Positions 1 through 64,000 of a stretch of DNA of 64,000 nucleotides are shown here, one piece after another. A model generated the notes under the pieces. It made no database searches. It saw only the letters and a list, made by a program, of their open reading frames with translations, and was not told the origin of the DNA. Every line of letters starts with the position of its first letter. Position 1 is the stretch's first letter. A program made the translations under genes and the position numbers. This stretch comes from Phycisphaerae bacterium (lineage in GTDB: Bacteria; Planctomycetota; Phycisphaerae; UBA1845; UTPLA1): assembly GCA_023150615.1 (NCBI GenBank), contig JAKLKO010000007.1:107016-171015 (forward strand), in the 5' to 3' direction.

Positions 1-503
1 GGCTCGTCGAGCAGGATCAGCTTCGGCCGCGTGACCAGCGCGCGGGCGATCTCGAGCTTCCGCCGCTCGCCGCCCGACAGCGTCCGCGCTTCCTGCCTGG
101 CGACGTGCATCAGCCCGAACTGCTCCATGAGTTCGGCGGCCTTGCGCTTGCGATCGGCCTTTGAGACATCGGGCAGCAATTCGAGGATTGCGAGCAGGTT
201 GTCCTCGACCGAGAGGCGAACGAAGACGCTGCTTTCCTGTGGCAGATAGCCGATGCCCTTCTGCGCCCGGCGGTACATCGGCAGCGCGCCGATGTCCTGG
301 CCGTTGAACAGGACCGTGCCCGCGTCCGGCGTGATCATGCCGATCGTCATGCGGAAGCTGGTGGTCTTGCCCGCGCCGTTGCGGCCGAGCAGTCCGACGA
401 TCTCGCCGCGGCCGACGTGGAAGCTGACCTTGTTGACCACCGTGCGCTTGGCGTAGGTCTTGACGAGTCCGCGGGCTTCGAGGAGGTGTTGGCTGTCGGC
501 CAT
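1..503 (-). CDS. lptB: LPS export ABC transporter ATP-binding protein (partial, C-terminus off window)
   Basis: This is the cytoplasmic ATPase that powers lipopolysaccharide extraction from the inner membrane together with LptF/LptG. Reading from the ATG at 503, 167 codons are visible. The Walker A motif GRNGAGKT lies at about residues 40-47, the ABC signature LSGGERRK follows, and the Walker B LILLDEP sits right at the window edge. The ATPase appears intact as far as it can be seen. The RMTIGMI stretch after Walker A and the YLPQESSVF Q-loop fit LptB better than a generic ABC ATPase. The gene lies downstream of lepB on the same strand but is separated by 335 bp, so it probably has its own promoter. 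Identity comes from motif reading only; the missing C-terminus leaves a small chance of a related LivF-type ATPase. Confidence 0.9.
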   Translation of the reverse strand, partial: MADSQHLLEARGLVKTYAKRTVVNKVSFHVGRGEIVGLLGRNGAGKTTSFRMTIGMITPDAGTVLFNGQDIGALPMYRRAQKGIGYLPQESSVFVRLSVEDNLLAILELLPDVSKADRKRKAAELMEQFGLMHVARQEARTLSGGERRKLEIARALVTRPKLILLDE

Positions 504-838
504 CGGGCACGCCCCAGGTGGATCAGTTTTCTGTGGAAAACCTGTTCAATACCGCGATGCGCTGCGGCGCAAGATTCGGCACGACAAGTTCATGTACGCC
601 AAAGTCGTGTTGACAAATTCTGCGATCGGAGATGGATGCCTGGCAAGCTCAGGATTCATCGCCAATACGTGCAGCAGTAACGATTTATGGAAAAGAGCGT
701 TGCGGCTCCGTTTCGATCGGTTTCGCCGAGAGCGGATCGATCGTGCCGAGGATCGGGCCCCGCTGGGCCCTCGATCGAGGCGCGGCAGCGACTCGCGAAG
801 TCGTCCTGTGGATAACTCCTCGCGCCGGAATCGCTCGT
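504..838. other. non-coding stretch with DnaA-box-like sites
   Basis: No convincing gene lies in these 335 bases between lepB and lptB; a 98-codon frame on the minus strand has no recognisable domain. Three sites in one orientation resemble DnaA boxes: TTATCCACA (minus, 807-815), TTTTCCATA (minus, 686-694) and TTTTCCACA (minus, 532-540). The last lies inside a perfect inverted repeat GTTTTC-tgtg-GAAAAC at 526-541, just upstream of the lptB start. A 12-bp palindrome CCTCGATCGAGG is at 769-780. The part from about 590 to 700 is AT-richer than its surroundings. The stretch could be a replication origin, a DnaA-binding control site, or only the lptB regulatory region. Confidence 0.4.
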
Positions 839-2476
839 TCACCGTATCACTCGCATCCGGCCCACGTTAGGGATCACCGGCAGGCCGCGCTGTCCGAGAC
901 GGTAGCCGGCCGGCCAGTAAACGAAAAACGCTCGGCCGATGAGTTGATCCGCCGGGATCGTGCCGCGCTGGTACGCATCGCCGCGGCGATCGACGAAGTC
1001 GCCCGTCTCCCACCACAGCCGCGAGTCCTTGCTCGCCGGACTATTGTCGCCGCAGGCGAAAAACTCGCCCTCGCGGAGGAAGATCGGGTTGCCGGCCGTC
1101 CCCCACGCGGGGATCCCGGCCGCGAGGTACGGATTCCGGTCATCCGGGCCGCCGGTCTCGTGGTCGACGCTGCGGTAGTGGATATCGCGGTGCACGGCCA
1201 GGTGCCGGATCTCCAGCGGAAGGCCGGTCGCGCTGATCGACACGCGCGACGGCGGGCCATCGCCGTCGTGTCGGCGGCGGAGCCAGCCAAGGTCGGGATG
1301 GAACTGGTCGTCGGTCGTGACCGCCACGTCCGCGTCGTCGATCCGCACTCGCACGCGATAATCGACGATCTGGAAGTCGACGACGACCGGCCGGTCGGTG
1401 CGGAGCGCGTCGATCTTCGCGCGGGTCAGATCGCGGAACGGCGCCGATGCGCCGAGCTTGTGATGCGCGAGGCTGACGTGACCATCCGCGTCGATCGTCG
1501 CGCGGAACTCGTCCTGCCGCTTGCTGAGCAGGAATGAGATCGATCCCGTGGATCCGCGCGGAACCACGACGCCGCTCACCCGGATATCCGTGACGTAGCG
1601 CAACTGTCGCACGCCGCCGGCCGCGAGCATCTCCTTGTTGTAGCCGTACAGGTCGGTGATCGGTTTTCCGGTCAATTCGAGCGACCGCGCAGCGCCGGAT
1701 CGGCCGTCGAAGGTGATGACGGGCGTCGAGACGTCCCAGCCAGTCTCATTCGGGTTCCCGCGGGCCGACCAGCGCGGACCATCCTCCATCGGCACGAGCG
1801 GCAGGTAGTCGTGGTCGTAGTGGATCATCCAGAGGACGGATTGCGCGGAGTCGGTCTTTCGCTGAATGCGCAGGTGCTTGTCGAGTTCGTGGAAATCGGC
1901 CTCGCTCAGGTGGCGACCGCCGGGCGTGAGCGGGTCCTTCAACAGCTTCTCGGTCAGTGCCGGCGGCAGTTCCGACGCCGGCGCGGCGTAGATGTCGCCG
2001 TCGATGATCTCGAACACTTCGCCGGGCATTCCGACGAGGCGCTTGATGAAGTTCTGCTTGCCGTCCTTGGGGTCCTTGAAGACGATGACGTCCCATCGCC
2101 GCGGGCCGAGCCACTCGCCGCCGACGTCGAACGGCCACTTCATGACAAGAATGCGATCGCCGTTATCGGCGAGGAACGGCAGGTCGTCGCCCTCGACGAA
2201 GTCCTTGAAGTTGTTGCAGTTCGGGCAGACGACGTTGTACGCCGTCCGCACGGCGTCCTCGCGCAGGCCGTACGCGAAGTGATAGCCGCAGTTCGAGCAG
2301 CGGTGATGCCCGTGCGCGCCGTAGAGCGTCGGGGCCATCGAGCCGGTGGGGATGACGAACGCCTCGACCACGAACGCGCGAAAGACGAACGCGAGGATAA
2401 AGGCGATGATGATGGAGTCGAGCGTGTCGCGGATGCCTTCGGACGGCGCGGCGGGTTTTGACGTGCGGGTCGGCAT
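839..2476 (-). CDS. lepB: signal peptidase I with zinc-ribbon-like insertion and extra beta-rich domain
   Basis: Membrane-bound serine/lysine protease (family S26) that removes signal peptides of exported proteins. One membrane helix (about residues 22-40) precedes the catalytic IPTGSMAPT box (Ser46). The Lys box IKRLVGMPGE gives Lys145, and the last conserved box GDNSPASKDSR is near residue 476. Two additions stand out. A CSNC ... CPNC pair (Cys60/63/84/87) directly follows the catalytic serine box, and about 320 residues separate the Lys box from the final box, far more than in the Escherichia coli enzyme. At 545 residues the protein is nearly twice the usual length. The ATG at 2476 was chosen because it leaves a short cytoplasmic tail; in-frame ATGs at 2506 and 2602 are possible. 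No clear ribosome binding site is seen. Confidence 0.93.
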   Translation of the reverse strand: MPTRTSKPAAPSEGIRDTLDSIIIAFILAFVFRAFVVEAFVIPTGSMAPTLYGAHGHHRCSNCGYHFAYGLREDAVRTAYNVVCPNCNNFKDFVEGDDLPFLADNGDRILVMKWPFDVGGEWLGPRRWDVIVFKDPKDGKQNFIKRLVGMPGEVFEIIDGDIYAAPASELPPALTEKLLKDPLTPGGRHLSEADFHELDKHLRIQRKTDSAQSVLWMIHYDHDYLPLVPMEDGPRWSARGNPNETGWDVSTPVITFDGRSGAARSLELTGKPITDLYGYNKEMLAAGGVRQLRYVTDIRVSGVVVPRGSTGSISFLLSKRQDEFRATIDADGHVSLAHHKLGASAPFRDLTRAKIDALRTDRPVVVDFQIVDYRVRVRIDDADVAVTTDDQFHPDLGWLRRRHDGDGPPSRVSISATGLPLEIRHLAVHRDIHYRSVDHETGGPDDRNPYLAAGIPAWGTAGNPIFLREGEFFACGDNSPASKDSRLWWETGDFVDRRGDAYQRGTIPADQLIGRAFFVYWPAGYRLGQRGLPVIPNVGRMRVIR

Positions 2477-2670
2477 CGGCGCTCGATCGGGTCGATGTAA
2501 TTCCATGGCCCGCATCGCCCGGCGAACGCCGGACGGCCCGGCGGGGCGATGGGCCACGAGCATGAAAACGTAGAAGTTAGGCGGCGCGTTCGGCCGGGTC
2601 AAGGAATCCGGCCGGACGCCGACGTTCGTAGGCCTCGCCGGACGGATTGCGCCGCAGGCGGACGGTCGGA

Positions 2671-3579
2671 ATGGATGCCGCGGCTTTGAGTTGCGTACCG
2701 ATCATCCTGAACCCGTTCGCCGGCGGCGGCCGATCACGACCGCTGGCGGCGGCACTCGCGCGGCGCCTGGCCGCCTGCGGCGTGCGGGCCGAGGTCCTCG
2801 TGACCCGCGGTCGCGGCGATGCGCGGAGGTTCGCACGCGGCCTCCGTGCCGACGCACGGGCCGTTCTCATCTGCGGCGGCGACGGGACGATTAACGAGGC
2901 GATCGACGGATTCCCGCGCCGCGACATCCCGATCCACGTTGTGCCGGTCGGCACGGAGAACCTCCTGGCGAAGTACCTGCGCATCCGCGCCGCGCTCGAG
3001 GTCGTCGTGGATGCCGTGCTGCGCGGCGGTCCGACGGTCACGCTTGATCTTGGCGTCGTCAACGGCCGGCGTTTTGCGACCATCGTCGGCGTCGGCTTCG
3101 ACGGCGAGTGCGTGCGCCGGTTGGAGTTGCGACGACGCGGTCACATCGACCACGCGGCCTACTTCTGGCCGATCTGGCGGACGTTCTGGGAGTCGCGCTG
3201 GCCGGCGCTGCGTGTCGACGTGGACGGCGTGACGGTGTTCGAAGGTCCGGGCATGGCGTTCATCGGGAACACGCCGCGCTATGCCCTCGGCCTGCGCGTC
3301 GTGCGCGATGCGCGGCCGGACGACGGCCTGCTCGACGTGTGCGCATTCCGCTGCGCATCGGCCGCGACGCTTCTCGCACATTCATGGCGGACGCTGTTTC
3401 ACCGCCATGTCGGGCGACCGGATGTGTGCTATGCGCGCGGCGGGACGATCCGCGCTTCGGCGTCCGTGCCCGTGCCGGTGCAGGTCGACGGCGAGCTGGC
3501 GGGCACGACGCCAATCGAAGTGTCGGTCGCTCCGGCGGCGGTGCGCTTCTTTGTCGGCCCGGACTGGAGGTCTGGTTGA
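2671..3579 (+). CDS. diacylglycerol/lipid kinase family protein (YegS/BmrU type)
   Basis: Predicted cytoplasmic kinase that phosphorylates diacylglycerol or a related lipid. The N-terminal nucleotide-binding fold has the family signatures LNPFAGGG (about residues 13-20) and GGDGTINE (69-76), followed by VPVGTENLLAKYL and the C-terminal beta-sandwich ending in VQVDGE. The length of 302 residues is normal for the family. The ATG at 2671 begins just before the conserved core; an in-frame ATG at 2647 would add an Arg-rich stretch. The gene is divergent from lepB. The next plus-strand gene starts 45 bp after it but appears to have its own -10 box. Sequence alone does not show whether the substrate is diacylglycerol, a sphingoid base or undecaprenol. 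Confidence 0.88.
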   Translation: MDAAALSCVPIILNPFAGGGRSRPLAAALARRLAACGVRAEVLVTRGRGDARRFARGLRADARAVLICGGDGTINEAIDGFPRRDIPIHVVPVGTENLLAKYLRIRAALEVVVDAVLRGGPTVTLDLGVVNGRRFATIVGVGFDGECVRRLELRRRGHIDHAAYFWPIWRTFWESRWPALRVDVDGVTVFEGPGMAFIGNTPRYALGLRVVRDARPDDGLLDVCAFRCASAATLLAHSWRTLFHRHVGRPDVCYARGGTIRASASVPVPVQVDGELAGTTPIEVSVAPAAVRFFVGPDWRSG

Positions 3580-3611
3580 GGGTCGGAATTCCGCCCCGAG
3601 TCCGGTGGGCG

Positions 3612-3617
3612 TATGAT
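3612..3617 (+). promoter_or_regulatory. -10 element TATGAT, predicts leaderless mRNA
   Basis: TATGAT matches the -10 pattern found before many genes here. Transcription would start about 7 bases later, at or next to the ATG at 3625. The hexamer overlaps another in-frame ATG at 3613, which argues against that upstream codon as the start. Confidence 0.45.
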
Positions 3618-3624
3618 CCGGGTC

Positions 3625-5472
3625 ATGCGTTGCGTCACGGCGGCTATGTTCGCGGCGGCGTTGGCAATCGCGCAGAGTGCGGCGGTCGCGGAATCGCGTC
3701 GTCCGGCCGTGTCCGCGCCCGTGCTGTCGCAGACGGATCTCGCACTGCTGTTCGCCACGGCGCGCGACGCTGTCGCGCAAGGTGCGCGCGGCGAATCAGC
3801 GCGGGCACCGTCGTACGTGCCGCTTAAGCTGCGCGACCTGCGCGCCGCGCTGCGACTGGCGCTTCGGCAACGCGGCCGACTGCTGTGCGAGATGCAGACG
3901 CCCGTCGGCGCGCTGGTGGCGGTGACGTCCGAAGGCGGCGCCGCACTCGGTGCGGAGTTGAAGCGACGCGACGCATCGCTGACGGCGCGCACCGCCGAAT
4001 TGGCGCTGGAACTGGAAGTCCTCGGCGACGATGAGGCCGTGGCGGTCGGCCTGACGCCGGAAGGCTACTGGTCGCCGGAGCTGTACGCCGAGTTCCACGC
4101 CGGACTGCACGGCGTCGATGTCGCGCTCGGCGAGAAGCGCGGTCGCGTTACGCCGGGCTTCATCCTCGCGTCGAACTACTCGCCGGACCTCGCGCTTCAG
4201 ACGGCCGAGCGCCGCGCGAACATCACGATTGCGGAGAAAAAGGCGCGGCCCGACGCCGTGAAGTACTTTCGCTTCCTCACGGTCTTTGCGTGGCAGCGCG
4301 ACGCGGACGCCGCGCCGGTCCGGCTGGAGCGCGGTGTCGTCCGCGTCGAGGCCGATGCCGTGACGGCGGAGCGGCTGGACGCGGCGGTGACAGCGCTCCT
4401 GTCGTACGTTCGGTATCGCCAGAATCGCGACGGGGCCTTTGCGTACTGCTATCAGCCGAGCACGGATCGATACGACGAGCGCAATTCCGCGACGGCGCAG
4501 CTCGGCATGCTCGCGGCATGGCTGAGCGCGTCGCGGTTGCTCGGCGATTCGACGGTGGTCGACCGCGCCGAGCCGCTGCTCCGCGGCGCGATCGGCAGTC
4601 TCAAGCCCCTGCCCGAGTCGGCGGACGCCAAGTACGTCTCCTTCGAGGGGCACGAGGACAAGCTCGGCTCGACGGCGATGCTTCTGCAGGCGCTGCTCGA
4701 AGTTCGCTCCGACACGGAGCGCGACGCGGCACGCCGGGCCCTGGGCGCCGCCCTGCGCGCTGCGCAGCTTGACGATGGACGGCTCGGCGTCAAGGACGTT
4801 GGCGGCGCGGCCGAGTTCGGCACCGCCGACTATGCCGCCGGCGCCGCGTTGCTGGCGCTGGCACGGGATGGCGCGAACGCGGAGGACCCGCGATTCGTGG
4901 AGGTGCTCCGCCGCGCGCGGGCGTTCTACGGCCCGCATCTGCGGACGTCGACAGACACGGCCGCGGTGGCGCTGCATGCGCGGGCGCTCGCGTGCGCCTA
5001 CGCACGGCGGAACGACGCGGAGTTGAGCGATCAGGCGTTCGCCCTGCTGGACCGCCTGCGCGGCTCGCAGGTGGCACCGGCGATGGACGCGTCGGGTTTG
5101 CTCGTCGGCGCGATCGATTTGGCGGGCGGTTCGCGCGTCGGGATTACGACGGCGCCGGCCGCGGCGGCGCTGGCCGACGGCCTCGCGCTGGCGCGGCGCG
5201 TCGGGGACTCGGCGCGCACGGCGACGTACGAAGCCGCGCTGCGGTCGGCGGTGCGATTCGTACTTCAGCTCGGCTATCGCGAGGAGGAGTGCTTCTACGT
5301 GCGGAGCCTGCGCGATGTGATCGGCGCGTATCGCTCCGCGCTGTGGGAGAACTCGGTCCCGATTCAGAACTGCGAGCAGGCGCTGACGGCCCTGTCGCGG
5401 GCGCGGCAGGTGCTGTTCGGCGACACTCCGCGAGCCGCGAGTCGACCGTCGCAGGCTACGGTGAAACAGTGA
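3625..5472 (+). CDS. exported protein with alpha-helical repeat (toroid-like) C-terminal part
   Basis: No family is recognised with certainty. The start at 3625 gives a good signal peptide (MRCVTAAMFAAALAIAQSAAVA), so the protein is probably periplasmic. Residues 20 to about 220 form a mixed domain containing GYWSPELYAEFHAGLHG; this loosely recalls AMMECR1-like proteins, but I would not assign it. From about residue 230 the chain is helical with repeats of the kind seen in alpha/alpha toroids: a run of helices at 245-400 (RQNRDGAFAYCYQP, YDERNSATAQLGMLAAWL) and again near the C-terminus (CEQALTALSRAR). Toroid folds occur in terpene cyclases and sugar epimerases, but no catalytic signature is visible. 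The length is 615 residues. It lies between the lipid kinase and an SDR oxidoreductase on the same strand. Confidence 0.75.
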   Translation: MRCVTAAMFAAALAIAQSAAVAESRRPAVSAPVLSQTDLALLFATARDAVAQGARGESARAPSYVPLKLRDLRAALRLALRQRGRLLCEMQTPVGALVAVTSEGGAALGAELKRRDASLTARTAELALELEVLGDDEAVAVGLTPEGYWSPELYAEFHAGLHGVDVALGEKRGRVTPGFILASNYSPDLALQTAERRANITIAEKKARPDAVKYFRFLTVFAWQRDADAAPVRLERGVVRVEADAVTAERLDAAVTALLSYVRYRQNRDGAFAYCYQPSTDRYDERNSATAQLGMLAAWLSASRLLGDSTVVDRAEPLLRGAIGSLKPLPESADAKYVSFEGHEDKLGSTAMLLQALLEVRSDTERDAARRALGAALRAAQLDDGRLGVKDVGGAAEFGTADYAAGAALLALARDGANAEDPRFVEVLRRARAFYGPHLRTSTDTAAVALHARALACAYARRNDAELSDQAFALLDRLRGSQVAPAMDASGLLVGAIDLAGGSRVGITTAPAAAALADGLALARRVGDSARTATYEAALRSAVRFVLQLGYREEECFYVRSLRDVIGAYRSALWENSVPIQNCEQALTALSRARQVLFGDTPRAASRPSQATVKQ

Positions 5473-5482
5473 GGGCACGACC

Positions 5483-6193
5483 ATGTCGCTGAAAGACCGC
5501 GTGCTGGTCGTCACCGGCGGGACCGGCGCGCTGGGCACGGCGGTATGCAAGGCGGCGGCGGCGTCGGGCGCGTGGCTGCACGTGACCTATCGGCGCGACC
5601 ACGAATTGCCGCACCTCGAGGCGCTTCTTCATGACTGGCGCGAGCGTGTGCGACTGCACCGCATCGACGTGACGAGCGAGCCGGACGTGTCGCGACTCTT
5701 TCACGAGGTCGACGTCGCGTCGAAGCGTGTCGACGCCCTCCTCAACGTCGTCGGCGGATTCGCGATGGGTCCGATCGAGCAGACGACGACCGAGACGTTC
5801 GATGCGCAGATCGCGGTCAATCTCCGGAGCGTCTTCCTCTGTTGTCGCGAGGCGATTCGGCGGATGCGTCCGGCCGGCCGCGGCAGGATCGTCAACGTCG
5901 CCGCCCGCGCCGCGATCGAGCCGCCCGGCGGCATGGCGGTCTATTCGGCCTCCAAATCGGCCGTCGTGGCCATGACGAAGTCGCTGGCCGCGGAATGCGC
6001 CGGAAGCGGGGTTTCGGTGAACGTGGTACTTCCGAGCATCATCGACACGCCCGCGAACCGGTCGGCCATGCCCGACGCGAACCACCGCCGCTGGGTCCCG
6101 CCGTCCGAGCTGGCCCGCGTGATGCTGCTACTTTGCGATGAAAACGCGCGGATGATCAGTGGGGCCGCGGTGCCGGTCTATGGCGAGGCCTGA
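5483..6193 (+). CDS. SDR family oxidoreductase
   Basis: Short-chain dehydrogenase/reductase with a Rossmann fold. The cofactor motif TGGTGALG is at residues 11-18. The active-site YSASK gives Tyr154 and Lys158. The substrate-activating Ser, expected about 13 residues before the Tyr, is replaced by Ala (VNVAARAAI), so the enzyme may be a variant like dihydropteridine reductases, which lack that Ser, or a weak catalyst. The length of 236 residues is normal. The gene starts 10 bp after the preceding gene and is probably in its operon. The substrate cannot be inferred; the basic start of the second strand (TYRRD) suggests NADP(H) preference. Confidence 0.88.
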   Translation: MSLKDRVLVVTGGTGALGTAVCKAAAASGAWLHVTYRRDHELPHLEALLHDWRERVRLHRIDVTSEPDVSRLFHEVDVASKRVDALLNVVGGFAMGPIEQTTTETFDAQIAVNLRSVFLCCREAIRRMRPAGRGRIVNVAARAAIEPPGGMAVYSASKSAVVAMTKSLAAECAGSGVSVNVVLPSIIDTPANRSAMPDANHRRWVPPSELARVMLLLCDENARMISGAAVPVYGEA

Positions 6194-6221
6194 AGGCCCT
6201 TGCGGGCGCTGCGCGACGCGA

Positions 6222-6227
6222 TACAAT
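6222..6227 (+). promoter_or_regulatory. -10 element TACAAT of tRNA-Lys
   Basis: TACAAT lies 14 bases before the tRNA 5' end, within gATACAATccc. This predicts a 5' leader of roughly 7 bases for RNase P to remove. Confidence 0.55.
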
Positions 6228-6241
6228 CCCCGGTTCGACCC

Positions 6242-6314
<73 letters not shown>

Positions 6315-6315
6315 T

Positions 6316-6341
6316 GGCGGCTCGGATGGGCCGCCTTTTTT
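6316..6341 (+). terminator. intrinsic terminator of tRNA-Lys
   Basis: The stem GGCGGC (6316-6321) pairs with GCCGCC (6330-6335) and is followed by six T residues (6336-6341). It begins two bases after the tRNA discriminator base. Confidence 0.88.
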
Positions 6342-6409
6342 CTGCGCTGCGGGCACGGCGGGCGAAAATCCCATCCAAAGATTGGATTGCCCGGGGAATC
6401 CTGTCGCCC

Positions 6410-6838
6410 CTACGATGGCTGCCGGCGACCAAGATACGCGGCGGTGAGCGCCGCACGGTTCGGCAGGCCGGCCTTGTCGAGGATGCGGTGGACATGGTCC
6501 TTCACCGTTGCGAGGGCGATGTGCAACCGCCGCGCGATCTGCTTGTTGCTCAGGCCCTCGGCGATGAGCGAGACGATGTCCCGCTCGCGGGCCGACAGGG
6601 TTGCGAGGCAGGCGTCGGGGGGCGGTGGCGTCGGCACGCGGACGACGACCATCGGCTGACCGAGCGTCCGGGAGGCCTCAAAGTCGACGGTGATGCCGAG
6701 GTCGGCGGGGGCATTCCGCGCGAGTTCGACCAGTTTGTCCTGCGGCACGGCGGGCGAGACCGAATCGTGCAGATCGCGGACGAGTTCGCGCAGGCGCGCG
6801 AGGGCCTGGTCGTCGAGCGTGGGGAAATACGGCGGCAT
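6410..6838 (-). CDS. LuxR-family helix-turn-helix regulator, no receiver domain
   Basis: Probable DNA-binding transcription regulator of 142 residues. The C-terminal 60 residues are a LuxR/GerE helix-turn-helix: LSARERDIVSLIAEGLSNKQ, then IARRLHIALATVKDHVHRIL, then a third helix. The N-terminal 75 residues show no phosphoacceptor receiver or autoinducer-binding motif. They include a helical start (LDDQALARLRELVRDLHD) and a strand VVVRVPTPPPP leading into the HTH. What it senses is unknown. It faces an NTF2-like gene divergently across 44 bp that contain a TATTCTA element usable in either direction, so it may regulate itself and that neighbour. Confidence 0.87.
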   Translation of the reverse strand: MPPYFPTLDDQALARLRELVRDLHDSVSPAVPQDKLVELARNAPADLGITVDFEASRTLGQPMVVVRVPTPPPPDACLATLSARERDIVSLIAEGLSNKQIARRLHIALATVKDHVHRILDKAGLPNRAALTAAYLGRRQPS

Positions 6839-6857
6839 GCGGGCGGCCCTCTGAGTG

Positions 6858-6864
6858 TATTCTA
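6858..6864. promoter_or_regulatory. bidirectional -10 element TATTCTA
   Basis: On the minus strand this reads TAGAAT (6864-6859) and would serve the LuxR-type gene with a leader of about 13 bases. On the plus strand it reads TATTCT (6858-6863) before the gene at 6883, but there the AGGAG at 6871-6875 would lie at the very 5' end of the mRNA. The minus direction is therefore favoured. Confidence 0.4.
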
Positions 6865-6882
6865 GGCGAAAGGAGATTCGAG

Positions 6883-7263
6883 ATGCCAGTTCGGGACGAG
6901 GATCGGCGCGCGGTGGAGCAGGTGTTCGCGGCGATGCACGCGCGGGCGGCCGGCGAGGAACAGATGATGTCGCTGTTTGCCGAACATGCGAGCGTGACCG
7001 AGCCGTTCAGCGGCGAGCCGCGGACGCACAAGGGCAAGGCGGCGATCCGCGCCTGGTTCCGCGACGCCGTGCAGAACATGCCGCCGGACATGCAGATCAG
7101 GATGGACCGCATCGACATGGACGGCGTGCGCGTCTGCGCCGAATGGACGTGCACGTCCAGCGTCTTCGCCTCGCCGATGCGCGGCAAGGACCTTTATACG
7201 ATTCGCAACGGCGTCATTGAGAACGCCGAGTTCATCGTGACCGAAATGCCGCCGCTGGGTTGA
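6883..7263 (+). CDS. NTF2/SnoaL-like protein
   Basis: A 126-residue protein with the layout of the nuclear-transport-factor-2 fold: an N-terminal helix (RRAVEQVFAAMHARAAGEEQ), the MSLFAEHASVTEPF strand-turn, the helix GKAAIRAWFRDAVQNM, and a final sheet (VCAEWTCTSSVFASPMRGKD, YTIRNGVIENAEFIV). Members include small isomerases, hydrolases and binding proteins; the specific role here is unknown. There is no signal peptide, so it is cytoplasmic. A good AGGAG at 6871-6875 sets the ATG at 6883. The next gene begins 53 bp downstream on the same strand. Confidence 0.85.
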   Translation: MPVRDEDRRAVEQVFAAMHARAAGEEQMMSLFAEHASVTEPFSGEPRTHKGKAAIRAWFRDAVQNMPPDMQIRMDRIDMDGVRVCAEWTCTSSVFASPMRGKDLYTIRNGVIENAEFIVTEMPPLG

Positions 7264-7316
7264 TCTTCTGTGGCGGCGGGATGTCGCGGGCCGGAATGAC
7301 GAACGGGAGAATGGCG

Positions 7317-7856
7317 ATGGGCCGGAATGCGGTGAGGTTGTGCGCGCTGGCGGGCGTCGTTGCGGTCGGCGCATGGTGGAACGTGGGACGTGCGTCGGAG
7401 GAGCCGCGTCGCGGCGCGGCGCGGTTGTCCGATCTGCACTGGCTGGTCGGGACGTGGCACGACCCGAAGACCGACGGCGGCACGCGCGAACATTGGTTTG
7501 CGCCGGCGGGCGGCGCGATGGTCGGCGTCTGCCGCATGGGCGTCGACGCGGCGCGGTCGATGTACGAACTGCTCCTGCTTGAGGAGTCCGACGAGGGGAT
7601 ACGGCTGTCGCTGCGGCACTTCCGGTCCGGCCTGTCGATGGCCCGCGGTCCGGATGCGATCGGGATGACGCTGGTGAAACTCGAAAGCCGGCGGGCCCTG
7701 TTCGAGCGCACCGATGGCAAGGAGCGCACGCGCCTGACCTACGAGCGGACTTCGCCGCAGACGCTGCGATGCGTGCTGGAGAAGCAGCGCGCCGACAAGC
7801 CCTGGTCGGTCGAGTTCGAGTTTACGCGCGTTGGCGACGATGCGTCGGATGGATAG
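7317..7856 (+). CDS. exported DUF6265-like (lipocalin-type) protein
   Basis: A 179-residue protein with a signal peptide (MGRNAVRLCALAGVVAVGAWW, cleavage near GRASEE) followed by a domain beginning LSDLHWLVGTWHD, the usual opening of DUF6265 and related lipocalin-like domains. Further strands include EHWFAPAGGAMVGVCRMG, YELLLLEES and LRHFRSG. The function is unknown; the fold is expected to bind a small hydrophobic ligand. The start at 7317 was chosen because GGGAG lies about 7 bases upstream; ATGs at 7311, 7296 and 7260 are in frame. It sits between an NTF2-like gene and a DUF1579 gene. Confidence 0.8.
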   Translation: MGRNAVRLCALAGVVAVGAWWNVGRASEEPRRGAARLSDLHWLVGTWHDPKTDGGTREHWFAPAGGAMVGVCRMGVDAARSMYELLLLEESDEGIRLSLRHFRSGLSMARGPDAIGMTLVKLESRRALFERTDGKERTRLTYERTSPQTLRCVLEKQRADKPWSVEFEFTRVGDDASDG

Positions 7857-7958
7857 CGCGGGCGCCCCCTTGACGCGGACCTCGATGTTAGATTAATGTT
7901 CTGCTTCGGGTTTTCACGCGGTCGGACGATTCACATCGCGAGCCAAAGGAGAAGGACC

Positions 7959-8588
7959 ATGCGTCGGATTCTGTGCGGAGGGCTGTTGGCAGCGGCGGTG
8001 CTGAGTTGGATTGCCGTGTCGTCCGGACCGGTCATCGCCGGTGATGAGCCGGGTGCGAAGACCAAGCGGCCCGATCCCGGCAGTCCGATGGACGAGGACG
8101 CGAAGAAGTATGCGGCGATGGCGGCGCCGGGCGAGCACCACAAGCACCTCGATGCGCTCGTGGGGCGCTGGAACGCCGTGGCGCGATTCTGGATGTCGCC
8201 CGATGCGACGCCGGAGGAATCAAAGGCCACGCTGACGCGCAAATGGGTGCTCGGCGGGCGATTCCTCATGCAGGAGTTCGAAGGTACCGCGATGGGCCAG
8301 CCGTTCCACGGGATCGGCTACATCGGATACGACAACACGCGGAAGCAGTATCAGACCGTCTGGATGGACACGATGGACACCGGCATGATGCGCGAGGCCG
8401 GAACCTGCGACGCGTCCGGGAAGGTCTTTACCTTTCAGAGCAAGTCGATCGATCCGGCGACCGGTCAGGAGTGCGAGATGAAGTCGATCACGCGGATCGT
8501 CAGCCCGGACAAGAACGTGTTCGAGATGTACGTCCCCGGCGCGGACGGGAAGCTCTGGCGCAACATGGAGATCGTCTACACGCGATAG
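7959..8588 (+). CDS. exported DUF1579 family protein
   Basis: A 209-residue protein with a signal peptide (MRRILCGGLLAAAVLSWIAV, cleavage near VIAGDE). DUF1579 hallmarks follow: HHKHLDALVGRWNAVARFW, WVLGGRFLMQEFEGT, FHGIGYIGYDNTRKQYQTVW and a final VFEMYV strand. The family is of unknown function with a lipocalin-like fold and is frequent in planctomycetes. AGGAG at 7947-7951 supports the ATG at 7959. A possible promoter is TTGACG (7870-7875) with ATTAAT (7892-7897), 16-bp spacing. A hairpin with a T-run at 8656-8697 ends the unit. Confidence 0.88.
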   Translation: MRRILCGGLLAAAVLSWIAVSSGPVIAGDEPGAKTKRPDPGSPMDEDAKKYAAMAAPGEHHKHLDALVGRWNAVARFWMSPDATPEESKATLTRKWVLGGRFLMQEFEGTAMGQPFHGIGYIGYDNTRKQYQTVWMDTMDTGMMREAGTCDASGKVFTFQSKSIDPATGQECEMKSITRIVSPDKNVFEMYVPGADGKLWRNMEIVYTR

Positions 8589-8655
8589 ACCGATCGAGCC
8601 GTCGTCGGCGGATTCGCGTCGAGTGCGAGCCGTCGGCAATGCCGGAAAACGCGGC

Positions 8656-8697
8656 GGCCGGCGCACGCGCGAGCGGGCGACCGGCCACCTCTTTTTT
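8656..8697 (+). terminator. probable terminator after the DUF1579 gene
   Basis: GGCCGG (8656-8661) pairs with CCGGCC (8681-8686), and six T residues follow at 8692-8697. The 5-base gap between stem and T-run makes it weaker than the other terminators in the window. Confidence 0.5.
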
Positions 8698-8705
8698 CTG
8701 CGCGG

Positions 8706-8852
8706 TCACACCGTGGGCGGCGCGAGGCCTTGCAGGATGGGCAGCAGCAGACTTGATACGAGGTTGATGACCTCGGAGACGAGTCCGAGCACCTGATCGA
8801 AGAGCGTGCCGAGCTTGAGCAGATTGTCGAGGAACGTCGAGACGGATTGCAT
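8706..8852 (-). CDS. 48-residue hydrophobic/amphipathic peptide
   Basis: A small open frame MQSVSTFLDNLLKLGTLFDQ, then VLGLVSEVINLVSSLLLPIL, ending QGLAPPTV. It has almost no charged residues and would form one long amphipathic or membrane helix. No family is recognised. The ATG at 8852 was preferred because the hydrophobic segment follows directly; an in-frame ATG at 8933 would add a poor 27-residue extension. A possible -10 TATACC on the minus strand lies at 8906-8901. It could be a small membrane protein or a leader peptide. Its coding status is supported only by composition and clean boundaries. Confidence 0.45.
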   Translation of the reverse strand: MQSVSTFLDNLLKLGTLFDQVLGLVSEVINLVSSLLLPILQGLAPPTV

Positions 8853-9017
8853 CGTGTGGTGCTCCGGCCCGGCGTTTGCGGATCGCCGCCGGGCGACAGG
8901 GGTATATCGGTAGAGCGCCCGGCACGAATGCACCCCTCGCTCCGCCGCGCGCGGGCGCGAAGCGTGCGCGTCCGATATCCGCGCGGCGCGGGGTCGAGCG
9001 TGGAATGACGTCGGGGG

Positions 9018-10241
9018 TCAACTCGCCATGGCAGCGAGGAAATCGGGATTGCTCTTGTTCTTTTCGAGTTCTCGCACGAGCGTCTCGATCTGTGCCGTCG
9101 GCGGCATCGTCAGTAATCGCCGGCGCAGGCGGTAGACCTTCTGGAGGTTGGCCGGGCCGAGCAGCAATTCCTCCTTGCGAGTGCCGCTCTGCGCCAGGTC
9201 CATCGCGGGCCAGATCCGCAGGTTCGCCAGCTCGCGCGTCAGCACCAGCTCCATGTTCCCCGTGCCCTTGAATTCCTGAAAGATGAAGTCGTCCATGCGG
9301 CTGCCGGTCTCGATCAGGACTGACGCGATGATCGTCAGGCTCCCGCCGTGCTCAATCTTCCGCGCCGCACCGAACATTGCCTTCGGCTCGATGAGCGCCC
9401 GGATGTCGAGCCCGCCGGTCATCGTGCGGCCGCTGCTGCCGATGTTCGTGTTGAATGCGCGTCCGAGCCGCGTCAGTGAATCGAGCAGGATCAGCACGTC
9501 GCGTCCGCACTCGACATAGCGCCGGGCCTTTTCGATCATCAGCCGCGCGATGCGGATGTGCCGCGGCGCGTCCTGGTCATTGCTCGAATAGACGACTTCT
9601 GGTGCGTTCCGCTCCCAGCCCGACTCCTCGGCGCACAGCGCCCGGCGCATTTCGGTGACCTCCTCCGGCCGCTCATCGACGAGCAGCATCATGAGCAGGA
9701 TTTCCGGGTGGTTTTTTATGATCGCGTGCGCGATCTGCTTGAGCAGGACGGTCTTGCCCGTCCGCGGTGGCGCGACGATCAGGCCGCGCTGGCCTTTGCC
9801 GATCGGCGTCATCAGGTCGATCACGCGCGTGGTCGTGGGACCGCCGTCCGTCTCGAGCCGGATCGGCTCGATCGGATCGATCACCGTCAGCTCCTCGATC
9901 GGCGACAATCTTGCGTAGTCGTCCGGCGACAGTCCGTTGATCGAGAGCGCTTGCTCGATCCGTTGCGCTCCCTTGTGCTTCTGCGGCGGTGCGATCCGCG
10001 CCTCGATCGACTCCCCACCGCGGAGCCGATGCTGCGCGATCAGGTTGGCCGGGACGACCGGGTCGCCGGGCTGCACGGCGTAGTTCTTCGCCTGCAAGCG
10101 GAGCACACCGTCCTGTTTCGGTCCGATCTCAAGCGTGCCGACGAGCGGCACGTTTGCCGGGTGATGTACGGCCGGGGCCGGTTGGAGATGGTGCGGTCGG
10201 CCACGATCATGGCGACGCTGGGCTGTAAATCGTCTTCTCAT
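9018..10241 (-). CDS. rho: transcription termination factor Rho
   Basis: Hexameric RNA-dependent ATPase that ends transcription. The P-loop APPRTGKT is at about residues 157-165, followed by LLVDERPEEVTEM, the EKARRYVECGRDVLILLDSL segment, the Q-loop region around SSGRTMTGGLD, and the DFIFQEFKGTGNMEL region. The primary RNA-binding cold-shock-like domain (PLVGTLEIGPKQDGVLRLQ) is present. The helical Rho_N domain seems absent: only about 30 Arg/His/Pro-rich residues precede the RNA-binding domain. At 407 residues it is slightly shorter than Escherichia coli Rho. The start at 10241 is uncertain, since no close ribosome binding site is seen. A hairpin TTCCGC/GCGGAA at 10280-10295 lies in its likely leader. 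Confidence 0.95.
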   Translation of the reverse strand: MRRRFTAQRRHDRGRPHHLQPAPAVHHPANVPLVGTLEIGPKQDGVLRLQAKNYAVQPGDPVVPANLIAQHRLRGGESIEARIAPPQKHKGAQRIEQALSINGLSPDDYARLSPIEELTVIDPIEPIRLETDGGPTTTRVIDLMTPIGKGQRGLIVAPPRTGKTVLLKQIAHAIIKNHPEILLMMLLVDERPEEVTEMRRALCAEESGWERNAPEVVYSSNDQDAPRHIRIARLMIEKARRYVECGRDVLILLDSLTRLGRAFNTNIGSSGRTMTGGLDIRALIEPKAMFGAARKIEHGGSLTIIASVLIETGSRMDDFIFQEFKGTGNMELVLTRELANLRIWPAMDLAQSGTRKEELLLGPANLQKVYRLRRRLLTMPPTAQIETLVRELEKNKSNPDFLAAMAS

Positions 10242-10336
10242 AAGGTAATAGCTGTTGTCCTTTGCGAGTTTTCTGCATATTCCGCAAGGGCGGAAAAATT
10301 GTCATAACCGCGCTTGCACGTCATTTGGCGGCGTGG

Positions 10337-10342
10337 TAGGGT
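10337..10342 (+). promoter_or_regulatory. possible -10 (TAGGGT) of a candidate small RNA
   Basis: TAGGGT at 10337-10342 lies 17 bp after TTGCAC at 10314-10319, a partial -35 match. Transcription would begin near 10349, with the first terminator 60-100 bases downstream and no gene between. Confidence 0.35.
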
Positions 10343-10348
10343 GCCGCC

Positions 10349-10448
10349 CCTCGATACGAAGATTTCTTCGGCCCGCGCAGGCCGATCACGAGCTCTTTCC
10401 CCTCCGGAAAGCACCCGTTCGCTGAATGCGGCGGGTGTTTTCTTTTTT
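10349..10448 (+). ncRNA. candidate small structured RNA (about 100 nt)
   Basis: A plus-strand segment without an open frame, lying between rho and acylphosphatase, which are both on the minus strand. It contains four successive stems: CGAAG/CTTCG (10357-10370), GGCC/GGCC (10370-10383), CTTTCC/GGAAAG (10395-10411) and CACCCG/CGGGTG (10412-10437). The last is followed by a T-tract, TTTTcTTTTTT, at 10438-10448. An intrinsic terminator facing away from any annotated gene implies a transcript of its own. It does not match 4.5S, 6S, tmRNA or RNase P RNA by eye. The 5' end is estimated from the promoter-like element and may be off by several bases. Alternatives are an antisense or attenuator role for acylphosphatase. 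Confidence 0.4.
10412..10448 (+). terminator. orphan intrinsic terminator
   Basis: CACCCG (10412-10417) pairs with CGGGTG (10432-10437) across a 14-base loop, followed by TTTTcTTTTTT. It is oriented on the plus strand, where no protein gene precedes it. On the minus strand the hairpin is followed by CTTTCC, so it is not a good terminator for acylphosphatase. Confidence 0.65.
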
Positions 10449-10475
10449 CACGGTGCGTTCCGGACGCGCGTCGCG

Positions 10476-10835
10476 TCAGAAGCGAATCTCAAATCCGCGA
10501 AACTCGCCCGTCGCTGGGGACGCTGTCTCGTGAACGTCTCGGATGGACGCGCCGAACGTATCGCGGAGCCGGCGGACCAGCCGGTCGATCTCGTCCGGCG
10601 GACCTTCGACGACGGTTTCGACGCGGCCGTCGGCCAGGTTTCGCACGTATCCGGCGACCGGCAGTGTACGGGCGACGTTGCAGGTCGTATACCGGAAGCC
10701 GACGCCCTGCACGCGTCCGGAGAACAGGATCGTCCGGCGGGTGCGGGCGTCTCGATAGTTGTCAGCGGCTGGATGATCGGTCACCGAATATCCGTTTGTG
10801 TCATCGTGCTGCGCCGTGCATCGACCGCGGTCCAT
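10476..10835 (-). CDS. acyP: acylphosphatase
   Basis: Small enzyme that hydrolyses acyl phosphates. The catalytic loop GRVQGVGFRYT supplies the phosphate-binding Arg, and GYVRNLADGRVETVVEG contains the catalytic Asn. The C-terminal helix (PPDEIDRLVRRLRDTFG) and final strand FRGFEIRF complete the fold. About 30 poorly conserved residues precede the core, so the true start may lie downstream of 10835, near the RRTILFSG strand. A TAGAAT -10 box lies on the minus strand at 10878-10873. The gene is unlinked to other metabolic genes here. Confidence 0.9.
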   Translation of the reverse strand: MDRGRCTAQHDDTNGYSVTDHPAADNYRDARTRRTILFSGRVQGVGFRYTTCNVARTLPVAGYVRNLADGRVETVVEGPPDEIDRLVRRLRDTFGASIRDVHETASPATGEFRGFEIRF

Positions 10836-10871
10836 GCGGCGAAGCGGCTTGAGCGGAACGCCGGCCGCTTC

Positions 10872-10878
10872 TATTCTA
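10872..10878. promoter_or_regulatory. bidirectional -10 element TATTCTA
   Basis: The minus-strand reading TAGAAT (10878-10873) fits the acylphosphatase gene. The plus-strand reading TATTCT (10872-10877) would give the ribosomal-type gene at 10908 a leader of about 23 bases containing AGGAGA at 10895-10900. The same heptamer occurs between the divergent pair near 6860. Confidence 0.45.
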
Positions 10879-10907
10879 CCGTAACGAATTCACCAGGAGA
10901 ACCGGCG

Positions 10908-11012
10908 ATGTACAAGAAGCGACGACTGGCCGTCCGCAAGCACCGCAAGCGAATGCTCCGTCTGAAGGCCAAGGCCCGGGCACGGCGGACCTCGGCCGCG
11001 TCCAAGAAGTAA
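10908..11012 (+). CDS. 34-residue basic ribosome-associated protein (AURKAIP1/COX24 type)
   Basis: The tiny protein MYKKRRLAVRKHRKRMLRLK, then AKARARRTSAASKK. The KKRR...HRKRMLRLK pattern fits the AURKAIP1/COX24 domain, which includes mitochondrial mS38 and the small bacterial subunit protein bS22. It is therefore probably a structural protein of the small ribosomal subunit, bound to rRNA through its Arg/Lys residues. AGGAGA at 10895-10900 supports the ATG at 10908. It has its own promoter-like element and ends 24 bp before the convergent hsp20 gene. Confidence 0.8.
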   Translation: MYKKRRLAVRKHRKRMLRLKAKARARRTSAASKK

Positions 11013-11035
11013 ACGCCGACTCGTTCGGCGGCGGG

Positions 11036-11503
11036 TCAGATCGCCTCGTCGGGCACGGCGACCTTGACGGTCCGCGGGGCGGCGCCGGACTTCTTCGGAA
11101 TCTCCACCTCCAGCACTCCGTTTGCGCACTGCGCCGTGATCCGTTCGACGTCGACTGCGTCCGGCAGATCGATTCGCCGCTGGAATGACCCGAAGCGGCA
11201 TTCGGCGCGGAGGTATCGTCGATCCTCGCCGGGCTTGCGCGTCGCCGGCTTGACGCCCTTGATCGTCAGCACGCGCTCGAGCATCGAGACCTCGACGTCG
11301 CGCCCGGTCAGCCCCGGGACCTCGACGCGGACCACGTAGCGCAGCGGCTCATCGACCACGTCGACGTGCGGCGCCCAGTCCTGCCCATCGAGCGGCGGTG
11401 TCGACAGGCCGCCGTGCCAGAGCCGCTCGAGGATCTGATCGAACTCGTTCTGGAGATCGCGCAGGCTCAAGGCGCGATCGCGTGAAAACGGATTGACGTT
11501 CAT
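11036..11503 (-). CDS. Hsp20/alpha-crystallin family small heat-shock protein
   Basis: ATP-independent holdase chaperone of 155 residues. The N-terminal arm (MNVNPFSRDRALSLRDLQNE) is followed by the alpha-crystallin domain from HVDVVDEPLRYVVRVEVPGL through LTIKGVK to FQRRIDLPDAVD, with the conserved NGVLEVEIPK near the end. The ATG at 11503 has a strong GGAGAGG upstream. An in-frame upstream ATG at 11644 would add an unlikely Arg-rich 47 residues. The gene is 59 bp downstream of the DUF4846 gene on the same strand. No CIRCE-type inverted repeat is seen before it. Confidence 0.93.
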   Translation of the reverse strand: MNVNPFSRDRALSLRDLQNEFDQILERLWHGGLSTPPLDGQDWAPHVDVVDEPLRYVVRVEVPGLTGRDVEVSMLERVLTIKGVKPATRKPGEDRRYLRAECRFGSFQRRIDLPDAVDVERITAQCANGVLEVEIPKKSGAAPRTVKVAVPDEAI

Positions 11504-11562
11504 GGCACCTCTCCCGAGCGGCCCCACCGCGATCGCGCGGTCGGACCGCTCACGTCGTCGAC

Positions 11563-12531
11563 TTACCAGCGGCGCAGCGAGCGCAGCTTGACCGTTCCGA
11601 TGGTCGGGATCCGCACGTCTTCTCCGGCGCGCAACTCGTGCCACGCGCCCTGCGGTCCGGCGCGGATCACGTGAAACGTCTGCGCCGGCGACCCTCCCTG
11701 GCCGAGCAGCGCGCGAACGCGCCCGGCCGGATCGGTCGCCAGATCGAGCACGAGGATGGCGTGTCCCGGTCGACCGGGCAGCACGAACACGTCGCCGGGT
11801 TGTACGGTTTCATCGGCCACCGGCCGCGTGTCGTGCATCAGGCTGTAGACCGACGCGTAGCGGAAAAGCGTCTCAACGTATCCGGCGAACGAGGCCCGCG
11901 AGCGATCGGGCGGGTCTCCGGCGGACCACGTGACGTTGCGGCCGCGGACCGTCGGTCGTTCCCCGGCGGCCCAGCGCTGGAACGGAAACAGATCGCCGTT
12001 CGTGAAGTGGAAGTTGATCGCGTCAAGATGCTGGAGCGACCAGAGGTATTCCGCCCGCAGGCGCAGGACAATGCACGGCGCAATGAGGAGATTGGCATTC
12101 CCCGGTTGCAGGTCGATCACCGCGGCGAGATCGGGCGCATCGGCGGGTTTGACGATGGTTCGATTTCCGGCCCGGACGGGCGTCCCGGCCGGGCGGACTG
12201 GCAGGTTCCGAAGCCACTGCCCGAAGCTGGCCGGCTCGAGCGCGACGCGCGCAAAGCCGTCGGGCGGCGGGATGCGCTCGGCCAGCGGGGTGTAGTTTTT
12301 CGCCGCGGCGCGCGACAGCCATGCGTAGGCGGCAGCGCCGGACGGTTGCGCGGGTTCCGCGGTCCGTTGCGGGATCGACTGGCGATGCGTGGCCGCGTTG
12401 ACCGGCGCGGGCGTCGGAACGTGGATGCGCGAGACCAGCGCGAGCACGACGAGGACGGCGACGGCGATCCAGAGTCCGGAGTGCTGCGGAAAGGGATCGC
12501 CCGCACGTCGGATTTGCTCGGAACTCAGCAC
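11563..12531 (-). CDS. DUF4846 domain protein, membrane-anchored
   Basis: A 322-residue protein with one N-terminal membrane helix (LWIAVAVLVVLALVSRI), so the bulk is probably periplasmic. The DUF4846 features are present: WLSRAAAKNYTPLAERIPPP, FGQWLRNLPV, VIDLQPGNANL, INFHFTNGDLFPFQRWAAGE and GHAILVLDLATD. The family is of unknown function; the strand-rich core with PGDVFVLPGRPGHAILV recalls papain-like or NlpC-like folds, but a catalytic set is not assigned. A TACAAT -10 box lies at 12555-12550 on the minus strand, giving a leader of about 11 bases. It is divergent from nothing: the two-component genes precede it on the same strand. Confidence 0.85.
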   Translation of the reverse strand: MLSSEQIRRAGDPFPQHSGLWIAVAVLVVLALVSRIHVPTPAPVNAATHRQSIPQRTAEPAQPSGAAAYAWLSRAAAKNYTPLAERIPPPDGFARVALEPASFGQWLRNLPVRPAGTPVRAGNRTIVKPADAPDLAAVIDLQPGNANLLIAPCIVLRLRAEYLWSLQHLDAINFHFTNGDLFPFQRWAAGERPTVRGRNVTWSAGDPPDRSRASFAGYVETLFRYASVYSLMHDTRPVADETVQPGDVFVLPGRPGHAILVLDLATDPAGRVRALLGQGGSPAQTFHVIRAGPQGAWHELRAGEDVRIPTIGTVKLRSLRRW

Positions 12532-12549
12532 GGCGCACCTTTCGTCAGG

Positions 12550-12555
12550 ATTGTA
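12550..12555 (-). promoter_or_regulatory. -10 element TACAAT of the DUF4846 gene
   Basis: TACAAT on the minus strand lies 18 bases before the start codon at 12531. No -35 is evident. Confidence 0.45.
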
Positions 12556-12586
12556 CGCGCCGGCGGCGCAGGCGGCGAGAACCGCC

Positions 12587-14053
<1,467 letters not shown>

Positions 14054-14059
14054 GACGTA

Positions 14060-15247
14060 TTACTCCTGTTCCGGCGTTCGCGCGGCAGTGCGCGACGCGG
14101 GCGCTGGGATTTGCACGGAGAACACCGCGCCGCGGCCGTCGGTTCGGTTCGCGGCGGTGATGCGACCGCCGAGTCGCTCGACCAGTTCGCGGCACACGGC
14201 CAGGCCGAGGCCGGTGCCCTGGCCCGGCGGTTTTGTGGTGAAGAACGGTTCGAAGAGTTGCTCGACGTTGTCGGGCAGTCCGGTGCCGGTGTCTTCGAAG
14301 CGGATGACGGCGTGATGCGCGTCGAGCGCGGTGGTGATGGTGAGCGTGCCGCCGTCGGCCATGGCGTCGATGGCGTTCTTGATGAGGTTGCAGAAGACCT
14401 GGTAGAGACTGTTGCCGCGGATGACCGGCATGTGCGCGGCCTTGAAGTGGCAGAGGATCGAGACGCTGCGTTCCGCGGCGCTGCCCTCGAGTGTGCGCAC
14501 CGCCTCCTCGACGATCTTGTTGATGTTGCCGTCGGCGACGGCGGGCGGCGCGTTGCGCGAGAACTCGAGCAGCGAGCGGACGACCTGCACCATGCGGAGC
14601 GTGCCATCACGGGCGCTGGCGAGGTAGTTCCGCAGCGACTCGCTGTGATCGCGCTCCGCGATGCGCAGCGCGAGATTGAGATACCGCAGGATGCCGTCGA
14701 GCGGGTTGTTCAGCTCATGGGCGACCGTCGCGCACAGCTTGCCGACGGCCGCGAGGCGCTCGGACACGGCCAGTCGCTGCTCCATCGTAGTGCGCGCCGT
14801 GACGTCCTCGAGGACGATCAGCCCGATGCGCGGCGCTGCGCCGTCGCCCGCGGGCAGCGCGGCGCACAGCACGTTGACGAATCGATCCGGCTGGCCGTCG
14901 GCACGGAGCATGACGGCGTCAAACCGCGTGGGCCACGTCGATCGCAGCACCGCGCGTAGCGACGCCGACCAGTCCTGGTAGCGGCTTTCGACGGAGGCCA
15001 GCGCGAGCGCCTGCGACACTTCGTCCGCGTCGGGCAGCAAACAGGTTGCGGTGTAATTGCGGGCCAGCACCCGGAGATCGCCGTCGTACAGCAGCAAGCC
15101 CAGGCCCAGCGACTCGAAGAGCGTGTTGAGCAGCGGGTCGAGCGTTGGCGCGGCTGCGCCGTCCGCCGGCGCGTCGGATGCGGTCGTGCGGGTCGTCGGC
15201 GTGAGCATGGACGAGTCCGTCGGTTGCGCGTTGCGTGTCGGCGACAT
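14060..15247 (-). CDS. PAS domain sensor histidine kinase
   Basis: Cognate kinase of the adjacent NtrC-type regulator. An N-terminal PAS-like domain (LFESLGLGLLLYDGDLRVLA through GLIVLEDVTART) precedes a dimerisation helix with the phosphorylated His in VAHELNNPLDG (about residue 177). The ATPase domain follows, with N box NLIKNAIDA, G1 DTGTGLPD, F box FEPFFTTK and G2 GTGLGLAV. No membrane segment is seen, so it senses a cytoplasmic signal. The start is uncertain: in-frame ATGs at 15277 and 15208 are alternatives and no ribosome binding site decides. The gene is divergent from the membrane protein gene at 15448. Confidence 0.93.
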   Translation of the reverse strand: MSPTRNAQPTDSSMLTPTTRTTASDAPADGAAAPTLDPLLNTLFESLGLGLLLYDGDLRVLARNYTATCLLPDADEVSQALALASVESRYQDWSASLRAVLRSTWPTRFDAVMLRADGQPDRFVNVLCAALPAGDGAAPRIGLIVLEDVTARTTMEQRLAVSERLAAVGKLCATVAHELNNPLDGILRYLNLALRIAERDHSESLRNYLASARDGTLRMVQVVRSLLEFSRNAPPAVADGNINKIVEEAVRTLEGSAAERSVSILCHFKAAHMPVIRGNSLYQVFCNLIKNAIDAMADGGTLTITTALDAHHAVIRFEDTGTGLPDNVEQLFEPFFTTKPPGQGTGLGLAVCRELVERLGGRITAANRTDGRGAVFSVQIPAPASRTAARTPEQE

Positions 15248-15431
15248 GCCGCAAGGAATATCGACGTTCGGGCGCATCGATGAAGCTAATTGTGGCGAAA
15301 AGGCAACGCGCGACGTTGCCGCATCGCGACAGACGGCGGCAATCGTTGCGCATCGCGGCCGTCTTGCTCCGCGTGATGGTCGGCGAAGTCCGAGAACCGC
15401 GCCGCAACTCGCCGCGACCCGGCGCGTTCGC

Positions 15432-15437
15432 TACACT
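15432..15437 (+). promoter_or_regulatory. -10 element TACACT, short or absent leader
   Basis: TACACT ends 10 bases before the ATG at 15448, so the mRNA leader would be only about 4 bases. No ribosome binding site is visible between them. Confidence 0.45.
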
Positions 15438-15447
15438 GCCGCGTCAC

Positions 15448-17268
15448 ATGCGCGGATGGAGCGATCGACACGGGCGTGCGGCGTACGGCGGGATCGCGGT
15501 GGCGGCGGTCGTCGTGCGTATGCTCCTTTGGATCGAGGCGCGCGGCACACCACTCGACGCCTGGCACACGTGGGACCAGTCGGACATGTCGACCTACGTC
15601 GAGCAGGCCCGCCGCCTCGCCGACGGCGACTGGCTGGCCCGCGAGCCGTACCATCCCTACCACCTCTGGCAGACGAAATCGGGCAGCGAGGCCGATTGGC
15701 TCCGCTGGTACGGGCCGAAGTCGTTTCATCAGGCGCCGCTTTACAGTTATGCGCTGGCGGCCATCTCGCGCATCACGCCGCGCTACGTAGACGCCGCGAA
15801 GGCACTCCAGATTCTGCTCGGCGGCGCGACCTGCGTGCTCATCGGACTCGTGACGCGGCGACTGGCCGGTGAACCTGCCGGGGTCATCGCCGCTGCGCTG
15901 ACGGCGCTCTACGGGCCGCTGTTCTACCTCGAGATCCAACTGCTGCGCGAAGGCCCGGCGATTCTGGGCTATGCGCTGCTGCTGTTGCTGGTCATGGGAT
16001 GCCTCGCCACGCCGGCCGCCGGCGTCGCGTCGGTGCGCGAACGCGTACCGCGATTGCTCGTCATCGGCGCGCTGCTCGGCATCTACGCGACGTTTTACGA
16101 AACGGCGCCCGTGTTGGTCGTCGCGACCACGCTTGTCATTCTGGCCTGGTCGGTCCGCGCGGGTTGGCGCGGTGCGGCCGTGTCGCTGGGCCTGCTCGCC
16201 GGCGGGTATTTCATTGGCATGGCTCCGCTGGTAATGCGGAATCTAGCCGTCGGTGCGTCGCCCTTCGGCGCATCGTCACGACTGGGCGTGAACCTCGCCT
16301 ACTGCAACATGGCCAGCGCGGCGAGCGGCGGCGTCATCTTTCGGCCGCCGGGGCCGCAGCTCAAACAGATCATGGATGCGTCGGGCGGTTCGATCCCGGG
16401 AATCTCGCGTGAAGTCTGGAGAACGTACGACGGCCGATACGGACGGTTCTTCTCGAACTGGCTGCGCCGCATGACGGCCGTTGTGTCGACGCGGGAGCTG
16501 CCGGACAACACGTCGTACACGTTTTTCCGCGCCGAGACGCGTACGCTCAAGACGGCGCTGCACTTCGGCGTGGTGTTTCCGATGGGCGCGGCGGTGCTGT
16601 GCGGGATCGTCGCCGGCGCCGTACGGCGGACAAAGGCCGAACCATCTCGGGCGGGTCGGCGGAAAAAACCGGAATCAGCGCAGGAAGCGGGCGTTCGCCT
16701 GCGCGAGCTATGGCACGCGAGGCGATCGGCGCACATGGCGCTCTGGGTATTCACCGCACTGCTGATCGTCGCGCTGAGCGTCGTGCATCCGCAGGCGCGG
16801 TATCGCCTGTTCATCGTCCCGACGGCCATCGCCTACGCCTCGATCTGGCTGGTGGCGGTCGCATCGTGGCTGCGGGCGCGGCGCGGCGTGGCGCTGCTGG
16901 GACTGCTGGCCGGCACGATCGTGATTGCGCTCGCCCAGCGGGGCTGGACGCGCTCGCTGCGCGTGACCGACATCCGCTCCGCCGATTACACCTTTGCGGC
17001 GCAGACGGCGATGGAACGTAAGGATGACGTGAACGCGGAGCGGTACCTGCGCAACGCGCTGCGGCTCGCTCCGGACAATGTCAACACCCGCTACGCACTC
17101 GGCGCGACGTTGGTGCGATTGAATCGCCTGCCCGAGGCGCTGGCCGAATTTGAACGCATCCTGAAGCGGCAGCCGGACTTTGAAAAAGCGAAGCGCGCCG
17201 CTGCGACGGTCCGGCAGCGCATGGCGGCGGCGCGACCGGTCACGGCCCCGGGCGGCGGAGGCCCGTAG
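15448..17268 (+). CDS. multi-pass membrane glycosyltransferase-like protein with C-terminal TPRs
   Basis: A 606-residue polytopic protein resembling GT39/PMT-2 lipid-linked sugar transferases. After the first helix, the loop WHTWDQSDMSTYVEQARRLA with acidic residues and the later LYSYALAAI/YGPLFYLEIQ segments match the layout of that superfamily. About ten further membrane helices follow. The last 90 residues are soluble TPR repeats (AERYLRNALRLAPDNVNTRY, LVRLNRLPEALAEFERILK). The acceptor and sugar donor are unknown. The next gene, also membrane plus TPR, starts 2 bp after this stop, so the two are co-transcribed and may act as a pair. Confidence 0.82.
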   Translation: MRGWSDRHGRAAYGGIAVAAVVVRMLLWIEARGTPLDAWHTWDQSDMSTYVEQARRLADGDWLAREPYHPYHLWQTKSGSEADWLRWYGPKSFHQAPLYSYALAAISRITPRYVDAAKALQILLGGATCVLIGLVTRRLAGEPAGVIAAALTALYGPLFYLEIQLLREGPAILGYALLLLLVMGCLATPAAGVASVRERVPRLLVIGALLGIYATFYETAPVLVVATTLVILAWSVRAGWRGAAVSLGLLAGGYFIGMAPLVMRNLAVGASPFGASSRLGVNLAYCNMASAASGGVIFRPPGPQLKQIMDASGGSIPGISREVWRTYDGRYGRFFSNWLRRMTAVVSTRELPDNTSYTFFRAETRTLKTALHFGVVFPMGAAVLCGIVAGAVRRTKAEPSRAGRRKKPESAQEAGVRLRELWHARRSAHMALWVFTALLIVALSVVHPQARYRLFIVPTAIAYASIWLVAVASWLRARRGVALLGLLAGTIVIALAQRGWTRSLRVTDIRSADYTFAAQTAMERKDDVNAERYLRNALRLAPDNVNTRYALGATLVRLNRLPEALAEFERILKRQPDFEKAKRAAATVRQRMAAARPVTAPGGGGP

Positions 17269-17270
17269 CG

Positions 17271-19160
17271 ATGGCGCGACGCGGGAATCGACAGCACGTT
17301 GCCGGGTCCGCCGCATCGCGCACGCCACCGGCCGCGCCGGGGGTCAACGACCAGCGCCTGCTTCCGTGGCGCGCCGCGAGCGGGAGCGAGCAGGTCGTTC
17401 GCCTGGTCGTTCCGATCGTCGTGGCCGTCGCGTCGTTCGGCGTGTTTCTCCCAGCGCTGAACTTCGGGTTCGTCGCGTGGGACGACGACCGGACGTTTCT
17501 CAGTCACACGTTCTTCCATTCCTTCTCGGTGGCCAACCTGAAGTGGATGTTCACGACCGGGTTCATGGGGCACTACCAGCCGCTGAGCTGGATGAGCGCT
17601 GCGCTCGATTACCAGATGTACGGGCTTGACGGCAAGGGCTATCACCGCACGAGCCTCGTACTGCACGCGGCGACGGCGGTCGCGTTCTACTTTCTGTCGC
17701 GCCGGCTGATCGTGCTGGCGATGGGCGCCCGGCCGGGCGAGGGTATCGCTCTTTCGCTCGTCGCCGGGGCCGCGGCGCTTTTCTTCGGCGTGCATCCGCT
17801 GCGCGTCGAGTCGGCGGTGTGGGTGACCGAGCGGCGCGACGTGCTGTCGGGCGTGTTCTTCGTGACGGCGCTGAACGCCTACTTCCGCAGCGTTTCGCCC
17901 GGTGCGGTTTCGATCGTCCGCAAGCCCTGGCATGTCATCGCGATCATGCTGACGTTGCTCTCGCTGCTCTCGAAGGCCTGGGGCATGGCCCTGCCGGTCG
18001 TGATGCTCGTGCTCGACGCCTGGCCGCTGCGTCGTGCGCCGTTGCGACGGGACCGCGCGTCGATCGCGGCGTGGACGCAGCTCGTCTTGCAGAAGGTCCC
18101 GTTCTTCGCGCTGGCGGCGCTGGCGGCGCTGATGGCGCTGTTTGCGCAGTCGGAACAGGAACTGGGCGTGCTTCCGCTGGCGCGACACGGCCTCGTCCCG
18201 CGGACCGCGCAGGTGTTCTACGGCTCGGCGTTCTACCTTCTGCGGACGCTCGTGCCGCGCGAGCTGTCGCCGCTCTACGAGATCCCGGTGCGGCTCAATC
18301 CTCTCGCGCGGCCGTACCTCGACGGCATGATCGTGACGATCGGCGTGACGGCCGCGGTGTGGATCGTGCGGCGGCGGGCTCCCGCGCTGCTGACGGTGTG
18401 GGTCTGCTATCTCGTCATCGTCGCGCCCGTGCTCGGCGTGGCGCAGAGCGGGCCGCAGTTCGTCGCCGATCGCTACAGCTACCTGTCGTGCCTCGGCTTC
18501 GCGGTGCTGGCGGGCGGAATCCTGTTCGCGCTCGTTCGTCGGATCGGCGCTGTTTCCTGGCGCGGCCGGCTCGTCGCGACAATGCTCCCGGTGCCGATCC
18601 TCGCAGTGCTCGGCGTGTTGTCGTGGCGGCAGACGGGCGTCTGGCAGGACACGATGACGCTCTGGCGTCACGTGCTGGCGGTCAGTCCCGATAGCTGGCT
18701 CGCGAACGACAACTACGGGACTGAACTGATCAACGCCGGCAAGTCCGAGGAGGCCCTGCCCTACCTTGCGCGGGCGGTCGAGATCAACCCCGAGTTCGGC
18801 CACGCGTGGCACCAGTACGGCATTGCGCTGCGCAACCTCGATCGCTATGAGGAGGCGGCGGAGAAGTTCCAGCGCGCCCTTCCGACGACGCCCGATCGCG
18901 GGCAGACGCTGCTGGCGCTGGCCGAGTCGTTCCGCGGCGCGGGACAGATCGACGCGGCGGTCGAAGCGTATCTTCAGGCGGCGCAGATCTCGGTGTACGC
19001 CGTTCGCGCGTACACGAATCTCGGCTGGATGATGCAGCGCCAGCGCCGGTTCAACGAGGCGATTCAGTACTATCAGGAGGCGCTGAAGCGCGAGCCGACG
19101 CTCTACACCGCCCGCAAGGGACTCGAGGAGTCTCGGCGCGGCATCTCGGGCGGCCGCTGA
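17271..19160 (+). CDS. multi-pass membrane protein with TPR tail (TMTC/O-mannosyltransferase-like)
   Basis: A 629-residue protein. The first periplasmic loop holds FGFVAWDDDRTFL and GHYQPLSWMSAALDY, then YHRTSLVLHAATAVAFYFLS and FFGVHPLRVESAVWVTERRD; this is the pattern of TMTC-type O-mannosyltransferases and planctomycete TPR membrane proteins. About ten helices are followed by four or five TPR units (EEALPYLARAVEINPEFGHA, DRYEEAAEKFQRALPTTPDR, FNEAIQYYQEALKREPTLY). It probably glycosylates exported proteins or lipids. It is in an operon with the preceding gene. Acidic WDDD residues are the likely catalytic or metal site; this is inference from the family. Confidence 0.82.
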   Translation: MARRGNRQHVAGSAASRTPPAAPGVNDQRLLPWRAASGSEQVVRLVVPIVVAVASFGVFLPALNFGFVAWDDDRTFLSHTFFHSFSVANLKWMFTTGFMGHYQPLSWMSAALDYQMYGLDGKGYHRTSLVLHAATAVAFYFLSRRLIVLAMGARPGEGIALSLVAGAAALFFGVHPLRVESAVWVTERRDVLSGVFFVTALNAYFRSVSPGAVSIVRKPWHVIAIMLTLLSLLSKAWGMALPVVMLVLDAWPLRRAPLRRDRASIAAWTQLVLQKVPFFALAALAALMALFAQSEQELGVLPLARHGLVPRTAQVFYGSAFYLLRTLVPRELSPLYEIPVRLNPLARPYLDGMIVTIGVTAAVWIVRRRAPALLTVWVCYLVIVAPVLGVAQSGPQFVADRYSYLSCLGFAVLAGGILFALVRRIGAVSWRGRLVATMLPVPILAVLGVLSWRQTGVWQDTMTLWRHVLAVSPDSWLANDNYGTELINAGKSEEALPYLARAVEINPEFGHAWHQYGIALRNLDRYEEAAEKFQRALPTTPDRGQTLLALAESFRGAGQIDAAVEAYLQAAQISVYAVRAYTNLGWMMQRQRRFNEAIQYYQEALKREPTLYTARKGLEESRRGISGGR

Positions 19161-19299
19161 GTCCGCGAAAGGTCCGACCGCGCACGTCGCCTTCGGGCGG
19201 GCCTAACCTGCCTTCGGATTCGTAGTCCAAGGGGATAGGCCCGTCGTGCGGCGGGCCGTGACGACGCGGCAGAGATGGCCGAATCGACGGGAGCGTCCT

Positions 19300-19548
19300 A
19301 TGCGCCGCGGTATCCTCCTGCTTTCACTCCTCGCGCTCATCGTGGTGGCGTCGGCTTCCGGGTGCCATCGCGATCGGTGTCACCGACGGTTCGCCGAAGT
19401 GTATGTCGCCGACTGCGGACCGCCGCGCGTGTTCGCACGACCGGTCGTCGATCGCGGGTTCCGTTGCGACGACCGCCCGCGCCGCGGGGATTGCGACGAT
19501 GATCGTCGGCACGCGCGACGTCATGACGGACGTCGACATCGGCGATAG
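19300..19548 (+). CDS. small Cys/His/Asp-rich lipoprotein
   Basis: An 82-residue precursor. A lipoprotein signal peptide (MRRGILLLSLLALIVVASAS) ends in GC22, a plausible lipobox. The mature part begins CHRDRCHRRF, contains further Cys in VADCGPPRV, GFRCDDRPRR and GDCDDD, and ends in a run of Arg, His and Asp residues. This suggests metal binding or interaction with a polyanion at the outer membrane. No family is recognised. An inverted repeat CGGGCCTA/TAGGCCCG at 19198-19243 lies upstream and may be part of its leader. The high charge also raises the possibility of a spurious frame, but the lipobox argues for a real gene. Confidence 0.5.
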   Translation: MRRGILLLSLLALIVVASASGCHRDRCHRRFAEVYVADCGPPRVFARPVVDRGFRCDDRPRRGDCDDDRRHARRHDGRRHRR

Positions 19549-19984
19549 ACGCGCGATGAAGCGTTGCATCGGTCCGTGCTGATTGCGTAGTCGGGCGCGG
19601 ACGGTGGGCGGGTCGCGGTCGAGGATGGCGCGATCGATCCTGTCGCGGGTTGAGGGGTCGAGTTTTTCGGGAGGGCGCGGAGCGGGACGTGAGCGGCGTG
19701 GTGGGTGAAGCGGGGTTGAGTCTGCCGTTCATGACGGGCCTCGAAGAAAGAGATGCTGAACGAACTGAAATAGGCTGAAAACTCCTCCCGTGCGCTGAGC
19801 GCGTCCGCGCGCGGAGTCGTTGGTTGCGAGGCGCGTGGCCTGCGCGAGATGGGGCGTCCGGACGACGACCCCACCCCGGCTCCGGTTTTGAAGGGGCGGA
19901 GATGGCGTCTATCGGCGAATGTGGGATCTCGTTTGGTGTGGGGTGGGGCTTCGGGGCCAGCGACGGGCGAGTTTGAAGTCTCGT
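19549..19984. other. long non-coding stretch, possible gene fossil
   Basis: No intact gene is seen in these 436 bases between the small lipoprotein and the CBS gene. On the minus strand from about 19665 to 19550 one frame reads PEKLDPSTRDRIDRAILDRD followed by PPTVRARL. That has the composition of a real helical protein, but there is no start codon or continuing domain. It may be a remnant of a decayed gene. The rest shows no promoter, repeat or RNA that I can support. Confidence 0.3.
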
Positions 19985-19987
19985 GAA

Positions 19988-20422
19988 TCAGACGCGACCG
20001 TGGATGTACTCGTGCAGGTAGTGGATGGTGGCCTGCTGCTCGCGGACTTCGCGGGCCATCAGGTCGCCGCTGGAGATGATCCCGACCAGCCGGCCGTGCT
20101 CTACGATGGGCAGGTGTCGGATGCGGTTGCGCGTCATGACCGTGCGGCACTCGCCGAGCGACGTATCGGGCGTTCCGCACGCCACGGGCGACGTCATCAC
20201 GTCGCGGACGAGCGTCTTTGACGGGTCCTTGTCCGCCGCGACGACGCGATTGAGCACGTCGCGTTCGGTGAACACGCCGACGACGCGCTCGTTCTCGGTG
20301 ACGATCACCGAGCCGATGTGGTTCTGATGCATGATCTTTGCTGCCTCGCGAACGCTCATCTCCGGCATCGCACAAACGACCTTGTTGCCCTTGATGCTCA
20401 GGACATCCGCGACGGTTGCCAT
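19988..20422 (-). CDS. tandem CBS domain protein
   Basis: A 144-residue protein made of two CBS domains that usually pair to bind adenosine nucleotides. Domain 1 covers about residues 8-65 (MSVREAAKIMHQNHIGSVIV, VVGVFTERDVLNRVVA). Domain 2 covers 72-130 (VRDVMTSPVACGTPDTSLGE, RIRHLPIVEHGRLVGIISSG). No partner domain is attached, so it probably acts as a stand-alone energy sensor. It has a TAGAAT -10 box on the minus strand at 20485-20480 and is separate from gatA, which ends 94 bp upstream of its start. Confidence 0.93.
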   Translation of the reverse strand: MATVADVLSIKGNKVVCAMPEMSVREAAKIMHQNHIGSVIVTENERVVGVFTERDVLNRVVAADKDPSKTLVRDVMTSPVACGTPDTSLGECRTVMTRNRIRHLPIVEHGRLVGIISSGDLMAREVREQQATIHYLHEYIHGRV

Positions 20423-20479
20423 GACGTTGACTCCGGGGCCGTCGGCGTTACGGCGGCGCAGAACAGACTTGCCGTCCGG

Positions 20480-20485
20480 ATTCTA
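20480..20485 (-). promoter_or_regulatory. -10 element TAGAAT of the CBS gene
   Basis: TAGAAT on the minus strand, preceded by GGGT, lies about 57 bases before the start at 20422. No -35 is evident. Confidence 0.4.
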
Positions 20486-20515
20486 ACCCGGCCCGCCGCC
20501 GCGGTGCTCGTGAAA

Positions 20516-21982
20516 TTAGGAACGATTTGACGCCGGCGCCCGCGTATGCCACGTCGTCCGGGACTGATAGGCCGCCGCGGCCTGAAGGAGTCGTGCCTCG
20601 GCGAAGAGCGGGCCAGCCAGTTGCATGCCGATCGGCAGCCCGTCGGGCGTGAACCCGCAGGGGATCGAGAGCGCGGGGATGCCGGCCAGGTTGGCCGAGA
20701 CGGTGTAGATGTCGGCGAGGTACATGGCGAGGGGGTCTTCGGTCTTCTCGCCGAGGCGAAAGGCGGCGGTCGGCGTGGTCGGACCGAGGATGAGGTCGCA
20801 GGAGCGGAACGCGCCGAGGAAGTCGTTCTTGATCAGCGTTCGGACGCGCAGGGCGCGGAGATAGTACGCATCGTGATAGCCGCTCGAGAGCGCGAACGTA
20901 CCGAGCATGATGCGGCGCTTGACCTCCGGGCCGAAGCCCTCGGCCCGCGACGCGGCATAGACATCGACGTAGTCCGCCGGGCGCGGCGTGCGGTAGCCGT
21001 AGTGGACGCCGTCGTAGCGGGCGAGGTTGCTGGAGGCCTCGGCAGTGCAGATGAGGTAGTAGCAGGCGACGGCGTACGGCGCGTGCGGCAAGGACAGGTC
21101 GACGATTTCGGCACCGAGCGAGCGGAAGGTCTCGAAGGCGGCGTCGACCGCGGCGGCGACCGGAGGGTCGAGCCCTTCGGCGAAGTGCTCGCGGACGCGG
21201 CCGATGCGGAGCTTGCCCGGCGGCCGGTCGAGTTCGGCAGCGTAGTCGGGGAGCGGCTCATCGACGGCGGTGGAGTCGCGGGCGTCATGACCGGCGATGA
21301 CGGAGAGCACGAGCGCGAGGTCGTGCACATCGGTCGCGAACGGGCCGACCTGGTCGAGGCTGCTCGCGAACGCGACGAGTCCGTAGCGGGAGACGCGTCC
21401 GTAGGTCGGTTTGAGACCGCAGACCCCGCAGAGCGAGGCCGGCTGTCGAATGGATCCGCCGGTGTCGGAGCCGAGCGCGATCGGCACGGCGCGTGCGGCG
21501 ACGGCGACGGCTGAGCCGCCCGACGAACCGCCCGGGACGCGCTGCGGGTCCCACGGATTGCGAGTCGGTCGCAGCGCGCTGTTCTCGGTCGAGCTGCCCA
21601 TCGCAAATTCATCGAGGTTGGTCTTGGCGACGATGACCGCCCCGGCGGCGCGCAGCTTCTCAACGACGTGGGCGTCGTACGGCGGGCGGAAACCGTCGAG
21701 GATACGCGACGCGCAGGTCGTCGGCAGAAACGACGTGCAGATGTTGTCCTTGATCGCGACGGGCACGCCCGCGAGCGGTCCGATGCGCTGGCCGGCCGCG
21801 ATGCGACGATCGACGTCCCGCGCGCGGGCCAGCGTCCCGTCGGCGTCGAGGGCGACGAGCAACTGATACGCGTTGTCCGCGGCGTGCAGCCGGTCGAGGG
21901 CGTTGGCGACGACTGACTCGGCCGAGCGCTTTCGTGCGGCGACGTCCTGCGCGATCTGGCGTGCGCTCTGCTCGTCGGTCAT
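20516..21982 (-). CDS. gatA: Asp/Glu-tRNA amidotransferase subunit A
   Basis: Amidase subunit of GatCAB, which converts misacylated Glu-tRNA(Gln) or Asp-tRNA(Asn) to the correct amide form. The Ser-cisSer-Lys triad is present: Lys78 (PVAIKDN), Ser153 (GGSSGGS) and nucleophile Ser177 (DTGGSIRQP). The family segments [20 protein letters not shown] and [16 protein letters not shown] are intact. The length of 488 residues is normal. Its start is 3 bp from the gatC stop, so the two are co-transcribed. gatB is not in the window. Confidence 0.97.
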
Positions 21983-21985
21983 GCG

Positions 21986-22291
21986 TCAGGCGCCTTCCTG
22001 GTCGAGGACCTTCGGCAATGCGAAGAAGCCTGCGGCCTTCTGCGGGGCGTTGGCCAGCGCCTTCTCCGCGCCCAACGGCTCGCGCGGTTCGTCGGGGCGC
22101 AGGACGTTGACGATCGGCAGTGCGTGGGCGGTCGGCTCGACGCCGTCGACGTTCAGGCGGTTGAGCTGCTGTACGTACTCGAGGATGGCGACGAGTTGTT
22201 GCGTGTAGCGGTGGACCTCGTCGTCGGAGAGTTTGAGGCGCGCGAGGTGCGCGATGTGTCGAACGGTGGCCTCGTCGATGGGCGCGGGCAT
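21986..22291 (-). CDS. gatC: Asp/Glu-tRNA amidotransferase subunit C
   Basis: Small chaperone-like subunit that stabilises GatA and GatB. The 101-residue protein opens with MPAPIDEATVRHIAHLARLK and has the ILEYVQQLNRLNVDGVEPTA core, then LRPDEPREPLG and the C-terminal FFALPKVLDQEGA. The ATG at 22291 gives the standard length; upstream in-frame codons encode an unrelated Ser/Arg-rich stretch. It follows the rpmB terminator on the same strand and directly precedes gatA. Confidence 0.95.
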   Translation of the reverse strand: MPAPIDEATVRHIAHLARLKLSDDEVHRYTQQLVAILEYVQQLNRLNVDGVEPTAHALPIVNVLRPDEPREPLGAEKALANAPQKAAGFFALPKVLDQEGA

Positions 22292-22310
22292 GGCCGGTTC
22301 CGGATGCGCC

Positions 22311-22345
22311 GAAAACAAACCGGACCGGCGGCGAGACCGGTCCGG
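22311..22345 (-). terminator. intrinsic terminator of rpmB
   Basis: The perfect 9-bp stem CCGGACCGG (22320-22328) and CCGGTCCGG (22337-22345) encloses an 8-base loop. On the minus strand it is followed by TTTGTTTT. It lies between rpmB and gatC and separates the two units. Confidence 0.85.
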
Positions 22346-22376
22346 CCTGAACGTCGCGTCCGCGGTCGCGGACGCG

Positions 22377-22646
22377 TCAGTTGCCGGTGTTGGCCGCTTC
22401 GGGCTTCCAGTCGCGCTTCGGCGGCTTGACGACAAGTCCGAGGCGGATGGCCTTGGTCGAGACGAGGATGCGGACGGGCTTGCCATCCACGAGGGCGCGG
22501 ACGCGCTGCAGATTGGGCTTGAACTTGCGCCGCGTGATGCCAGTGGTTTTTCGGCCGACGCCGCCGAGATACTTGGCCTTTCCGCGGCGGGCGACGGAGT
22601 TTCCGAAGCGGGTCTTCTTGCCGGTCATGGCGCATACGCGCGGCAT
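22377..22646 (-). CDS. rpmB: large ribosomal subunit protein bL28
   Basis: An 89-residue ribosomal protein. It has the bL28 opening MPRVCAMTGKKTRFGNSVAR, the KTTGITRRKFKPNLQRVR strand and the VSTKAIRLGLV C-terminal part. The first Cys is kept, but a four-Cys zinc set is not seen. A TATAGT -10 box lies at 22696-22691 on the minus strand, and the gene has its own terminator, so it is monocistronic. Confidence 0.97.
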   Translation of the reverse strand: MPRVCAMTGKKTRFGNSVARRGKAKYLGGVGRKTTGITRRKFKPNLQRVRALVDGKPVRILVSTKAIRLGLVVKPPKRDWKPEAANTGN

Positions 22647-22690
22647 AGGTCACCTCGAATCGAGCCGAACGGACAGTTCGTAGCCGGGTT

Positions 22691-22696
22691 ACTATA
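22691..22696 (-). promoter_or_regulatory. -10 element TATAGT of rpmB
   Basis: TATAGT on the minus strand lies 44 bases before the rpmB start. Confidence 0.5.
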
Positions 22697-22795
22697 CCGG
22701 ACGATCGATCGGAATCAAGGGGCGGCCCCTCGGAGGGAACGGCGGTCGCGAGGCAATATCCCGGATTGACGCACGTTCTGGACCGTAGAGGAAGC

Positions 22796-23404
22796 ATGGA
22801 TCGCCAGGCGCTGGCCGACCTGATTCGACGGATGCAGCGTCGGGACGAGACGGCGTTCGACGCGCTGGTCGAACATTTCGGCGGCCGGCTCTACGGCTTT
22901 CTCTACCGACTGACGGGTTCGCGTGACGACGCCGAGGAACTGGCGCAGGAGACGCTGGTCCGTGTCGTGCGCATGATCGGACGCTACACGGATGACGGGC
23001 GGTTCGAGGGCTGGCTGTTCCGGATTGCGGCGAACCTGGCCCGCGACCGGGCGCGCCGGATGCGTCGCGTGCCGGGTCGGGTGGAGTGGTCGGAGACCGA
23101 TGGGCTGCGCGACGGCGGGCCGGGCTTGACGGGCGATCAGCCGGGGCCGGACGCGCGGATGGAGACGCGCGAGGACGTGGATCGGATGAACGCTGCGCTG
23201 GCGAAGTTGCCGGACGGCGAACGCGAGGTGATTCTGATGCGGCACTTCTCGAACATGAGTTTCCGCGAGATCGCGGCAGCGATGCAGACGCCGCTTGGGA
23301 CGGCGCTTGCGCGGGCGCATCGTGGGTTGCTCCGGCTGCGATCGATGCTGGAGTCGGATGAGACCGGGCCTGGGCGCGCGGTCTTCCAGGAGCGAACGTC
23401 GTGA
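22796..23404 (+). CDS. ECF-type RNA polymerase sigma factor
   Basis: A 202-residue extracytoplasmic-function sigma factor. Region 2 is RDETAFDALVEHFGGRLYGF, LTGSRDDAEELAQETLVRVV and FEGWLFRIAANLARDRARR. Region 4 is LAKLPDGEREVILMRHFSNM, SFREIAAAMQTPLGTALARA, then HRGLLRLR. GAGGA just upstream supports the ATG at 22796. Its stop codon overlaps the GTG of the next gene, a membrane protein that is probably its anti-sigma factor. Target promoters are unknown. No extra C-terminal sensory domain is present. Confidence 0.93.
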   Translation: MDRQALADLIRRMQRRDETAFDALVEHFGGRLYGFLYRLTGSRDDAEELAQETLVRVVRMIGRYTDDGRFEGWLFRIAANLARDRARRMRRVPGRVEWSETDGLRDGGPGLTGDQPGPDARMETREDVDRMNAALAKLPDGEREVILMRHFSNMSFREIAAAMQTPLGTALARAHRGLLRLRSMLESDETGPGRAVFQERTS

Positions 23405-23904
23405 GTGCGCGAGACGATCACCACTCGTATCCGCGAGCCGGAGGCGATCGGAACGGCGATCGGTCGCCGTTCGATCGCGAGTTCGCCGAGGTCCGTGCGC
23501 TGGAGACGGCGCTTGGCGGGCAGCTCGACGTGGAGCCGCCGGAGGGCGGGCCGATGCGCTGGCGCTCGGTCGTGCGTTCCGAGTTGGCGGTCGCGGCGGC
23601 GCGATCGGTCGCCCGGCCGCGCCGGTGGATCGGTGCGATTGCGGCGGGACTGATGCTCGCGACGTCGACGTCGATCCTGCTGAAGAGCGCCGAGCGTGAG
23701 CGAGCGCTTCAGGCACGGATGGCGCCGCTGGAGTGGTTTGCCGACAGCCTCGATGCCGTGGAATACGAGGACGCCGGGATCGCGCTGCTCGGCGTCGAGA
23801 TGGACGCGGCGCTGTGGGACGATGAATCCGCCCTCGATTCGGAGATCGAGGACCTTTGGATGGACCTGGAACGCGCGGCCGACGAATCCGGGACGTCGCT
23901 TTAG
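23401..23904 (+). CDS. single-pass membrane protein, putative anti-sigma factor
   Basis: A 167-residue protein starting with GTG at 23401 inside the sigma gene stop (GTGA overlap), a sign of translational coupling. A cytoplasmic N-terminal part of about 75 residues is followed by one membrane helix (WIGAIAAGLMLATSTSIL) and an acidic periplasmic part (EYEDAGIALLGVEMDAALWD). There is no zinc-binding HxxxCxxC motif, so it is not a classic ZAS anti-sigma. The role rests on gene order and topology only. Confidence 0.75.
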   Translation: MSARDDHHSYPRAGGDRNGDRSPFDREFAEVRALETALGGQLDVEPPEGGPMRWRSVVRSELAVAAARSVARPRRWIGAIAAGLMLATSTSILLKSAERERALQARMAPLEWFADSLDAVEYEDAGIALLGVEMDAALWDDESALDSEIEDLWMDLERAADESGTSL

Positions 23905-23948
23905 GCGGCGGTCGATCGTCGGCGCGACGAGGAAACAGGGGTGACGCG

Positions 23949-24683
23949 ATGAATGCAACGTGGACGATGGGATGGATGTTGGCGGCTGCGGTGTTGCTCG
24001 CCGGTGCGAATGGAGCGCGGGCGCTGCATCCGCCGCCCGATCACCGGTCCGGGCCACCGCCGCAGGACGAGGTCGGTCCGGACGATCCGCCGCCGATGGA
24101 CGACGAAATGCTGCCGGGTCCGGGACCCGGACCGCGCGGTCCGCGACCGAGTGGTCCGGGCGATGGCCCGGAGGCGCGACGGCGGTTCGGCGATCATGAC
24201 GAGATGCGCCTGCCGTCGAAGGAGGAGATCGAGGAGCTGCTCGCCTTCGCGAAGGAGCACTTTCCGGAGATGGCGGAGCACGCAAGCGAGCTGCGTGAGT
24301 CCGATCCGGCGATGTTCCGTCGCCTGATGAGGCGTGTGCTGCCGCGGCTGCGGATGATGAAGGACGTGTACGACCGCGACCCGCAGGGCCTCGGACGGCT
24401 CGTGATCGCCGACCACCGGCTGAACGAGAAGATCCGCCGCGCGGCCCGCGATTACCGGCGGGCGGTGGAGGGCGATGCGAAGAAGGCGGCCGGCGATCAG
24501 CTTCGTGCGCTGCTGGCCGAGCAGTGGGACGTGCGCATGGAGCGTCGGCGACTGGAGCTGGCGGACTTCGAGAAGCGGCTGGCGGAGCAGAAGCGTCGCC
24601 TGGACGAGCGTGCGGCGCGTCGCGACGAGTTGCTGCAACAGCAGTTCGACCGGCTGACGGGGGAAGGGGACCTGGACTGGTAG
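23949..24683 (+). CDS. exported Pro-rich, coiled-coil protein (CpxP/ZraP-like context)
   Basis: A 244-residue protein with a signal peptide (MNATWTMGWMLAAAVLLAGA, cleavage near ARALHP), then a Pro/Gly/Asp-rich linker to about residue 75 and a long charged helix region to the end (EEIEELLAFAKEHFPEMAEH, ELADFEKRLAEQKRRLDERA). Such proteins often follow planctomycete sigma/anti-sigma pairs and resemble periplasmic sensors of the CpxP/ZraP kind. I see no LTxxQ motif, so membership is not shown. The starts of the three genes suggest one operon, closed by a strong hairpin at 24729-24763. Confidence 0.75.
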   Translation: MNATWTMGWMLAAAVLLAGANGARALHPPPDHRSGPPPQDEVGPDDPPPMDDEMLPGPGPGPRGPRPSGPGDGPEARRRFGDHDEMRLPSKEEIEELLAFAKEHFPEMAEHASELRESDPAMFRRLMRRVLPRLRMMKDVYDRDPQGLGRLVIADHRLNEKIRRAARDYRRAVEGDAKKAAGDQLRALLAEQWDVRMERRRLELADFEKRLAEQKRRLDERAARRDELLQQQFDRLTGEGDLDW

Positions 24684-24728
24684 CGTCCGGCGGGCGGGGC
24701 CGGTCGATCCAGCGAGGGATTGGCAGTC

Positions 24729-24774
24729 GAACCCTCGCGTGGTACATTGCCACGTGAGGGTTCTGCATTTTCGG
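24729..24774 (+). terminator. intrinsic terminator closing the sigma-factor operon
   Basis: GAACCCTCGCGTGG (24729-24742) pairs with CCACGTGAGGGTTC (24750-24763) over 14 bp with one G-U pair and a 7-base loop. TGCATTTT follows. The stem is the longest perfect-class hairpin noticed in the window. Confidence 0.75.
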
Positions 24775-24836
24775 GCGGGAGGGCGTGACGTCGCACACGT
24801 CGGCGTTGCGGTCGTGCGTCGTCGAGAGGATTCTAG

Positions 24837-26231
24837 ATGATCGGGCGGCGTTGGCTGGGCGGAGTGCTGCTTGTCATCGCGTTGGTGGTTGCCGGAGCGG
24901 CGGTCCGCGGGGATGAATCACGACCCAAGCCGTCGAAGTCGGCGAAGCCGCTGAAGGTCGGCCAACGGCCCGGGGAATCCGATGAGGCGTTTGCGAAACG
25001 CCGTGCGCTGCTGATCCGCAAGGCCCAGAAAGACAAGGACGAGCTGTACACGCTCCGCGCGCGGCCGTTCATCGTGCGCAGCGACATCAGTTCCGAATTC
25101 ACGACCGACGCGGCGCTCTACATGGAGATGCTGCACCGGGAATACAAGCTGGCCTACCGGAAGATGAGCCTGCCGGCGGGGGACGTAAAGGAGTGGATCG
25201 AGGTCATCATCTTCGCGGATCGCGCGACGTACATCCGGAACGGCGGCACCGAGGGCAGTGGCGGTCAGTTCATGCAGTGGATCTTCACCGATCGGCCGCC
25301 GACGTGGCCGGCAAGGCACTACCGGCTGATGATGTTCACGAACGGGGTGACGAAGTTTTCGGATTGGCCGAAGGGGGTGCTGAAGCACGAGGCGGCACAC
25401 ATGGAGCTTCAGTTGCGGCTGGGGTTCGGGGTGGATTCGCCGCGGTGGTGGAACGAGGGGCAGGCGTCTTGTTTCGAGGACTGGGACTTCGACAAGTCGG
25501 TGGATGAGAATCTCGCGGAGATTCCGAAGCGCGGGCGCTACGCGCCGGTGATTCGCCGCCTGCACGGGACCAAGAAGTTCAAGCCGTTTGCGTACGTGTG
25601 GGAGATCAGCCCGCAGTCCTGGCACGCGGCCATGACCGATGAGCAGGGAGGGTTGAACTACGCGCAGGCATGGTCGCTCGCGGCGTTCATGCTGAACGAG
25701 GGCGTGAACGGGCGAAAGGCGTTTCAGCAGATCTACGGGCTGTCGAAGCGCGTCGGCGCAGATCGTCAGATCAGCGGGACCGGCACGAAGACGCGGGCCT
25801 GGGAAGTGAAGTTCCCGAAAGACGAGCAGAAGAAGATCGAATCGCAGTGGATGGCGTGGATCGAGAAGCAGCTTCCGAAGGATCGGGAGAACCCCGACGA
25901 GTGGATGGGGTTGGTCAACATGGGCTACGATCCGCGACTGAAGAAGCTCGTGCGGCTGGGCTCGTATTCGAAGGAGCAGTTGGCCGAGTTCTCCCGCGAG
26001 CACAAGAAGCGCACGGGCAAGTCGCTGCGGGGATTGGAAGAGGAGGACGAAAAGAAATCCGAGGCACAGGCGAGCGAGGACTCCGGCGAGGAAAAGGAAG
26101 CTGCCGACGACGAGAGACCGAAGCCCAGTCCGAAGCCGAAGAAATCCACCAAGTCCAAGAAGCCGTCCACTCCGGCCGACGACGATTCCGAGAAGAAGAG
26201 CGGCGACGGCCCGTCGCCGAGAGAGTATTGA
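24837..26231 (+). CDS. exported gluzincin-like protein (DUF1570 type)
   Basis: A 464-residue protein with a signal peptide (MIGRRWLGGVLLVIALVVAG, cleavage near VRGDES). The middle part has a zinc-protease-like motif HEAAH (184-188), with a candidate third ligand Glu in WWNEGQA (about 208), as in DUF1570 proteins common in planctomycetes. EVIIFADRATYIRNGGTEGS is the typical upstream strand. From about residue 390 the tail is a highly charged Glu/Lys/Ser/Pro repeat region likely to be disordered (KPSPKPKKSTKSKKPS). Peptidase activity is not proven. It lies after a terminator, so it has its own promoter. Confidence 0.82.
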   Translation: MIGRRWLGGVLLVIALVVAGAAVRGDESRPKPSKSAKPLKVGQRPGESDEAFAKRRALLIRKAQKDKDELYTLRARPFIVRSDISSEFTTDAALYMEMLHREYKLAYRKMSLPAGDVKEWIEVIIFADRATYIRNGGTEGSGGQFMQWIFTDRPPTWPARHYRLMMFTNGVTKFSDWPKGVLKHEAAHMELQLRLGFGVDSPRWWNEGQASCFEDWDFDKSVDENLAEIPKRGRYAPVIRRLHGTKKFKPFAYVWEISPQSWHAAMTDEQGGLNYAQAWSLAAFMLNEGVNGRKAFQQIYGLSKRVGADRQISGTGTKTRAWEVKFPKDEQKKIESQWMAWIEKQLPKDRENPDEWMGLVNMGYDPRLKKLVRLGSYSKEQLAEFSREHKKRTGKSLRGLEEEDEKKSEAQASEDSGEEKEAADDERPKPSPKPKKSTKSKKPSTPADDDSEKKSGDGPSPREY

Positions 26232-26252
26232 GCGCCGCACGGAGTGGTTTGC

Positions 26253-26621
26253 ATGGTGGGGCAAAAGGTCGTCGCGGTCATCGGGGCATCGTCCGACCCG
26301 TCAAAGTACGGCAACAAGGCCGTTCGGGCCTATCTCCGCCAGGGCTGGCGCGTCTATCCTGTGACGCCCAAGCCCGAACCGATCGAGGGCCTCTCGCCGG
26401 TCAAGTCGATCCTTGATATCCCCGGACACGTGCATCGCGCGACGCTCTATCTAGCGCCGGCGATCGGCCGTACCGTCCTGCGCGAGATCGCCGAGAAGGG
26501 CGTCGATGAGTTCTTCGTCAATCCCGGCGCCGAGAGCGACGAGCTGCTGGCCGAGGCCGAGCGGCTCGGCCTGCGACCCATCCAGGCGTGCAGCATCGTC
26601 GAGATCGGGGAGCGGCCGTAG
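26253..26621 (+). CDS. CoA-binding domain protein (YccU type)
   Basis: A 122-residue Rossmann-like protein. The nucleotide loop VIGASSDPSKYGNKAV and the segments VYPVTPKPEPIEGL, SILDIPGHVHRATLYLAP and FVNPGAESDELLAEAERLGL define the CoA_binding_2 family. It is cytoplasmic; its biological role is unknown. The ATG at 26253 leads directly into the first strand, while an ATG at 26244 would add three residues. It starts 21 bp after the preceding gene and may share its transcript. Confidence 0.92.
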   Translation: MVGQKVVAVIGASSDPSKYGNKAVRAYLRQGWRVYPVTPKPEPIEGLSPVKSILDIPGHVHRATLYLAPAIGRTVLREIAEKGVDEFFVNPGAESDELLAEAERLGLRPIQACSIVEIGERP

Positions 26622-26689
26622 TTCGGTCCGGCGGCGAGGGTTCCATCCGCATTGCCCATCGAGTGATTTGGCGCGACCTAGCGGCCCGG

Positions 26690-26695
26690 TAGAAT
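26690..26695 (+). promoter_or_regulatory. -10 element TAGAAT
   Basis: TAGAAT in the context GGTAGAATCCGG precedes the gene at 26742 by 46 bases. Confidence 0.45.
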
Positions 26696-26741
26696 CCGGC
26701 CCGATTGCGACGCGGAGATCGCCCACCCGCCGGAGAATCGG

Positions 26742-27308
26742 ATGCCCATTCAGTTTCGCTGTCCGTCGTGCCGCCAGCCGATCGAGATCGACGACGCCTT
26801 CGGCGGCCAGGCCGTCGGTTGCCCGTTTTGTCAGAAGGTCGTCACCGCCCCAACCGCGAGCGAGCCGGAAGCTGCGGCCTTCATGCCGTCGGCCGCGGCG
26901 CCGCCGTCCACGTCGGTCGAACTCGGGTATCCCGCCGCCGTTTCCCAGCCGCGCCCGAACTGGCCCGCGAGCGCCGGGCTCGTGGCGGCCGGGGTCGTCG
27001 TCGTGGCGGTGGGGATTCTCTTCGTGCTGAGCGCGTCGCTGGCTTCGCGAATCAAGGGTATTGAGACGTCGGAGGGCCAGTCGGAGTTGATCAAGCAGTT
27101 GCAATCGCACCCGGCGGTGCTGCCGCTGTCGATCGTCACGCTGATCGCGGATCTGTCAGGTCTGGTGCTGTCGATCATCGGGCTTCGGCCGGGTTATCAG
27201 GGTCGCAAGTGGCAGGCGGCGATCGGGTTGACGATCTGTGGGCTGCTCATCATCGTGCAGTGCCTGGGGGTCGTGCAGGGGCTGTCGCGGCAGGCGGTCG
27301 GAGGTTGA
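26742..27308 (+). CDS. zinc-ribbon membrane protein of unknown function
   Basis: A 188-residue protein. The N-terminus is a zinc ribbon with Cys7, Cys10, Cys27 and Cys30 (CPSCRQPIEIDD ... GCPFC), as found on many planctomycete proteins. A Pro/Ala linker leads to three membrane helices (about 77-100, 125-148 and 156-178). No catalytic motif is visible. The ribbon would face the cytoplasm if the first helix enters from inside. Its role is unknown. Confidence 0.82.
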   Translation: MPIQFRCPSCRQPIEIDDAFGGQAVGCPFCQKVVTAPTASEPEAAAFMPSAAAPPSTSVELGYPAAVSQPRPNWPASAGLVAAGVVVVAVGILFVLSASLASRIKGIETSEGQSELIKQLQSHPAVLPLSIVTLIADLSGLVLSIIGLRPGYQGRKWQAAIGLTICGLLIIVQCLGVVQGLSRQAVGG

Positions 27309-27584
27309 CGCGGACTCGCGTCTCGACAGCCGTGTCGATGCGGAGAAAGCCCGGGAGTGGGGTTGGTTAGCGCGTGCGCAACGCGATCGCGCGCCCGTCG
27401 GCGCGTAGTCCGGTAAGACCTTGACCACGATGGCGACCTGTCGGCGGGACTGCGGGTGGTGCCGGCCGGGATTTCGGCGGGGCGCGGGTCCGCGAAATCG
27501 GGTGGCGCGGGCGCGATTTTCGGTGGCGCGGGGTTGCCGTTCGGGGCGGCGGGTGTGGTAGGATGATGCCGGACGTCGCGTGAT
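27309..27584. other. G-rich non-coding stretch
   Basis: No gene is seen here; together with the promoter region and leader it makes 351 bases between genes. The direct repeat GGTGGCGCGGG occurs at 27501-27511 and 27522-27532. A GGTAGGAT element at 27557-27564 resembles the -10 pattern. G-runs are frequent, but no specific structure is supported. Confidence 0.35.
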
Positions 27585-27613
27585 TTGACACGCAGAGGGC
27601 GCGCGGCTACGGT
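27585..27613 (+). promoter_or_regulatory. promoter with consensus -35 TTGACA and TACGGT -10
   Basis: TTGACA (27585-27590), a 17-bp spacer and TACGGT (27608-27613) precede the gene at 27660. It is one of the few promoters here with a full -35 match. Confidence 0.5.
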
Positions 27614-27659
27614 CCGGAGCGTCAACACGGAGCGGGGAAGACCATCGCGAGGTAGTGCC

Positions 27660-28097
27660 ATGGATTCGACGAATCGAACCAAGCGGAATCGGCGGTCGAC
27701 GCCGGACGCGGCGCGGAAGTGGTTCACGGTGGAGCACGCGAATCGCGCGTTGCCGCTCGTTCGTCGAATCGTTTCAGACATCGTTGCCCAATACAAAGTC
27801 GTCTCCGCGCTTCAGGACGCGCTCGTCAACCCGGCGGACGGAACTTCGTCAGAGCGCCTGCGCGAGATGAAGGACGACGCCGACAACGCCCTCGACCACC
27901 TGCGCGAGCTCGTCGAGGAACTACGCGAAGTCGGCTGCGAACTGAAGGACTGGCAGCGCGGACTCGTCGACTTTCCGTGTCAGCGCGACGGCCGCGAGAT
28001 CCTTCTGTGCTGGCAGCTCGGCGAAGATTCGGTCGAGCACTGGCACGAGTCCGACGCCGGATTCTCCGGCCGGCAACTGATCACCGCCGACTTTTAG
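27660..28097 (+). CDS. DUF2203 family protein
   Basis: A 145-residue cytoplasmic protein. The domain starts KWFTVEHANRALPLVRRIVS, the typical DUF2203 opening, and continues with a long helical part (MKDDADNALDHLRELVEELR) and a C-terminal segment GLVDFPCQRDGREILLCWQL, then GEDSVEHWHE. The function is unknown. GAGG 9 bases upstream supports the ATG at 27660. Confidence 0.88.
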   Translation: MDSTNRTKRNRRSTPDAARKWFTVEHANRALPLVRRIVSDIVAQYKVVSALQDALVNPADGTSSERLREMKDDADNALDHLRELVEELREVGCELKDWQRGLVDFPCQRDGREILLCWQLGEDSVEHWHESDAGFSGRQLITADF

Positions 28098-28258
28098 CCG
28101 TCTCGAGATTTCACAGCCCTGACGACTCACCGGTAACGGCGATTTGATGGGGGTTTCCACTGATTCCGCGCACCCGGCGTAGTGGTCGCGTTCAGCCCCG
28201 CACCCGGACCTGCCGTTAATCTCCAAGGGCGCGACGCCGCGCCCTCGGGACGACGGGT

Positions 28259-29512
28259 TTGCGGATCATCTGGCACCTTCCTCAGTTTTCTTTGTACGGT
28301 TGCGGCATGTCCGGCCGAGCGCGGCGCATTGCCGCCGCGTGGGCTGCGCGCGGACACCACGTTCGGTTCATTGTGCCGGCCGATGCAGCGCCGCGGGGGA
28401 TCGACGCGGTCGATGGCGTCGCGCTGGAGCGGGTTGACGTTCCGGCGCGGCGTGAGGCGCACTGGTCGATGCAAGCGCGGGCCCGCATGCGACGCGCGCA
28501 GGATGTCGCGACGTCGCACTTCGGCGATAAGGACGCGGACGTTGTCGTGACGTGCCAGCCGGAGTTCGCGGCGGCGCTTCGGAATCGGCGGTCGTGGCAG
28601 CCGATCGTGCTCGTTGCCTGTTGTTCGCAGGTGCTCTATCGCGCGCTGCACCGGGAGACGCAGGCTCGGCGCAACTGGTCGAGTCGTCCGTTCTTCGCGC
28701 TTAACGCACGGTGGCTGGAGCGCGGCGAGGGGCACGGCATGCGCGCCGCGGACGCAGTCGCGTTCGACAGCGACATGACGCGCCGCGTTGCGGGGCACGT
28801 CCATCGCCTCGACCCCACGCGTTGCCACGTGGTGCCGCCGACGTGCGACACGCGGCGGTTCGCGCCGGCGGCCGAGTCTGTCCGCGCCGCGCGGCGATCG
28901 GAACTGCGAATCGGTTCGCGCGAGTTCGTCGTCGCGTGGTCCGGCCGAATGACGTACGAGAAAAACGTGGCGCTGCTGCTCGATGCGGCCGCGCGAACGC
29001 CTCGCTGTGTGGATCGACTCCTGCTGATCGGGGATGGCCCCGACTGCGTCGCGCTCAAACGCCGCGCGGTTGAGCTGGGCATCGCCGAGCGCGTCATCTT
29101 CGCCGGGTTGTGCGAGGAGCCGGTCGATTGGCTCGCGGCGGCCGATGCATTCGTCCTGCCATCGCGGGTCGATTCGTTCGGTGTCGCGGTCATCGAGGCC
29201 ATGGCCTGCGGACTGCCGTGCGTCGTCACCGGCTGCGTCGATGGGCGGGTCTATTGCGGCGCAGCCGAGTCGGTCGTCGATGGCGAGACTGGATTCGTGT
29301 TGCCCGATGCGGTGCCCGAGGTGCTCGCCGACATGCTGAAACGCCTTGCGTCGGATCGGCGGCTTGCACAGCGCTTCGGTATGGCCGGCCGCCGGCGAGT
29401 TGAAGATCGCTACGCCCTCGGCCGCGATGGGGCGGAACTTGAACGGATTGTCCAGGCCGTTTTGGGCGGGGAGGCTCCGGTCCTTCCGGTGGAGGAGTGC
29501 GCGGCGACGTGA
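28259..29512 (+). CDS. glycosyltransferase family 4 protein
   Basis: A 417-residue GT-B glycosyltransferase. The N-terminal acceptor domain has FSLYGCGMSGRARRIAAAWA. The C-terminal donor domain has FVVAWSGRMTYEKNVALLLD, DRLLLIGDGPDCVALKRRA, VIFAGLCEEPVDWLAAADAF and the donor-binding VDSFGVAVIEAMACGLPCVV. The start is TTG at 28259, directly before the first strand RIIWHLP; no ATG is available. Its stop overlaps the ATG of the next gene, a GT2 enzyme, so they form an operon probably for a cell-surface polysaccharide. Confidence 0.92.
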   Translation: MRIIWHLPQFSLYGCGMSGRARRIAAAWAARGHHVRFIVPADAAPRGIDAVDGVALERVDVPARREAHWSMQARARMRRAQDVATSHFGDKDADVVVTCQPEFAAALRNRRSWQPIVLVACCSQVLYRALHRETQARRNWSSRPFFALNARWLERGEGHGMRAADAVAFDSDMTRRVAGHVHRLDPTRCHVVPPTCDTRRFAPAAESVRAARRSELRIGSREFVVAWSGRMTYEKNVALLLDAAARTPRCVDRLLLIGDGPDCVALKRRAVELGIAERVIFAGLCEEPVDWLAAADAFVLPSRVDSFGVAVIEAMACGLPCVVTGCVDGRVYCGAAESVVDGETGFVLPDAVPEVLADMLKRLASDRRLAQRFGMAGRRRVEDRYALGRDGAELERIVQAVLGGEAPVLPVEECAAT

Positions 29513-30450
29513 TGAACCGCGGCGGCGAACTCGGTTCGAGCGTTTCCGTCGTCATCCCGACGTACCAGAGTGCGTCGGTGATCGGCCGGGCGATCGAATC
29601 CGTGCTTGCGCAGTCGCATCCCGCGTTTGAGATCATCGTCATCGATGATGGAAGCACGGACGATACGGAATCGCGCGTGCGCCGAATCGGTCCGCCGGTG
29701 CGTTACGTGCGTCAGGCGAACGCGGGGCCGGGCCCGGCCCGGAACCACGGAGCGTCGATCGCGCGCGGCGCGTGGCTGGCGTTTCTCGACGCGGACGATC
29801 TTTGGCGGCCGACCAAGCTGGCCGTGCAGTTGGAGTGCGCGTGGCGGCATGCCGCGGATGCGGTTTTTTCCGCGAACGTGAACCACATGACGAGCGGCGG
29901 GACGACCGTCTCGTATCAGGGATCGATGGATCGCGGCGTGCTGGTGCGGGCGCTGCTGTGCGGAAACGTGCTGGAGGGTGGTTCGTCCGGCCTGCTCGTG
30001 CGGCGCGAGGCGTATTTGGCCGTCGACGGCTTCGACCCCGGATTCACGGTCGCCGAGGACAGAGACCTGTTCATCCGTCTGATCTCCCGGTTCACGGCGG
30101 CCTACGTCAATGAGCCGCTCGTCGATCGCTACGAGGGGCCGGTGAGATTCGGTGCCGATCCGCAGCGGAACCTCCGCGGGGGCCTGCGCATCATCCGCCG
30201 GCACGGGCACCGGCTGAACGGACTGCCCGGCGGCCGGCTCGTTCTGCGCCGTGCACGGGGCATGGCGCTGCGCCGCTGCGGAATGCAATACCTTGATCGC
30301 GGCGAGATCCAGCGCGGCGCCGGCTATCTGCGGGCGTCGTTGCTCATCTGGCCGTTCATGGCCGATCCGTGGCGGGCCGCGATCAACTCGTGGCTCGGTC
30401 GACTGCCCGCGCCTCGGGCCGGGATTCGTCCTGCGCGCGTCGTGCGGTAA
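29512..30450 (+). CDS. glycosyltransferase family 2 protein
   Basis: A 312-residue GT-A glycosyltransferase. The nucleotide-sugar domain has SVVIPTYQSASVIGRAIESV, IIVIDDGSTDDTE, NAGPGPARNHG and the metal-binding FLDADDLW. The later FDPGFTVAEDRDLFIRLISR supplies the catalytic ED motif. The ATG overlaps the stop of the GT4 gene (GTGATGA), indicating coupling. The stop codon TAA is also the start of a -10 element (TAAGAT) for the next gene. Donor and acceptor are unknown. Confidence 0.92.
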   Translation: MNRGGELGSSVSVVIPTYQSASVIGRAIESVLAQSHPAFEIIVIDDGSTDDTESRVRRIGPPVRYVRQANAGPGPARNHGASIARGAWLAFLDADDLWRPTKLAVQLECAWRHAADAVFSANVNHMTSGGTTVSYQGSMDRGVLVRALLCGNVLEGGSSGLLVRREAYLAVDGFDPGFTVAEDRDLFIRLISRFTAAYVNEPLVDRYEGPVRFGADPQRNLRGGLRIIRRHGHRLNGLPGGRLVLRRARGMALRRCGMQYLDRGEIQRGAGYLRASLLIWPFMADPWRAAINSWLGRLPAPRAGIRPARVVR

Positions 30451-30453
30451 GAT
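30448..30453 (+). promoter_or_regulatory. -10 element TAAGAT, predicts leaderless mRNA
   Basis: TAAGAT begins with the stop codon of the upstream gene and ends 7 bases before the ATG at 30461, so transcription should start at the initiation codon. No ribosome binding site is seen. Confidence 0.45.
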
Positions 30454-30460
30454 CGCGGCG

Positions 30461-31822
30461 ATGCGGACCCGTATCGACGATGCCGTGCTGGTTGCCTTGC
30501 GCGCCGGCGTCCCAACGTCTCTTGAACATCACGGCATTCTGATCGCGGGCGAACGCATCGAGGCCGTCGGTCCGACCGACGCCGTGAAGCAATTCCCCGC
30601 GGATCGCGTCATTGACGGCTCGGAGCACCTGGTCGTCCCCGGGTTCATCAATACGCATCATCATCTGTACCAGTCGCTCACGCGCGGACTGCCGGCCGTG
30701 CAATCGTGCGGCCTGTTCGACTGGCTGGCGCATCTCTACGAGCGGTGGTCGAGCCTCGACTACGCGTCGGTCAAACTCGCGGCGCAGGTCTGCATCGCCG
30801 AACTGCTGCTGAGCGGCTGCACGACGACGAGCGACCATTTCTACCTGTTTCCGGCCGGTTCGGACGTACGGCTGGAGGCCGTGCTCGACGCGGCGGACTC
30901 GCTCGGGATGCGGATTCATGCATGCCGCGGCAGCATGAGCGTCGGCCGTTCGCGCGGCGGACTTCCGCCGGATCGGTGCGTGCAGGACGAGGCGGCCATT
31001 CTGGCGGATTGCCAGCGCGTCCTCGATCGCTTCCACGACGCGACGATCGGCGCGATGCGGCGGATCGATCTCGCGCCGTGCTCGCCATTCTCCGTCAGCC
31101 CCGAGCTGCTGAAGGAAACGGCGATGCTGGCCCGATCGCGCGGCGTGCTGCTGCATACGCACGCGGCGGAGACGCTCGACGAGCAAGCGTATTGCCTGGA
31201 GCGTTTCGGCGTCCGGCCGATCGAGTACCTTCGGCAGCATCACTGGCTCGGCCCGGACGTGTACCTCGCGCACTGCGTGCACGTGAGCGATGGGGAGATC
31301 GACCTGCTGGCGCGCACGCTCACGAGCGTTGCACACTGCCCCAGCTCGAACATGCGCCTCGGCAGCGGCGTGCCGCCCGTGCGTCGGATGCTGGAGCGCG
31401 GCGTCAACGTTTCGATCGGCGTCGATGGCAGCTCGAGCAACGACGGCGGCGACCTGGTCGGCGAAGCGCGGCAGGCGCTGCTGCTGCAGCGCGTCGCGGG
31501 CGGCCCAGCGGCCATGACCCCCGCGCAGGCGTTTGAGATCGCCACGCGCGGCGGCGCGCGGGCCCTGAATCGCCAGGAGCTCGGCGACCTGGCCGTGGGC
31601 ATGGCGGCCGACATCGCGATGTTCCGCGCGGACGACATCGCACTGGCCGGCGCAATCGCGCACGATCCACTCGGCGCGCTGATGCTCTGCCGCGCGCCGC
31701 GCGCCGACCGGGTCTTCGTCAACGGTCGGATCGTTGTCGAGGACGGACGACTGGCCGGCGTCGACGCCGGCCGGCTCGCGGCCGAATTCAACGACCTTGT
31801 TCGCCGCCGGTTCCGGGCGTAG
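30461..31822 (+). CDS. amidohydrolase, probable 8-oxoguanine deaminase
   Basis: A 453-residue metal-dependent deaminase of the TRZ/ATZ type. The metal His pair lies in GFINTHHHLYQSLTR (about 66 and 68). Further ligands are in LLHTHAAETLDEQ and VYLAHCVHVSDGEI, and the catalytic Asp is in SIGVDGSSSNDGGDLVGEAR. The HHHLYQSLTR segment and the SSSNDGGDLVGEARQALLLQ segment are typical of 8-oxoguanine deaminases, which remove the amino group of the oxidised base. Atrazine chlorohydrolase-like or other deaminase activity cannot be excluded. The gene is predicted to be transcribed from a -10 box in the stop of the previous gene. Confidence 0.85.
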   Translation: MRTRIDDAVLVALRAGVPTSLEHHGILIAGERIEAVGPTDAVKQFPADRVIDGSEHLVVPGFINTHHHLYQSLTRGLPAVQSCGLFDWLAHLYERWSSLDYASVKLAAQVCIAELLLSGCTTTSDHFYLFPAGSDVRLEAVLDAADSLGMRIHACRGSMSVGRSRGGLPPDRCVQDEAAILADCQRVLDRFHDATIGAMRRIDLAPCSPFSVSPELLKETAMLARSRGVLLHTHAAETLDEQAYCLERFGVRPIEYLRQHHWLGPDVYLAHCVHVSDGEIDLLARTLTSVAHCPSSNMRLGSGVPPVRRMLERGVNVSIGVDGSSSNDGGDLVGEARQALLLQRVAGGPAAMTPAQAFEIATRGGARALNRQELGDLAVGMAADIAMFRADDIALAGAIAHDPLGALMLCRAPRADRVFVNGRIVVEDGRLAGVDAGRLAAEFNDLVRRRFRA

Positions 31823-31876
31823 TCCGGCCGCCCGACACGGCGCACCGCGGGCCGGGACGACGCGGCGCAGTTTTGC

Positions 31877-31882
31877 TACACT
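31877..31882 (+). promoter_or_regulatory. -10 element TACACT of acnA
   Basis: TACACT in GCTACACTCCC lies 64 bases before the aconitase start. No -35 is recognised at the expected position. Confidence 0.45.
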
Positions 31883-31946
31883 CCCTTCACCGGGCTCGAC
31901 GCGACGATCGCGTCCAAGCCGGACCATTCCGTAAGGAACGAATGCC

Positions 31947-34667
31947 ATGAGCGCGGACCGATCTCTCGATCCCTTCTCCGCCATCGCGACGCTGAGCGCC
32001 GCTGCGGGATCATTGCGAATCTGGCGCCTGGACCGTCTCGACGTGCTCGGCCGGATCGATCGACTGCCGTACTCGATCCGCATCCTGCTTGAGAACGCCC
32101 TGCGGAATCTCGATGGATACGTCGTTACGGAGGATCACGTCCGGGCGCTGGCCGGCTGGGACCCGAAGGCCCCTTCCGGAAAGGAGATTCCGTTCCTTCC
32201 GGCGCGCGTCGTCTTGCAGGATTTCACCGGCGTTCCGTGCATGGTCGATCTCGCGGCGATGCGATCGGCCGTGGTGCGGCTCGGCGGCGACGCGAAGCAG
32301 ATCAACCCGCTCGTGCCGGTCGACCTCGTGATCGATCACTCCGTTCAGGTGGATGAGTTCGGAAGGCCTGACGCGCTGGAACTCAACGCCCGCATCGAGT
32401 TTGAGCGGAACCGCGAACGCTACGAGTTCCTCCGCTGGGGTCAGCAGGCGCTGGCCAACGTTCGGATCGTTCCGCCCGCGACCGGCATCGTGCACCAGGT
32501 CAATCTCGAGTACCTCGCGAAGGTCGTGATGGTCCGGCCCGCGTCCGGAGCGACGCCGGCGATGGCCCTGCCCGACACGCTGGTCGGGACGGACAGTCAT
32601 ACGACGATGATCAACGGACTGGGCGTGCTTGGCTGGGGTGTCGGGGGGATCGAGGCCGAGGCAAACATGCTCGGCCAGCCGATCTACATGCTCATTCCCG
32701 AAGTTGTGGGCTTCAAGCTGACCGGGCGTCTTCGCGAGGGCGCAACGGCGACCGACCTCGTGCTGACCGTGACGCAGATGCTGCGGACGAAGGGGGTCGT
32801 CGGGAAGTTTGTCGAGTTTTTCGGCCCGGGTCTGTCGGCCATGTCGCTGCCGGACCGGGCGACGATCGCCAACATGGCGCCCGAGTACGGGGCGACGATG
32901 GGCTTCTTCCCCGTCGATGACGAGACGCTGGCGTACTTGCGTCGCACGGGCCGCGCGAACGACGAGGTCGATCTGGTCGAGCGTTACTGCAAGGAGCAGG
33001 GGCTGTTCCGCACCGCCACGACGCCCGACCCGAGTTTCAATGACACCGTGGAGCTTGATCTCGCGTCGGTCGAGCCATCGCTCGCCGGGCCGAAGCGGCC
33101 GCAGGATCGCGTCTCGCTCGGCGAGGTGAAGGCGAACTTCCGCCGCTCGCTGACCGCGCCGACGTCGGAGCGCGGCTTCGCGCTGGCGCCGGATGCGGTC
33201 TCGCGGACGGTCGAGGTTCGCCGCAACGGCGATCGCGCGACGATCGGCCACGGCGCGGTCGTCATCGCCGCGATCACGAGTTGCACCAACACGAGCAATC
33301 CCTCGGTGATGCTCGCGGCGGGGCTGGTGGCGAAGAAGGCCGTCGAACGCGGACTGAAGGTCAGGCCGTACGTCAAGACGAGTCTCGCGCCCGGGTCGCG
33401 CGTCGTCACCGAGTATCTGAGCGCGTCCGGGCTGACACCGTGGCTCGAGAAGCTCGGCTTTCACACGGTCGGTTACGGCTGCACGACGTGCATCGGCAAC
33501 AGCGGTCCGCTGCCGGACTTCGTCAGCCAGGCGCTCTCGGCGACCGACCTGGTGGTCTCGGCGGTGCTGTCGGGCAATCGCAACTTCGAGGGTCGCGTGC
33601 ATCCGCAGGTGAAGGCGAACTACCTCGCCTCGCCGCCGCTGGTCGTGGCGTACGCGATCGCCGGGACGGTGGATATCGACCTGACGACCGAGCCGATCGG
33701 GACGGATACATCGGGGCGCGCCGTGCTGCTGCGCGAGATCTGGCCCACGACGCAGGAGGTGCAGGCAGCGGCCGAACGGTTCGTGACGCCGGAGATGTTC
33801 CGGGCGAAGTACGCCGACGTGCTGACCGGTAATCCGCAGTGGAACTCGATCAAGGTCGGCACGGGCGACGTGTATTCGTGGGACTCGAAGAGCACTTACA
33901 TCCAGGAGCCGCCGTTCTTTCAAAACCTCGCCCCGCAGCCGCGGCACGTCGAGGAGATCCGCAAGGCCCGCGTGCTGGTCATGGTCGGCGATTCGGTGAC
34001 GACGGATCACATCTCGCCGGCGGGGTCGATCAAACCCGACAGTCCGGCCGGTCGGTACCTTCAGGAACATGGCGTGCGCCCGGCGGACTTCAACAGCTAC
34101 GGGGCGCGGCGCGGCAACGATCGCGTGATGACCCGCGGCACGTTCGCGAACATTCGACTGCGCAACCTGCTCGCGCCGGGGACAGAGGGCGGCGTGACGC
34201 TGCACCTGCCCGACGGCGCGCCGATGCCGATCTACGACGCGGCGATGAAATACCAGGCGGAGAACGTGCCGCTCATCATCCTTGCCGGGGCAGAGTACGG
34301 CACGGGGTCGTCGCGTGACTGGGCCGCGAAGGGCACGATGCTGCTGGGCGTGCGGGCCGTGATCGCCGTCAGCTTCGAGCGCATTCATCGAAGCAACCTC
34401 GTGGGCATGGGCGTCCTGCCGCTTGAATTCCAACCGGGCAAGACGCGCGAGTCGATCGGCCTGACGGGCCAGGAGACCTTTGACATCCTCGGACTGTCGG
34501 ACGATCTGCGGCCCGGCCAGCTTCTGCGCGTGGTCGCGAAGGACGTGCTCGGCCGGCGGAAGGAGTTCTCGGTACACTGCCGCATCGATACGCCGATCGA
34601 GGTCGAGTACTACCGGCACGGCGGGATTCTCCCGATGGTGCTGCGGCAGTTGATGCGCAAGGACTGA
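31947..34667 (+). CDS. acnA: aconitate hydratase A
   Basis: TCA-cycle enzyme interconverting citrate and isocitrate through a [4Fe-4S] cluster. The 906 residues match the AcnA/IRP1 length. The cluster Cys residues are in [11 protein letters not shown] and [11 protein letters not shown]. Other family segments are [56 protein letters not shown] and the swivel-domain [15 protein letters not shown]. All catalytic motifs appear intact. GTAAGGAACG before the ATG at 31947 contains a fair ribosome binding site. It is flanked by an amidohydrolase and moaC and seems to be its own unit. Confidence 0.98.
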
Positions 34668-34722
34668 GCATCGGGAGTCGGCGCGGACCTCGCGGGAATC
34701 GGCAACGGGCGCGGCGTGTTTC

Positions 34723-35238
34723 ATGGGCAAGTCGCGGGCAAGCCGACGCGGACGATCGGTCCGCCTGACGCACGTGGATTCGCGCGGTCGCGCGCGCATG
34801 GTGGACGTCGGTGAGAAGCCCCTGACACGACGCCGCGCGGTGGCCTGCGCTTCCATCGCGATGCAGCCGGGGACTTTGCGGGCGATCACGCGTGGCTCGA
34901 TCGGAAAAGGTGACGTGCTGGCGGTGGCGCGGGTGGCCGGGGTGCAGGCGGCGAAGCGCGCGGCCGAACTGATCCCGCTCTGTCATCCGCTGCCGCTCGA
35001 CGTTGTATCGGTGGAGTTCGACGTGCGTCAACCGCGGACGATCGTCGTTCGGGCCACCGCCGAGGTCTCGGCCCGCACCGGCGTGGAAATGGAGGCACTG
35101 ACTGCGGCCGCGATCGCCGCGCTGACGATCTACGACATGTGCAAGGCCGTCGATCGGGGTATGACGATCGGGCCGATCCGGCTCGAGGAGAAGTCGGGCG
35201 GTCGCAGCGGTGTGTGGCGTCGGCCGGGACGTAAATGA
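34723..35238 (+). CDS. moaC: cyclic pyranopterin monophosphate synthase
   Basis: Enzyme of the first stage of molybdenum-cofactor synthesis, acting with MoaA. The 171-residue protein has the MoaC segments RLTHVDSRGRARMVDVGEK, AAELIPLCHPLPL, RTGVEMEALTAAAIAALTIY and DMCKAVDRGM, then EKSGG. No other molybdopterin gene lies nearby, so it is an orphan here. The ATG at 34723 gives a 14-residue basic extension before the core. The gene has normal composition. Confidence 0.95.
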   Translation: MGKSRASRRGRSVRLTHVDSRGRARMVDVGEKPLTRRRAVACASIAMQPGTLRAITRGSIGKGDVLAVARVAGVQAAKRAAELIPLCHPLPLDVVSVEFDVRQPRTIVVRATAEVSARTGVEMEALTAAAIAALTIYDMCKAVDRGMTIGPIRLEEKSGGRSGVWRRPGRK

Positions 35239-35295
35239 GCGCTCATCGGCGTTGCCCGGCGCAGTGCCGCGTCGCGTCGTGCGGGAGCAGGTGAG

Positions 35296-35427
35296 ATGGG
35301 CCCGTTCGGATCGTCGGATGCGTTCTATTTCTTACTGAGTCTTATCTTCGAACTGCTCCGTCCGTTATTGAATCAGATCCTCGTGCTGCTGTCGGACGCG
35401 CTCGGCGGCGGCGAGTTCATGCTCTGA
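35296..35427 (+). CDS. 43-residue hydrophobic peptide
   Basis: The frame reads MGPFGSSDAFYFLLSLIFEL, then LRPLLNQILVLLSDALGGGE and FML. The centre is one hydrophobic helix of about 25 residues with a single Glu and Arg. GGAGCAGGTGAG just upstream provides a plausible ribosome binding site for the ATG at 35296. No family is recognised. It resembles in size and style the peptide at 8706-8852, though the sequences do not clearly align. It could be a small membrane protein associated with a larger complex. Confidence 0.45.
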   Translation: MGPFGSSDAFYFLLSLIFELLRPLLNQILVLLSDALGGGEFML

Positions 35428-35451
35428 CGCACGCCCCTCGGGCGCGATTGT

Positions 35452-35468
35452 TTTCAAAACTTTTGAAA
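35452..35468. promoter_or_regulatory. AT-rich 17-bp palindrome, operator candidate
   Basis: TTTCAAAA-c-TTTTGAAA is a perfect palindrome with one central base, about 38 bp upstream of the -10 box of the polyprenyl synthase gene. A one-base centre cannot form a normal hairpin loop, so protein binding is likelier than termination. Confidence 0.35.
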
Positions 35469-35505
35469 CTTCCGGCGCGCGACTGGTGAACGCCTCTTGC
35501 GTACG

Positions 35506-35511
35506 TACAAT
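35506..35511 (+). promoter_or_regulatory. -10 element TACAAT of the polyprenyl synthase gene
   Basis: TACAAT in GTACGTACAATGTG lies 26 bases before the ATG at 35538. Confidence 0.5.
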
Positions 35512-35537
35512 GTGCCGCTGACTCCGGTGAGGTCTGA

Positions 35538-36512
35538 ATGCACGCCGTCCTTTCCGCACTGGCCGACCCCATCGCCGACGACATGCGCGAGGTCGTGCAC
35601 GTCTTCGAGGACGAGCTGCGCAGCGATCAGCCGTTCGTCGGCGAGCTGTGCGCCCGCATCGCCCGTTATCGTGGCAAGATGCTCCGTCCGACGCTGCTGC
35701 TGCTGACCGGCCGGGCCTGCGGCCGCGTGACGCGCGAGCATCACGTTCTCGGGGCGGTTGTCGAGATGGTCCACATGGCGACGCTCGTGCACGACGACGT
35801 GCTCGACGAGGCCGACATCCGCCGCGGCGGACCGACGATCAACCGCCTGCACGGAAACGAGGCGGCCGTGCTGCTGGGCGACTATCTCATCTCGCACGCG
35901 TACCACCTCTGCAGCAGCCTCGATTCGCAGATCGCCGCGCGGCGGATCGCGGAGACCACGAACACCGTTTGCGAAGGCGAACTCATGCAGGTTTCGCAGC
36001 GCGGCAACTGGTCGCTTCGCGAGGACGAGTATTTCGAGATCATCCGACGCAAGACGGCCGTGCTGACCTCGGTCTGCTGCGAGTTGGGCGCGCGGTTCGC
36101 CGACGCCGATGAGGAGACGGCTCAGCACGCCGCGGCGTACGGGCATGATCTCGGCATGGCGTTTCAGATCATCGACGACGTGCTCGATCTCACGTCGACC
36201 GAGGAGGAAGCGGGCAAATCGCTGGGCCGCGACGCGGCCCTCGGGAAGCTCACGCTCCCGCTCATTCACGCCCTGCGATCGTCCGGCGAGGACCGCCGCG
36301 CGCGGTTGATCGAATCGCTGACGAGCGGCGACGGCAACGGTCGCGGCACTCGACTGTATCCGGTCGAGCTCTCGGCGAGCATCGAACATGCATCGTCCGT
36401 CGCGCGTTCGTACGTGCAGTCCGCCATCGAGCACCTGTCGGACTGGCCGCCGAGCGAAGCGCGGGATGCGCTCACCGCCGCGGCCGAGTTCGTCGTTCAT
36501 CGCCGTGCCTGA
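35538..36512 (+). CDS. polyprenyl diphosphate synthase
   Basis: Trans-prenyltransferase of 324 residues that extends allylic diphosphates with isopentenyl diphosphate, for quinone side chains or similar lipids. The first Asp-rich motif is HDDVLDEAD (Asp86-Asp90), followed by RRGGPTINRLHGNEAAVLLG. The second is FQIIDDVLDLTSTEEEAGKS, then GRDAALGKLTLPLIHAL. The residues before the first motif (MVHMATLVHDDVLD) have small side chains, which suggests a long-chain product such as octaprenyl diphosphate, but product length is not certain. It has its own promoter with an upstream palindrome. Confidence 0.93.
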   Translation: MHAVLSALADPIADDMREVVHVFEDELRSDQPFVGELCARIARYRGKMLRPTLLLLTGRACGRVTREHHVLGAVVEMVHMATLVHDDVLDEADIRRGGPTINRLHGNEAAVLLGDYLISHAYHLCSSLDSQIAARRIAETTNTVCEGELMQVSQRGNWSLREDEYFEIIRRKTAVLTSVCCELGARFADADEETAQHAAAYGHDLGMAFQIIDDVLDLTSTEEEAGKSLGRDAALGKLTLPLIHALRSSGEDRRARLIESLTSGDGNGRGTRLYPVELSASIEHASSVARSYVQSAIEHLSDWPPSEARDALTAAAEFVVHRRA

Positions 36513-36525
36513 TCCGGTCGGCCTC

Positions 36526-36580
36526 GCCGCACACTTCCGATTGCGTATTGCGAAGTTCGCCGCGCGGCCGCACACTTCCG
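36526..36580. repeat. 14-base direct repeat upstream of the threonine dehydrogenase gene
   Basis: GCCGCACACTTCCG occurs at 36526-36539 and 36567-36580, 41 bp start to start (about four helical turns). The second copy ends 30 bp before the start codon at 36611. Confidence 0.5.
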
Positions 36581-36610
36581 GTGGATGAACCGTCGTGAGG
36601 GGACCGCCGC

Positions 36611-37636
36611 ATGCGAAAGCCCGTCGTACTGATCACCGGCGCGAACGGCGAGATCGGCCACGGCCTGATCGCCCATCTGGCCCGCGTGCCGGACGTCAAC
36701 GTCGTCGCGCTCGATCTCAAGCCGCTGGATGAGCGTTTGCGGCCGAGCTGCGCGGCGGCGCTGGTGGGCGACATCCTCGATGCGAACCTGCTCCAGCGGC
36801 TCATCAGCGAGTACGAGGTCCACGCGATCTACCACCTGGCGGCGTTGCTCAGCACGCGCAGCGAATACACGCCCGACACGGCCCATCGCGTCAACGTCGA
36901 GGGCACGATCAACCTGCTCCGCCTCGCGCACGAACAGGCCCGCTGGCACGGAAACCCCGTCAAGTTCCTGTTCCCCAGCTCGGTTGCCGTGTATGGACTG
37001 CCGAGCGCCGAGACGAAGGTGAAATCCGGCCGCGTCCGCGAGAGCGAGTTCAACTTCCCGACGACGATGTACGGTTGCAACAAGCTCTATTGCGAGCATC
37101 TCGGCCGGTACTTCACGCGGCACTACCGCCAGCTTGCGGCGGAGCGATCGGCGAGCGGTGTCGACTTCCGCGCGATTCGGTTTCCCGGCCTGATCAGCGC
37201 GGTCACGGTGCCGGCAGGCGGCACGAGCGATTACGCCCCGGAGATGATCCACGCCGGGGCGCAGGGCCAGCCGTACTCCTGCTTCGTCGCGGAACAGGCC
37301 CGCCTGCCGTTCATGGCGATGCCGGACGGGATCAAGGCGCTCGTCTCGCTCGCGTCCGCGCCGACCGGGTCGCTGGCGCAGTGCGTCTACAATGTCGGTT
37401 CGTTTTCGCTGAGCGCGGCGGAGATCCGCGATCGAGTTGTAAAGGCGTTTCCGGGGGCGAAGATCCGCTTCGAGGTCGATCCGCCGCGCGCGGCGATCGT
37501 GGATACCTGGCCCGCCGACGTCGATGACTCCGCGGCGCGACGGGAGTGGAACTGGCGGCCGGACTACGACGCCGACCGCGCGTTCAACGAGTACCTGATC
37601 CCGACCATCTCCGACTACTACCGTCGGCGGGCGTAG
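36611..37636 (+). CDS. L-threonine 3-dehydrogenase, SDR type
   Basis: NAD-dependent enzyme of the epimerase/dehydratase superfamily that oxidises threonine to 2-amino-3-ketobutyrate. The cofactor loop is ITGANGEIG (about residues 8-16), then HLAALLSTRSEYTPDTAHRV. Active-site residues are in FLFPSSVAVYGLP and TTMYGCNKLYCEHLGRYF (Tyr-xxx-Lys). The segments RFPGLISAVTVPAGGTSDYA and LPFMAMPDGIKALVSLA are specific for the SDR-type threonine dehydrogenase rather than sugar epimerases. The length of 341 residues fits. A 14-base direct repeat lies just upstream. No kbl partner is in the window. Confidence 0.88.
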   Translation: MRKPVVLITGANGEIGHGLIAHLARVPDVNVVALDLKPLDERLRPSCAAALVGDILDANLLQRLISEYEVHAIYHLAALLSTRSEYTPDTAHRVNVEGTINLLRLAHEQARWHGNPVKFLFPSSVAVYGLPSAETKVKSGRVRESEFNFPTTMYGCNKLYCEHLGRYFTRHYRQLAAERSASGVDFRAIRFPGLISAVTVPAGGTSDYAPEMIHAGAQGQPYSCFVAEQARLPFMAMPDGIKALVSLASAPTGSLAQCVYNVGSFSLSAAEIRDRVVKAFPGAKIRFEVDPPRAAIVDTWPADVDDSAARREWNWRPDYDADRAFNEYLIPTISDYYRRRA

Positions 37637-37642
37637 CGCCGG

Positions 37643-39145
37643 TCAGGGCGCGAGCAGCGCGTCGACGAATGGTTGCAGATCGAGGGCGTCGTTCGCGCTA
37701 TCGGAGGTCATGTCCGAGCGGCTCATCGCGCCCGGATCGGTGTTCGTGCCGATCAACACGTCGACAAAGCACGGTACGTCCAGTTCGTCGAGCGCCCCGT
37801 CGTTGTTGCAATCGCCGGGATTCCCCGGACATGGCACGACGAGGTTGCAGAATGTCAACTGGTCGAGGAAGGGCAGGATCGTTTCGCTGATCGTCCGCGC
37901 GTGCAGCTCCATCCGGACATTCGCGAGGCCGCCCGGGCAGAGGTGACAGTAGCTCATGATCGTGCCGTTCGGCGTGACGCTGCAATCGCCGCCGGCGCAG
38001 TTGTCGACGGGCGGCGACATCGAATGCGTGTGCGGCGCGCCGAAGTTGTGCCCCAGTTCGTGCGCCGTCACCATCAGGTCCCAGTTCTGTATGCTGTTGT
38101 TCTCGATCGGGTATGGGAAGAATCCGTTCAGGTTGGCCGACAGGCCGTAGTCGTACTCGGGGTAGCACAGCCCGGTGACGTAGGCGACGCCGCCGCCCAG
38201 CGCCCGGCCGGACAGGAAGTGCGCCGCGCTTCGCGCGACGGCCGTCATGTTGAGGTTCCAGTAGTCCTGGAACTCGAAGAGCTGGTTCGTGGTGCCGGAC
38301 TGCGTCCACGGGTCGTCGGCGCTGGTCCAGAGGCGCAGAAACGTGACGGAGAGTGTCGTATTGATGTCGCGCTCGTAGATTTCCGAGACCGCGCCGATGA
38401 GCGCGCCGACGTACGCCGTCGCGGCCGAGGTGTCGCCGCCGAAGACGTTGGCGGTGTATTCGTAGTCCGTCTCGACGGCGATCTCGGCGTGCCGGCAGGG
38501 CGGTGCATCGCGCGCGGCGGCCGATGCGCGAATCGCGTCGGCAACGGGTGGGCGTTGCGGCGGTACCGCGACCGGTCCGCCGATCGCCTCAGCGTCGCAG
38601 CGCCAGTCAACGAGTTCGATTGCCCCGGCGGGGAGCCGCGTCGCGTCGTAGAGCAACGTCGCCCGGCCCGCGTTCGCCGGACCGCTTGACAGGACGTGCA
38701 GTCGTCCGTCGAGTTCGATCCACCCGTTCGAGCCGTGTGGTGAGAGCGCAAGATAGACCCGCGCGGCGGGGTCACCCGCGACGTGGCCGCGGAGCAGGAC
38801 GAGGTCGGGCCGCGGCAGCGGTTGCTCGATGCCGTCGATCATCGTGATGATTCGCGAATCCGGCGCGAAGACGTCGAATCGTCGAACCTCGAGCGTAACA
38901 GCGGTCTCGGCCGCGATCGGCACGTCGGCGAGCGTGATGCGCTCGGCGGACTTCAGTTCATCGTAGCGCCCGGGATTCAGCGCGACGCGGACGCCGAATT
39001 CGCCGGACAGCGCCGGCTCAATCGCCCAGAGTGACGCAACTCGGACGTGAGGAACTCGTTCGTTCGCGGTGGCGTCGGCCGCGGCCATCGACCCAGCGAC
39101 GACGCCGATCAGGGCGCGCAAGGTCATCGATCGGATCGGGATCAT
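37643..39145 (-). CDS. exported reprolysin-like (M12B-type) zinc metalloprotease with dockerin-like tail
   Basis: A 500-residue secreted protease. After a signal peptide (MIPIRSMTLRALIGVVAGSM) and a propeptide-like part to about 215, the catalytic domain holds HELGHNFGAPH (His362, Glu363, His366, His372) and a Met-turn TIMSYCH near 397. The C-terminal 55 residues contain GDCNNDGALDELDVPCFVDV and a second copy SDSANDALDLQPFVDALL. This is the calcium-binding, dockerin-like tail frequent on planctomycete exported proteins. AAAGGTG before the ATG at 39145 supports the start, and a TATACT -10 box lies at 39220-39215. It is convergent with the threonine dehydrogenase gene, 6 bp apart. Confidence 0.9.
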   Translation of the reverse strand: MIPIRSMTLRALIGVVAGSMAAADATANERVPHVRVASLWAIEPALSGEFGVRVALNPGRYDELKSAERITLADVPIAAETAVTLEVRRFDVFAPDSRIITMIDGIEQPLPRPDLVLLRGHVAGDPAARVYLALSPHGSNGWIELDGRLHVLSSGPANAGRATLLYDATRLPAGAIELVDWRCDAEAIGGPVAVPPQRPPVADAIRASAAARDAPPCRHAEIAVETDYEYTANVFGGDTSAATAYVGALIGAVSEIYERDINTTLSVTFLRLWTSADDPWTQSGTTNQLFEFQDYWNLNMTAVARSAAHFLSGRALGGGVAYVTGLCYPEYDYGLSANLNGFFPYPIENNSIQNWDLMVTAHELGHNFGAPHTHSMSPPVDNCAGGDCSVTPNGTIMSYCHLCPGGLANVRMELHARTISETILPFLDQLTFCNLVVPCPGNPGDCNNDGALDELDVPCFVDVLIGTNTDPGAMSRSDMTSDSANDALDLQPFVDALLAP

Positions 39146-39214
39146 GGAGGCACCTTTCTGCCGGCTCGCCGAGTTGAATTCACCCGCCGGAGGCTCGCGA
39201 CGTTCCACCCCCCA

Positions 39215-39220
39215 AGTATA
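39215..39220 (-). promoter_or_regulatory. -10 element TATACT of the metalloprotease gene
   Basis: TATACT on the minus strand lies 69 bases before the start codon at 39145. Confidence 0.45.
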
Positions 39221-39334
39221 TCGAATCGGCGAGTGACGAAACAAGGCACCGCGCTTCATCGCATCGTGTGCGACGGCCGAGTACCATCCCACCGGCCGGA
39301 AACCCCGCGTTTCTCGTATCGGCGGCGCGACCTA

Positions 39335-40594
39335 ATGCTCTCCTCCTATCTTACTCTCCCGCGGACCGTGCACCTGCTGTGCCTCGGCACGTTCATCAAC
39401 CGCGCTGCGACATTCGTCGTGCTCTTCCTCACGCCGTACCTCACCGCCGAACTCGGCTTTAGCGTGCAGCTCGCAACGCTCACCATGGGCATGGTCGGCC
39501 TTGGCTCGGTCATCGGCAATCTGCTCGGCGGCCAGCTCGCCGACACGATCGGGCGAAAACCCGTCATGGTCGCGGCGACGTTCGGCGTGGCGGCTGGTCT
39601 CTTCGGCTTCGGCGCGATGCGAACGCCGTGGACGATCCTTCCGGCCGTCTTCGTCTTGTTCTCGATCGGCGAGATGTACCGGCCCGCCGCGCACGCCATG
39701 ATCGCCGACGTCGTGCGGCCGGACGCGCGTCCGCGGGCGTACGGACTCATGTACGTGGCGATCAACCTCGGCTTCAGCGTGGCGCCGATGCTCGGCGGTG
39801 TGCTGGCGGAGCGCTCGTTCTGGCTGCTGTTCATCGCCGACGGGCTGACGTCCGCCGCTTTCGGTTGTCTGGTGCTGCTTTTCATCCCCGAATCGAAGCT
39901 GCGCACCCGCCCGGTAAGTCCGGTCGTTGACGCGTCCGCTGCCGATGGGCCGAGTTCCGGCGCGAGGAATGAGGTCCGCGAACCGCACGTGCCGGCGTGG
40001 ATCGCGGTGCGGCTCATGGCCCGCGATCACTGTCTCGTCGCGTTCTGCGCCGCAACGCTGATGCTCGCGATGGTCATCATGCAGGGTGCGGCCACCCTGC
40101 CGCTCTACCTGCGGCAACAGGGTTTCAGCCTGGCCGAGTTCGGCCGCATCATCGCGGTGAACGGCATCATGGTCGTGCTGTTTCAGTTGCCAGCGACGGC
40201 GCTGTTCTCGCGTTTCGACCGCGGCCGGGTCATCACCGTCGCGGCGGTGATGTACGCGATCGGCTTCGGTCTGACGGGAGCAGCGCGGAGCGGGCCGGAG
40301 TTCGTCGGGACGGTCGTGCTCTGGACGATCGGCGAACTGATGCAGGCCCCGCTCGTGCCATCGATCGTGACGCAGCTCGCGCCGCGGCGATTGCGGGCGC
40401 GCTACTTCGGCGCGATCTCGATGTGCTACGCCGGCGCGAACATGATCGGCGCGCCGCTCGGCGGGTGGGTCTTCGCGCAGCACGGCGGGCGATGTGTCTG
40501 GCTGGCGACGGCGGGCCTGGCGCTCGTGGCGTCGCTGCTCTACGCCTACGTCGGGCGGCAGTTATCGCTCATACGTCGCGCGACCCACGCCTAG
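39335..40594 (+). CDS. MFS transporter
   Basis: A 419-residue major-facilitator transporter with about 12 membrane helices. The loop 2-3 signature appears as GGQLADTIGRKPVMV, and the related YLRQQGFSLAEFGRIIAVNG and SRFDRGRVITVAAVMYAI parts mark the second half. The central loop of about 50 residues (IPESKLRTRPVSPVVDASAA) separates the halves. It looks like a drug or small-molecule exporter of the MdtH/YfcJ kind, but the substrate is unknown. The start at 39335 gives a short N-terminus before helix 1; frames further upstream read through the protease promoter and are unlikely. Confidence 0.9.
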   Translation: MLSSYLTLPRTVHLLCLGTFINRAATFVVLFLTPYLTAELGFSVQLATLTMGMVGLGSVIGNLLGGQLADTIGRKPVMVAATFGVAAGLFGFGAMRTPWTILPAVFVLFSIGEMYRPAAHAMIADVVRPDARPRAYGLMYVAINLGFSVAPMLGGVLAERSFWLLFIADGLTSAAFGCLVLLFIPESKLRTRPVSPVVDASAADGPSSGARNEVREPHVPAWIAVRLMARDHCLVAFCAATLMLAMVIMQGAATLPLYLRQQGFSLAEFGRIIAVNGIMVVLFQLPATALFSRFDRGRVITVAAVMYAIGFGLTGAARSGPEFVGTVVLWTIGELMQAPLVPSIVTQLAPRRLRARYFGAISMCYAGANMIGAPLGGWVFAQHGGRCVWLATAGLALVASLLYAYVGRQLSLIRRATHA

Positions 40595-40638
40595 CCGCAC
40601 GCCGGCCGCCGCGCTTGCCGCAAGCGCCTGAGTGGCCA

Positions 40639-40644
40639 TAAGAT
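40639..40644 (+). promoter_or_regulatory. -10 element TAAGAT
   Basis: TAAGAT in CATAAGATGTC lies 33 bases before the GTG start at 40678. Confidence 0.35.
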
Positions 40645-40677
40645 GTCAGGAGCCTCCCGGAACTTGAGAGTCGTTCA

Positions 40678-41754
40678 GTGCGTTCCACGCGTCGACTTCG
40701 ATCGCTCTTGCTGCTCGCCCTGCTGCTGCCGGCCGGATGCGGCATCGACTATTTCCTCGGCGTCGCGGCCGGGGCGATCGGCAGCATCGCCCGAACGCGG
40801 ACGATCGACGAGGCGCTCGCCGATCCGGCGGTCGACGAGGCGATCAAGGACAAGCTGCGATTCGTGCTCGAGGTGCGGCAATTCGGGATCGACGAGATCG
40901 GCCAGAACGCCGGCGACGCGTTCACGAGGTTCGATGACGACCTGGCCGCGGGCATCACGGGTCCGGTCGGCTACAGCGTCTCGGGTTGCGCGAAGGAGAG
41001 TTTCACGCCGTTCACGTGGTACTTCCCGCTCGTCGGCGCGGTGCAGTACAAGGGCTTCTTCTCCGAGTTCGAGGCGCGGCGCGAGGCGCTGCTGCTCGAA
41101 CTGCTGGGGTTCGACACGTTCATCGGCTCGATCGCCGGCTTCAGCACGCTCGGCATCCTCCCCGATCCGATCCGATCCTCGCAGTTGGCGGCGTTCGACG
41201 AGCTGTACCTCGCCGAGCTGATCCTGCACGAGTTGACGCACGGAACGCTGTACAAGGTCGGCGACACGACGTTCAACGAGACGATGTCGCAGTTCGTCGG
41301 ACGGAACGCCGCGCGGCAGTTCTGGATCATGCGCCGCGGGCCGACCGCGCCGATCACGCTCGACGCCCTCGCGCGCTACGACGACGAGGACCGCATCGAC
41401 GCCTACATCGGCGAGGTCTACGAGACGCTGTCCGCGTTCTATGCCCAGCCGATCTCGCGCGAGGAAAAGCTCGCCGGCCGTGGCGCGCAGTTCGACGCCG
41501 TCGCGGCCACGTTCGACACGCTCGTCCGTCCGATGCTCAACGACCCCGATCGTTACCGCTCCATTGCCGATCTCGGACTCAACAATGCGTTCCTCCTGTC
41601 AGCTGCGCAGTATCGCGGTGACCTGCCGATCTACCGGGACGTGCTCGAGCGGCTCGGCGGGCGCTTCCCCGATTTTTTCCGCGTCATGCGCGACGCCGCC
41701 GATCGGGCCGATAGCTTTGCGTATCTCGAAGATTGGCTGGACATGCCGCCGTGA
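40678..41754 (+). CDS. predicted aminopeptidase lipoprotein (PF10023 type)
   Basis: A 358-residue lipoprotein (lipobox LLPAGC, Cys21) starting with GTG at 40678. It carries a zinc-peptidase motif HELTH (His184, Glu185, His188) with a likely third ligand Glu201 in FNETMSQFVG. The flanking YSVSGCAKESFTPFTWYFPL and VQYKGFFSE segments match the predicted-aminopeptidase family PF10023. It should act at the inner face of the outer membrane or in the periplasm. The next gene, an amidase lipoprotein, follows 113 bp downstream, so the two may serve cell-wall turnover; this is inferred from context. Confidence 0.85.
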   Translation: MRSTRRLRSLLLLALLLPAGCGIDYFLGVAAGAIGSIARTRTIDEALADPAVDEAIKDKLRFVLEVRQFGIDEIGQNAGDAFTRFDDDLAAGITGPVGYSVSGCAKESFTPFTWYFPLVGAVQYKGFFSEFEARREALLLELLGFDTFIGSIAGFSTLGILPDPIRSSQLAAFDELYLAELILHELTHGTLYKVGDTTFNETMSQFVGRNAARQFWIMRRGPTAPITLDALARYDDEDRIDAYIGEVYETLSAFYAQPISREEKLAGRGAQFDAVAATFDTLVRPMLNDPDRYRSIADLGLNNAFLLSAAQYRGDLPIYRDVLERLGGRFPDFFRVMRDAADRADSFAYLEDWLDMPP

Positions 41755-41867
41755 CGTGCGGCGGCGCGGCGGAAATCGCTCACTTGCGGGGTGTTTGAGA
41801 CCCGATGTACCTTTATCGCCTCGCGACGGGCCGAGGCGGATCCCACGCATTGCAGGAGTCCGGGACG

Positions 41868-42548
41868 GTGACGCGATTGAATCGTCGAGGCTGGATGGGC
41901 GGCGTGCTGGCGGTCCTGTTCGCGGCGGGCTGCCAGCAGGGCGGGGCGAATCGCGTGGTCGAGGTGCTTCCCGATCCGCTGCTGCGGCCGTCACATCGTC
42001 CCGCGCCGCCGAAGCAGCCCCCCACGCCCGAGAAACCGCGCGTCGCGCGCGGCCCGCACGACGGGTGGGTTCCCGCGGGCGGAATCTCGAAGCGCTGGCA
42101 GTGCATCGTGATCCACCATTCGGCGAACGATCGGGACACGCCCGACGGCATGGCCGACTGGCACGTGCAGCGCGGCTGGGACGAGCTGGGTTATCACTTC
42201 GTGATCGGCAATGGCGTGCGCTACCCGGACGGGCAGGTGCACGTCGGATCGCGCTGGCCAAAGCAGAAGACCGGCGCGCATTGCAAGGTGCCGGGCAACT
42301 ACTACAACGAGCACGGGATCGGCATCTGCCTCATCGGCAACCTGAACCGCCACGGCCCGTCGGCCAGGCAGATGCAGGCGCTGACCGAGCTGGTTGCATT
42401 CCTGATGGTCCGCTGCAACATACCCGCCGAGCGGGTCTACACGCACGGCGGTGTGACGCGCAAGACCGAGTGCCCCGGAAGACACTTCTCTCTCTCGGAG
42501 ATCCGACGCCGTGTCAGCCGCGAATCGGTGGCGGCCTACGCGAAGTGA
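41868..42548 (+). CDS. N-acetylmuramoyl-L-alanine amidase-like lipoprotein
   Basis: A 226-residue lipoprotein that should cleave the bond between muramic acid and the peptide stem. The GTG start at 41868 has CAGGAG upstream and leads to lipobox LFAAGC (Cys22). The amidase-2/PGRP domain has the first zinc His in IVIHHSANDRDTPDGMADWH, then GWDELGYHFVIGNG, and the remaining ligands in VYTHGGVTRKTECPG. A Pro-rich linker (RPAPPKQPPTPEKPR) separates anchor and enzyme. A partial, decayed second copy of the N-terminal part follows immediately. Confidence 0.9.
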   Translation: MTRLNRRGWMGGVLAVLFAAGCQQGGANRVVEVLPDPLLRPSHRPAPPKQPPTPEKPRVARGPHDGWVPAGGISKRWQCIVIHHSANDRDTPDGMADWHVQRGWDELGYHFVIGNGVRYPDGQVHVGSRWPKQKTGAHCKVPGNYYNEHGIGICLIGNLNRHGPSARQMQALTELVAFLMVRCNIPAERVYTHGGVTRKTECPGRHFSLSEIRRRVSRESVAAYAK

Positions 42549-42579
42549 CGCCGGGCGGCCGGCCTGCGCCGCGCCGTGG

Positions 42580-42873
42580 ATGGCGCTGATCCTGTTGGGC
42601 ATGTGGATTTCCGGCGCGTGCGCCCCGGCGGTCGATGGCGTGGTGGAGTCGCTTCCGGAGCCGGTCCTGACGTCGCAGCCGTCGCGGCCGCCGGCGGTCG
42701 TACCGTTGGATGCGGAGCCGGCGCGGGACGGTGCGTCCCGGACCGGGCGGGCGGCGCGCGCCGGGCGTGTCGCCGCGGGGCGGCGCGTTCATCGGCGTCG
42801 GCGGAGGAGCGGTCCGCCGAGGGCGAGGAGCGTTGCACTGGCCGGCATCGCACGTCGTACGGCAGGTTCTTGA
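42580..42873 (+). pseudogene. truncated lipoprotein, partial copy of the amidase N-terminus
   Basis: The frame starts MALILLGMWISGACAPAVDG and continues VVESLPEPVLTSQPSRPPAV before becoming Arg-rich. Its VVESLPEPVL matches VVEVLPDPLL of the preceding amidase at the same distance from the lipobox Cys, so it looks like a duplicated amidase start. No amidase domain follows; instead a transposase remnant begins within 20 bp. It is best read as a duplicate truncated by an insertion or deletion. A short lipoprotein of its own remains possible. Confidence 0.5.
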
Positions 42874-42887
42874 CGCACGCCGACTGA

Positions 42888-43625
42888 GATTCCGCCGGAC
42901 TGCTGAACGACACCGTCGGACGTGCGCTGCGCCGCATGAAGCCGCGACGCGGCGAAGCGATCTACCTGATCCTCGACGATCACCGCATCGCCCAGCGCGG
43001 CCGGAAGATGGCCGGCGTCAGCGTGGCCTCCCGGAATCGCTGCCTGCAACGCGCGCCCGGTGTGTGGGAGCCGCTGGCCGACTTGGGGCCAGCGCGGCTG
43101 AAGTGCGCCGGCCGGAATGTCCGCATGCCCCGCTCGCGCGGCACGGCCAAGCTGCGGAACGCGGCCGATGACGGTGAATTGGCCCGCATTGGGCGGGTTC
43201 GGGTGGTGTTCAGCAAGCGGTCGCGCGATCGCTGGAAGAACGTCGTCGTGTTCGCGACGAATGAAACGGATCTGGATGCCCGCGCGATCGTGTCGATCGA
43301 TGAGCGGCGTTGGCGGATCGAGGTGTTGTTCAAGGAACTGGAAGGCGACCTGGGACTGGGCGATTACCAGGTCCTGAGCCACCGGGGCATCGTGCATCAC
43401 CTGCACGTCTGCGGCCGGGTTCATCGGATGCTGACCCACCCCGGCATGGACGCCGTCGGTGCACAAGCCAGGAAGGCGAACATCGAAGTCGCGCTGCCGT
43501 CCTTGAGCCATCGCCTCGAATCGCGTCGCGCCGAGATTCGCTACGATCAGTTCGAGAGGATGCTGCGACATGTGGACGATCGCCGCTTACGCCGAAGACT
43601 CGAACCCTTTCTGCTCGCGGCGTGA
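42888..43625 (+). pseudogene. DDE transposase remnant (IS701/IS4-like), internally deleted
   Basis: From an in-frame stop at 42885-42887 the frame reads LLNDTVGRALRRMKPRRGEA, then IYLILDDHRIAQRGRKMAGV, with the first catalytic Asp region. It jumps directly to SVASRNRCLQRAPGVWEPLA, so roughly 100 residues expected between them in full-length relatives, including the second catalytic Asp, seem missing without a frame change. The C-terminal part is kept: RVRVVFSKRSRDRWKNVVVF, the catalytic Glu in DERRWRIEVLFKELEGDLGL, and ARKANIEVALPSLSHRLES. The N-terminus is also absent. No terminal inverted repeats were identified; AT-rich sequence at 43626-43740 may be the old element end. Confidence 0.8.
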
Positions 43626-43786
43626 AAAATGCTGAATTTGAGTAATTAGACTAGCGCCCGTGAGCCAGATTTCAAGATATTCGTGCATCGTTGGCAAATC
43701 GACTGCTGGAAATAGGTTGTCGTCGACGACGATGGCGGTTGCAGCGGCTCGTGGAAGAGTGCTCGCAACGGCGGGACGGACCCGCG

Positions 43787-43792
43787 TACAAT
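43787..43792 (+). promoter_or_regulatory. -10 element TACAAT of the CAP-domain gene
   Basis: TACAAT in GCGTACAATAGAC lies 29 bases before the GTG start at 43822. Confidence 0.5.
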
Positions 43793-43821
43793 AGACTTGT
43801 CTCCCGCCCGGCCGGATTGGA

Positions 43822-44823
43822 GTGCGAAACGTCTTGGCGTCTTTTGATCGGCAGCATCGCGCGATCCGAACGGCCGGGCTGCTGGCCTGCGCGCTGTGGC
43901 TCTCGGCCGGGTGCCGCATCGTCCCGCCGACGGGCCTGCCGCCGTTGGGCCGCGATCCTCCAACGAGCGGCGGGGGCACCTCGGGCACGACGCCTCCGAC
44001 GCCCCCCCCTCCGGCGAGCGTCAGCGCGACCGCACTGGAGCAGTTGCTGCTCGAGCGGATCAACCGCGCGCGGCTGCGGCCCGCGTCCGAGGCGGCGCGC
44101 TACGGCATCGCGCTGGACGAGGGCATCCCCGGGCAGATTAGCGCGACGAGCAAGCAGCCGTTGGCGATGAACCCCGCGCTGACGAGCGTGGCCCGCGCGC
44201 ACAGTCAGGACATGCTCGATCGCGACTACTTTGCGCACGAGAATCTGTCTGGCGACTCGCCGTTCGATCGCATGCTGGCGGCGGGGTACCAGTTCTGGAC
44301 CGCGGGCGAGAACCTGGCGTGGCGCGGGACGACGGGCATCCTGAATCTGAACCAGGCGGTCGAGATGCAGCACGAGGACTTGTTCGTCGATACGGGCATC
44401 GACGGCCGCGGTCACCGGGTGACGATGCTCAACCCGAACTTCAAGGAGGTGGGCATCGGTGTGATCCGCGGCTACTTTACGCAGGCGGCGATTACGTACG
44501 ACAGCGCGATGGTGACGCAGGACTTCGGCGCTCGGGCCGGGTCGACGGTCTACGTGACCGGCGTGGTGTACGACGATGCGAACCACAACGGCGACTACGA
44601 CGTCGGCGAAGGCCGCGGGGGCGAGTCGGTCGTGCTGGGCACGGTCTCGACGACTACGAATCCGGCGGGGGGCTACGCGATTCCGGTGTCGGCCTCGGGG
44701 AGCTACCTGATCCAGTTCAGCGCCGGCTCGCCGCAGACAATCCCGGTCGGCACGATGAATATCAAGGTCGATTTCATCAACGGCAACACGATCTCCGTGA
44801 ATCGCGGCCTGGGGCCGCTGTAG
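43822..44823 (+). CDS. CAP-domain lipoprotein with C-terminal SdrD B-like repeat
   Basis: A 333-residue lipoprotein (lipobox LSAGC, Cys31) starting with GTG. After a Pro/Thr/Gly linker comes a CAP/SCP domain: LLLERINRARLRPASEAARY, LTSVARAHSQDMLDRDYFAH, ENLSGDSPFDRMLAAGY, AGENLAWRG and GHRVTMLNPNFKEVGIGV. The C-terminal 100 residues (VYDDANHNGDYDVGEGRGGE, then VSTTTNPAGGYAIPV) look like a calcium-binding SdrD B-type beta repeat. CAP proteins may bind lipids or act as peptidases; the role here is unknown. It is downstream of a transposase fossil, separated by an AT-rich stretch. Confidence 0.88.
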   Translation: MRNVLASFDRQHRAIRTAGLLACALWLSAGCRIVPPTGLPPLGRDPPTSGGGTSGTTPPTPPPPASVSATALEQLLLERINRARLRPASEAARYGIALDEGIPGQISATSKQPLAMNPALTSVARAHSQDMLDRDYFAHENLSGDSPFDRMLAAGYQFWTAGENLAWRGTTGILNLNQAVEMQHEDLFVDTGIDGRGHRVTMLNPNFKEVGIGVIRGYFTQAAITYDSAMVTQDFGARAGSTVYVTGVVYDDANHNGDYDVGEGRGGESVVLGTVSTTTNPAGGYAIPVSASGSYLIQFSAGSPQTIPVGTMNIKVDFINGNTISVNRGLGPL

Positions 44824-45000
44824 GCGGATCGAGACGCGCCGCCCCGTTTCGCCTGGCGTCGTATCGATGTCCGGAAGCGGTCCAGCCGCGCGTGAAGGCC
44901 GGGCGTGGGCGTCGTTATTCCCCAGGGGATTCTGTACATCGATCGGCCCCGGCGGACGGGCCGTGGCGAGGATTGCCCGCGAGGCAAGGAGTGACGTGTC

Positions 45001-46830
45001 ATGAAGCGCTGGGTTAGGCATCTGATGTATGCCGGATTGGTCCTGCCGCTGTCGGCCGCGCCGGTCCGGGCGGACGAGACGGAGAAGATCGTTCATTTCC
45101 GGATCACCGGTCCGGTGCTGGAATCGCCGCCGACACTGGCGCTGGGCGGGTTGTTCGGCGAGGACGAGCCGCTGAACCTGTTTGATCTTTTGAAGACGCT
45201 GAACCGCGCGCGGACGGACGAAAGCGTCCGGGCGCTGATCTTCGACGTGGACGAGGCGGCGCTGGGCCTGTCGCAGATTCAGGAACTTCGGCAGCAGTTC
45301 AAGCGGCTCCGCGCCGCGGACAAGGACGTGTGGATCTACTCCGAGGCGCCGGGTCTGGGCACGTATTTGCTCGCGTCGTCGGCCACGAAGCTGGTGATGA
45401 TGCCGCGCGGCGAGCTGGGGCTTGTGGGCCTGTACTCGACGCCGATGTACTTCAAGGGGCTGCTCGACAAGATCGGCGTGGAGTTCGACGTGGTCCACTG
45501 TGGCGCCTACAAGGCCGCGGGTGAGCCGTTCACGCGGACCGGTCCGAGCAAGGAAGCCGACGAGGACATGAAGAAGCTCATGGACGGCATCTATGAGTCG
45601 ATCATCGCCGGGATCGCCGAGTCGCGCAAGCTCAGCGTGGACGAGGTCCGCAAGCTCATCGACAACGGCCCGTACAGCGCGAAGGAAGCGAAGGAGGCGG
45701 GTCTGGTCGACGACCTGGCGTATCGCGAGGACTTTCTCAGGAGCATCAAGAAGCGCTACGGCAGCGAGGCGAAGATCGTCCACACCTACGGCAAGAAATC
45801 GGGACCGGAGATCGACTTCGCCAATCCGTTCGCGATCTTCAAGATCTTCGGCGAGATGATGAAGGGCACGAAGCCCTCGGACGAGAACGCCATCGCGGTC
45901 ATCTACGTCGAGTCGATCATCATGACCGGCCGGAGCCAGGACGACTTCTTCGGCAAGTCGGCGGGATCGGACACGATCCGCAAGGCGATCGACGACGCGG
46001 CAAAGGATGATCGGGTCAAGGCGGTCGTGCTCCGCGTGGACTCGCCGGGCGGATCGGCGATCGCCAGTGAGGTGATCGCCGAGGCGGCCAAGCGCCTGAA
46101 GGGCGAGAAGCCATTCGTCGTTTCGATGGGCGACGTGGCGGCCAGCGGCGGCTACTACGTCTCGTGTCTGGCGGACTGCATCTTTGCGCAGCCCGGGACG
46201 ATCACCGGGTCGATCGGCGTGATCGGCATGAAGCCCGTCACGACCGAGATGTGGGGCAAGCTGGGCATCTCGCGACATGAGTACAAGCGCGGCGATTCGG
46301 CCGACCTGATGAGTTCGGTTCGGCCGTGGAACGAAGATCATCGGGCGCGGATCAACAAGATGATGAACCGCGTCTATAAAGAGTTCAAAGGCCGGGTGAC
46401 CGAGGGTCGCGGTCGCAAGATCAAGGGAGATCTCGAGGACCTTGCTGGAGGGCGGGTCTATACGGGCGGGCAGGCACTGGACGTCGGGCTGGTCGACAAG
46501 CTCGGCGGACTGGACGACGCGATCCGCTACGCGGCCGATCAGGCGGAAATCAGCAAGTACGAGTTGCGGATCCTGCCCAAGCCAAAGACGTTCGCGGACC
46601 TACTGGCGAAGAGCATGGGGCTGGAGCCCGAGGACGAGGAAGACGTGTCGATCCGGACTTCGGCGCGCTCGCCGTTCCTGCTGAGCCCGGCGGTGCAGGC
46701 CGCGCTGCCGGCGCTGGAAGCGAGTGATCCGCAGGCGGCGGCAGCGCTGAAGGCGGCGCTGCGGCAGATGGAGATGTTCCGAAAAGAAGCGGTGGCGTTG
46801 ATCGGTCCGCCGATCCCGCGGCCTCGATGA
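45001..46830 (+). CDS. sppA: signal peptide peptidase SppA, 67K type
   Basis: A 609-residue membrane-associated serine protease that degrades cleaved signal peptides. A signal/anchor helix (MKRWVRHLMYAGLVLPLSAA) is followed by two tandem crotonase-like domains. The general-base Lys is in GAYKAAGEPF (Lys171), and the nucleophile is Ser382 in MGDVAASGGYYVSC, at a spacing like that of the Escherichia coli enzyme. The second domain holds VVLRVDSPGGSAIASEVIAE and TGSIGVIG. The last 70 residues are Ala-rich and variable. A strong terminator follows. Confidence 0.93.
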   Translation: MKRWVRHLMYAGLVLPLSAAPVRADETEKIVHFRITGPVLESPPTLALGGLFGEDEPLNLFDLLKTLNRARTDESVRALIFDVDEAALGLSQIQELRQQFKRLRAADKDVWIYSEAPGLGTYLLASSATKLVMMPRGELGLVGLYSTPMYFKGLLDKIGVEFDVVHCGAYKAAGEPFTRTGPSKEADEDMKKLMDGIYESIIAGIAESRKLSVDEVRKLIDNGPYSAKEAKEAGLVDDLAYREDFLRSIKKRYGSEAKIVHTYGKKSGPEIDFANPFAIFKIFGEMMKGTKPSDENAIAVIYVESIIMTGRSQDDFFGKSAGSDTIRKAIDDAAKDDRVKAVVLRVDSPGGSAIASEVIAEAAKRLKGEKPFVVSMGDVAASGGYYVSCLADCIFAQPGTITGSIGVIGMKPVTTEMWGKLGISRHEYKRGDSADLMSSVRPWNEDHRARINKMMNRVYKEFKGRVTEGRGRKIKGDLEDLAGGRVYTGGQALDVGLVDKLGGLDDAIRYAADQAEISKYELRILPKPKTFADLLAKSMGLEPEDEEDVSIRTSARSPFLLSPAVQAALPALEASDPQAAAALKAALRQMEMFRKEAVALIGPPIPRPR

Positions 46831-46888
46831 CCGCCGGCGGCGGCCGGTGTCCACCGGTTCGCCCGACGTGAGAGATTCGGCAAGAGGC

Positions 46889-46930
46889 GCGAGGCCCGTC
46901 GACGTGGATCGGCGGGCCTCGCGATTTTTT
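46889..46930 (+). terminator. intrinsic terminator of sppA
   Basis: The perfect 10-bp stem GCGAGGCCCG (46889-46898) and CGGGCCTCGC (46913-46922) encloses a 14-base loop and is followed by six T residues at 46925-46930. Confidence 0.9.
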
Positions 46931-46955
46931 CCGGCGGGCGCGCGGCGCGGCGCGG

Positions 46956-46961
46956 TAGAAT
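46956..46961 (+). promoter_or_regulatory. -10 element TAGAAT
   Basis: TAGAAT in GCGGTAGAATGG lies 56 bases before the gene at 47018. Confidence 0.45.
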
Positions 46962-47017
46962 GGTCGACGAGCGGGGGCATGTGCGTCGCGCGGGGACGAC
47001 GTGCGGAGGGGTCGATC

Positions 47018-47824
47018 ATGCATTCAGCTCGCCGGGAGCGCTTTTGCGCGTCGGCTGTTGGTATTTTCAGTATCGCCGCGCTGTGTCACTTCGCGGCGTC
47101 GCGCGCCGTTGCGCAGCCAGCGGGCCATGCAGCAGAGGTCGACACGGCGCTGGACCGGCCGCTCGGGACGGTGCGGTTCGCCGCGACGCCGCTGGATCGT
47201 GCCCTGAGGGAGCTGTCCGACCTGGCGGCGCTGGATCTGATGGTGCACTGGGACGCGCTTTACGCGGCCGGCATCGATCGCGACCGGCCGGTGACGCTCG
47301 ATGCGCGGGCCACGACGGCGCGGCGCGTGCTGGAGTATCTCGTACGGGAGCTGTCGGTTGGCCGCGAGCCGATCGAGTACGCGCTGATCGACGGGACGAT
47401 TGAGGTCTCGAGCGCGGCGGATTTCGCAGCGCGGCCGATCACGCGGGCGTATGACTGTCGCGACCTGCTGCGCGATGCGCCGCCGGCGGCGGCAAGGCAG
47501 GATGATCGCGACGTGTCGGTGCACTTTCGACCGTGGCCGTCCGGTGCGGCGGCGTGGGAGCCGCGCGGATTCTCGATGAGTCGGCACTCGCTCCGCGTAC
47601 GCCGCGATGATCCGAGCCTGGCGCGGCAGCGCGAGATCATCCGCGCGATCGCGGGGACGGTCGCCCCGGCGTCGTGGATTGAGGCGGGCGGCACGGTCGG
47701 GGAGCTGGCGTTCGTCGGCGATCGGCTCGTCGTGCGGCAGACGCGGCCGAACCAGATGCGGATTGCCGCGCTGCTGGCGGAGCTGCGCGGCGGCGCGGCG
47801 GTCGCCGTACCGTCGAAGCCGTAG
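47018..47824 (+). CDS. exported STN-domain-like protein
   Basis: A 268-residue protein with a signal peptide (MHSARRERFCASAVGIFSIA, cleavage near RAVAQP). Residues 45-135 resemble the STN (secretin/TonB N-terminal) fold: VRFAATPLDRALRELSDLAA, LMVHWDALYAAGIDRDRPVT, LDARATTARRVLEYLV and IEYALIDGTIEVSSAADF. A second, similar part follows near the end (RQREIIRAIAGTVAPASWIE, VGDRLVVRQTRPNQMRIAAL). No secretin pore domain is present. GGAGG upstream supports the ATG at 47018. The partner protein is not evident. Confidence 0.75.
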   Translation: MHSARRERFCASAVGIFSIAALCHFAASRAVAQPAGHAAEVDTALDRPLGTVRFAATPLDRALRELSDLAALDLMVHWDALYAAGIDRDRPVTLDARATTARRVLEYLVRELSVGREPIEYALIDGTIEVSSAADFAARPITRAYDCRDLLRDAPPAAARQDDRDVSVHFRPWPSGAAAWEPRGFSMSRHSLRVRRDDPSLARQREIIRAIAGTVAPASWIEAGGTVGELAFVGDRLVVRQTRPNQMRIAALLAELRGGAAVAVPSKP

Positions 47825-47844
47825 CGGCGACCGTGCCGAAGCCG

Positions 47845-48507
47845 TCAGTCCGGCGGCATGGCCGCGATGAACGCGTCGAGTTCTGCCGATTCGACCAGCG
47901 GCGGGCCGTGGCCGAACAGCACCTTGGCCGGTCGCAACGCGGCGAGCTTGCGGATCGAGCGGCGGTTTTCGGTCTGATCATGCGTGAAGAACCGCGGCGG
48001 TTCGTGCAGGCCGGTGACGGTCGTGATCAGGTTCATGTGATTGAGCACGTCGCCGACGATCGCGAGGCGGTCGAACTCGCGGAAGTAGATGACGTGGCCG
48101 GGCGTGTGCCCCGGCGCTTCGACGACGTGGAAGTCGCCGACTTCGTCGCCCTCGCGGATCGAGCGCGCGACCGGGTGCGGCGGTCCGGCCCAGATCCACG
48201 ATGAACAGCGGAGTGCCCGGGAACGCGGGTGCATCGGCTCGCGGCCTTCCATCGCGGCGCGATCCAACTCGTGACAGGCGAGCGGACAGCCGAAGTGCGT
48301 GCAGACTTCGTGCGCGGCGCCCTGATGGTCCGGGTGCACGTGCGTCAGCGCGACGAGCGCAACGCGGCGATCGGCCAGCAACTTCACGAAGCGCTTTCGG
48401 TCCCAGCGCGTGCCGGCGTCGATCAGCACGTCGCCGGCGAGGTACGCATTGATCGCGTTCGGCGGAAAGCCGTCGATCTGCCAGACATTCTCGGCGACAG
48501 GACGCAT
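47845..48507 (-). CDS. MBL-fold metallo-hydrolase
   Basis: A 220-residue metallo-beta-lactamase-fold hydrolase. Zinc ligands are in [29 protein letters not shown] and the final FGHGPP. The N-terminal strand pair is [20 protein letters not shown]. It is close to glyoxalase II-like or lactonase-like hydrolases, but the substrate is unknown. The ATG at 48507 starts right before the first strand. It is convergent with the STN-like gene (20 bp apart) and divergent from the thioredoxin-domain gene. Confidence 0.9.
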
Positions 48508-48603
48508 CGGCCGCACCGCGCCCCGCAGCGTACCCGAACATCGCGCGACGCCAAGTCCGCGACGCCCGCTCGGCCGCAATCGGCAAGCCCGGTACGCGGC
48601 GGC

Positions 48604-48609
48604 TATACT
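48604..48609 (+). promoter_or_regulatory. -10 element TATACT of the YyaL-type gene
   Basis: TATACT in GGCTATACTTTGG lies 76 bases before the ATG at 48686. Confidence 0.5.
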
Positions 48610-48685
48610 TTGGCCACGGCGACCCCCGAAGGTCGGCGGTCGACCCTCGGCCGGAAATCATACCGCGAGTTCCCGGAGGCGACGG

Positions 48686-50905
48686 ATGCCAGTCCGTATG
48701 TCGCGCGCGGCGATGCTGATGGTCATCGCGTGCGCGGTCAATCCAACCGTCTCCTCCGGCGATCCGCGCGCGCGAGCCACGAGCATGAACGCGATCCCCG
48801 CGACGAAACCGACTCATACGAACCGGCTGATTCACGCCACCAGTCCGTACCTGTTGCAGCACGCCCACAATCCGGTGGACTGGTACGAGTGGGGACCGGA
48901 GGCGTTCGACACGGCGCGGCGCGAGGGCAAGCCGATCTTCCTGTCGATCGGGTACTCGGCCTGCCACTGGTGCCACGTGATGGAGCGCGAGAGTTTCGAG
49001 AGCGAGACGATCGCCGCGATCCTCAACGCCGACTTTGTGAGCATCAAGGTCGATCGGGAGGAACGGCCGGACGTCGACGATCTCTACATGAAGGCGACGC
49101 TGCTGTTCAACCAGGGACAGGGCGGCTGGCCGATGTCGGTGTTTCTGACACCCGATCGACGGCCGTTCTTCGCGGGCACGTATTTCCCGCCGGAGAGCCG
49201 CTGGGGCCGGCCGGGGTTCAGGGAACTGCTGGAACTGATCGCGAGGACGTGGAAGGAGGACCGCGGGCGGGTAATGCAGGGGGCGGAATCGCTGACGGAG
49301 GCCGTGCGACGATACGCGACGGTCACGCCGGGTCAGAGCGGCATACCGCACGAGACGCTGGCGCGGACGGTGGCGGCGTTGGCGCAGGCGTTTGATTCGC
49401 AGAAGGGCGGCATCTCCGGCGGCGGGACGAACAAGTTTCCGCCGTCGATGGCGATGGACCTGATGCTGCGGGCCTATCACCTGTCGCTGCGCGGTGGACC
49501 GGCGGGCAAGCCCGAACCGCGTCGCGAACTGCTGCAACTGGTGGAGACGACGCTCGACCACATGGCGCGCGGCGGCATCTACGATCATCTCGCGGGCGGT
49601 ATCGCGCGTTACAGCACGGACGTCGATTGGCTCGTGCCGCACTTTGAGAAGATGCTCTACGACCAGGCGCTGGTCGCGGGCATCTACCTTGATGCGTTCC
49701 AGCTCACCAAGGACCTGCGCTGGGCGGGCGTCGCGCGCGACATCTGCGACTACGTAATCGCCGACCTGCAATCGCCGCAGGGCGGCTACTACAGCGCCCG
49801 CGATGCCGACAGCGAGGGCGTCGAGGGCAAGTACTACGTCTGGTCGAAGGACGAGGTGATGGCGGTCCTCGGCGCGGACGATGGCACACTGTTCTGCAGC
49901 TACTACGACGTGAGCGACGCGGGCAACTGGGAGGGGCGCAACATTCTTCACGTGCCGCGCAGCATCGAGGGCTTCGCGAAGCTGCATCGCATCGCACCGG
50001 CCGATGCCGAGCGGCGACTGACGGGCGCAAGGGCGAAGCTGCTGGCGCATCGCGCGAGGCGCATTCCGCCACACCTCGATGACAAGGTGCTCGCGGCGTG
50101 GAACGGGCTCATGATCGCGAGCATGGCGCGGGCCTATCGCGTGCTCGACGAGCCGCGCTTTCGCGACTCGGCCGTCCGCGCTGCCGACTTCGTGCTCACG
50201 AAGATGCGGCATGGCGATCGCCTGCGGCGAAGCTGGCGCGACGCGCGGGCGACGATCGACGGATACCTCGACGACTACGCGTTCATGATCGAGGCGCTGC
50301 TTTATCTGTACGAGGCGACGTTCGAGCCGCGGTGGCTCGACGAGGCCGAGCGCCTGACCGACGTGGTGCGCACGCACTTTCGCGACGCGGACGCGGGGGG
50401 GTTTTTCTTCACGCCTGCGGATGGCGAGCACGTGCTGATCCGCGCGAAGGAGGCGCAGGACGGCGCGATCCCGTCGGGCAACAGCGTGATGCTGATGAAC
50501 CTGCTGCGATTGTCCGTGCTGCGCAATCGCAAGGACCTGCGCGACGACGCCGAGGCGCTGATGCGCTGCTTCGCCGATCGCGTCGCCGAGAACCCCACCT
50601 CGTCCGAGCGCCTGCTGGCCGCCGTCGATTTCCATCATCGCCGCCCGCGCGAGATCGTGCTGATCGCGCCTCAGGACGGGCCGGAGTTCCAGGCCCTCGT
50701 GCGGACCGTCTGGCAGACGTACCTGCCGAACCGCGTCATCGTCGGCGGCGTCGGCGAGGTTTCGGCCGAGTCTGCGAAGCGAGTGCCGTTGCTCGCGGGT
50801 CGGCGGCCGAAGGACGGCCGGGCGACGGCCTTCGTGTGCGAGAACTTCACCTGCAAGGCGCCGACGACCGATGCGTTAGAATTGGCGAGGCAGCTGGTCC
50901 CTTAG
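48686..50905 (+). CDS. YyaL/SPATA20-type thioredoxin-domain protein (DUF255)
   Basis: A 739-residue protein. An N-terminal thioredoxin-like DUF255 domain ([37 protein letters not shown] with Cys93 and Cys96, [20 protein letters not shown]) is followed by a long alpha/alpha-toroid domain ([55 protein letters not shown]). The family is conserved from bacteria to humans but of unclear function. GGAGG before 48686 sets this start, giving a possible signal peptide ([20 protein letters not shown]); a later ATG at 48785 would make it cytosolic. Confidence 0.92.
50877..50882 (+). promoter_or_regulatory. -10 element TAGAAT inside the end of the YyaL-type gene
   Basis: TAGAAT in GCGTTAGAATTGG could drive the gene at 50987 with a leader of about 100 bases. 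Confidence 0.35.
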
Positions 50906-50986
50906 GCGCGTCCGTTTGCCGGCGTCGGCGTGCGCCGTGGGGCGTTGCGTTCACGCGGGCCGGGCTGTCGAGCGGTGAGTGTGGCC

Positions 50987-51592
50987 ATGTTGAACGACCG
51001 AAGACGAGAGTTGTGCATCGGGTGTTCGTTCGTGCTGCTGCTCGGCGCGGGCGTCGTGCTGCACGCGCAGCCGGCGGAGCGCGACGTGCCGGCGACGCAG
51101 CCGTCCGATGCGCGTGCGCCGCAGCGGCCGGATCGTCCGCCGCTGGTGGAGCCGCGCGATGAGCCGAGCGCATCGGACGTGCTGGAGCGGCTGATGCCGC
51201 GCGAGGGCGTGCCGCAGCCGATCGTGCGGCCGGTGGTTCCGGGTCAGCGTCGCCCGATGGCGACGGCGACCGAGGCGTTGCCGAAGAACGCGGTGGTGCC
51301 GCTGGAGTCGCGACTGTTGCCGGACGGATATCGGCTGGTCGACCGGCCGGGCCGATTGCAGCGCGAGGGGGATTTCTGGGTTTTCGCGTTCGAGAGCCGC
51401 TCGACCCAGGCGGCTGAGCCGCCGATGCGTCTGCTGCCGAACCGCATGCTGGAGGACATGGAGATCGCGTCTGCGGGCGGTACGCGGTCGATCGTGTTTC
51501 TGATCAGCGGCGAGGTGACGGAGTACCACGGTGTGAACTACCTGCTGATCCAGAAGATGCTGGTGCGGCCGAATTACGGGAATCTGCGGTAG
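50987..51592 (+). CDS. exported protein of unknown function
   Basis: A 201-residue protein with a signal peptide (MLNDRRRELCIGCSFVLLLG, cleavage near LHAQPA), a Pro/Arg-rich low-complexity part to about 100, and a compact C-terminal domain: VVPLESRLLPDGYRLVDRPG, REGDFWVFAFESR, MRLLPNRMLEDMEIA and VFLISGEVTEYHGVNYLLIQ. I do not recognise a named family; similar C-terminal domains are known to me from planctomycete exported proteins. The ATG at 50987 is preferred; no strong ribosome binding site is seen. It is on the same strand as the YyaL-type gene, 81 bp downstream. Confidence 0.72.
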   Translation: MLNDRRRELCIGCSFVLLLGAGVVLHAQPAERDVPATQPSDARAPQRPDRPPLVEPRDEPSASDVLERLMPREGVPQPIVRPVVPGQRRPMATATEALPKNAVVPLESRLLPDGYRLVDRPGRLQREGDFWVFAFESRSTQAAEPPMRLLPNRMLEDMEIASAGGTRSIVFLISGEVTEYHGVNYLLIQKMLVRPNYGNLR

Positions 51593-51721
51593 GCGCCGAG
51601 TTGTGTCGCCAGGAAGACGCCGACCGGCGCCGAGGGGGCGGCCGGTCGGTCGTGAATGGACCCAGAGTCGTAGAGCGACGCGCGGGGCGGGGACGGCCTT
51701 GATCGTCGTCGCTTTCGTCGA

Positions 51722-52972
51722 TTACACCCAGCCGCGGAGCTTGCAGGCTTCCGCGACTCGCGTCACCGAGACCATGTACGCCGCGAGGCGCATGTGCGTC
51801 TTCGTCTGCTGCTGCATCTTGTGCACCGCCTTGAAGGACTCCGTCATGCGCCGATCGAGCTGCGCATAGACGTCCGACAGCGGCCAGTAGTAGTTGTAGG
51901 TGTTCTGCACCTGCTCGAAGTAGCTCACCGTTACGCCGCCGGCGTTCGCCAGGAAGTCGGGCAGGACGAGCACGCCCTTGTTGAACAGGATCTCGTCGGC
52001 CTCCGGCGTCGTCGGGCCGTTGGCCAGTTCGCACATGATCTTGGCCTTGATTTTCGCGGCGTTCTTGTCGGTGATGACGCCCTCGAGCGCGGCCGGATAG
52101 AGCACGTCGACGTCGAGTTCCAGCAGGGCCTCGTTGCTGATCGGTTCGGCGCCGGGGAAGCCCTTCACCTGGCCCGTCTCGAGCTTGTAGGCGACGATCT
52201 TCTCGGGGTCGATTCCGGAGCGGTTGATGACGCCGCCGCGCGAATCGGAGACGGCGATGAGTTTCCCGCCGCCGAGGATCTCGCGATGCAGCGTGGCCGC
52301 GAACTGCCCGGCGTTGCCGAAGCCCTGGATGGCGTAGGTCGCCTTGGCCGGATCGAGGCCGACCGTCTTGGCCGCCTCGCGCACGACGTAGACACCGCCA
52401 CGGGCCGTGGCGTCGTTTCGGCCCTGGGATCCGCCGAGGGCCAGCGGCTTGCCGGTGATGACGCCCGGATGGCTGTGTCCGACGATGTGCTCATATTCGT
52501 CCATCATCCACGCCATGATCTGCGGCGTGGTGTAGACGTCCGGGGCGGGCACGTCGCGGTGCACGCCGAGTTCCCGCGCGACGACGCGGATCCACGCGCG
52601 GGCGAGCCGCTCCTTCTCGCCTTCGGACATCTCCTTCGGATTGCAGGTCACGCCGCCCTTTCCGCCGCCGAGCGGCAGGTCCATGACGGCTGTCTTCCAT
52701 GTCATCCACGCCGCGAGGGCACGAACGGTGTCGATGGTCTCGTCGGGGTGCCAGCGGATGCCGCCCTTGTTGGGCCCGCGGGCGTCGTTGTACTGCACGC
52801 GATAGGCGTGAAAGATGCGAGTCTTGCCGTTGTCCATCTTCACCGGCAGGATGAATCGATACTCGCGCATCGGCCAGCGGAGCAGTTGGTGCGTGGCCTC
52901 GTCCAGACCGAGCTTCTTCGCGGCCAGGTCGAGCTGGGTTTGGGCGATCTGGAAGGGGTTCATCTCTGGCAT
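51722..52972 (-). CDS. gdhA: Glu/Leu/Phe/Val dehydrogenase (glutamate dehydrogenase)
   Basis: NAD(P)-dependent oxidative deamination of glutamate to 2-oxoglutarate and ammonia. The 416-residue protein has the catalytic Lys segments RGPNKGGIRWHPDETIDTVR and AVMDLPLGGGKGGV, the PAPDVYTTPQIMAWMMDEYE motif, and the nucleotide fold TYAIQGFGNAGQF with SDSRGG after the second strand. CELANGPTTPEAD and LPDFLANAGGVTVSYFE follow. The length fits hexameric class II enzymes. GGAG before the ATG at 52972 supports the start. Specificity for glutamate rather than leucine is likely from these motifs, not certain. Divergent from panC. Confidence 0.93.
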   Translation of the reverse strand: MPEMNPFQIAQTQLDLAAKKLGLDEATHQLLRWPMREYRFILPVKMDNGKTRIFHAYRVQYNDARGPNKGGIRWHPDETIDTVRALAAWMTWKTAVMDLPLGGGKGGVTCNPKEMSEGEKERLARAWIRVVARELGVHRDVPAPDVYTTPQIMAWMMDEYEHIVGHSHPGVITGKPLALGGSQGRNDATARGGVYVVREAAKTVGLDPAKATYAIQGFGNAGQFAATLHREILGGGKLIAVSDSRGGVINRSGIDPEKIVAYKLETGQVKGFPGAEPISNEALLELDVDVLYPAALEGVITDKNAAKIKAKIMCELANGPTTPEADEILFNKGVLVLPDFLANAGGVTVSYFEQVQNTYNYYWPLSDVYAQLDRRMTESFKAVHKMQQQTKTHMRLAAYMVSVTRVAEACKLRGWV

Positions 52973-53043
52973 GTCGAAACTCCTCGTGGGAAAGTGCCGG
53001 CGGTCGGCAGGGCCGCGACCGGCCGACGGGTGCAATTCATGGA

Positions 53044-53049
53044 TATGAT
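53044..53049 (+). promoter_or_regulatory. possible -10 element TATGAT of panC
   Basis: TATGAT in GGATATGATTTGC lies in the gdhA-panC divergent region, 126 bases before the panC start. Confidence 0.35.
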
Positions 53050-53175
53050 TTGCGCCGCGGGCCGGATCGTCAATCGACGTTTCGGGATGCGAACGTCCGA
53101 CGAACACCCAAGCTGGGGCGGTCCGGAAGGGGCGTTGGGCGGCGCGAACGGATCTTGGATCGCAGAGTCGCGGTG

Positions 53176-54027
53176 ATGATTACGACCTCAGACATCGAAG
53201 CGTGCCGTCGCACGACCGATGCAGCGCGGCGTGCCGGGCGGACGATCGGCTTCGTTCCGACGATGGGTGGTCTGCACGCTGGCCACGCGAGCCTGATCGA
53301 GCGCGCGCGGACCGACGGGCGATTCGTTGTGGTCAGCATCTTCGTGAATCCGACGCAGTTCGGCCCGGGCGAGGACTTGCAGAGTTATCCGCGGACGCCG
53401 GAGGCGGACGCAGCCCGCGCGAAGGCTTCGGGCGCGGACCTGCTTTTTACGCCCGACGGCGACGCCATGTACGGAGCGGACGCGGGGACGCGCGTCCGGC
53501 CGGGACGGCTGGCCGAGGCGTTGTGCGGACCGTTCCGGCCGGGGCATTTCGAGGGCGTGTGCACGGTGGTCGCAAAGTTGTTTCACATCGTGCGTCCGGA
53601 CGCGGCGTACTTCGGTCAGAAGGATGCGCAGCAGGTGGTCATCGTGCGTGCGATGGTCCGCGATCTGAGGATGCCGATCGAGATTGTGACGTGCCCGATC
53701 GTGCGCGAGCCGGACGGACTGGCGATGTCGACGCGGAACGCGTACCTGTCCGCGGACGAGCGGCGTCGCGCGACAGCGCTCTACCGGGCGCTTCAGACGG
53801 GCGCTGAGCGGATTGCGTCGGGAGAGCGCCGCAGCGGCAAGGTCATCTCCGCCATGCGTCGCGTGCTGGACGAGGCGAGTCCATGCCGGATCGACTACAT
53901 CGCGATCGTCGATCCGGGGACGCTGGAGGACCGGCCGGAGTTGGGGGCCGGTCCGGTCATGCTGGCGCTGGCGGTGCGGATTGGAAGCGCGCGGCTGATT
54001 GACAACCAAATCGTCGACGTGCCGTAG
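53176..54027 (+). CDS. panC: pantothenate synthetase
   Basis: ATP-dependent condensation of pantoate and beta-alanine in coenzyme A synthesis. The 283-residue protein has the HIGH-like FVPTMGGLHAGHASLIERAR, SIFVNPTQFGPGEDLQSYPR, GHFEGVCTVVAKLFHIVRPD, AAYFGQKDAQQVVIVRAMV and the KMSKS-like AMSTRNAYLS. All expected motifs are intact. A GTG at 53173 directly before the ATG is an alternative start. panB is not in the window. It is convergent with the gluzincin-like gene. Confidence 0.96.
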   Translation: MITTSDIEACRRTTDAARRAGRTIGFVPTMGGLHAGHASLIERARTDGRFVVVSIFVNPTQFGPGEDLQSYPRTPEADAARAKASGADLLFTPDGDAMYGADAGTRVRPGRLAEALCGPFRPGHFEGVCTVVAKLFHIVRPDAAYFGQKDAQQVVIVRAMVRDLRMPIEIVTCPIVREPDGLAMSTRNAYLSADERRRATALYRALQTGAERIASGERRSGKVISAMRRVLDEASPCRIDYIAIVDPGTLEDRPELGAGPVMLALAVRIGSARLIDNQIVDVP

Positions 54028-54066
54028 CGCTCCGCGGGGGCCGCGCGCCGCGGGTCCGATGCTTGA

Positions 54067-55767
54067 TCAGGGTTGGGTGGTGGGTCGGGTCGACGTCGTG
54101 CCGCGCCACATCCGCTCGAGGTCGTCCATCGAGGCGACGAACATCCGCGCGGGCAGCTCGGCCGTGATCGAGTTCGCGCGGCAGGCATCGACCAAGTCGG
54201 ACATGTTCGAACGATCGACGAGGAAGTCCACGAGGGCGAACGCCTCGCCGTAGAAGTCGTTGCGCCCGGCCGGGTGAACTTCGACGAGCGCGAGCAGGTC
54301 GCTGATCGGCCGCCGCATGGGTCGGGGCGGTACGAATCGCTGCCACTGCTTCCTGCGGCAGTCCGGCTCGCAGGTGAGCGCGACGCCTTCGCGGATGATT
54401 GCGGGGACGGGACGGTAGTCCGTGGCGGCGGCGAACATCGCGTGCGCGAGTTCGTGGGGGATCGTGGAGGCCAGCAGCATCGGATCGCGCTGGAAGAGGT
54501 GAATCGCGATCGATTCGAGTTTGCGGTCGCGGGTCTTGAGGACCGTCGATCCGTGCACCTCGCCGGTCGCGTTCAGCGCCGATCGGAAGGATTCCGCGGT
54601 CGGATGGATGAAGACATCGCACGGCACGGGCCAGGCGAGGTCGTCGCTGCGACGGCCGAGGTACTTCGCGAGGCGCTCGACGTGGAAGCCGAGCGCGATC
54701 TGGACGCGCTGCGCGGCGAAGGCGTTCCGGTGATGGATGCGGAAGCGCTGTGCGTCGATCACCTGCCAGTCCCCGTCCGACGCGTCGCGCCACGGCCCTT
54801 CGCGCCGCGCGCTGAGCTCCTCGGCGTACGCGTCGCGGACGATCGTCAGGGCCGCTTCCCGCGCGGCGACGACGTCTCCGGCCAGCGAGTTCTTGTTCGC
54901 GGCCTTGGCGTAGAGTCGCACCGCACCGGGCGGGTCTCCCGCCCGCTCTCGCGACAGGCCGTCGAGGATCAGCCGCACGGCGTGCGCAGTCTGTCCGGCG
55001 CGGAGGCGGTTGGCGTCGGAGATGTTCCGGCCGGTCGCGACGGCCATGAGGGTTCGCGCGGCGGCGCGGAGGCTGTCCCAGTCTTTCTCGCGGTGGCCAA
55101 GGGCGTGAGCGCCGCTCGGCAGTCCGAGGACGAGGCTCTGGAGGGCCTGGACGGCGCAGGCTGCGAGTTGCTCCTCGGACAGCTCGCCTTTCTGCGCGAA
55201 GGCGATGACGGGGGCGTAGCGGTCCCACGCGTCGGCGAAGTTCTTGCAGAAGTACTGGTCGTCGCCCGCGCCAATGGACGCGGCGACATAGTCGCTGATC
55301 CACTCGCGCTTCCGCTCGGAGGCGAGCCGCGTCGCCTGACGCAGCGTGACGACGGCCGGTTCGAACCACTCGAGGCGGATCCAGGCGCGGCAGTCGCCGA
55401 GGCGCTGGTCGATCGCCCTGCGGCCGTCGGCGAGCTTCTGGAGCAGCTTGTGGGCGTAGAATTCGTCGGGCGAGACGCGCAGCGCCTCGCGGATGAGTTC
55501 CTCGGCGCGCGGATAGGCCTCGTTGCGGATCATCCACTCGGCGATGGAAAGGTGAAGGTCGACGTAACAGCGCTGCACTCCGATGTCGTCGGGATGTTCC
55601 TTCAGTCCGCGCTCGGCGATGCGCAGGGCATCGTCGACGCGCTTGGCACTGAGCGCGGTCTGCACCTCTTGGACGAGTCGTCCGCCGGGCGAATCTCCGG
55701 AGAGCGGACGGGTCGTCTGCGCGGGCAGCACAAGCAGCAGCGAAAGCAGCGTGGCGGTCATCGGCAT
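54067..55767 (-). CDS. exported TPR plus gluzincin-like protein
   Basis: A 566-residue protein with a short signal peptide ([20 protein letters not shown]). Residues 35-340 are helical TPR-like repeats ([60 protein letters not shown]). The C-terminal third has a zinc-protease-like HELAH (438-442) and a downstream Glu in IIREGVAL (about 460), the layout of DUF1570-type gluzincins. [20 protein letters not shown] is the upstream strand. Activity and substrate are unknown. It shares an overlapping promoter region with the PIN/TRAM gene. Confidence 0.8.
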
Positions 55768-55800
55768 GGCAATGGTTGATTCTCCCCTTCGTCGTCGCCG

Positions 55801-55808
55801 AGTATAGT
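55801..55808. promoter_or_regulatory. overlapping divergent -10 elements
   Basis: AGTATAGT contains TATAGT on the plus strand (55803-55808, 18 bases before the PIN/TRAM start) and TATACT on the minus strand (55806-55801, 33 bases before the gluzincin-like gene). The two polymerase sites share four base pairs and could not be used at the same moment. Confidence 0.5.
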
Positions 55809-55826
55809 AGCCCGACGGAAGGGCCC

Positions 55827-56921
55827 ATGATACTGCTTTACGCCATTCGCGCGTTGTTCGCCCTGGCGATGGTCGCCGCCGGCTGGAGCGTCGTTCAGGC
55901 CGGCGACCTGATGCCTGAAAACCGCTCGGCCCTGTTCGTCGGGATCGTGGTCCTCTCGGCGGCCGTCATCGGATTTGACGCCCTGATGCCGCGAAAGTCG
56001 CTGGCGGCGATTGCCGGTGTGTTTTTCGGCCTGGTGGTCGGTCTGGCGATCAGCTACGGCCTCGGCCTCGTGCTGGAGTTGCTCGCCGACGTGTTCCTCG
56101 CGCCGGCCGATCCGTCGGTGTACGGGCGGCTGGTGGCGCGCGGCAAGATCCTCCTGGACATTATCTGCTGTTTCCTGTGCGTGAGCTTCATCCTCCAGAC
56201 GAAGGACGACATCCGCTTCGTCATTCCGTACGTGGAGTTCGCGCGCCAGCTCAAAGGCCGGCATCCGCTGATCCTCGACACGAGCGTGATCATCGACGGG
56301 CGGATCGCGGACATCGCGGAGACGGGGATTCTCGATCAGCCGCTCGTCGTGCCGCGGTTTGTCCTGAAGGAGTTGCAGGCGGTGGCAGACTCGTCGGACC
56401 GGCTGAAGCGCAATCGCGGCCGCCGCGGGCTGGACATTCTGAATCGCATGCAGGCATCGCAGCAGTACGAGCTTCAGATTCTGGAGGGCGGGATTCCGCC
56501 GAGCGAATCGGGCGAAGGCGTGGACCAGAAGCTGCTGACGCTGACGAAGTCACTGGGCGGACGACTCGTGACGAACGACTTCAACCTCGCGAAGGTCGCG
56601 CGGCTACAGGACGTGCCGATCATCAACATCAACGACCTCGCGAACGCGCTCAAGCCGGTGGCATTGCCGGGCGAGGCGCTGAGCGTGCGGATCGTGCGGG
56701 CCGGTGAGGAACCGAACCAGGGCGTCGGATACCTCGACGACGGCACCATGGTCGTCGTGGAGAGCGGGCGGAACCACATCGGCTCGATGGTGGGTCTGTC
56801 CGTGACGAGTGTCCTTCAGACGAGCGCGGGGCGGATGATCTTCGGCCGTCTGGACCCGGGTGCGATGGCGAACGCGGCGTCGGACGAAACCGCCCGCGCG
56901 AACTCAGCCGCGCATCGCTGA
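55827..56921 (+). CDS. PIN/TRAM domain membrane protein (YacL type)
   Basis: A 364-residue protein. Three or four N-terminal membrane helices (to about residue 125) are followed by a PIN nuclease domain with acidic residues in [20 protein letters not shown] (Asp151 and Asp157) and in [25 protein letters not shown]-like RNA-binding domain ends the protein ([20 protein letters not shown]). YacL-type proteins are predicted membrane-bound RNases of unknown target. The ATG at 55827 starts the first helix. The last 18 bases overlap the 3' end of the convergent purL. Confidence 0.93.
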
Positions 56922-59900
56922 GCGCCACGCGCTGCGCAGGGCGTCGACCGGGATCGAAAGCGGCGCAGCGCTCGGCTCCCAACGAATCATCAGGCGGGCA
57001 TTCGCATCGGCTTCGGCCGTTCGACCGAGCGCCAGGCGCGGGACGTCGCCGAGCCGGCTCAGGAAGTCGGTCTCGCGGTCGGCGCGAACCTCGACAACGT
57101 AAAGCGACGGGAAGGCGTGGAACCCGCCATGACGCGTCAGCGGCGCGGGCGCGTTGAGTCGGATGTCGGCGCCGCAATCGCCGCCGATGCACATTTCGCT
57201 GATTGCGACCCAGAGTCCACCATCGCTGACGTCGTGTGCGGCGAGGATCTCGCCGCCCTGGATCGACCGGGCAATGGCGCGATGCGTGGCGAGCGCGACT
57301 TTGATCTGGAACGGCGGTGCGAATTCGGGGCCGAACGCGCCGAGTCGTGCCGGCCGGCCGACCAGGTAGATCGGGTTTCCGCGGCGCTTGAACGCGGAGG
57401 TCACGCAGACGGCGACGTCCGGGACGATCGCGATGGCGCTGATCAGCAGCGTGCCGGGAATCGCGATCTGGCGCGCATCGCGTGCCAGTCCGAGGCGCGC
57501 CAGCCGTTCGACGAGCGCGGGGTCCTCGGACGGATCGACCGAGAATTCGTTATTGAGCGAGTCCTTGCCGCTGATGAACGGAGCGCCCAAGGCGATCGCC
57601 GCGTCGTGACATCCCTGGCAGGCGCGGACGAGCGCGCCGAGCGGCTCGGCCGCGTCGGTGCGGCCCCAGCAGAAGTTATCGAGGATCGCGGTCTGCGATG
57701 GATCGCCGCCGACGCAGACGACGTTCCGCAGCGCCTCGTCGATGGCGGCGACGGCCATCCAGTACGGGTCGACGTCGCTGAGCGACGGGCAGAGACCGCA
57801 ACCGATCGCGATGCCGCGATCGCTGCCGAGCCGCGGGCGGAGGACGGCCGCGTCGGAGGGTCCGTCGTCTCGACGGCCGTTCAGCGGTCGGACGACGCTG
57901 CGGCCCTGCACTTCGTGGTCGTACTGGCGGACGACCCATTCCTTGCTCGCGATGGAGGGGTCGGCAAGTCGCCCAAGGAGTTCACCGGCGAAATCGGTTG
58001 TGGTCGAAGGCGGCGGACGCGGGGCATCGGCACTTCGCAGGCGCCATTCGGCGGCGCGGGTCGTGCGCGGCAGTCCCTCGTGGAGGAACTGCATGTCGAG
58101 ATCGCCGACGACGCGGCCGTCGTAGCGGACAACGAGTCGCCCGGAGTCGGTGAAGCGACCGATGACGGTTGCCTCGACGTCTTCGGAGCGGCACAACGAA
58201 TGGAACGTCTCCACGTCAGGCTCGGGCACGGCGAGGACCATGCGTTCCTGCGCCTCGCTGATCCAGATCTCGTCGTAACGCAGGCCTTCGTACTTGAGCG
58301 GGACACGTTTCAGGTCGACGTCGGCGCCGATCGCCGCCCCCATCTCGCCGACGGCGGAGGAAAGTCCGCCCGCGCCGCAGTCGGTGATGGCGGAATACAG
58401 ACAGCGGCGCGTGCCGTCGGCCGCGGGCCAGTCGCGTGCCTGGAGGATCACGTCGAGCAGCTTCTTCTCCTCGATCGCGTTGCCGATCTGCACGGCGTGG
58501 GAAAACTCGTCGGCGTGGGTGCCGGTTAGTTCGGCGGATGAAAAGGTCGCGCCGTGGATGCCGTCGCGGCCCGTCCGGCCGCCGATGAGGACGATGGCGT
58601 CGCCGGGCCGGGCTGCCTTTTCGATGCGGTCGCGCGGGATGATTCCGGCGCAGCCGCAGAAGACGAGCGGGTTCGCGAGATAGCGCGGGTCGAAGTGGAT
58701 CGCGCCGTTGACCGTCGGGATGCCCATGCGATTGCCGTAGTCGCGGACGCCGGCGACGACGCCGCACAGCACGCGCCGCGGGTGCAGCACGCCGCGCGGC
58801 AAGGCATCGGCGGGCCAGTCGGGCGGCGCGACGCAGAAGACATCGGTATTCGCGATCGGCTTCGCGCCCAGTCCGCAGCCGAGGACGTCGCGGATGCACC
58901 CGCCGAGACCGGTGGCGGCACCACCGTACGGCTCGATCGCCGAGGGGTGATTGTGCGTCTCGACCTTGAACGCGATGCCGTCGCGTTCGTCGAAGGCGAT
59001 GATGCCCGCGTTGTCCTTGAAGACCGAGAGGCACGTCGGACCGATATCGCGCCGAATCAGGTCGTCGGTGGCGCGGGCGATCGTGTCGCGCAGGAGGTTC
59101 TCGTAGCGTCGCTCGATAAGGGTCTCGGCGATTGAAGAAGCACCGTCGTCATCGAGACTTGGAAACGGCGCACCACGATAGACGACCGCGCTCTTGAGCG
59201 TCTTGTGGACGCAATGCTCGCTCCAGGTCTGTGCGAGCGTTTCGAGTTCGAGATCCGTTGGGTCGCGCCCGAGTCGCGCGAACTCGCGCTCGATCGCGCG
59301 CATCTCGTCGAGTGACAGGAAAAGATGGCCATCCCGCGAGAGACGCCGCATCGCGTCGTCGGACAGGCCGCGGATGGCGACGGTCCGCACGTCGCGCTCG
59401 CGCTGGATCGGTTTCGGCAGCGCGGCGAGCGGCTTGCGCCCCGGCACGACCTCCTCAATGCAGTCGTTGCCGAGCAGCCGGCCGATCCATCGGAGCGTCG
59501 CCCCGTCCGGGGCTGGGTGAAAGACGTAACGGCGGGCCGTGCGGACCGACTCGACCGGGATGCCGAGGTCGGCAATCGCCCGCCGGGTGGATGCCGCGGC
59601 CGGATCCATGACGCCCGGCCGGTAGTGGATTTCAATGGCGGCCCTGTCCCCGGAGGGGAACGGCGCATCGTCCGACGCGATTTCGAACGACTCCGAGACC
59701 GGGTCGGCGAGAAGTTCGCGGGCGACGCGCTCCGCATTGGCCGTGTCGGCGGCCATCTCGACGATGTATAGCCGGGCGGTCTCGACACGATCGATCCCAT
59801 CGAGGCCGAACTCTCGAAGCGCAACGAGGGTTGCCTGGCCGGCGGGGTCGGGGTGGTCCGGATTGGGTCGGACCTCGAATCGCCAGAGCGTGCGGTTCAT
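56904..59900 (-). CDS. purL: phosphoribosylformylglycinamidine synthase, PurS-PurS-PurL fusion
   Basis: Purine synthesis enzyme that makes FGAM from FGAR, ATP and glutamine. The 998-residue chain has two PurS-like units at the N-terminus: about residues 5-70 ([20 protein letters not shown]) and 85-160 ([20 protein letters not shown]). PurL follows: [46 protein letters not shown] and [13 protein letters not shown]. There is no C-terminal glutaminase, so a separate PurQ is needed; it is not in the window. The ATG at 59900 has GGGGAG upstream and is preferred to 59933. It overlaps the PIN/TRAM gene by 18 bp at the 3' end. Confidence 0.94.
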
Positions 59901-60038
59901 CGGGTTGGGTCTCCCCGTCGCGGTCGGATTCATAAGAGACCGAGAATCAGCGAGTTACGATTGCAGTCCGTTCGTTCGGTTTTACCGGACTTTACGGCTC
60001 TGGACTGGAGCCGTCAATTTCGCCTTGCCGACGTAGGT

Positions 60039-60056
60039 GGAACGCGTTAACGTTCC
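60039..60056. repeat. inverted repeat in the purL-accA divergent region
   Basis: GGAACG (60039-60044) and CGTTCC (60051-60056) flank the 6-base centre CGTTAA. No T-run follows, so an operator is likelier than a terminator. Confidence 0.35.
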
Positions 60057-60120
60057 CCCTTGACGGCGGTCGTCCGAAGCGGACGGCGCGGTTTGGTGAG
60101 ACCGATTCGGGCATCGCCGT

Positions 60121-60126
60121 TACAAA
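60121..60126 (+). promoter_or_regulatory. possible -10 element TACAAA of accA
   Basis: TACAAA in CGTTACAAAGAC lies 23 bases before the accA start. Confidence 0.35.
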
Positions 60127-60149
60127 GACTGTGGCTCATTGAGGAGTCT

Positions 60150-61274
60150 ATGGCCGAAACGCCAGTCCCTAGAAACGGCGGGCCGTCGCCCGCCGGCCAG
60201 TACCTCGAATTCGAAAAACCCCTCGCCCGGATCGAGCAGCAGATCGCCGAGATGGAGGCGATCCAGGCGTCGTCCGGCCGGGATCATTCGGAGTTGATCC
60301 GATCGATCCGCGCGCAGCTGATGACGGAGCGGAGGAAGATCTTCGCGAATCTCAGCGCGTGGGAGACCGTTCAGGTCGCCCGACACCCCCGGCGCCCCCT
60401 GCTGCCGCACTATATCGATTTGATTGTCAAGGACTTCTGCGAGCTGAAGGGCGACCGCAACTTCCGCGATGACAAGGCGATCGTCGCCGGGTTCGGCCGG
60501 ATCGGCGGGAACAAGGTGATGCTGATCGGCCACAACAAGGGCCGCGACACGAAGGAACGGATCGACAACTACTTCGGCATGGCGCATCCGGAAGGGTATC
60601 GCAAGGCGCTGCTCAAGATGCGCCTCGCAGAGAAGTTCCGTTTGCCGGTGGTGTGCCTGATCGACACGGCGGGGGCCTATCCGGGCATTGGTGCGGAGGA
60701 GCGGGGGATCGCCCAGGCGATCGCGGTCAATCTGCTCGAGATGTCGCGTCTGCGGACGCCGATCGTGTGCGTGGTGATCGGCGAAGGCGGGTCGGGCGGC
60801 GCGCTGGGGATCGGCGTGGGCGATCGCATCGCGATTCTGGAGCACGCCTATTACTCGGTGATCTCGCCGGAGGGCTGCGCGGCAATCCTCTGGAAGTCGG
60901 CCGAACACGCGGCCAAGGCCGCCGAGGCGTTGCGGTTGACGTCGAAGGAGCTGAAGCGGCTGCGTCTGGTGGACGACGTGCTGCGCGAGCCGCTGGGCGG
61001 CGCGCACCGCGACCCCGCGGGAATGGCCGCGACAGTCGAGAAGTACATCGTCGAGACGCTGCGCGACCTGAAACGCGTGAAGACAGATACGTTGCTCCGT
61101 CGGCGCTACAAGCGCTGGCGCGAGATCGGCTCGTACTTCGAGCATCTGGAATCCGGGGGCGAGGTCCGGCCGCGTGTCCGCGCGGCGGCGCGGGCCGCGC
61201 GACCGGTTCCGGCAGTCGTTCCCGCTGCGGCGGTGGAAGCATCTCGCGTGGTCGAGATGGTCAAGTCGACGTAG
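60150..61274 (+). CDS. accA: acetyl-CoA carboxylase carboxyltransferase subunit alpha
   Basis: Part of the carboxyltransferase that makes malonyl-CoA for fatty-acid synthesis, acting with AccD. The 374-residue protein starts with a helical part (YLEFEKPLARIEQQIAEMEA) and has LKGDRNFRDDKAIVAGFGRI, MAHPEGYRKALLKMRLAEKF, LIDTAGAYPGIGAEERGIAQ, GEGGSGGALGIGVGD and YYSVISPEGCAAILWKS. The last 50 residues are an Arg/Ala-rich extension beyond the usual length. GAGGAG before the ATG at 60150 is a good ribosome binding site. No accD is nearby. It ends 12 bp before the convergent tlyA. Confidence 0.97.
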   Translation: MAETPVPRNGGPSPAGQYLEFEKPLARIEQQIAEMEAIQASSGRDHSELIRSIRAQLMTERRKIFANLSAWETVQVARHPRRPLLPHYIDLIVKDFCELKGDRNFRDDKAIVAGFGRIGGNKVMLIGHNKGRDTKERIDNYFGMAHPEGYRKALLKMRLAEKFRLPVVCLIDTAGAYPGIGAEERGIAQAIAVNLLEMSRLRTPIVCVVIGEGGSGGALGIGVGDRIAILEHAYYSVISPEGCAAILWKSAEHAAKAAEALRLTSKELKRLRLVDDVLREPLGGAHRDPAGMAATVEKYIVETLRDLKRVKTDTLLRRRYKRWREIGSYFEHLESGGEVRPRVRAAARAARPVPAVVPAAAVEASRVVEMVKST

Positions 61275-61286
61275 TCCGGCGGTCGC

Positions 61287-61850
61287 CTACCTGCGCGTGA
61301 GGTGCCAGAAGACCTCGCGGTTTCCGGCGTGACCGGGCAGCGGGCTGTCCGTCTCGCTGCGCCATTGCAACCCGCAATCCCCGAGTTCGCCTCGAACCTG
61401 GTCGAGCACATCGCGCAATCGGTCCGCCGGGAGCACGCCGTTCCGGAGCAGCTTCGAATCCGCCTCGTAATGCGGCTTGACGAGCGAAATGACGTCGCCG
61501 CCAGACTTCACGAGCCGAACCGCAACGGGGAGGATCCGTCGCTGGCGGGTCCAGCCGGCGTCAATGGTGACGAGATCGACGGGTTCCGGCAGGCGGACGG
61601 CGAGCGCGTTCGTTCGCTCCATGACGATGGCGCGCGGGTCGTTCCGCAGCCGCAGATCGATCACGCCGTAGCCGCGCTCGACGGCGTAGACGCGCGATGC
61701 GCCGGCCTGAAGCAGGCAATCGACGAAGCCGCCGGTGCTGCTGCCCAGGTCGGCGCAGCATCGCCCGGTCGGGTCGATTCCGAAGGCCGAAAGGGCCGCG
61801 GCGAGCTTCTCGCCGGCGCGGCCGACGTATCGCGGACCAGACGAACTCAT
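61287..61850 (-). CDS. TlyA-family rRNA methyltransferase lacking the S4 domain
   Basis: A 187-residue SAM-dependent methyltransferase of the TlyA/FtsJ type, whose relatives methylate 16S and 23S rRNA ribose. The core is RYVGRAGEKLAAALSAFGID, ADLGSSTGGFVDCLLQAGAS, VYAVERGYGVIDLRLRNDP, LVTIDAGWTRQRRILPVAVR and VSLVKPHYEA, with the KDKE-type catalytic Lys candidates in GRAGEKL and LVKPHYE. The N-terminal S4 RNA-binding domain of about 60 residues is absent, and in-frame upstream codons encode nothing similar. It may use another RNA-binding aid or be a distinct subfamily. Confidence 0.85.
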   Translation of the reverse strand: MSSSGPRYVGRAGEKLAAALSAFGIDPTGRCCADLGSSTGGFVDCLLQAGASRVYAVERGYGVIDLRLRNDPRAIVMERTNALAVRLPEPVDLVTIDAGWTRQRRILPVAVRLVKSGGDVISLVKPHYEADSKLLRNGVLPADRLRDVLDQVRGELGDCGLQWRSETDSPLPGHAGNREVFWHLTRR

Positions 61851-61886
61851 GGCGCACGGTGGTGCGACCGCCGCCGCGTCGCTTCG

Positions 61887-62165
61887 TTACTTCCTGGCCG
61901 GCTTGAGGGTGTTGACGCGTTTCGCGAGCCGGCTCTTTTTTCGGGAGGCGGCCTTGCGATGAATGACACCGGCGGCGGCGGCCTTGTCGAGCGCCGCGGC
62001 GGTGAGTCGGAAGACCTTCTGGGCGGCGTCGGTGCCGCCCTTGGCGATCGTGTCGCGGGCCTTGCGAATCTGCGACTTCAGGGCCGAGCGACGCTCGAGG
62101 TTTCGGATGCGGCGCCGTTCATTCTGGCGGACGCGCTTGAGCGACGAAAGTGAACGCTTTGCCAC
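61887..62165 (-). CDS. rpsT: small ribosomal subunit protein bS20
   Basis: A 92-residue basic helical ribosomal protein. It has the bS20 pattern MAKRSLSSLKRVRQNERRRI, RRSALKSQIRKARDTIAKG, then AALDKAAAAGVIHRKAASRK and the C-terminal SRLAKRVNTLK. The gene lies between tlyA and a TPR gene on the same strand. GAAGGAGCC before the ATG at 62165 is a good ribosome binding site. Confidence 0.97.
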   Translation of the reverse strand: MAKRSLSSLKRVRQNERRRIRNLERRSALKSQIRKARDTIAKGGTDAAQKVFRLTAAALDKAAAAGVIHRKAASRKKSRLAKRVNTLKPARK

Positions 62166-62201
62166 GAGGGGCTCCTTCTTCGGTTCCGGGCGGCGCGTCG
62201 G

Positions 62202-63665
62202 CTACGGGTTTGAGACGTTGAGCCGTTCCAGGCGCTGCCGCGCATCGCGGTAATTGTAATCGAACTGGATAAGTTGGCCATAGACGCGCACGGCCTCGGC
62301 GGGTTGGCCGGCGGCTTCGTGGGTCCGTCCGAGCCAGTAGAAGAGCTCCTTCCCGACGGCGTCATCGGGGATTTCGTGGTCGCGCTGGGCGGCGGTGAGG
62401 ACGTCGGCGGCCTGGGGGTAGAACTTCTTCTCGAAGAAGCAGCGGCCGACGTAGAGCCGGGCCTCGTCGCGTCGCCGGATGTCGGCCTGGGCCTGCTGGA
62501 AGACGGGGATGGCGTCGTCGAACTTCCCGCACTCGAAGAACCGGCGTGCGAGTTCGAAGCGCCATCGCTGGTCGGTGGGGTACTGTACGCAGCGTTCGCG
62601 GAAGATCGCGGTTTCGATTTCGAGGCGTTGCTGCTGCGCGAGCCGCAGGGTCTCGCGCGCCGCCGCGTCCTGCGGCGCGGCCTCGACGCGGGCGAGGGCG
62701 TCGCGCACGGCGCGGCGCAACTGGCGCATGCGGAGGTCGTCGGACTTCATCTTGAGGGCGTAATTTCCGTTCTTCTCGTAGGCGGCCGTGAGCACGGCAA
62801 TCGCTTCGCGCTCGTCGTCGGAAAGCTCCGTGCGGGCGAGCATGTCGACGAGCGTGGCGAGTCGCGCGGGATCGGCGGGATCGCGCTGGTGTTCATCCCG
62901 GGCCTTCTGGATGAGTTGGCGGGCGCGTTCGTCGTTGGTGACGGCGCGGTCGCGGTCGTGAAGTTCGCGCTGCGCCTCGCCGTTCTTGAGCGAGCCGCGA
63001 AAGTCCTCGGCGTGGCCGAAGCGGCCCTTGACGATCGTGAGCTTGCTGCTGGCGTCGCTGAGGGCCTTTGCGGCGTCGGCGCTGTTCGGGTAGTGGCGTC
63101 GCCACACGTCTCCGACGAGCTGGGCCGATTTGAAGAGATCGCCGGCCGGTACGAACGCCTCGGCGGCGTGAAAGCGTTCGGCGGCCTGATCGAGGGCGGC
63201 GACGATCCCGGTGTAGCGCGACTCGGGCAGTTTCTTTTCGGAGATGAGGGCGTCGGCGAGGATCGGCCCGACCCAATGCGCGACGCGCGGCAGGTCGGAC
63301 TTCACGGCGTTGACCAGGATGGCCTCGAGTGGTCCGATCGACGCCGGGTCGAGCGCGAAGGCGTGCAGGGCGTTGACGAGATTCCGCTTCGGGTCCTTCC
63401 CGCCCGTCGGGTACTTGCGCGCGGCAAGAAAGCCGGGCGGCTTTCCGCCGGCCATACGTCGCGCAGTGGCAGCGACGCGAAGCGGCTTGAGCCCGTCGTC
63501 GACGGCCTCGGGCCAGATGTCCAGTCCGCGGACGTACAGTTCGATGGCGTAGTCGTAGTTGCGCGAATCGGCGGCCTTTCGTGCGTGATCGAACCAGCGA
63601 CGGGCCTGCGCGAGGTCGGCGGCGGCCGGAGGGTCGGGCAGCGGCTTGGCGGCAGGGTTATTCAT
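62202..63665 (-). CDS. TPR-repeat protein
   Basis: A 487-residue cytoplasmic protein without a signal peptide. It contains several TPR-like repeats: ARRWFDHARKAADSRNYDYA, ERFHAAEAFVPAGDLFKSAQ, FDDAIPVFQQAQADIRRRDE and LFYWLGRTHEAAGQPAEAVR. A long charged helical part lies between about 200 and 360 (ERARQLIQKARDEHQRDPAD). Such proteins are common in Phycisphaerae; the function is unknown, probably as a scaffold. A TATGAT -10 box lies at 63746-63741. It is upstream of rpsT on the same strand, 36 bp apart. Confidence 0.85.
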   Translation of the reverse strand: MNNPAAKPLPDPPAAADLAQARRWFDHARKAADSRNYDYAIELYVRGLDIWPEAVDDGLKPLRVAATARRMAGGKPPGFLAARKYPTGGKDPKRNLVNALHAFALDPASIGPLEAILVNAVKSDLPRVAHWVGPILADALISEKKLPESRYTGIVAALDQAAERFHAAEAFVPAGDLFKSAQLVGDVWRRHYPNSADAAKALSDASSKLTIVKGRFGHAEDFRGSLKNGEAQRELHDRDRAVTNDERARQLIQKARDEHQRDPADPARLATLVDMLARTELSDDEREAIAVLTAAYEKNGNYALKMKSDDLRMRQLRRAVRDALARVEAAPQDAAARETLRLAQQQRLEIETAIFRERCVQYPTDQRWRFELARRFFECGKFDDAIPVFQQAQADIRRRDEARLYVGRCFFEKKFYPQAADVLTAAQRDHEIPDDAVGKELFYWLGRTHEAAGQPAEAVRVYGQLIQFDYNYRDARQRLERLNVSNP

Positions 63666-63740
63666 GTCGCGCGCGATCGCCTGTGTCCGCGGGCCCGGCT
63701 GTCAATCCTGGAATCGGGTGCGCCGCGGGGCGCCACGTTA

Positions 63741-63746
63741 ATCATA
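63741..63746 (-). promoter_or_regulatory. -10 element TATGAT of the TPR gene
   Basis: TATGAT on the minus strand lies 75 bases before the start at 63665. Confidence 0.45.
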
Positions 63747-63796
63747 TCCTTCGTCGAGGCAAGCCCGTGCGGATTTCCGCCGCGGCGCGGGTCCGC

Positions 63797-63802
63797 TAGA
63801 AT
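63797..63802 (+). promoter_or_regulatory. -10 element TAGAAT of def, predicts leaderless mRNA
   Basis: TAGAAT in CCGCTAGAATGTC ends 8 bases before the GTG at 63811, leaving room for at most one or two leader bases. Confidence 0.5.
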
Positions 63803-63810
63803 GTCGGTGC

Positions 63811-64000
63811 GTGTCGGAGGCAACCCTGTTGCACCAGTTCGATATCGAGGCGTTGACCATCATCAAGTTTCCGGACCCGCGCCTGCGGAAGCCGACACGG
63901 CCGATCGAGGTGATCGACGAGCGCGTGACGCGGCTGGCGCAGCGGATGCTGGCGCTGATGAAGGAGGCCAACGGGATCGGACTTGCGGCGCCGCAGGTGG
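63811..64000 (+). CDS. def: peptide deformylase (partial, C-terminus off window)
   Basis: Metalloenzyme removing the formyl group from new proteins. Sixty-three codons are visible. The family start is ITIIKFPDPRLRKPTRPIEV-like (LTIIKFPDPRLRKPTRPIEV, about residues 15-34), followed by MLALMKEANGIGLAAPQV at the window edge, the first conserved deformylase motif. The catalytic EGCLS and HExxH lie beyond the window. The GTG at 63811 is chosen because of the close -10 box; the first 14 residues are a mild extension, so a later start is possible. Confidence 0.92.
   Translation, partial: MSEATLLHQFDIEALTIIKFPDPRLRKPTRPIEVIDERVTRLAQRMLALMKEANGIGLAAPQV

Follow-up and report, generated by a model that had tools for sequence, protein, structure and literature searches.

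The locus described here lies between two minus-strand genes of the window (the whole stretch of 64,000 nucleotides that was analysed): rho (9018-10241), an ORF of 407 amino acids with Rho sequence, and acyP (10476-10835), an ORF of 119 amino acids for an acylphosphatase. Both are outside the element and on the strand assigned to them by an earlier note on this DNA, and the strong plus-strand terminator of that note is also present and is preceded by no plus-strand gene. Its stem-loop spans 10407-10442, longer than the 10412-10437 claimed, with G10407-G10417 in the 5′ arm pairing with C10432-C10442 in the 3′ arm, and it runs into a T-tract at 10443-10448; the stem is marked out by pairing and compensatory changes, and the T-run is conserved in alignment. 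Upstream on the same strand are a TTGCAC −35 element (10314-10319), a 17-bp spacer and a TAGGGT −10 element (10337-10342), just where the earlier note had placed them. RNA polymerase would start from TTGCAC-N17-TAGGGT at about 10349, 7 nt past the −10 element (a start that we infer), and stop in the T-tract at 10448, giving a putative small RNA of about 98-100 nt. This RNA would consist of a short 5′ hairpin (TCGGCC/GGCCGA, 10368-10385; present in the predicted fold, with weak energy support), an unpaired run of pyrimidines with CCCCUCCGG at its end (pyrimidine tract plus seed, the CTCTTTCCCCTCCGG region, 10394-10407), and the terminator hairpin. About 53 nt separate TAGGGT from the polypyrimidine tract, and the next plus-strand gene candidate is 460 nt downstream of the RNA, beyond a minus-strand gene. 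Also on the plus strand, at 10908-11012, is a very basic 34-amino-acid ORF (MYKKRRLAVRKHRKRMLRLKAKARARRTSAASKK) with AGGAG upstream, which we take to resemble AURKAIP1/COX24-type or bS22-like small ribosomal proteins.

Using the intergenic region as a DNA query against 60 relatives, we found matches in 41 of 61 genomes, at 1-4 places each and essentially only through window positions 10394-10448; the 22-mer CTCTTTCCCCTCCGGAAAGCAC was often exact among them, and the element's own genome has three exact matches to the 17-mer CTTTCCCCTCCGGAAAG and none to its reversed control. The collected copies that end in a terminator fall into two subtypes: 86 are type A, in which GGCTTC or a similar sequence precedes the tract, and 21, the window copy among them, are type B, with GAGCT or similar. 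Pattern-scan matches that bore names came mostly from Phycisphaerae or Planctomycetota metagenome assemblies. A further 21 pattern matches had no terminator, and those from other phyla, which resemble ABC-ATPase coding sequence, serve as a negative control. The occurrence of a 20-mer in Bacteroidota, Clostridia and others was considered as homology and rejected as convergence, the 20-mer lying in ABC-ATPase-like coding sequence with no terminator after it. Likewise TTTCCCCTCCGGAAAGCACC is found in Bacteroidota and Clostridia (L049, L063, L076, L084, L087, L113, L116 and others) antisense to apparent ABC-ATPase coding sequence, again by convergence.

Of 114 genomes from the order, 110 contain the element according to a covariance model built on its 3′ part (R1: pyrimidine tract, CCCCUCCGG and terminator), among them 65/65 high-quality ones, with 1-9 copies each; these counts take in a few weak reverse-strand matches. 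The own genome holds three clear paralogues, at 78.7, 71.0 and 60.1 bits, the last being that of the window, whose positions 10399-10448 score 60.1 bits with R1 and 61 with R2, the window sequence being among the training rows. In a sample of the class R1 matches 68 of 150 genomes, 44 of them outside the order, and divergent copies are present in other orders of the class. In a sample of the phylum, the element was not recognised outside the class; the sole model matches were weak, lacked the seed and were set aside as generic terminators, and the phylum pattern scan gave only one further match, with 2 mismatches and no terminator.

The most conserved part of the element, absent from the earlier note, is CCCCTCCGG (10399-10407 in the window), immediately preceding the terminator and reaching its foot. 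CTCCGG is present in 145/147 copies examined across the class, and CCCCTCCGG in all but one of these; because the pattern scan had selected exact cores, we judge core conservation on the model-based set, in which CUCCGG is found in 38/40 copies. It is kept in 25 of the 27 retrieved among the 44 genomes of the class outside the order, while the stem sequence varies with compensation. Most stems of the order read GGAAAGCACC/GGUGCUUUC; those elsewhere in the class read GGAAAACAUC/GAUGUUUUC, GGAAGACACC/GGUGUCUUC, GGAGAGCACC/GGUGCCCUC or GGUAGGCGAGC/GCUCGCCUAC. Across 49 diverse copies 98.1% of cells are paired and 9/12 pairs have changes on both sides, the compensatory changes for which the earlier note had proposed to look; the covariation score of the terminator stem is 0.433, against at most 0.115 with the partners slid. 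Fitting that alignment to the model favours the structure, but a within-order MAFFT alignment gives the same picture. Thus CCCCUCCGG does not vary, whereas the terminator stem has undergone compensatory substitutions. A CCCCUCCGG stretch directly 5′ of, or overlapping, a terminator stem characterises the family, and the window copy has it.

The predicted fold of the 135-nt stretch has an energy of −55.1 kcal/mol, where shuffled sequences give −45.8 ± 3.7 (z −2.5; 3/200 shuffles as good), and this excess comes from the terminator, since the 5′ half alone reaches only z −0.6 (type B mean z −0.48). Of the stems proposed in the earlier note, that of the terminator is upheld by covariation, whereas the three upstream are individually no better than chance; as energy-supported elements, upstream stems were rejected, being weak everywhere by folding energy. 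The 5′ half of the window copy is unlike that of other type B copies, and counterparts of its 5′ hairpin occur at about the same place (GGCU/AGCC in the orthologous copy L002, CGCC/GGCG in other type B copies). The CCCCUCC of the window RNA is predicted to be unpaired, with a probability of 0.77-0.99.

The promoter is also kept in position. TTGC, 2 nt, 17 nt and TA occur in this order in 14/20 type B copies, 76-103 nt (mostly 81-86) before the TTTCC tract, against a rough estimate by chance of about one in twenty; the window promoter belongs here, starting at −82 relative to that tract, and its TAGGGT matches in spacing and position the hexamers of other type B copies (TAAGGT, TAATAA and the like). 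That of L002 reads TTGCGG-N17-TATACT. Type A, the larger subtype, instead combines an upstream GGAGG(G) with a sigma28-like promoter: GCCGATA is found upstream of 34/86 copies (1.2 expected) and also of 9/40 copies from other orders (0.4 expected); in both sets (T)AAAG lies some 17 nt further upstream. These promoters resemble the E. coli sigma28 consensus, TAAAGTTT-n11-GCCGATAA, with a spacer two bases longer (TAAA-N17 vs N15; PMC2859248). In type A copies such as L039, L059, L069 and L130, the sigma28-like GAAAG...[C/T]CGATA is followed by a 5′ region of ~110 nt before the seed, and some copies have TATAAT about 25 nt beyond this promoter, so a tandem promoter is possible. Copies from other families of the class (L197, L198, L199, L200, L201, L205, L207) are minimal: between a GCCGATAA-type box and the terminator they have nothing but a short leader and CUCCCCUCCGG. 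Most of them face a convergent secA-like gene or adjoin a conserved 190-amino-acid protein. For copies from other orders an RNA of ~65-70 nt would be expected. We found no sigma28-type promoter in the window copy, whose promoter is sigma70-like.

FliA/WhiG-type sigma factors score above cut-off in 40/41 relatives. The own genome has two (G000:C11:86690-87355 and G000:C23:6349-7017), as do most relatives searched, where both are strong; the second scores about 190 bits and may control another regulon. Flagellin genes are present in 15/15 relatives, some with GAAAGT...GGCCCGATAG in their upstream regions.

Terminators are common, the weak model matches outside the class are plain terminators, and many type A copies are 200-600 nt past a same-strand gene such as that for class II ribonucleotide reductase; the element might thus be no more than a conserved intrinsic terminator that ends antisense or read-through transcripts and yields no RNA itself. 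We consider this unlikely: CCCCUCC, the most invariant part, is outside the stem, a promoter is conserved upstream of type B, GCCGATA promoters occur upstream of type A and other class copies, and the window copy has no preceding plus-strand gene. A structured plus-strand RNA of about 100 nt, the candidate put forward in the earlier note, fits all of the data, conservation being decisive.

The genomic neighbours of the copies, whose names were read from protein sequences without database searches, vary. Class II ribonucleotide reductase precedes type A copies at 55 loci (with rpsP-trmD-rplS following at 25), and other type A copies adjoin a radical-SAM gene; most type B copies come after an EF-G-like gene, and the neighbours in other families are secA, plsC or mnmE. 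This variety suggests that the RNA is an independent unit found in several places. The window copy and that of one relative (L002/L125, in G010) both have acyP (54% identity) and hsp20 nearby, but rho had no match in the 1.5 kb on the other side of this orthologous copy, nor near other copies; the adjacency to rho is not conserved, and the acyP side has an orthologue in one relative. A lack of conservation in relatives was among the outcomes that the earlier note would have taken as refuting its proposal. Because the element is conserved, the proposal is not refuted on that count: the 3′ half and the promoter are kept, while the upstream stems and the rho neighbourhood are not.

The 25 type A copies ahead of rpsP-trmD-rplS on the same strand invite a cis-acting explanation, in which the element would be an attenuator or riboswitch-like leader. 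CUUUCC/GGAAAG, closing a CCUCC loop, would then form an antiterminator in competition with the terminator; by sequence the two hairpins are mutually exclusive. Many copies, including that of the window, nevertheless have no same-strand gene close downstream, and unlike the terminator the proposed antiterminator is not maintained by compensation across the class, one pair being broken in 20/48 sequences and the variation being mostly one-sided. We therefore rejected that hairpin and regard a leader function as very improbable.

We read the upstream GGAGG(G) of type A as a lid on the seed. At 12-80 nt upstream, 55/84 type A copies have a 6-mer that is the complement of part of the seed (15 expected), and types B (0/20) and C (5/40) stay within chance; in type A the complement shifts register (CGGAGG, GAGGG, GAGGGG) with complementarity kept. 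A coding explanation was rejected, as the plus-strand ORFs over the element are chance ORFs and the type A GGAGG has no start codon at a fixed distance after it. Both the enriched complement and this lack of a start codon are what a seed acting through base pairing would predict.

Our preferred reading, to which we give a probability of about 0.7, is that the locus is a free-standing gene for a ~98-nt trans-acting small RNA with an anti-Shine-Dalgarno seed, of a previously undescribed family. The invariant CCCCUCCGG stretch suggests that the RNA probably switches mRNAs off by covering ribosome-binding sites: its unpaired CCCCUCC would pair with the GGAGG(GG) ribosome-binding sites of target mRNAs, block initiation of translation and so repress these targets without Hfq. 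Using the PF17209 profile, we detected no Hfq in the own genome, where control profiles matched; in Firmicutes, home of C-rich small RNAs, Hfq has no global role (PMC8216469). In the own genome CGGAGGGG followed by ATG occurs 12 times, against once for the reversed pattern, and the ORFs downstream of CGGAGGGG-N-ATG formed no coherent target set. Against this reading, so short a seed would match many mRNAs, which makes specificity hard to account for, and the 5′ half of the window copy differs from other type B copies.

Alternatively the RNA might bind a protein or the ribosome rather than mRNAs, as a decoy for the 16S anti-Shine-Dalgarno or a sponge for an RNA-binding protein; CCCCUCCGG resembles the 16S core CCUCC, several copies per genome would suit a decoy, and the missing Hfq would agree with it. 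We hold this to be quite unlikely, as the complementary GGAGG(G) lid of type A argues for pairing and no protein partner is known. A class-wide, multi-copy circuit can also be sketched, though we think it doubtful: open RNAs with a free CCCCUCCGG seed, such as that of the window, would act beside lidded RNAs, their own seed masked by GGAGG(G), that could sponge them, and many members would be driven by a FliA/WhiG-type sigma factor and so tie translation control to motility or cell state without detectable Hfq.

Trans-acting small RNAs of Planctomycetota are almost undescribed, and a 2022 survey gave 8 small RNA families for the whole PVC group (PMC9029176). A family that is nearly order-wide, keeps its seed invariant, has a terminator that covaries and in many copies carries a sigma28-like promoter offers an entry point to post-transcriptional control, in bacteria of which the genome examined has no detectable Hfq. 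Rfam at gathering score gave no match in the window, in line with the earlier view that this is not 4.5S, 6S, tmRNA or RNase P RNA, nor, apart from tRNAs, in 33 other loci; a permissive search returned for the region itself only RF02837 anti-hemB, a chance match (12.6 bits vs a gathering score of 49.5; E 1.9). The Rfam models for RoxS/RsaE/FsrA did not match the region, and our literature search found no paper on a CCCCUCCGG-terminator RNA element.

Among known systems, the closest in kind are RoxS/RsaE, FsrA and CsfG of Firmicutes, which use an unpaired C-rich region to base-pair with the ribosome-binding sites of their targets and seem not to need Hfq (PMC8216469, PMC10433868). The RNA proposed here is likewise short, with a C-rich stretch predicted to be unpaired and complementary to GGAGG, but it differs from them in sequence, phylum and genes, its seed abuts the terminator, and it has no Rfam match; the type A lid recalls RosA, the G-rich sponge RNA of Firmicutes. 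The sigma28-type promoters of many type A and class copies are shared with sigma28-dependent small RNAs (UhpU, MotR, FliX and FlgO of E. coli; FlmR/CJnc170 of Campylobacter), whereas the window copy has its sigma70-like promoter. Campylobacter FlmE/CJnc230 has the same order of stem-loop, single-stranded anti-Shine-Dalgarno stretch and stem-loop (PMC11187230), although its motif is CCUU, it is RpoN-dependent and downstream of flgE, and the two have no sequence relationship. The family is thus new, while its kind, the C-rich anti-Shine-Dalgarno small RNA, is already known.
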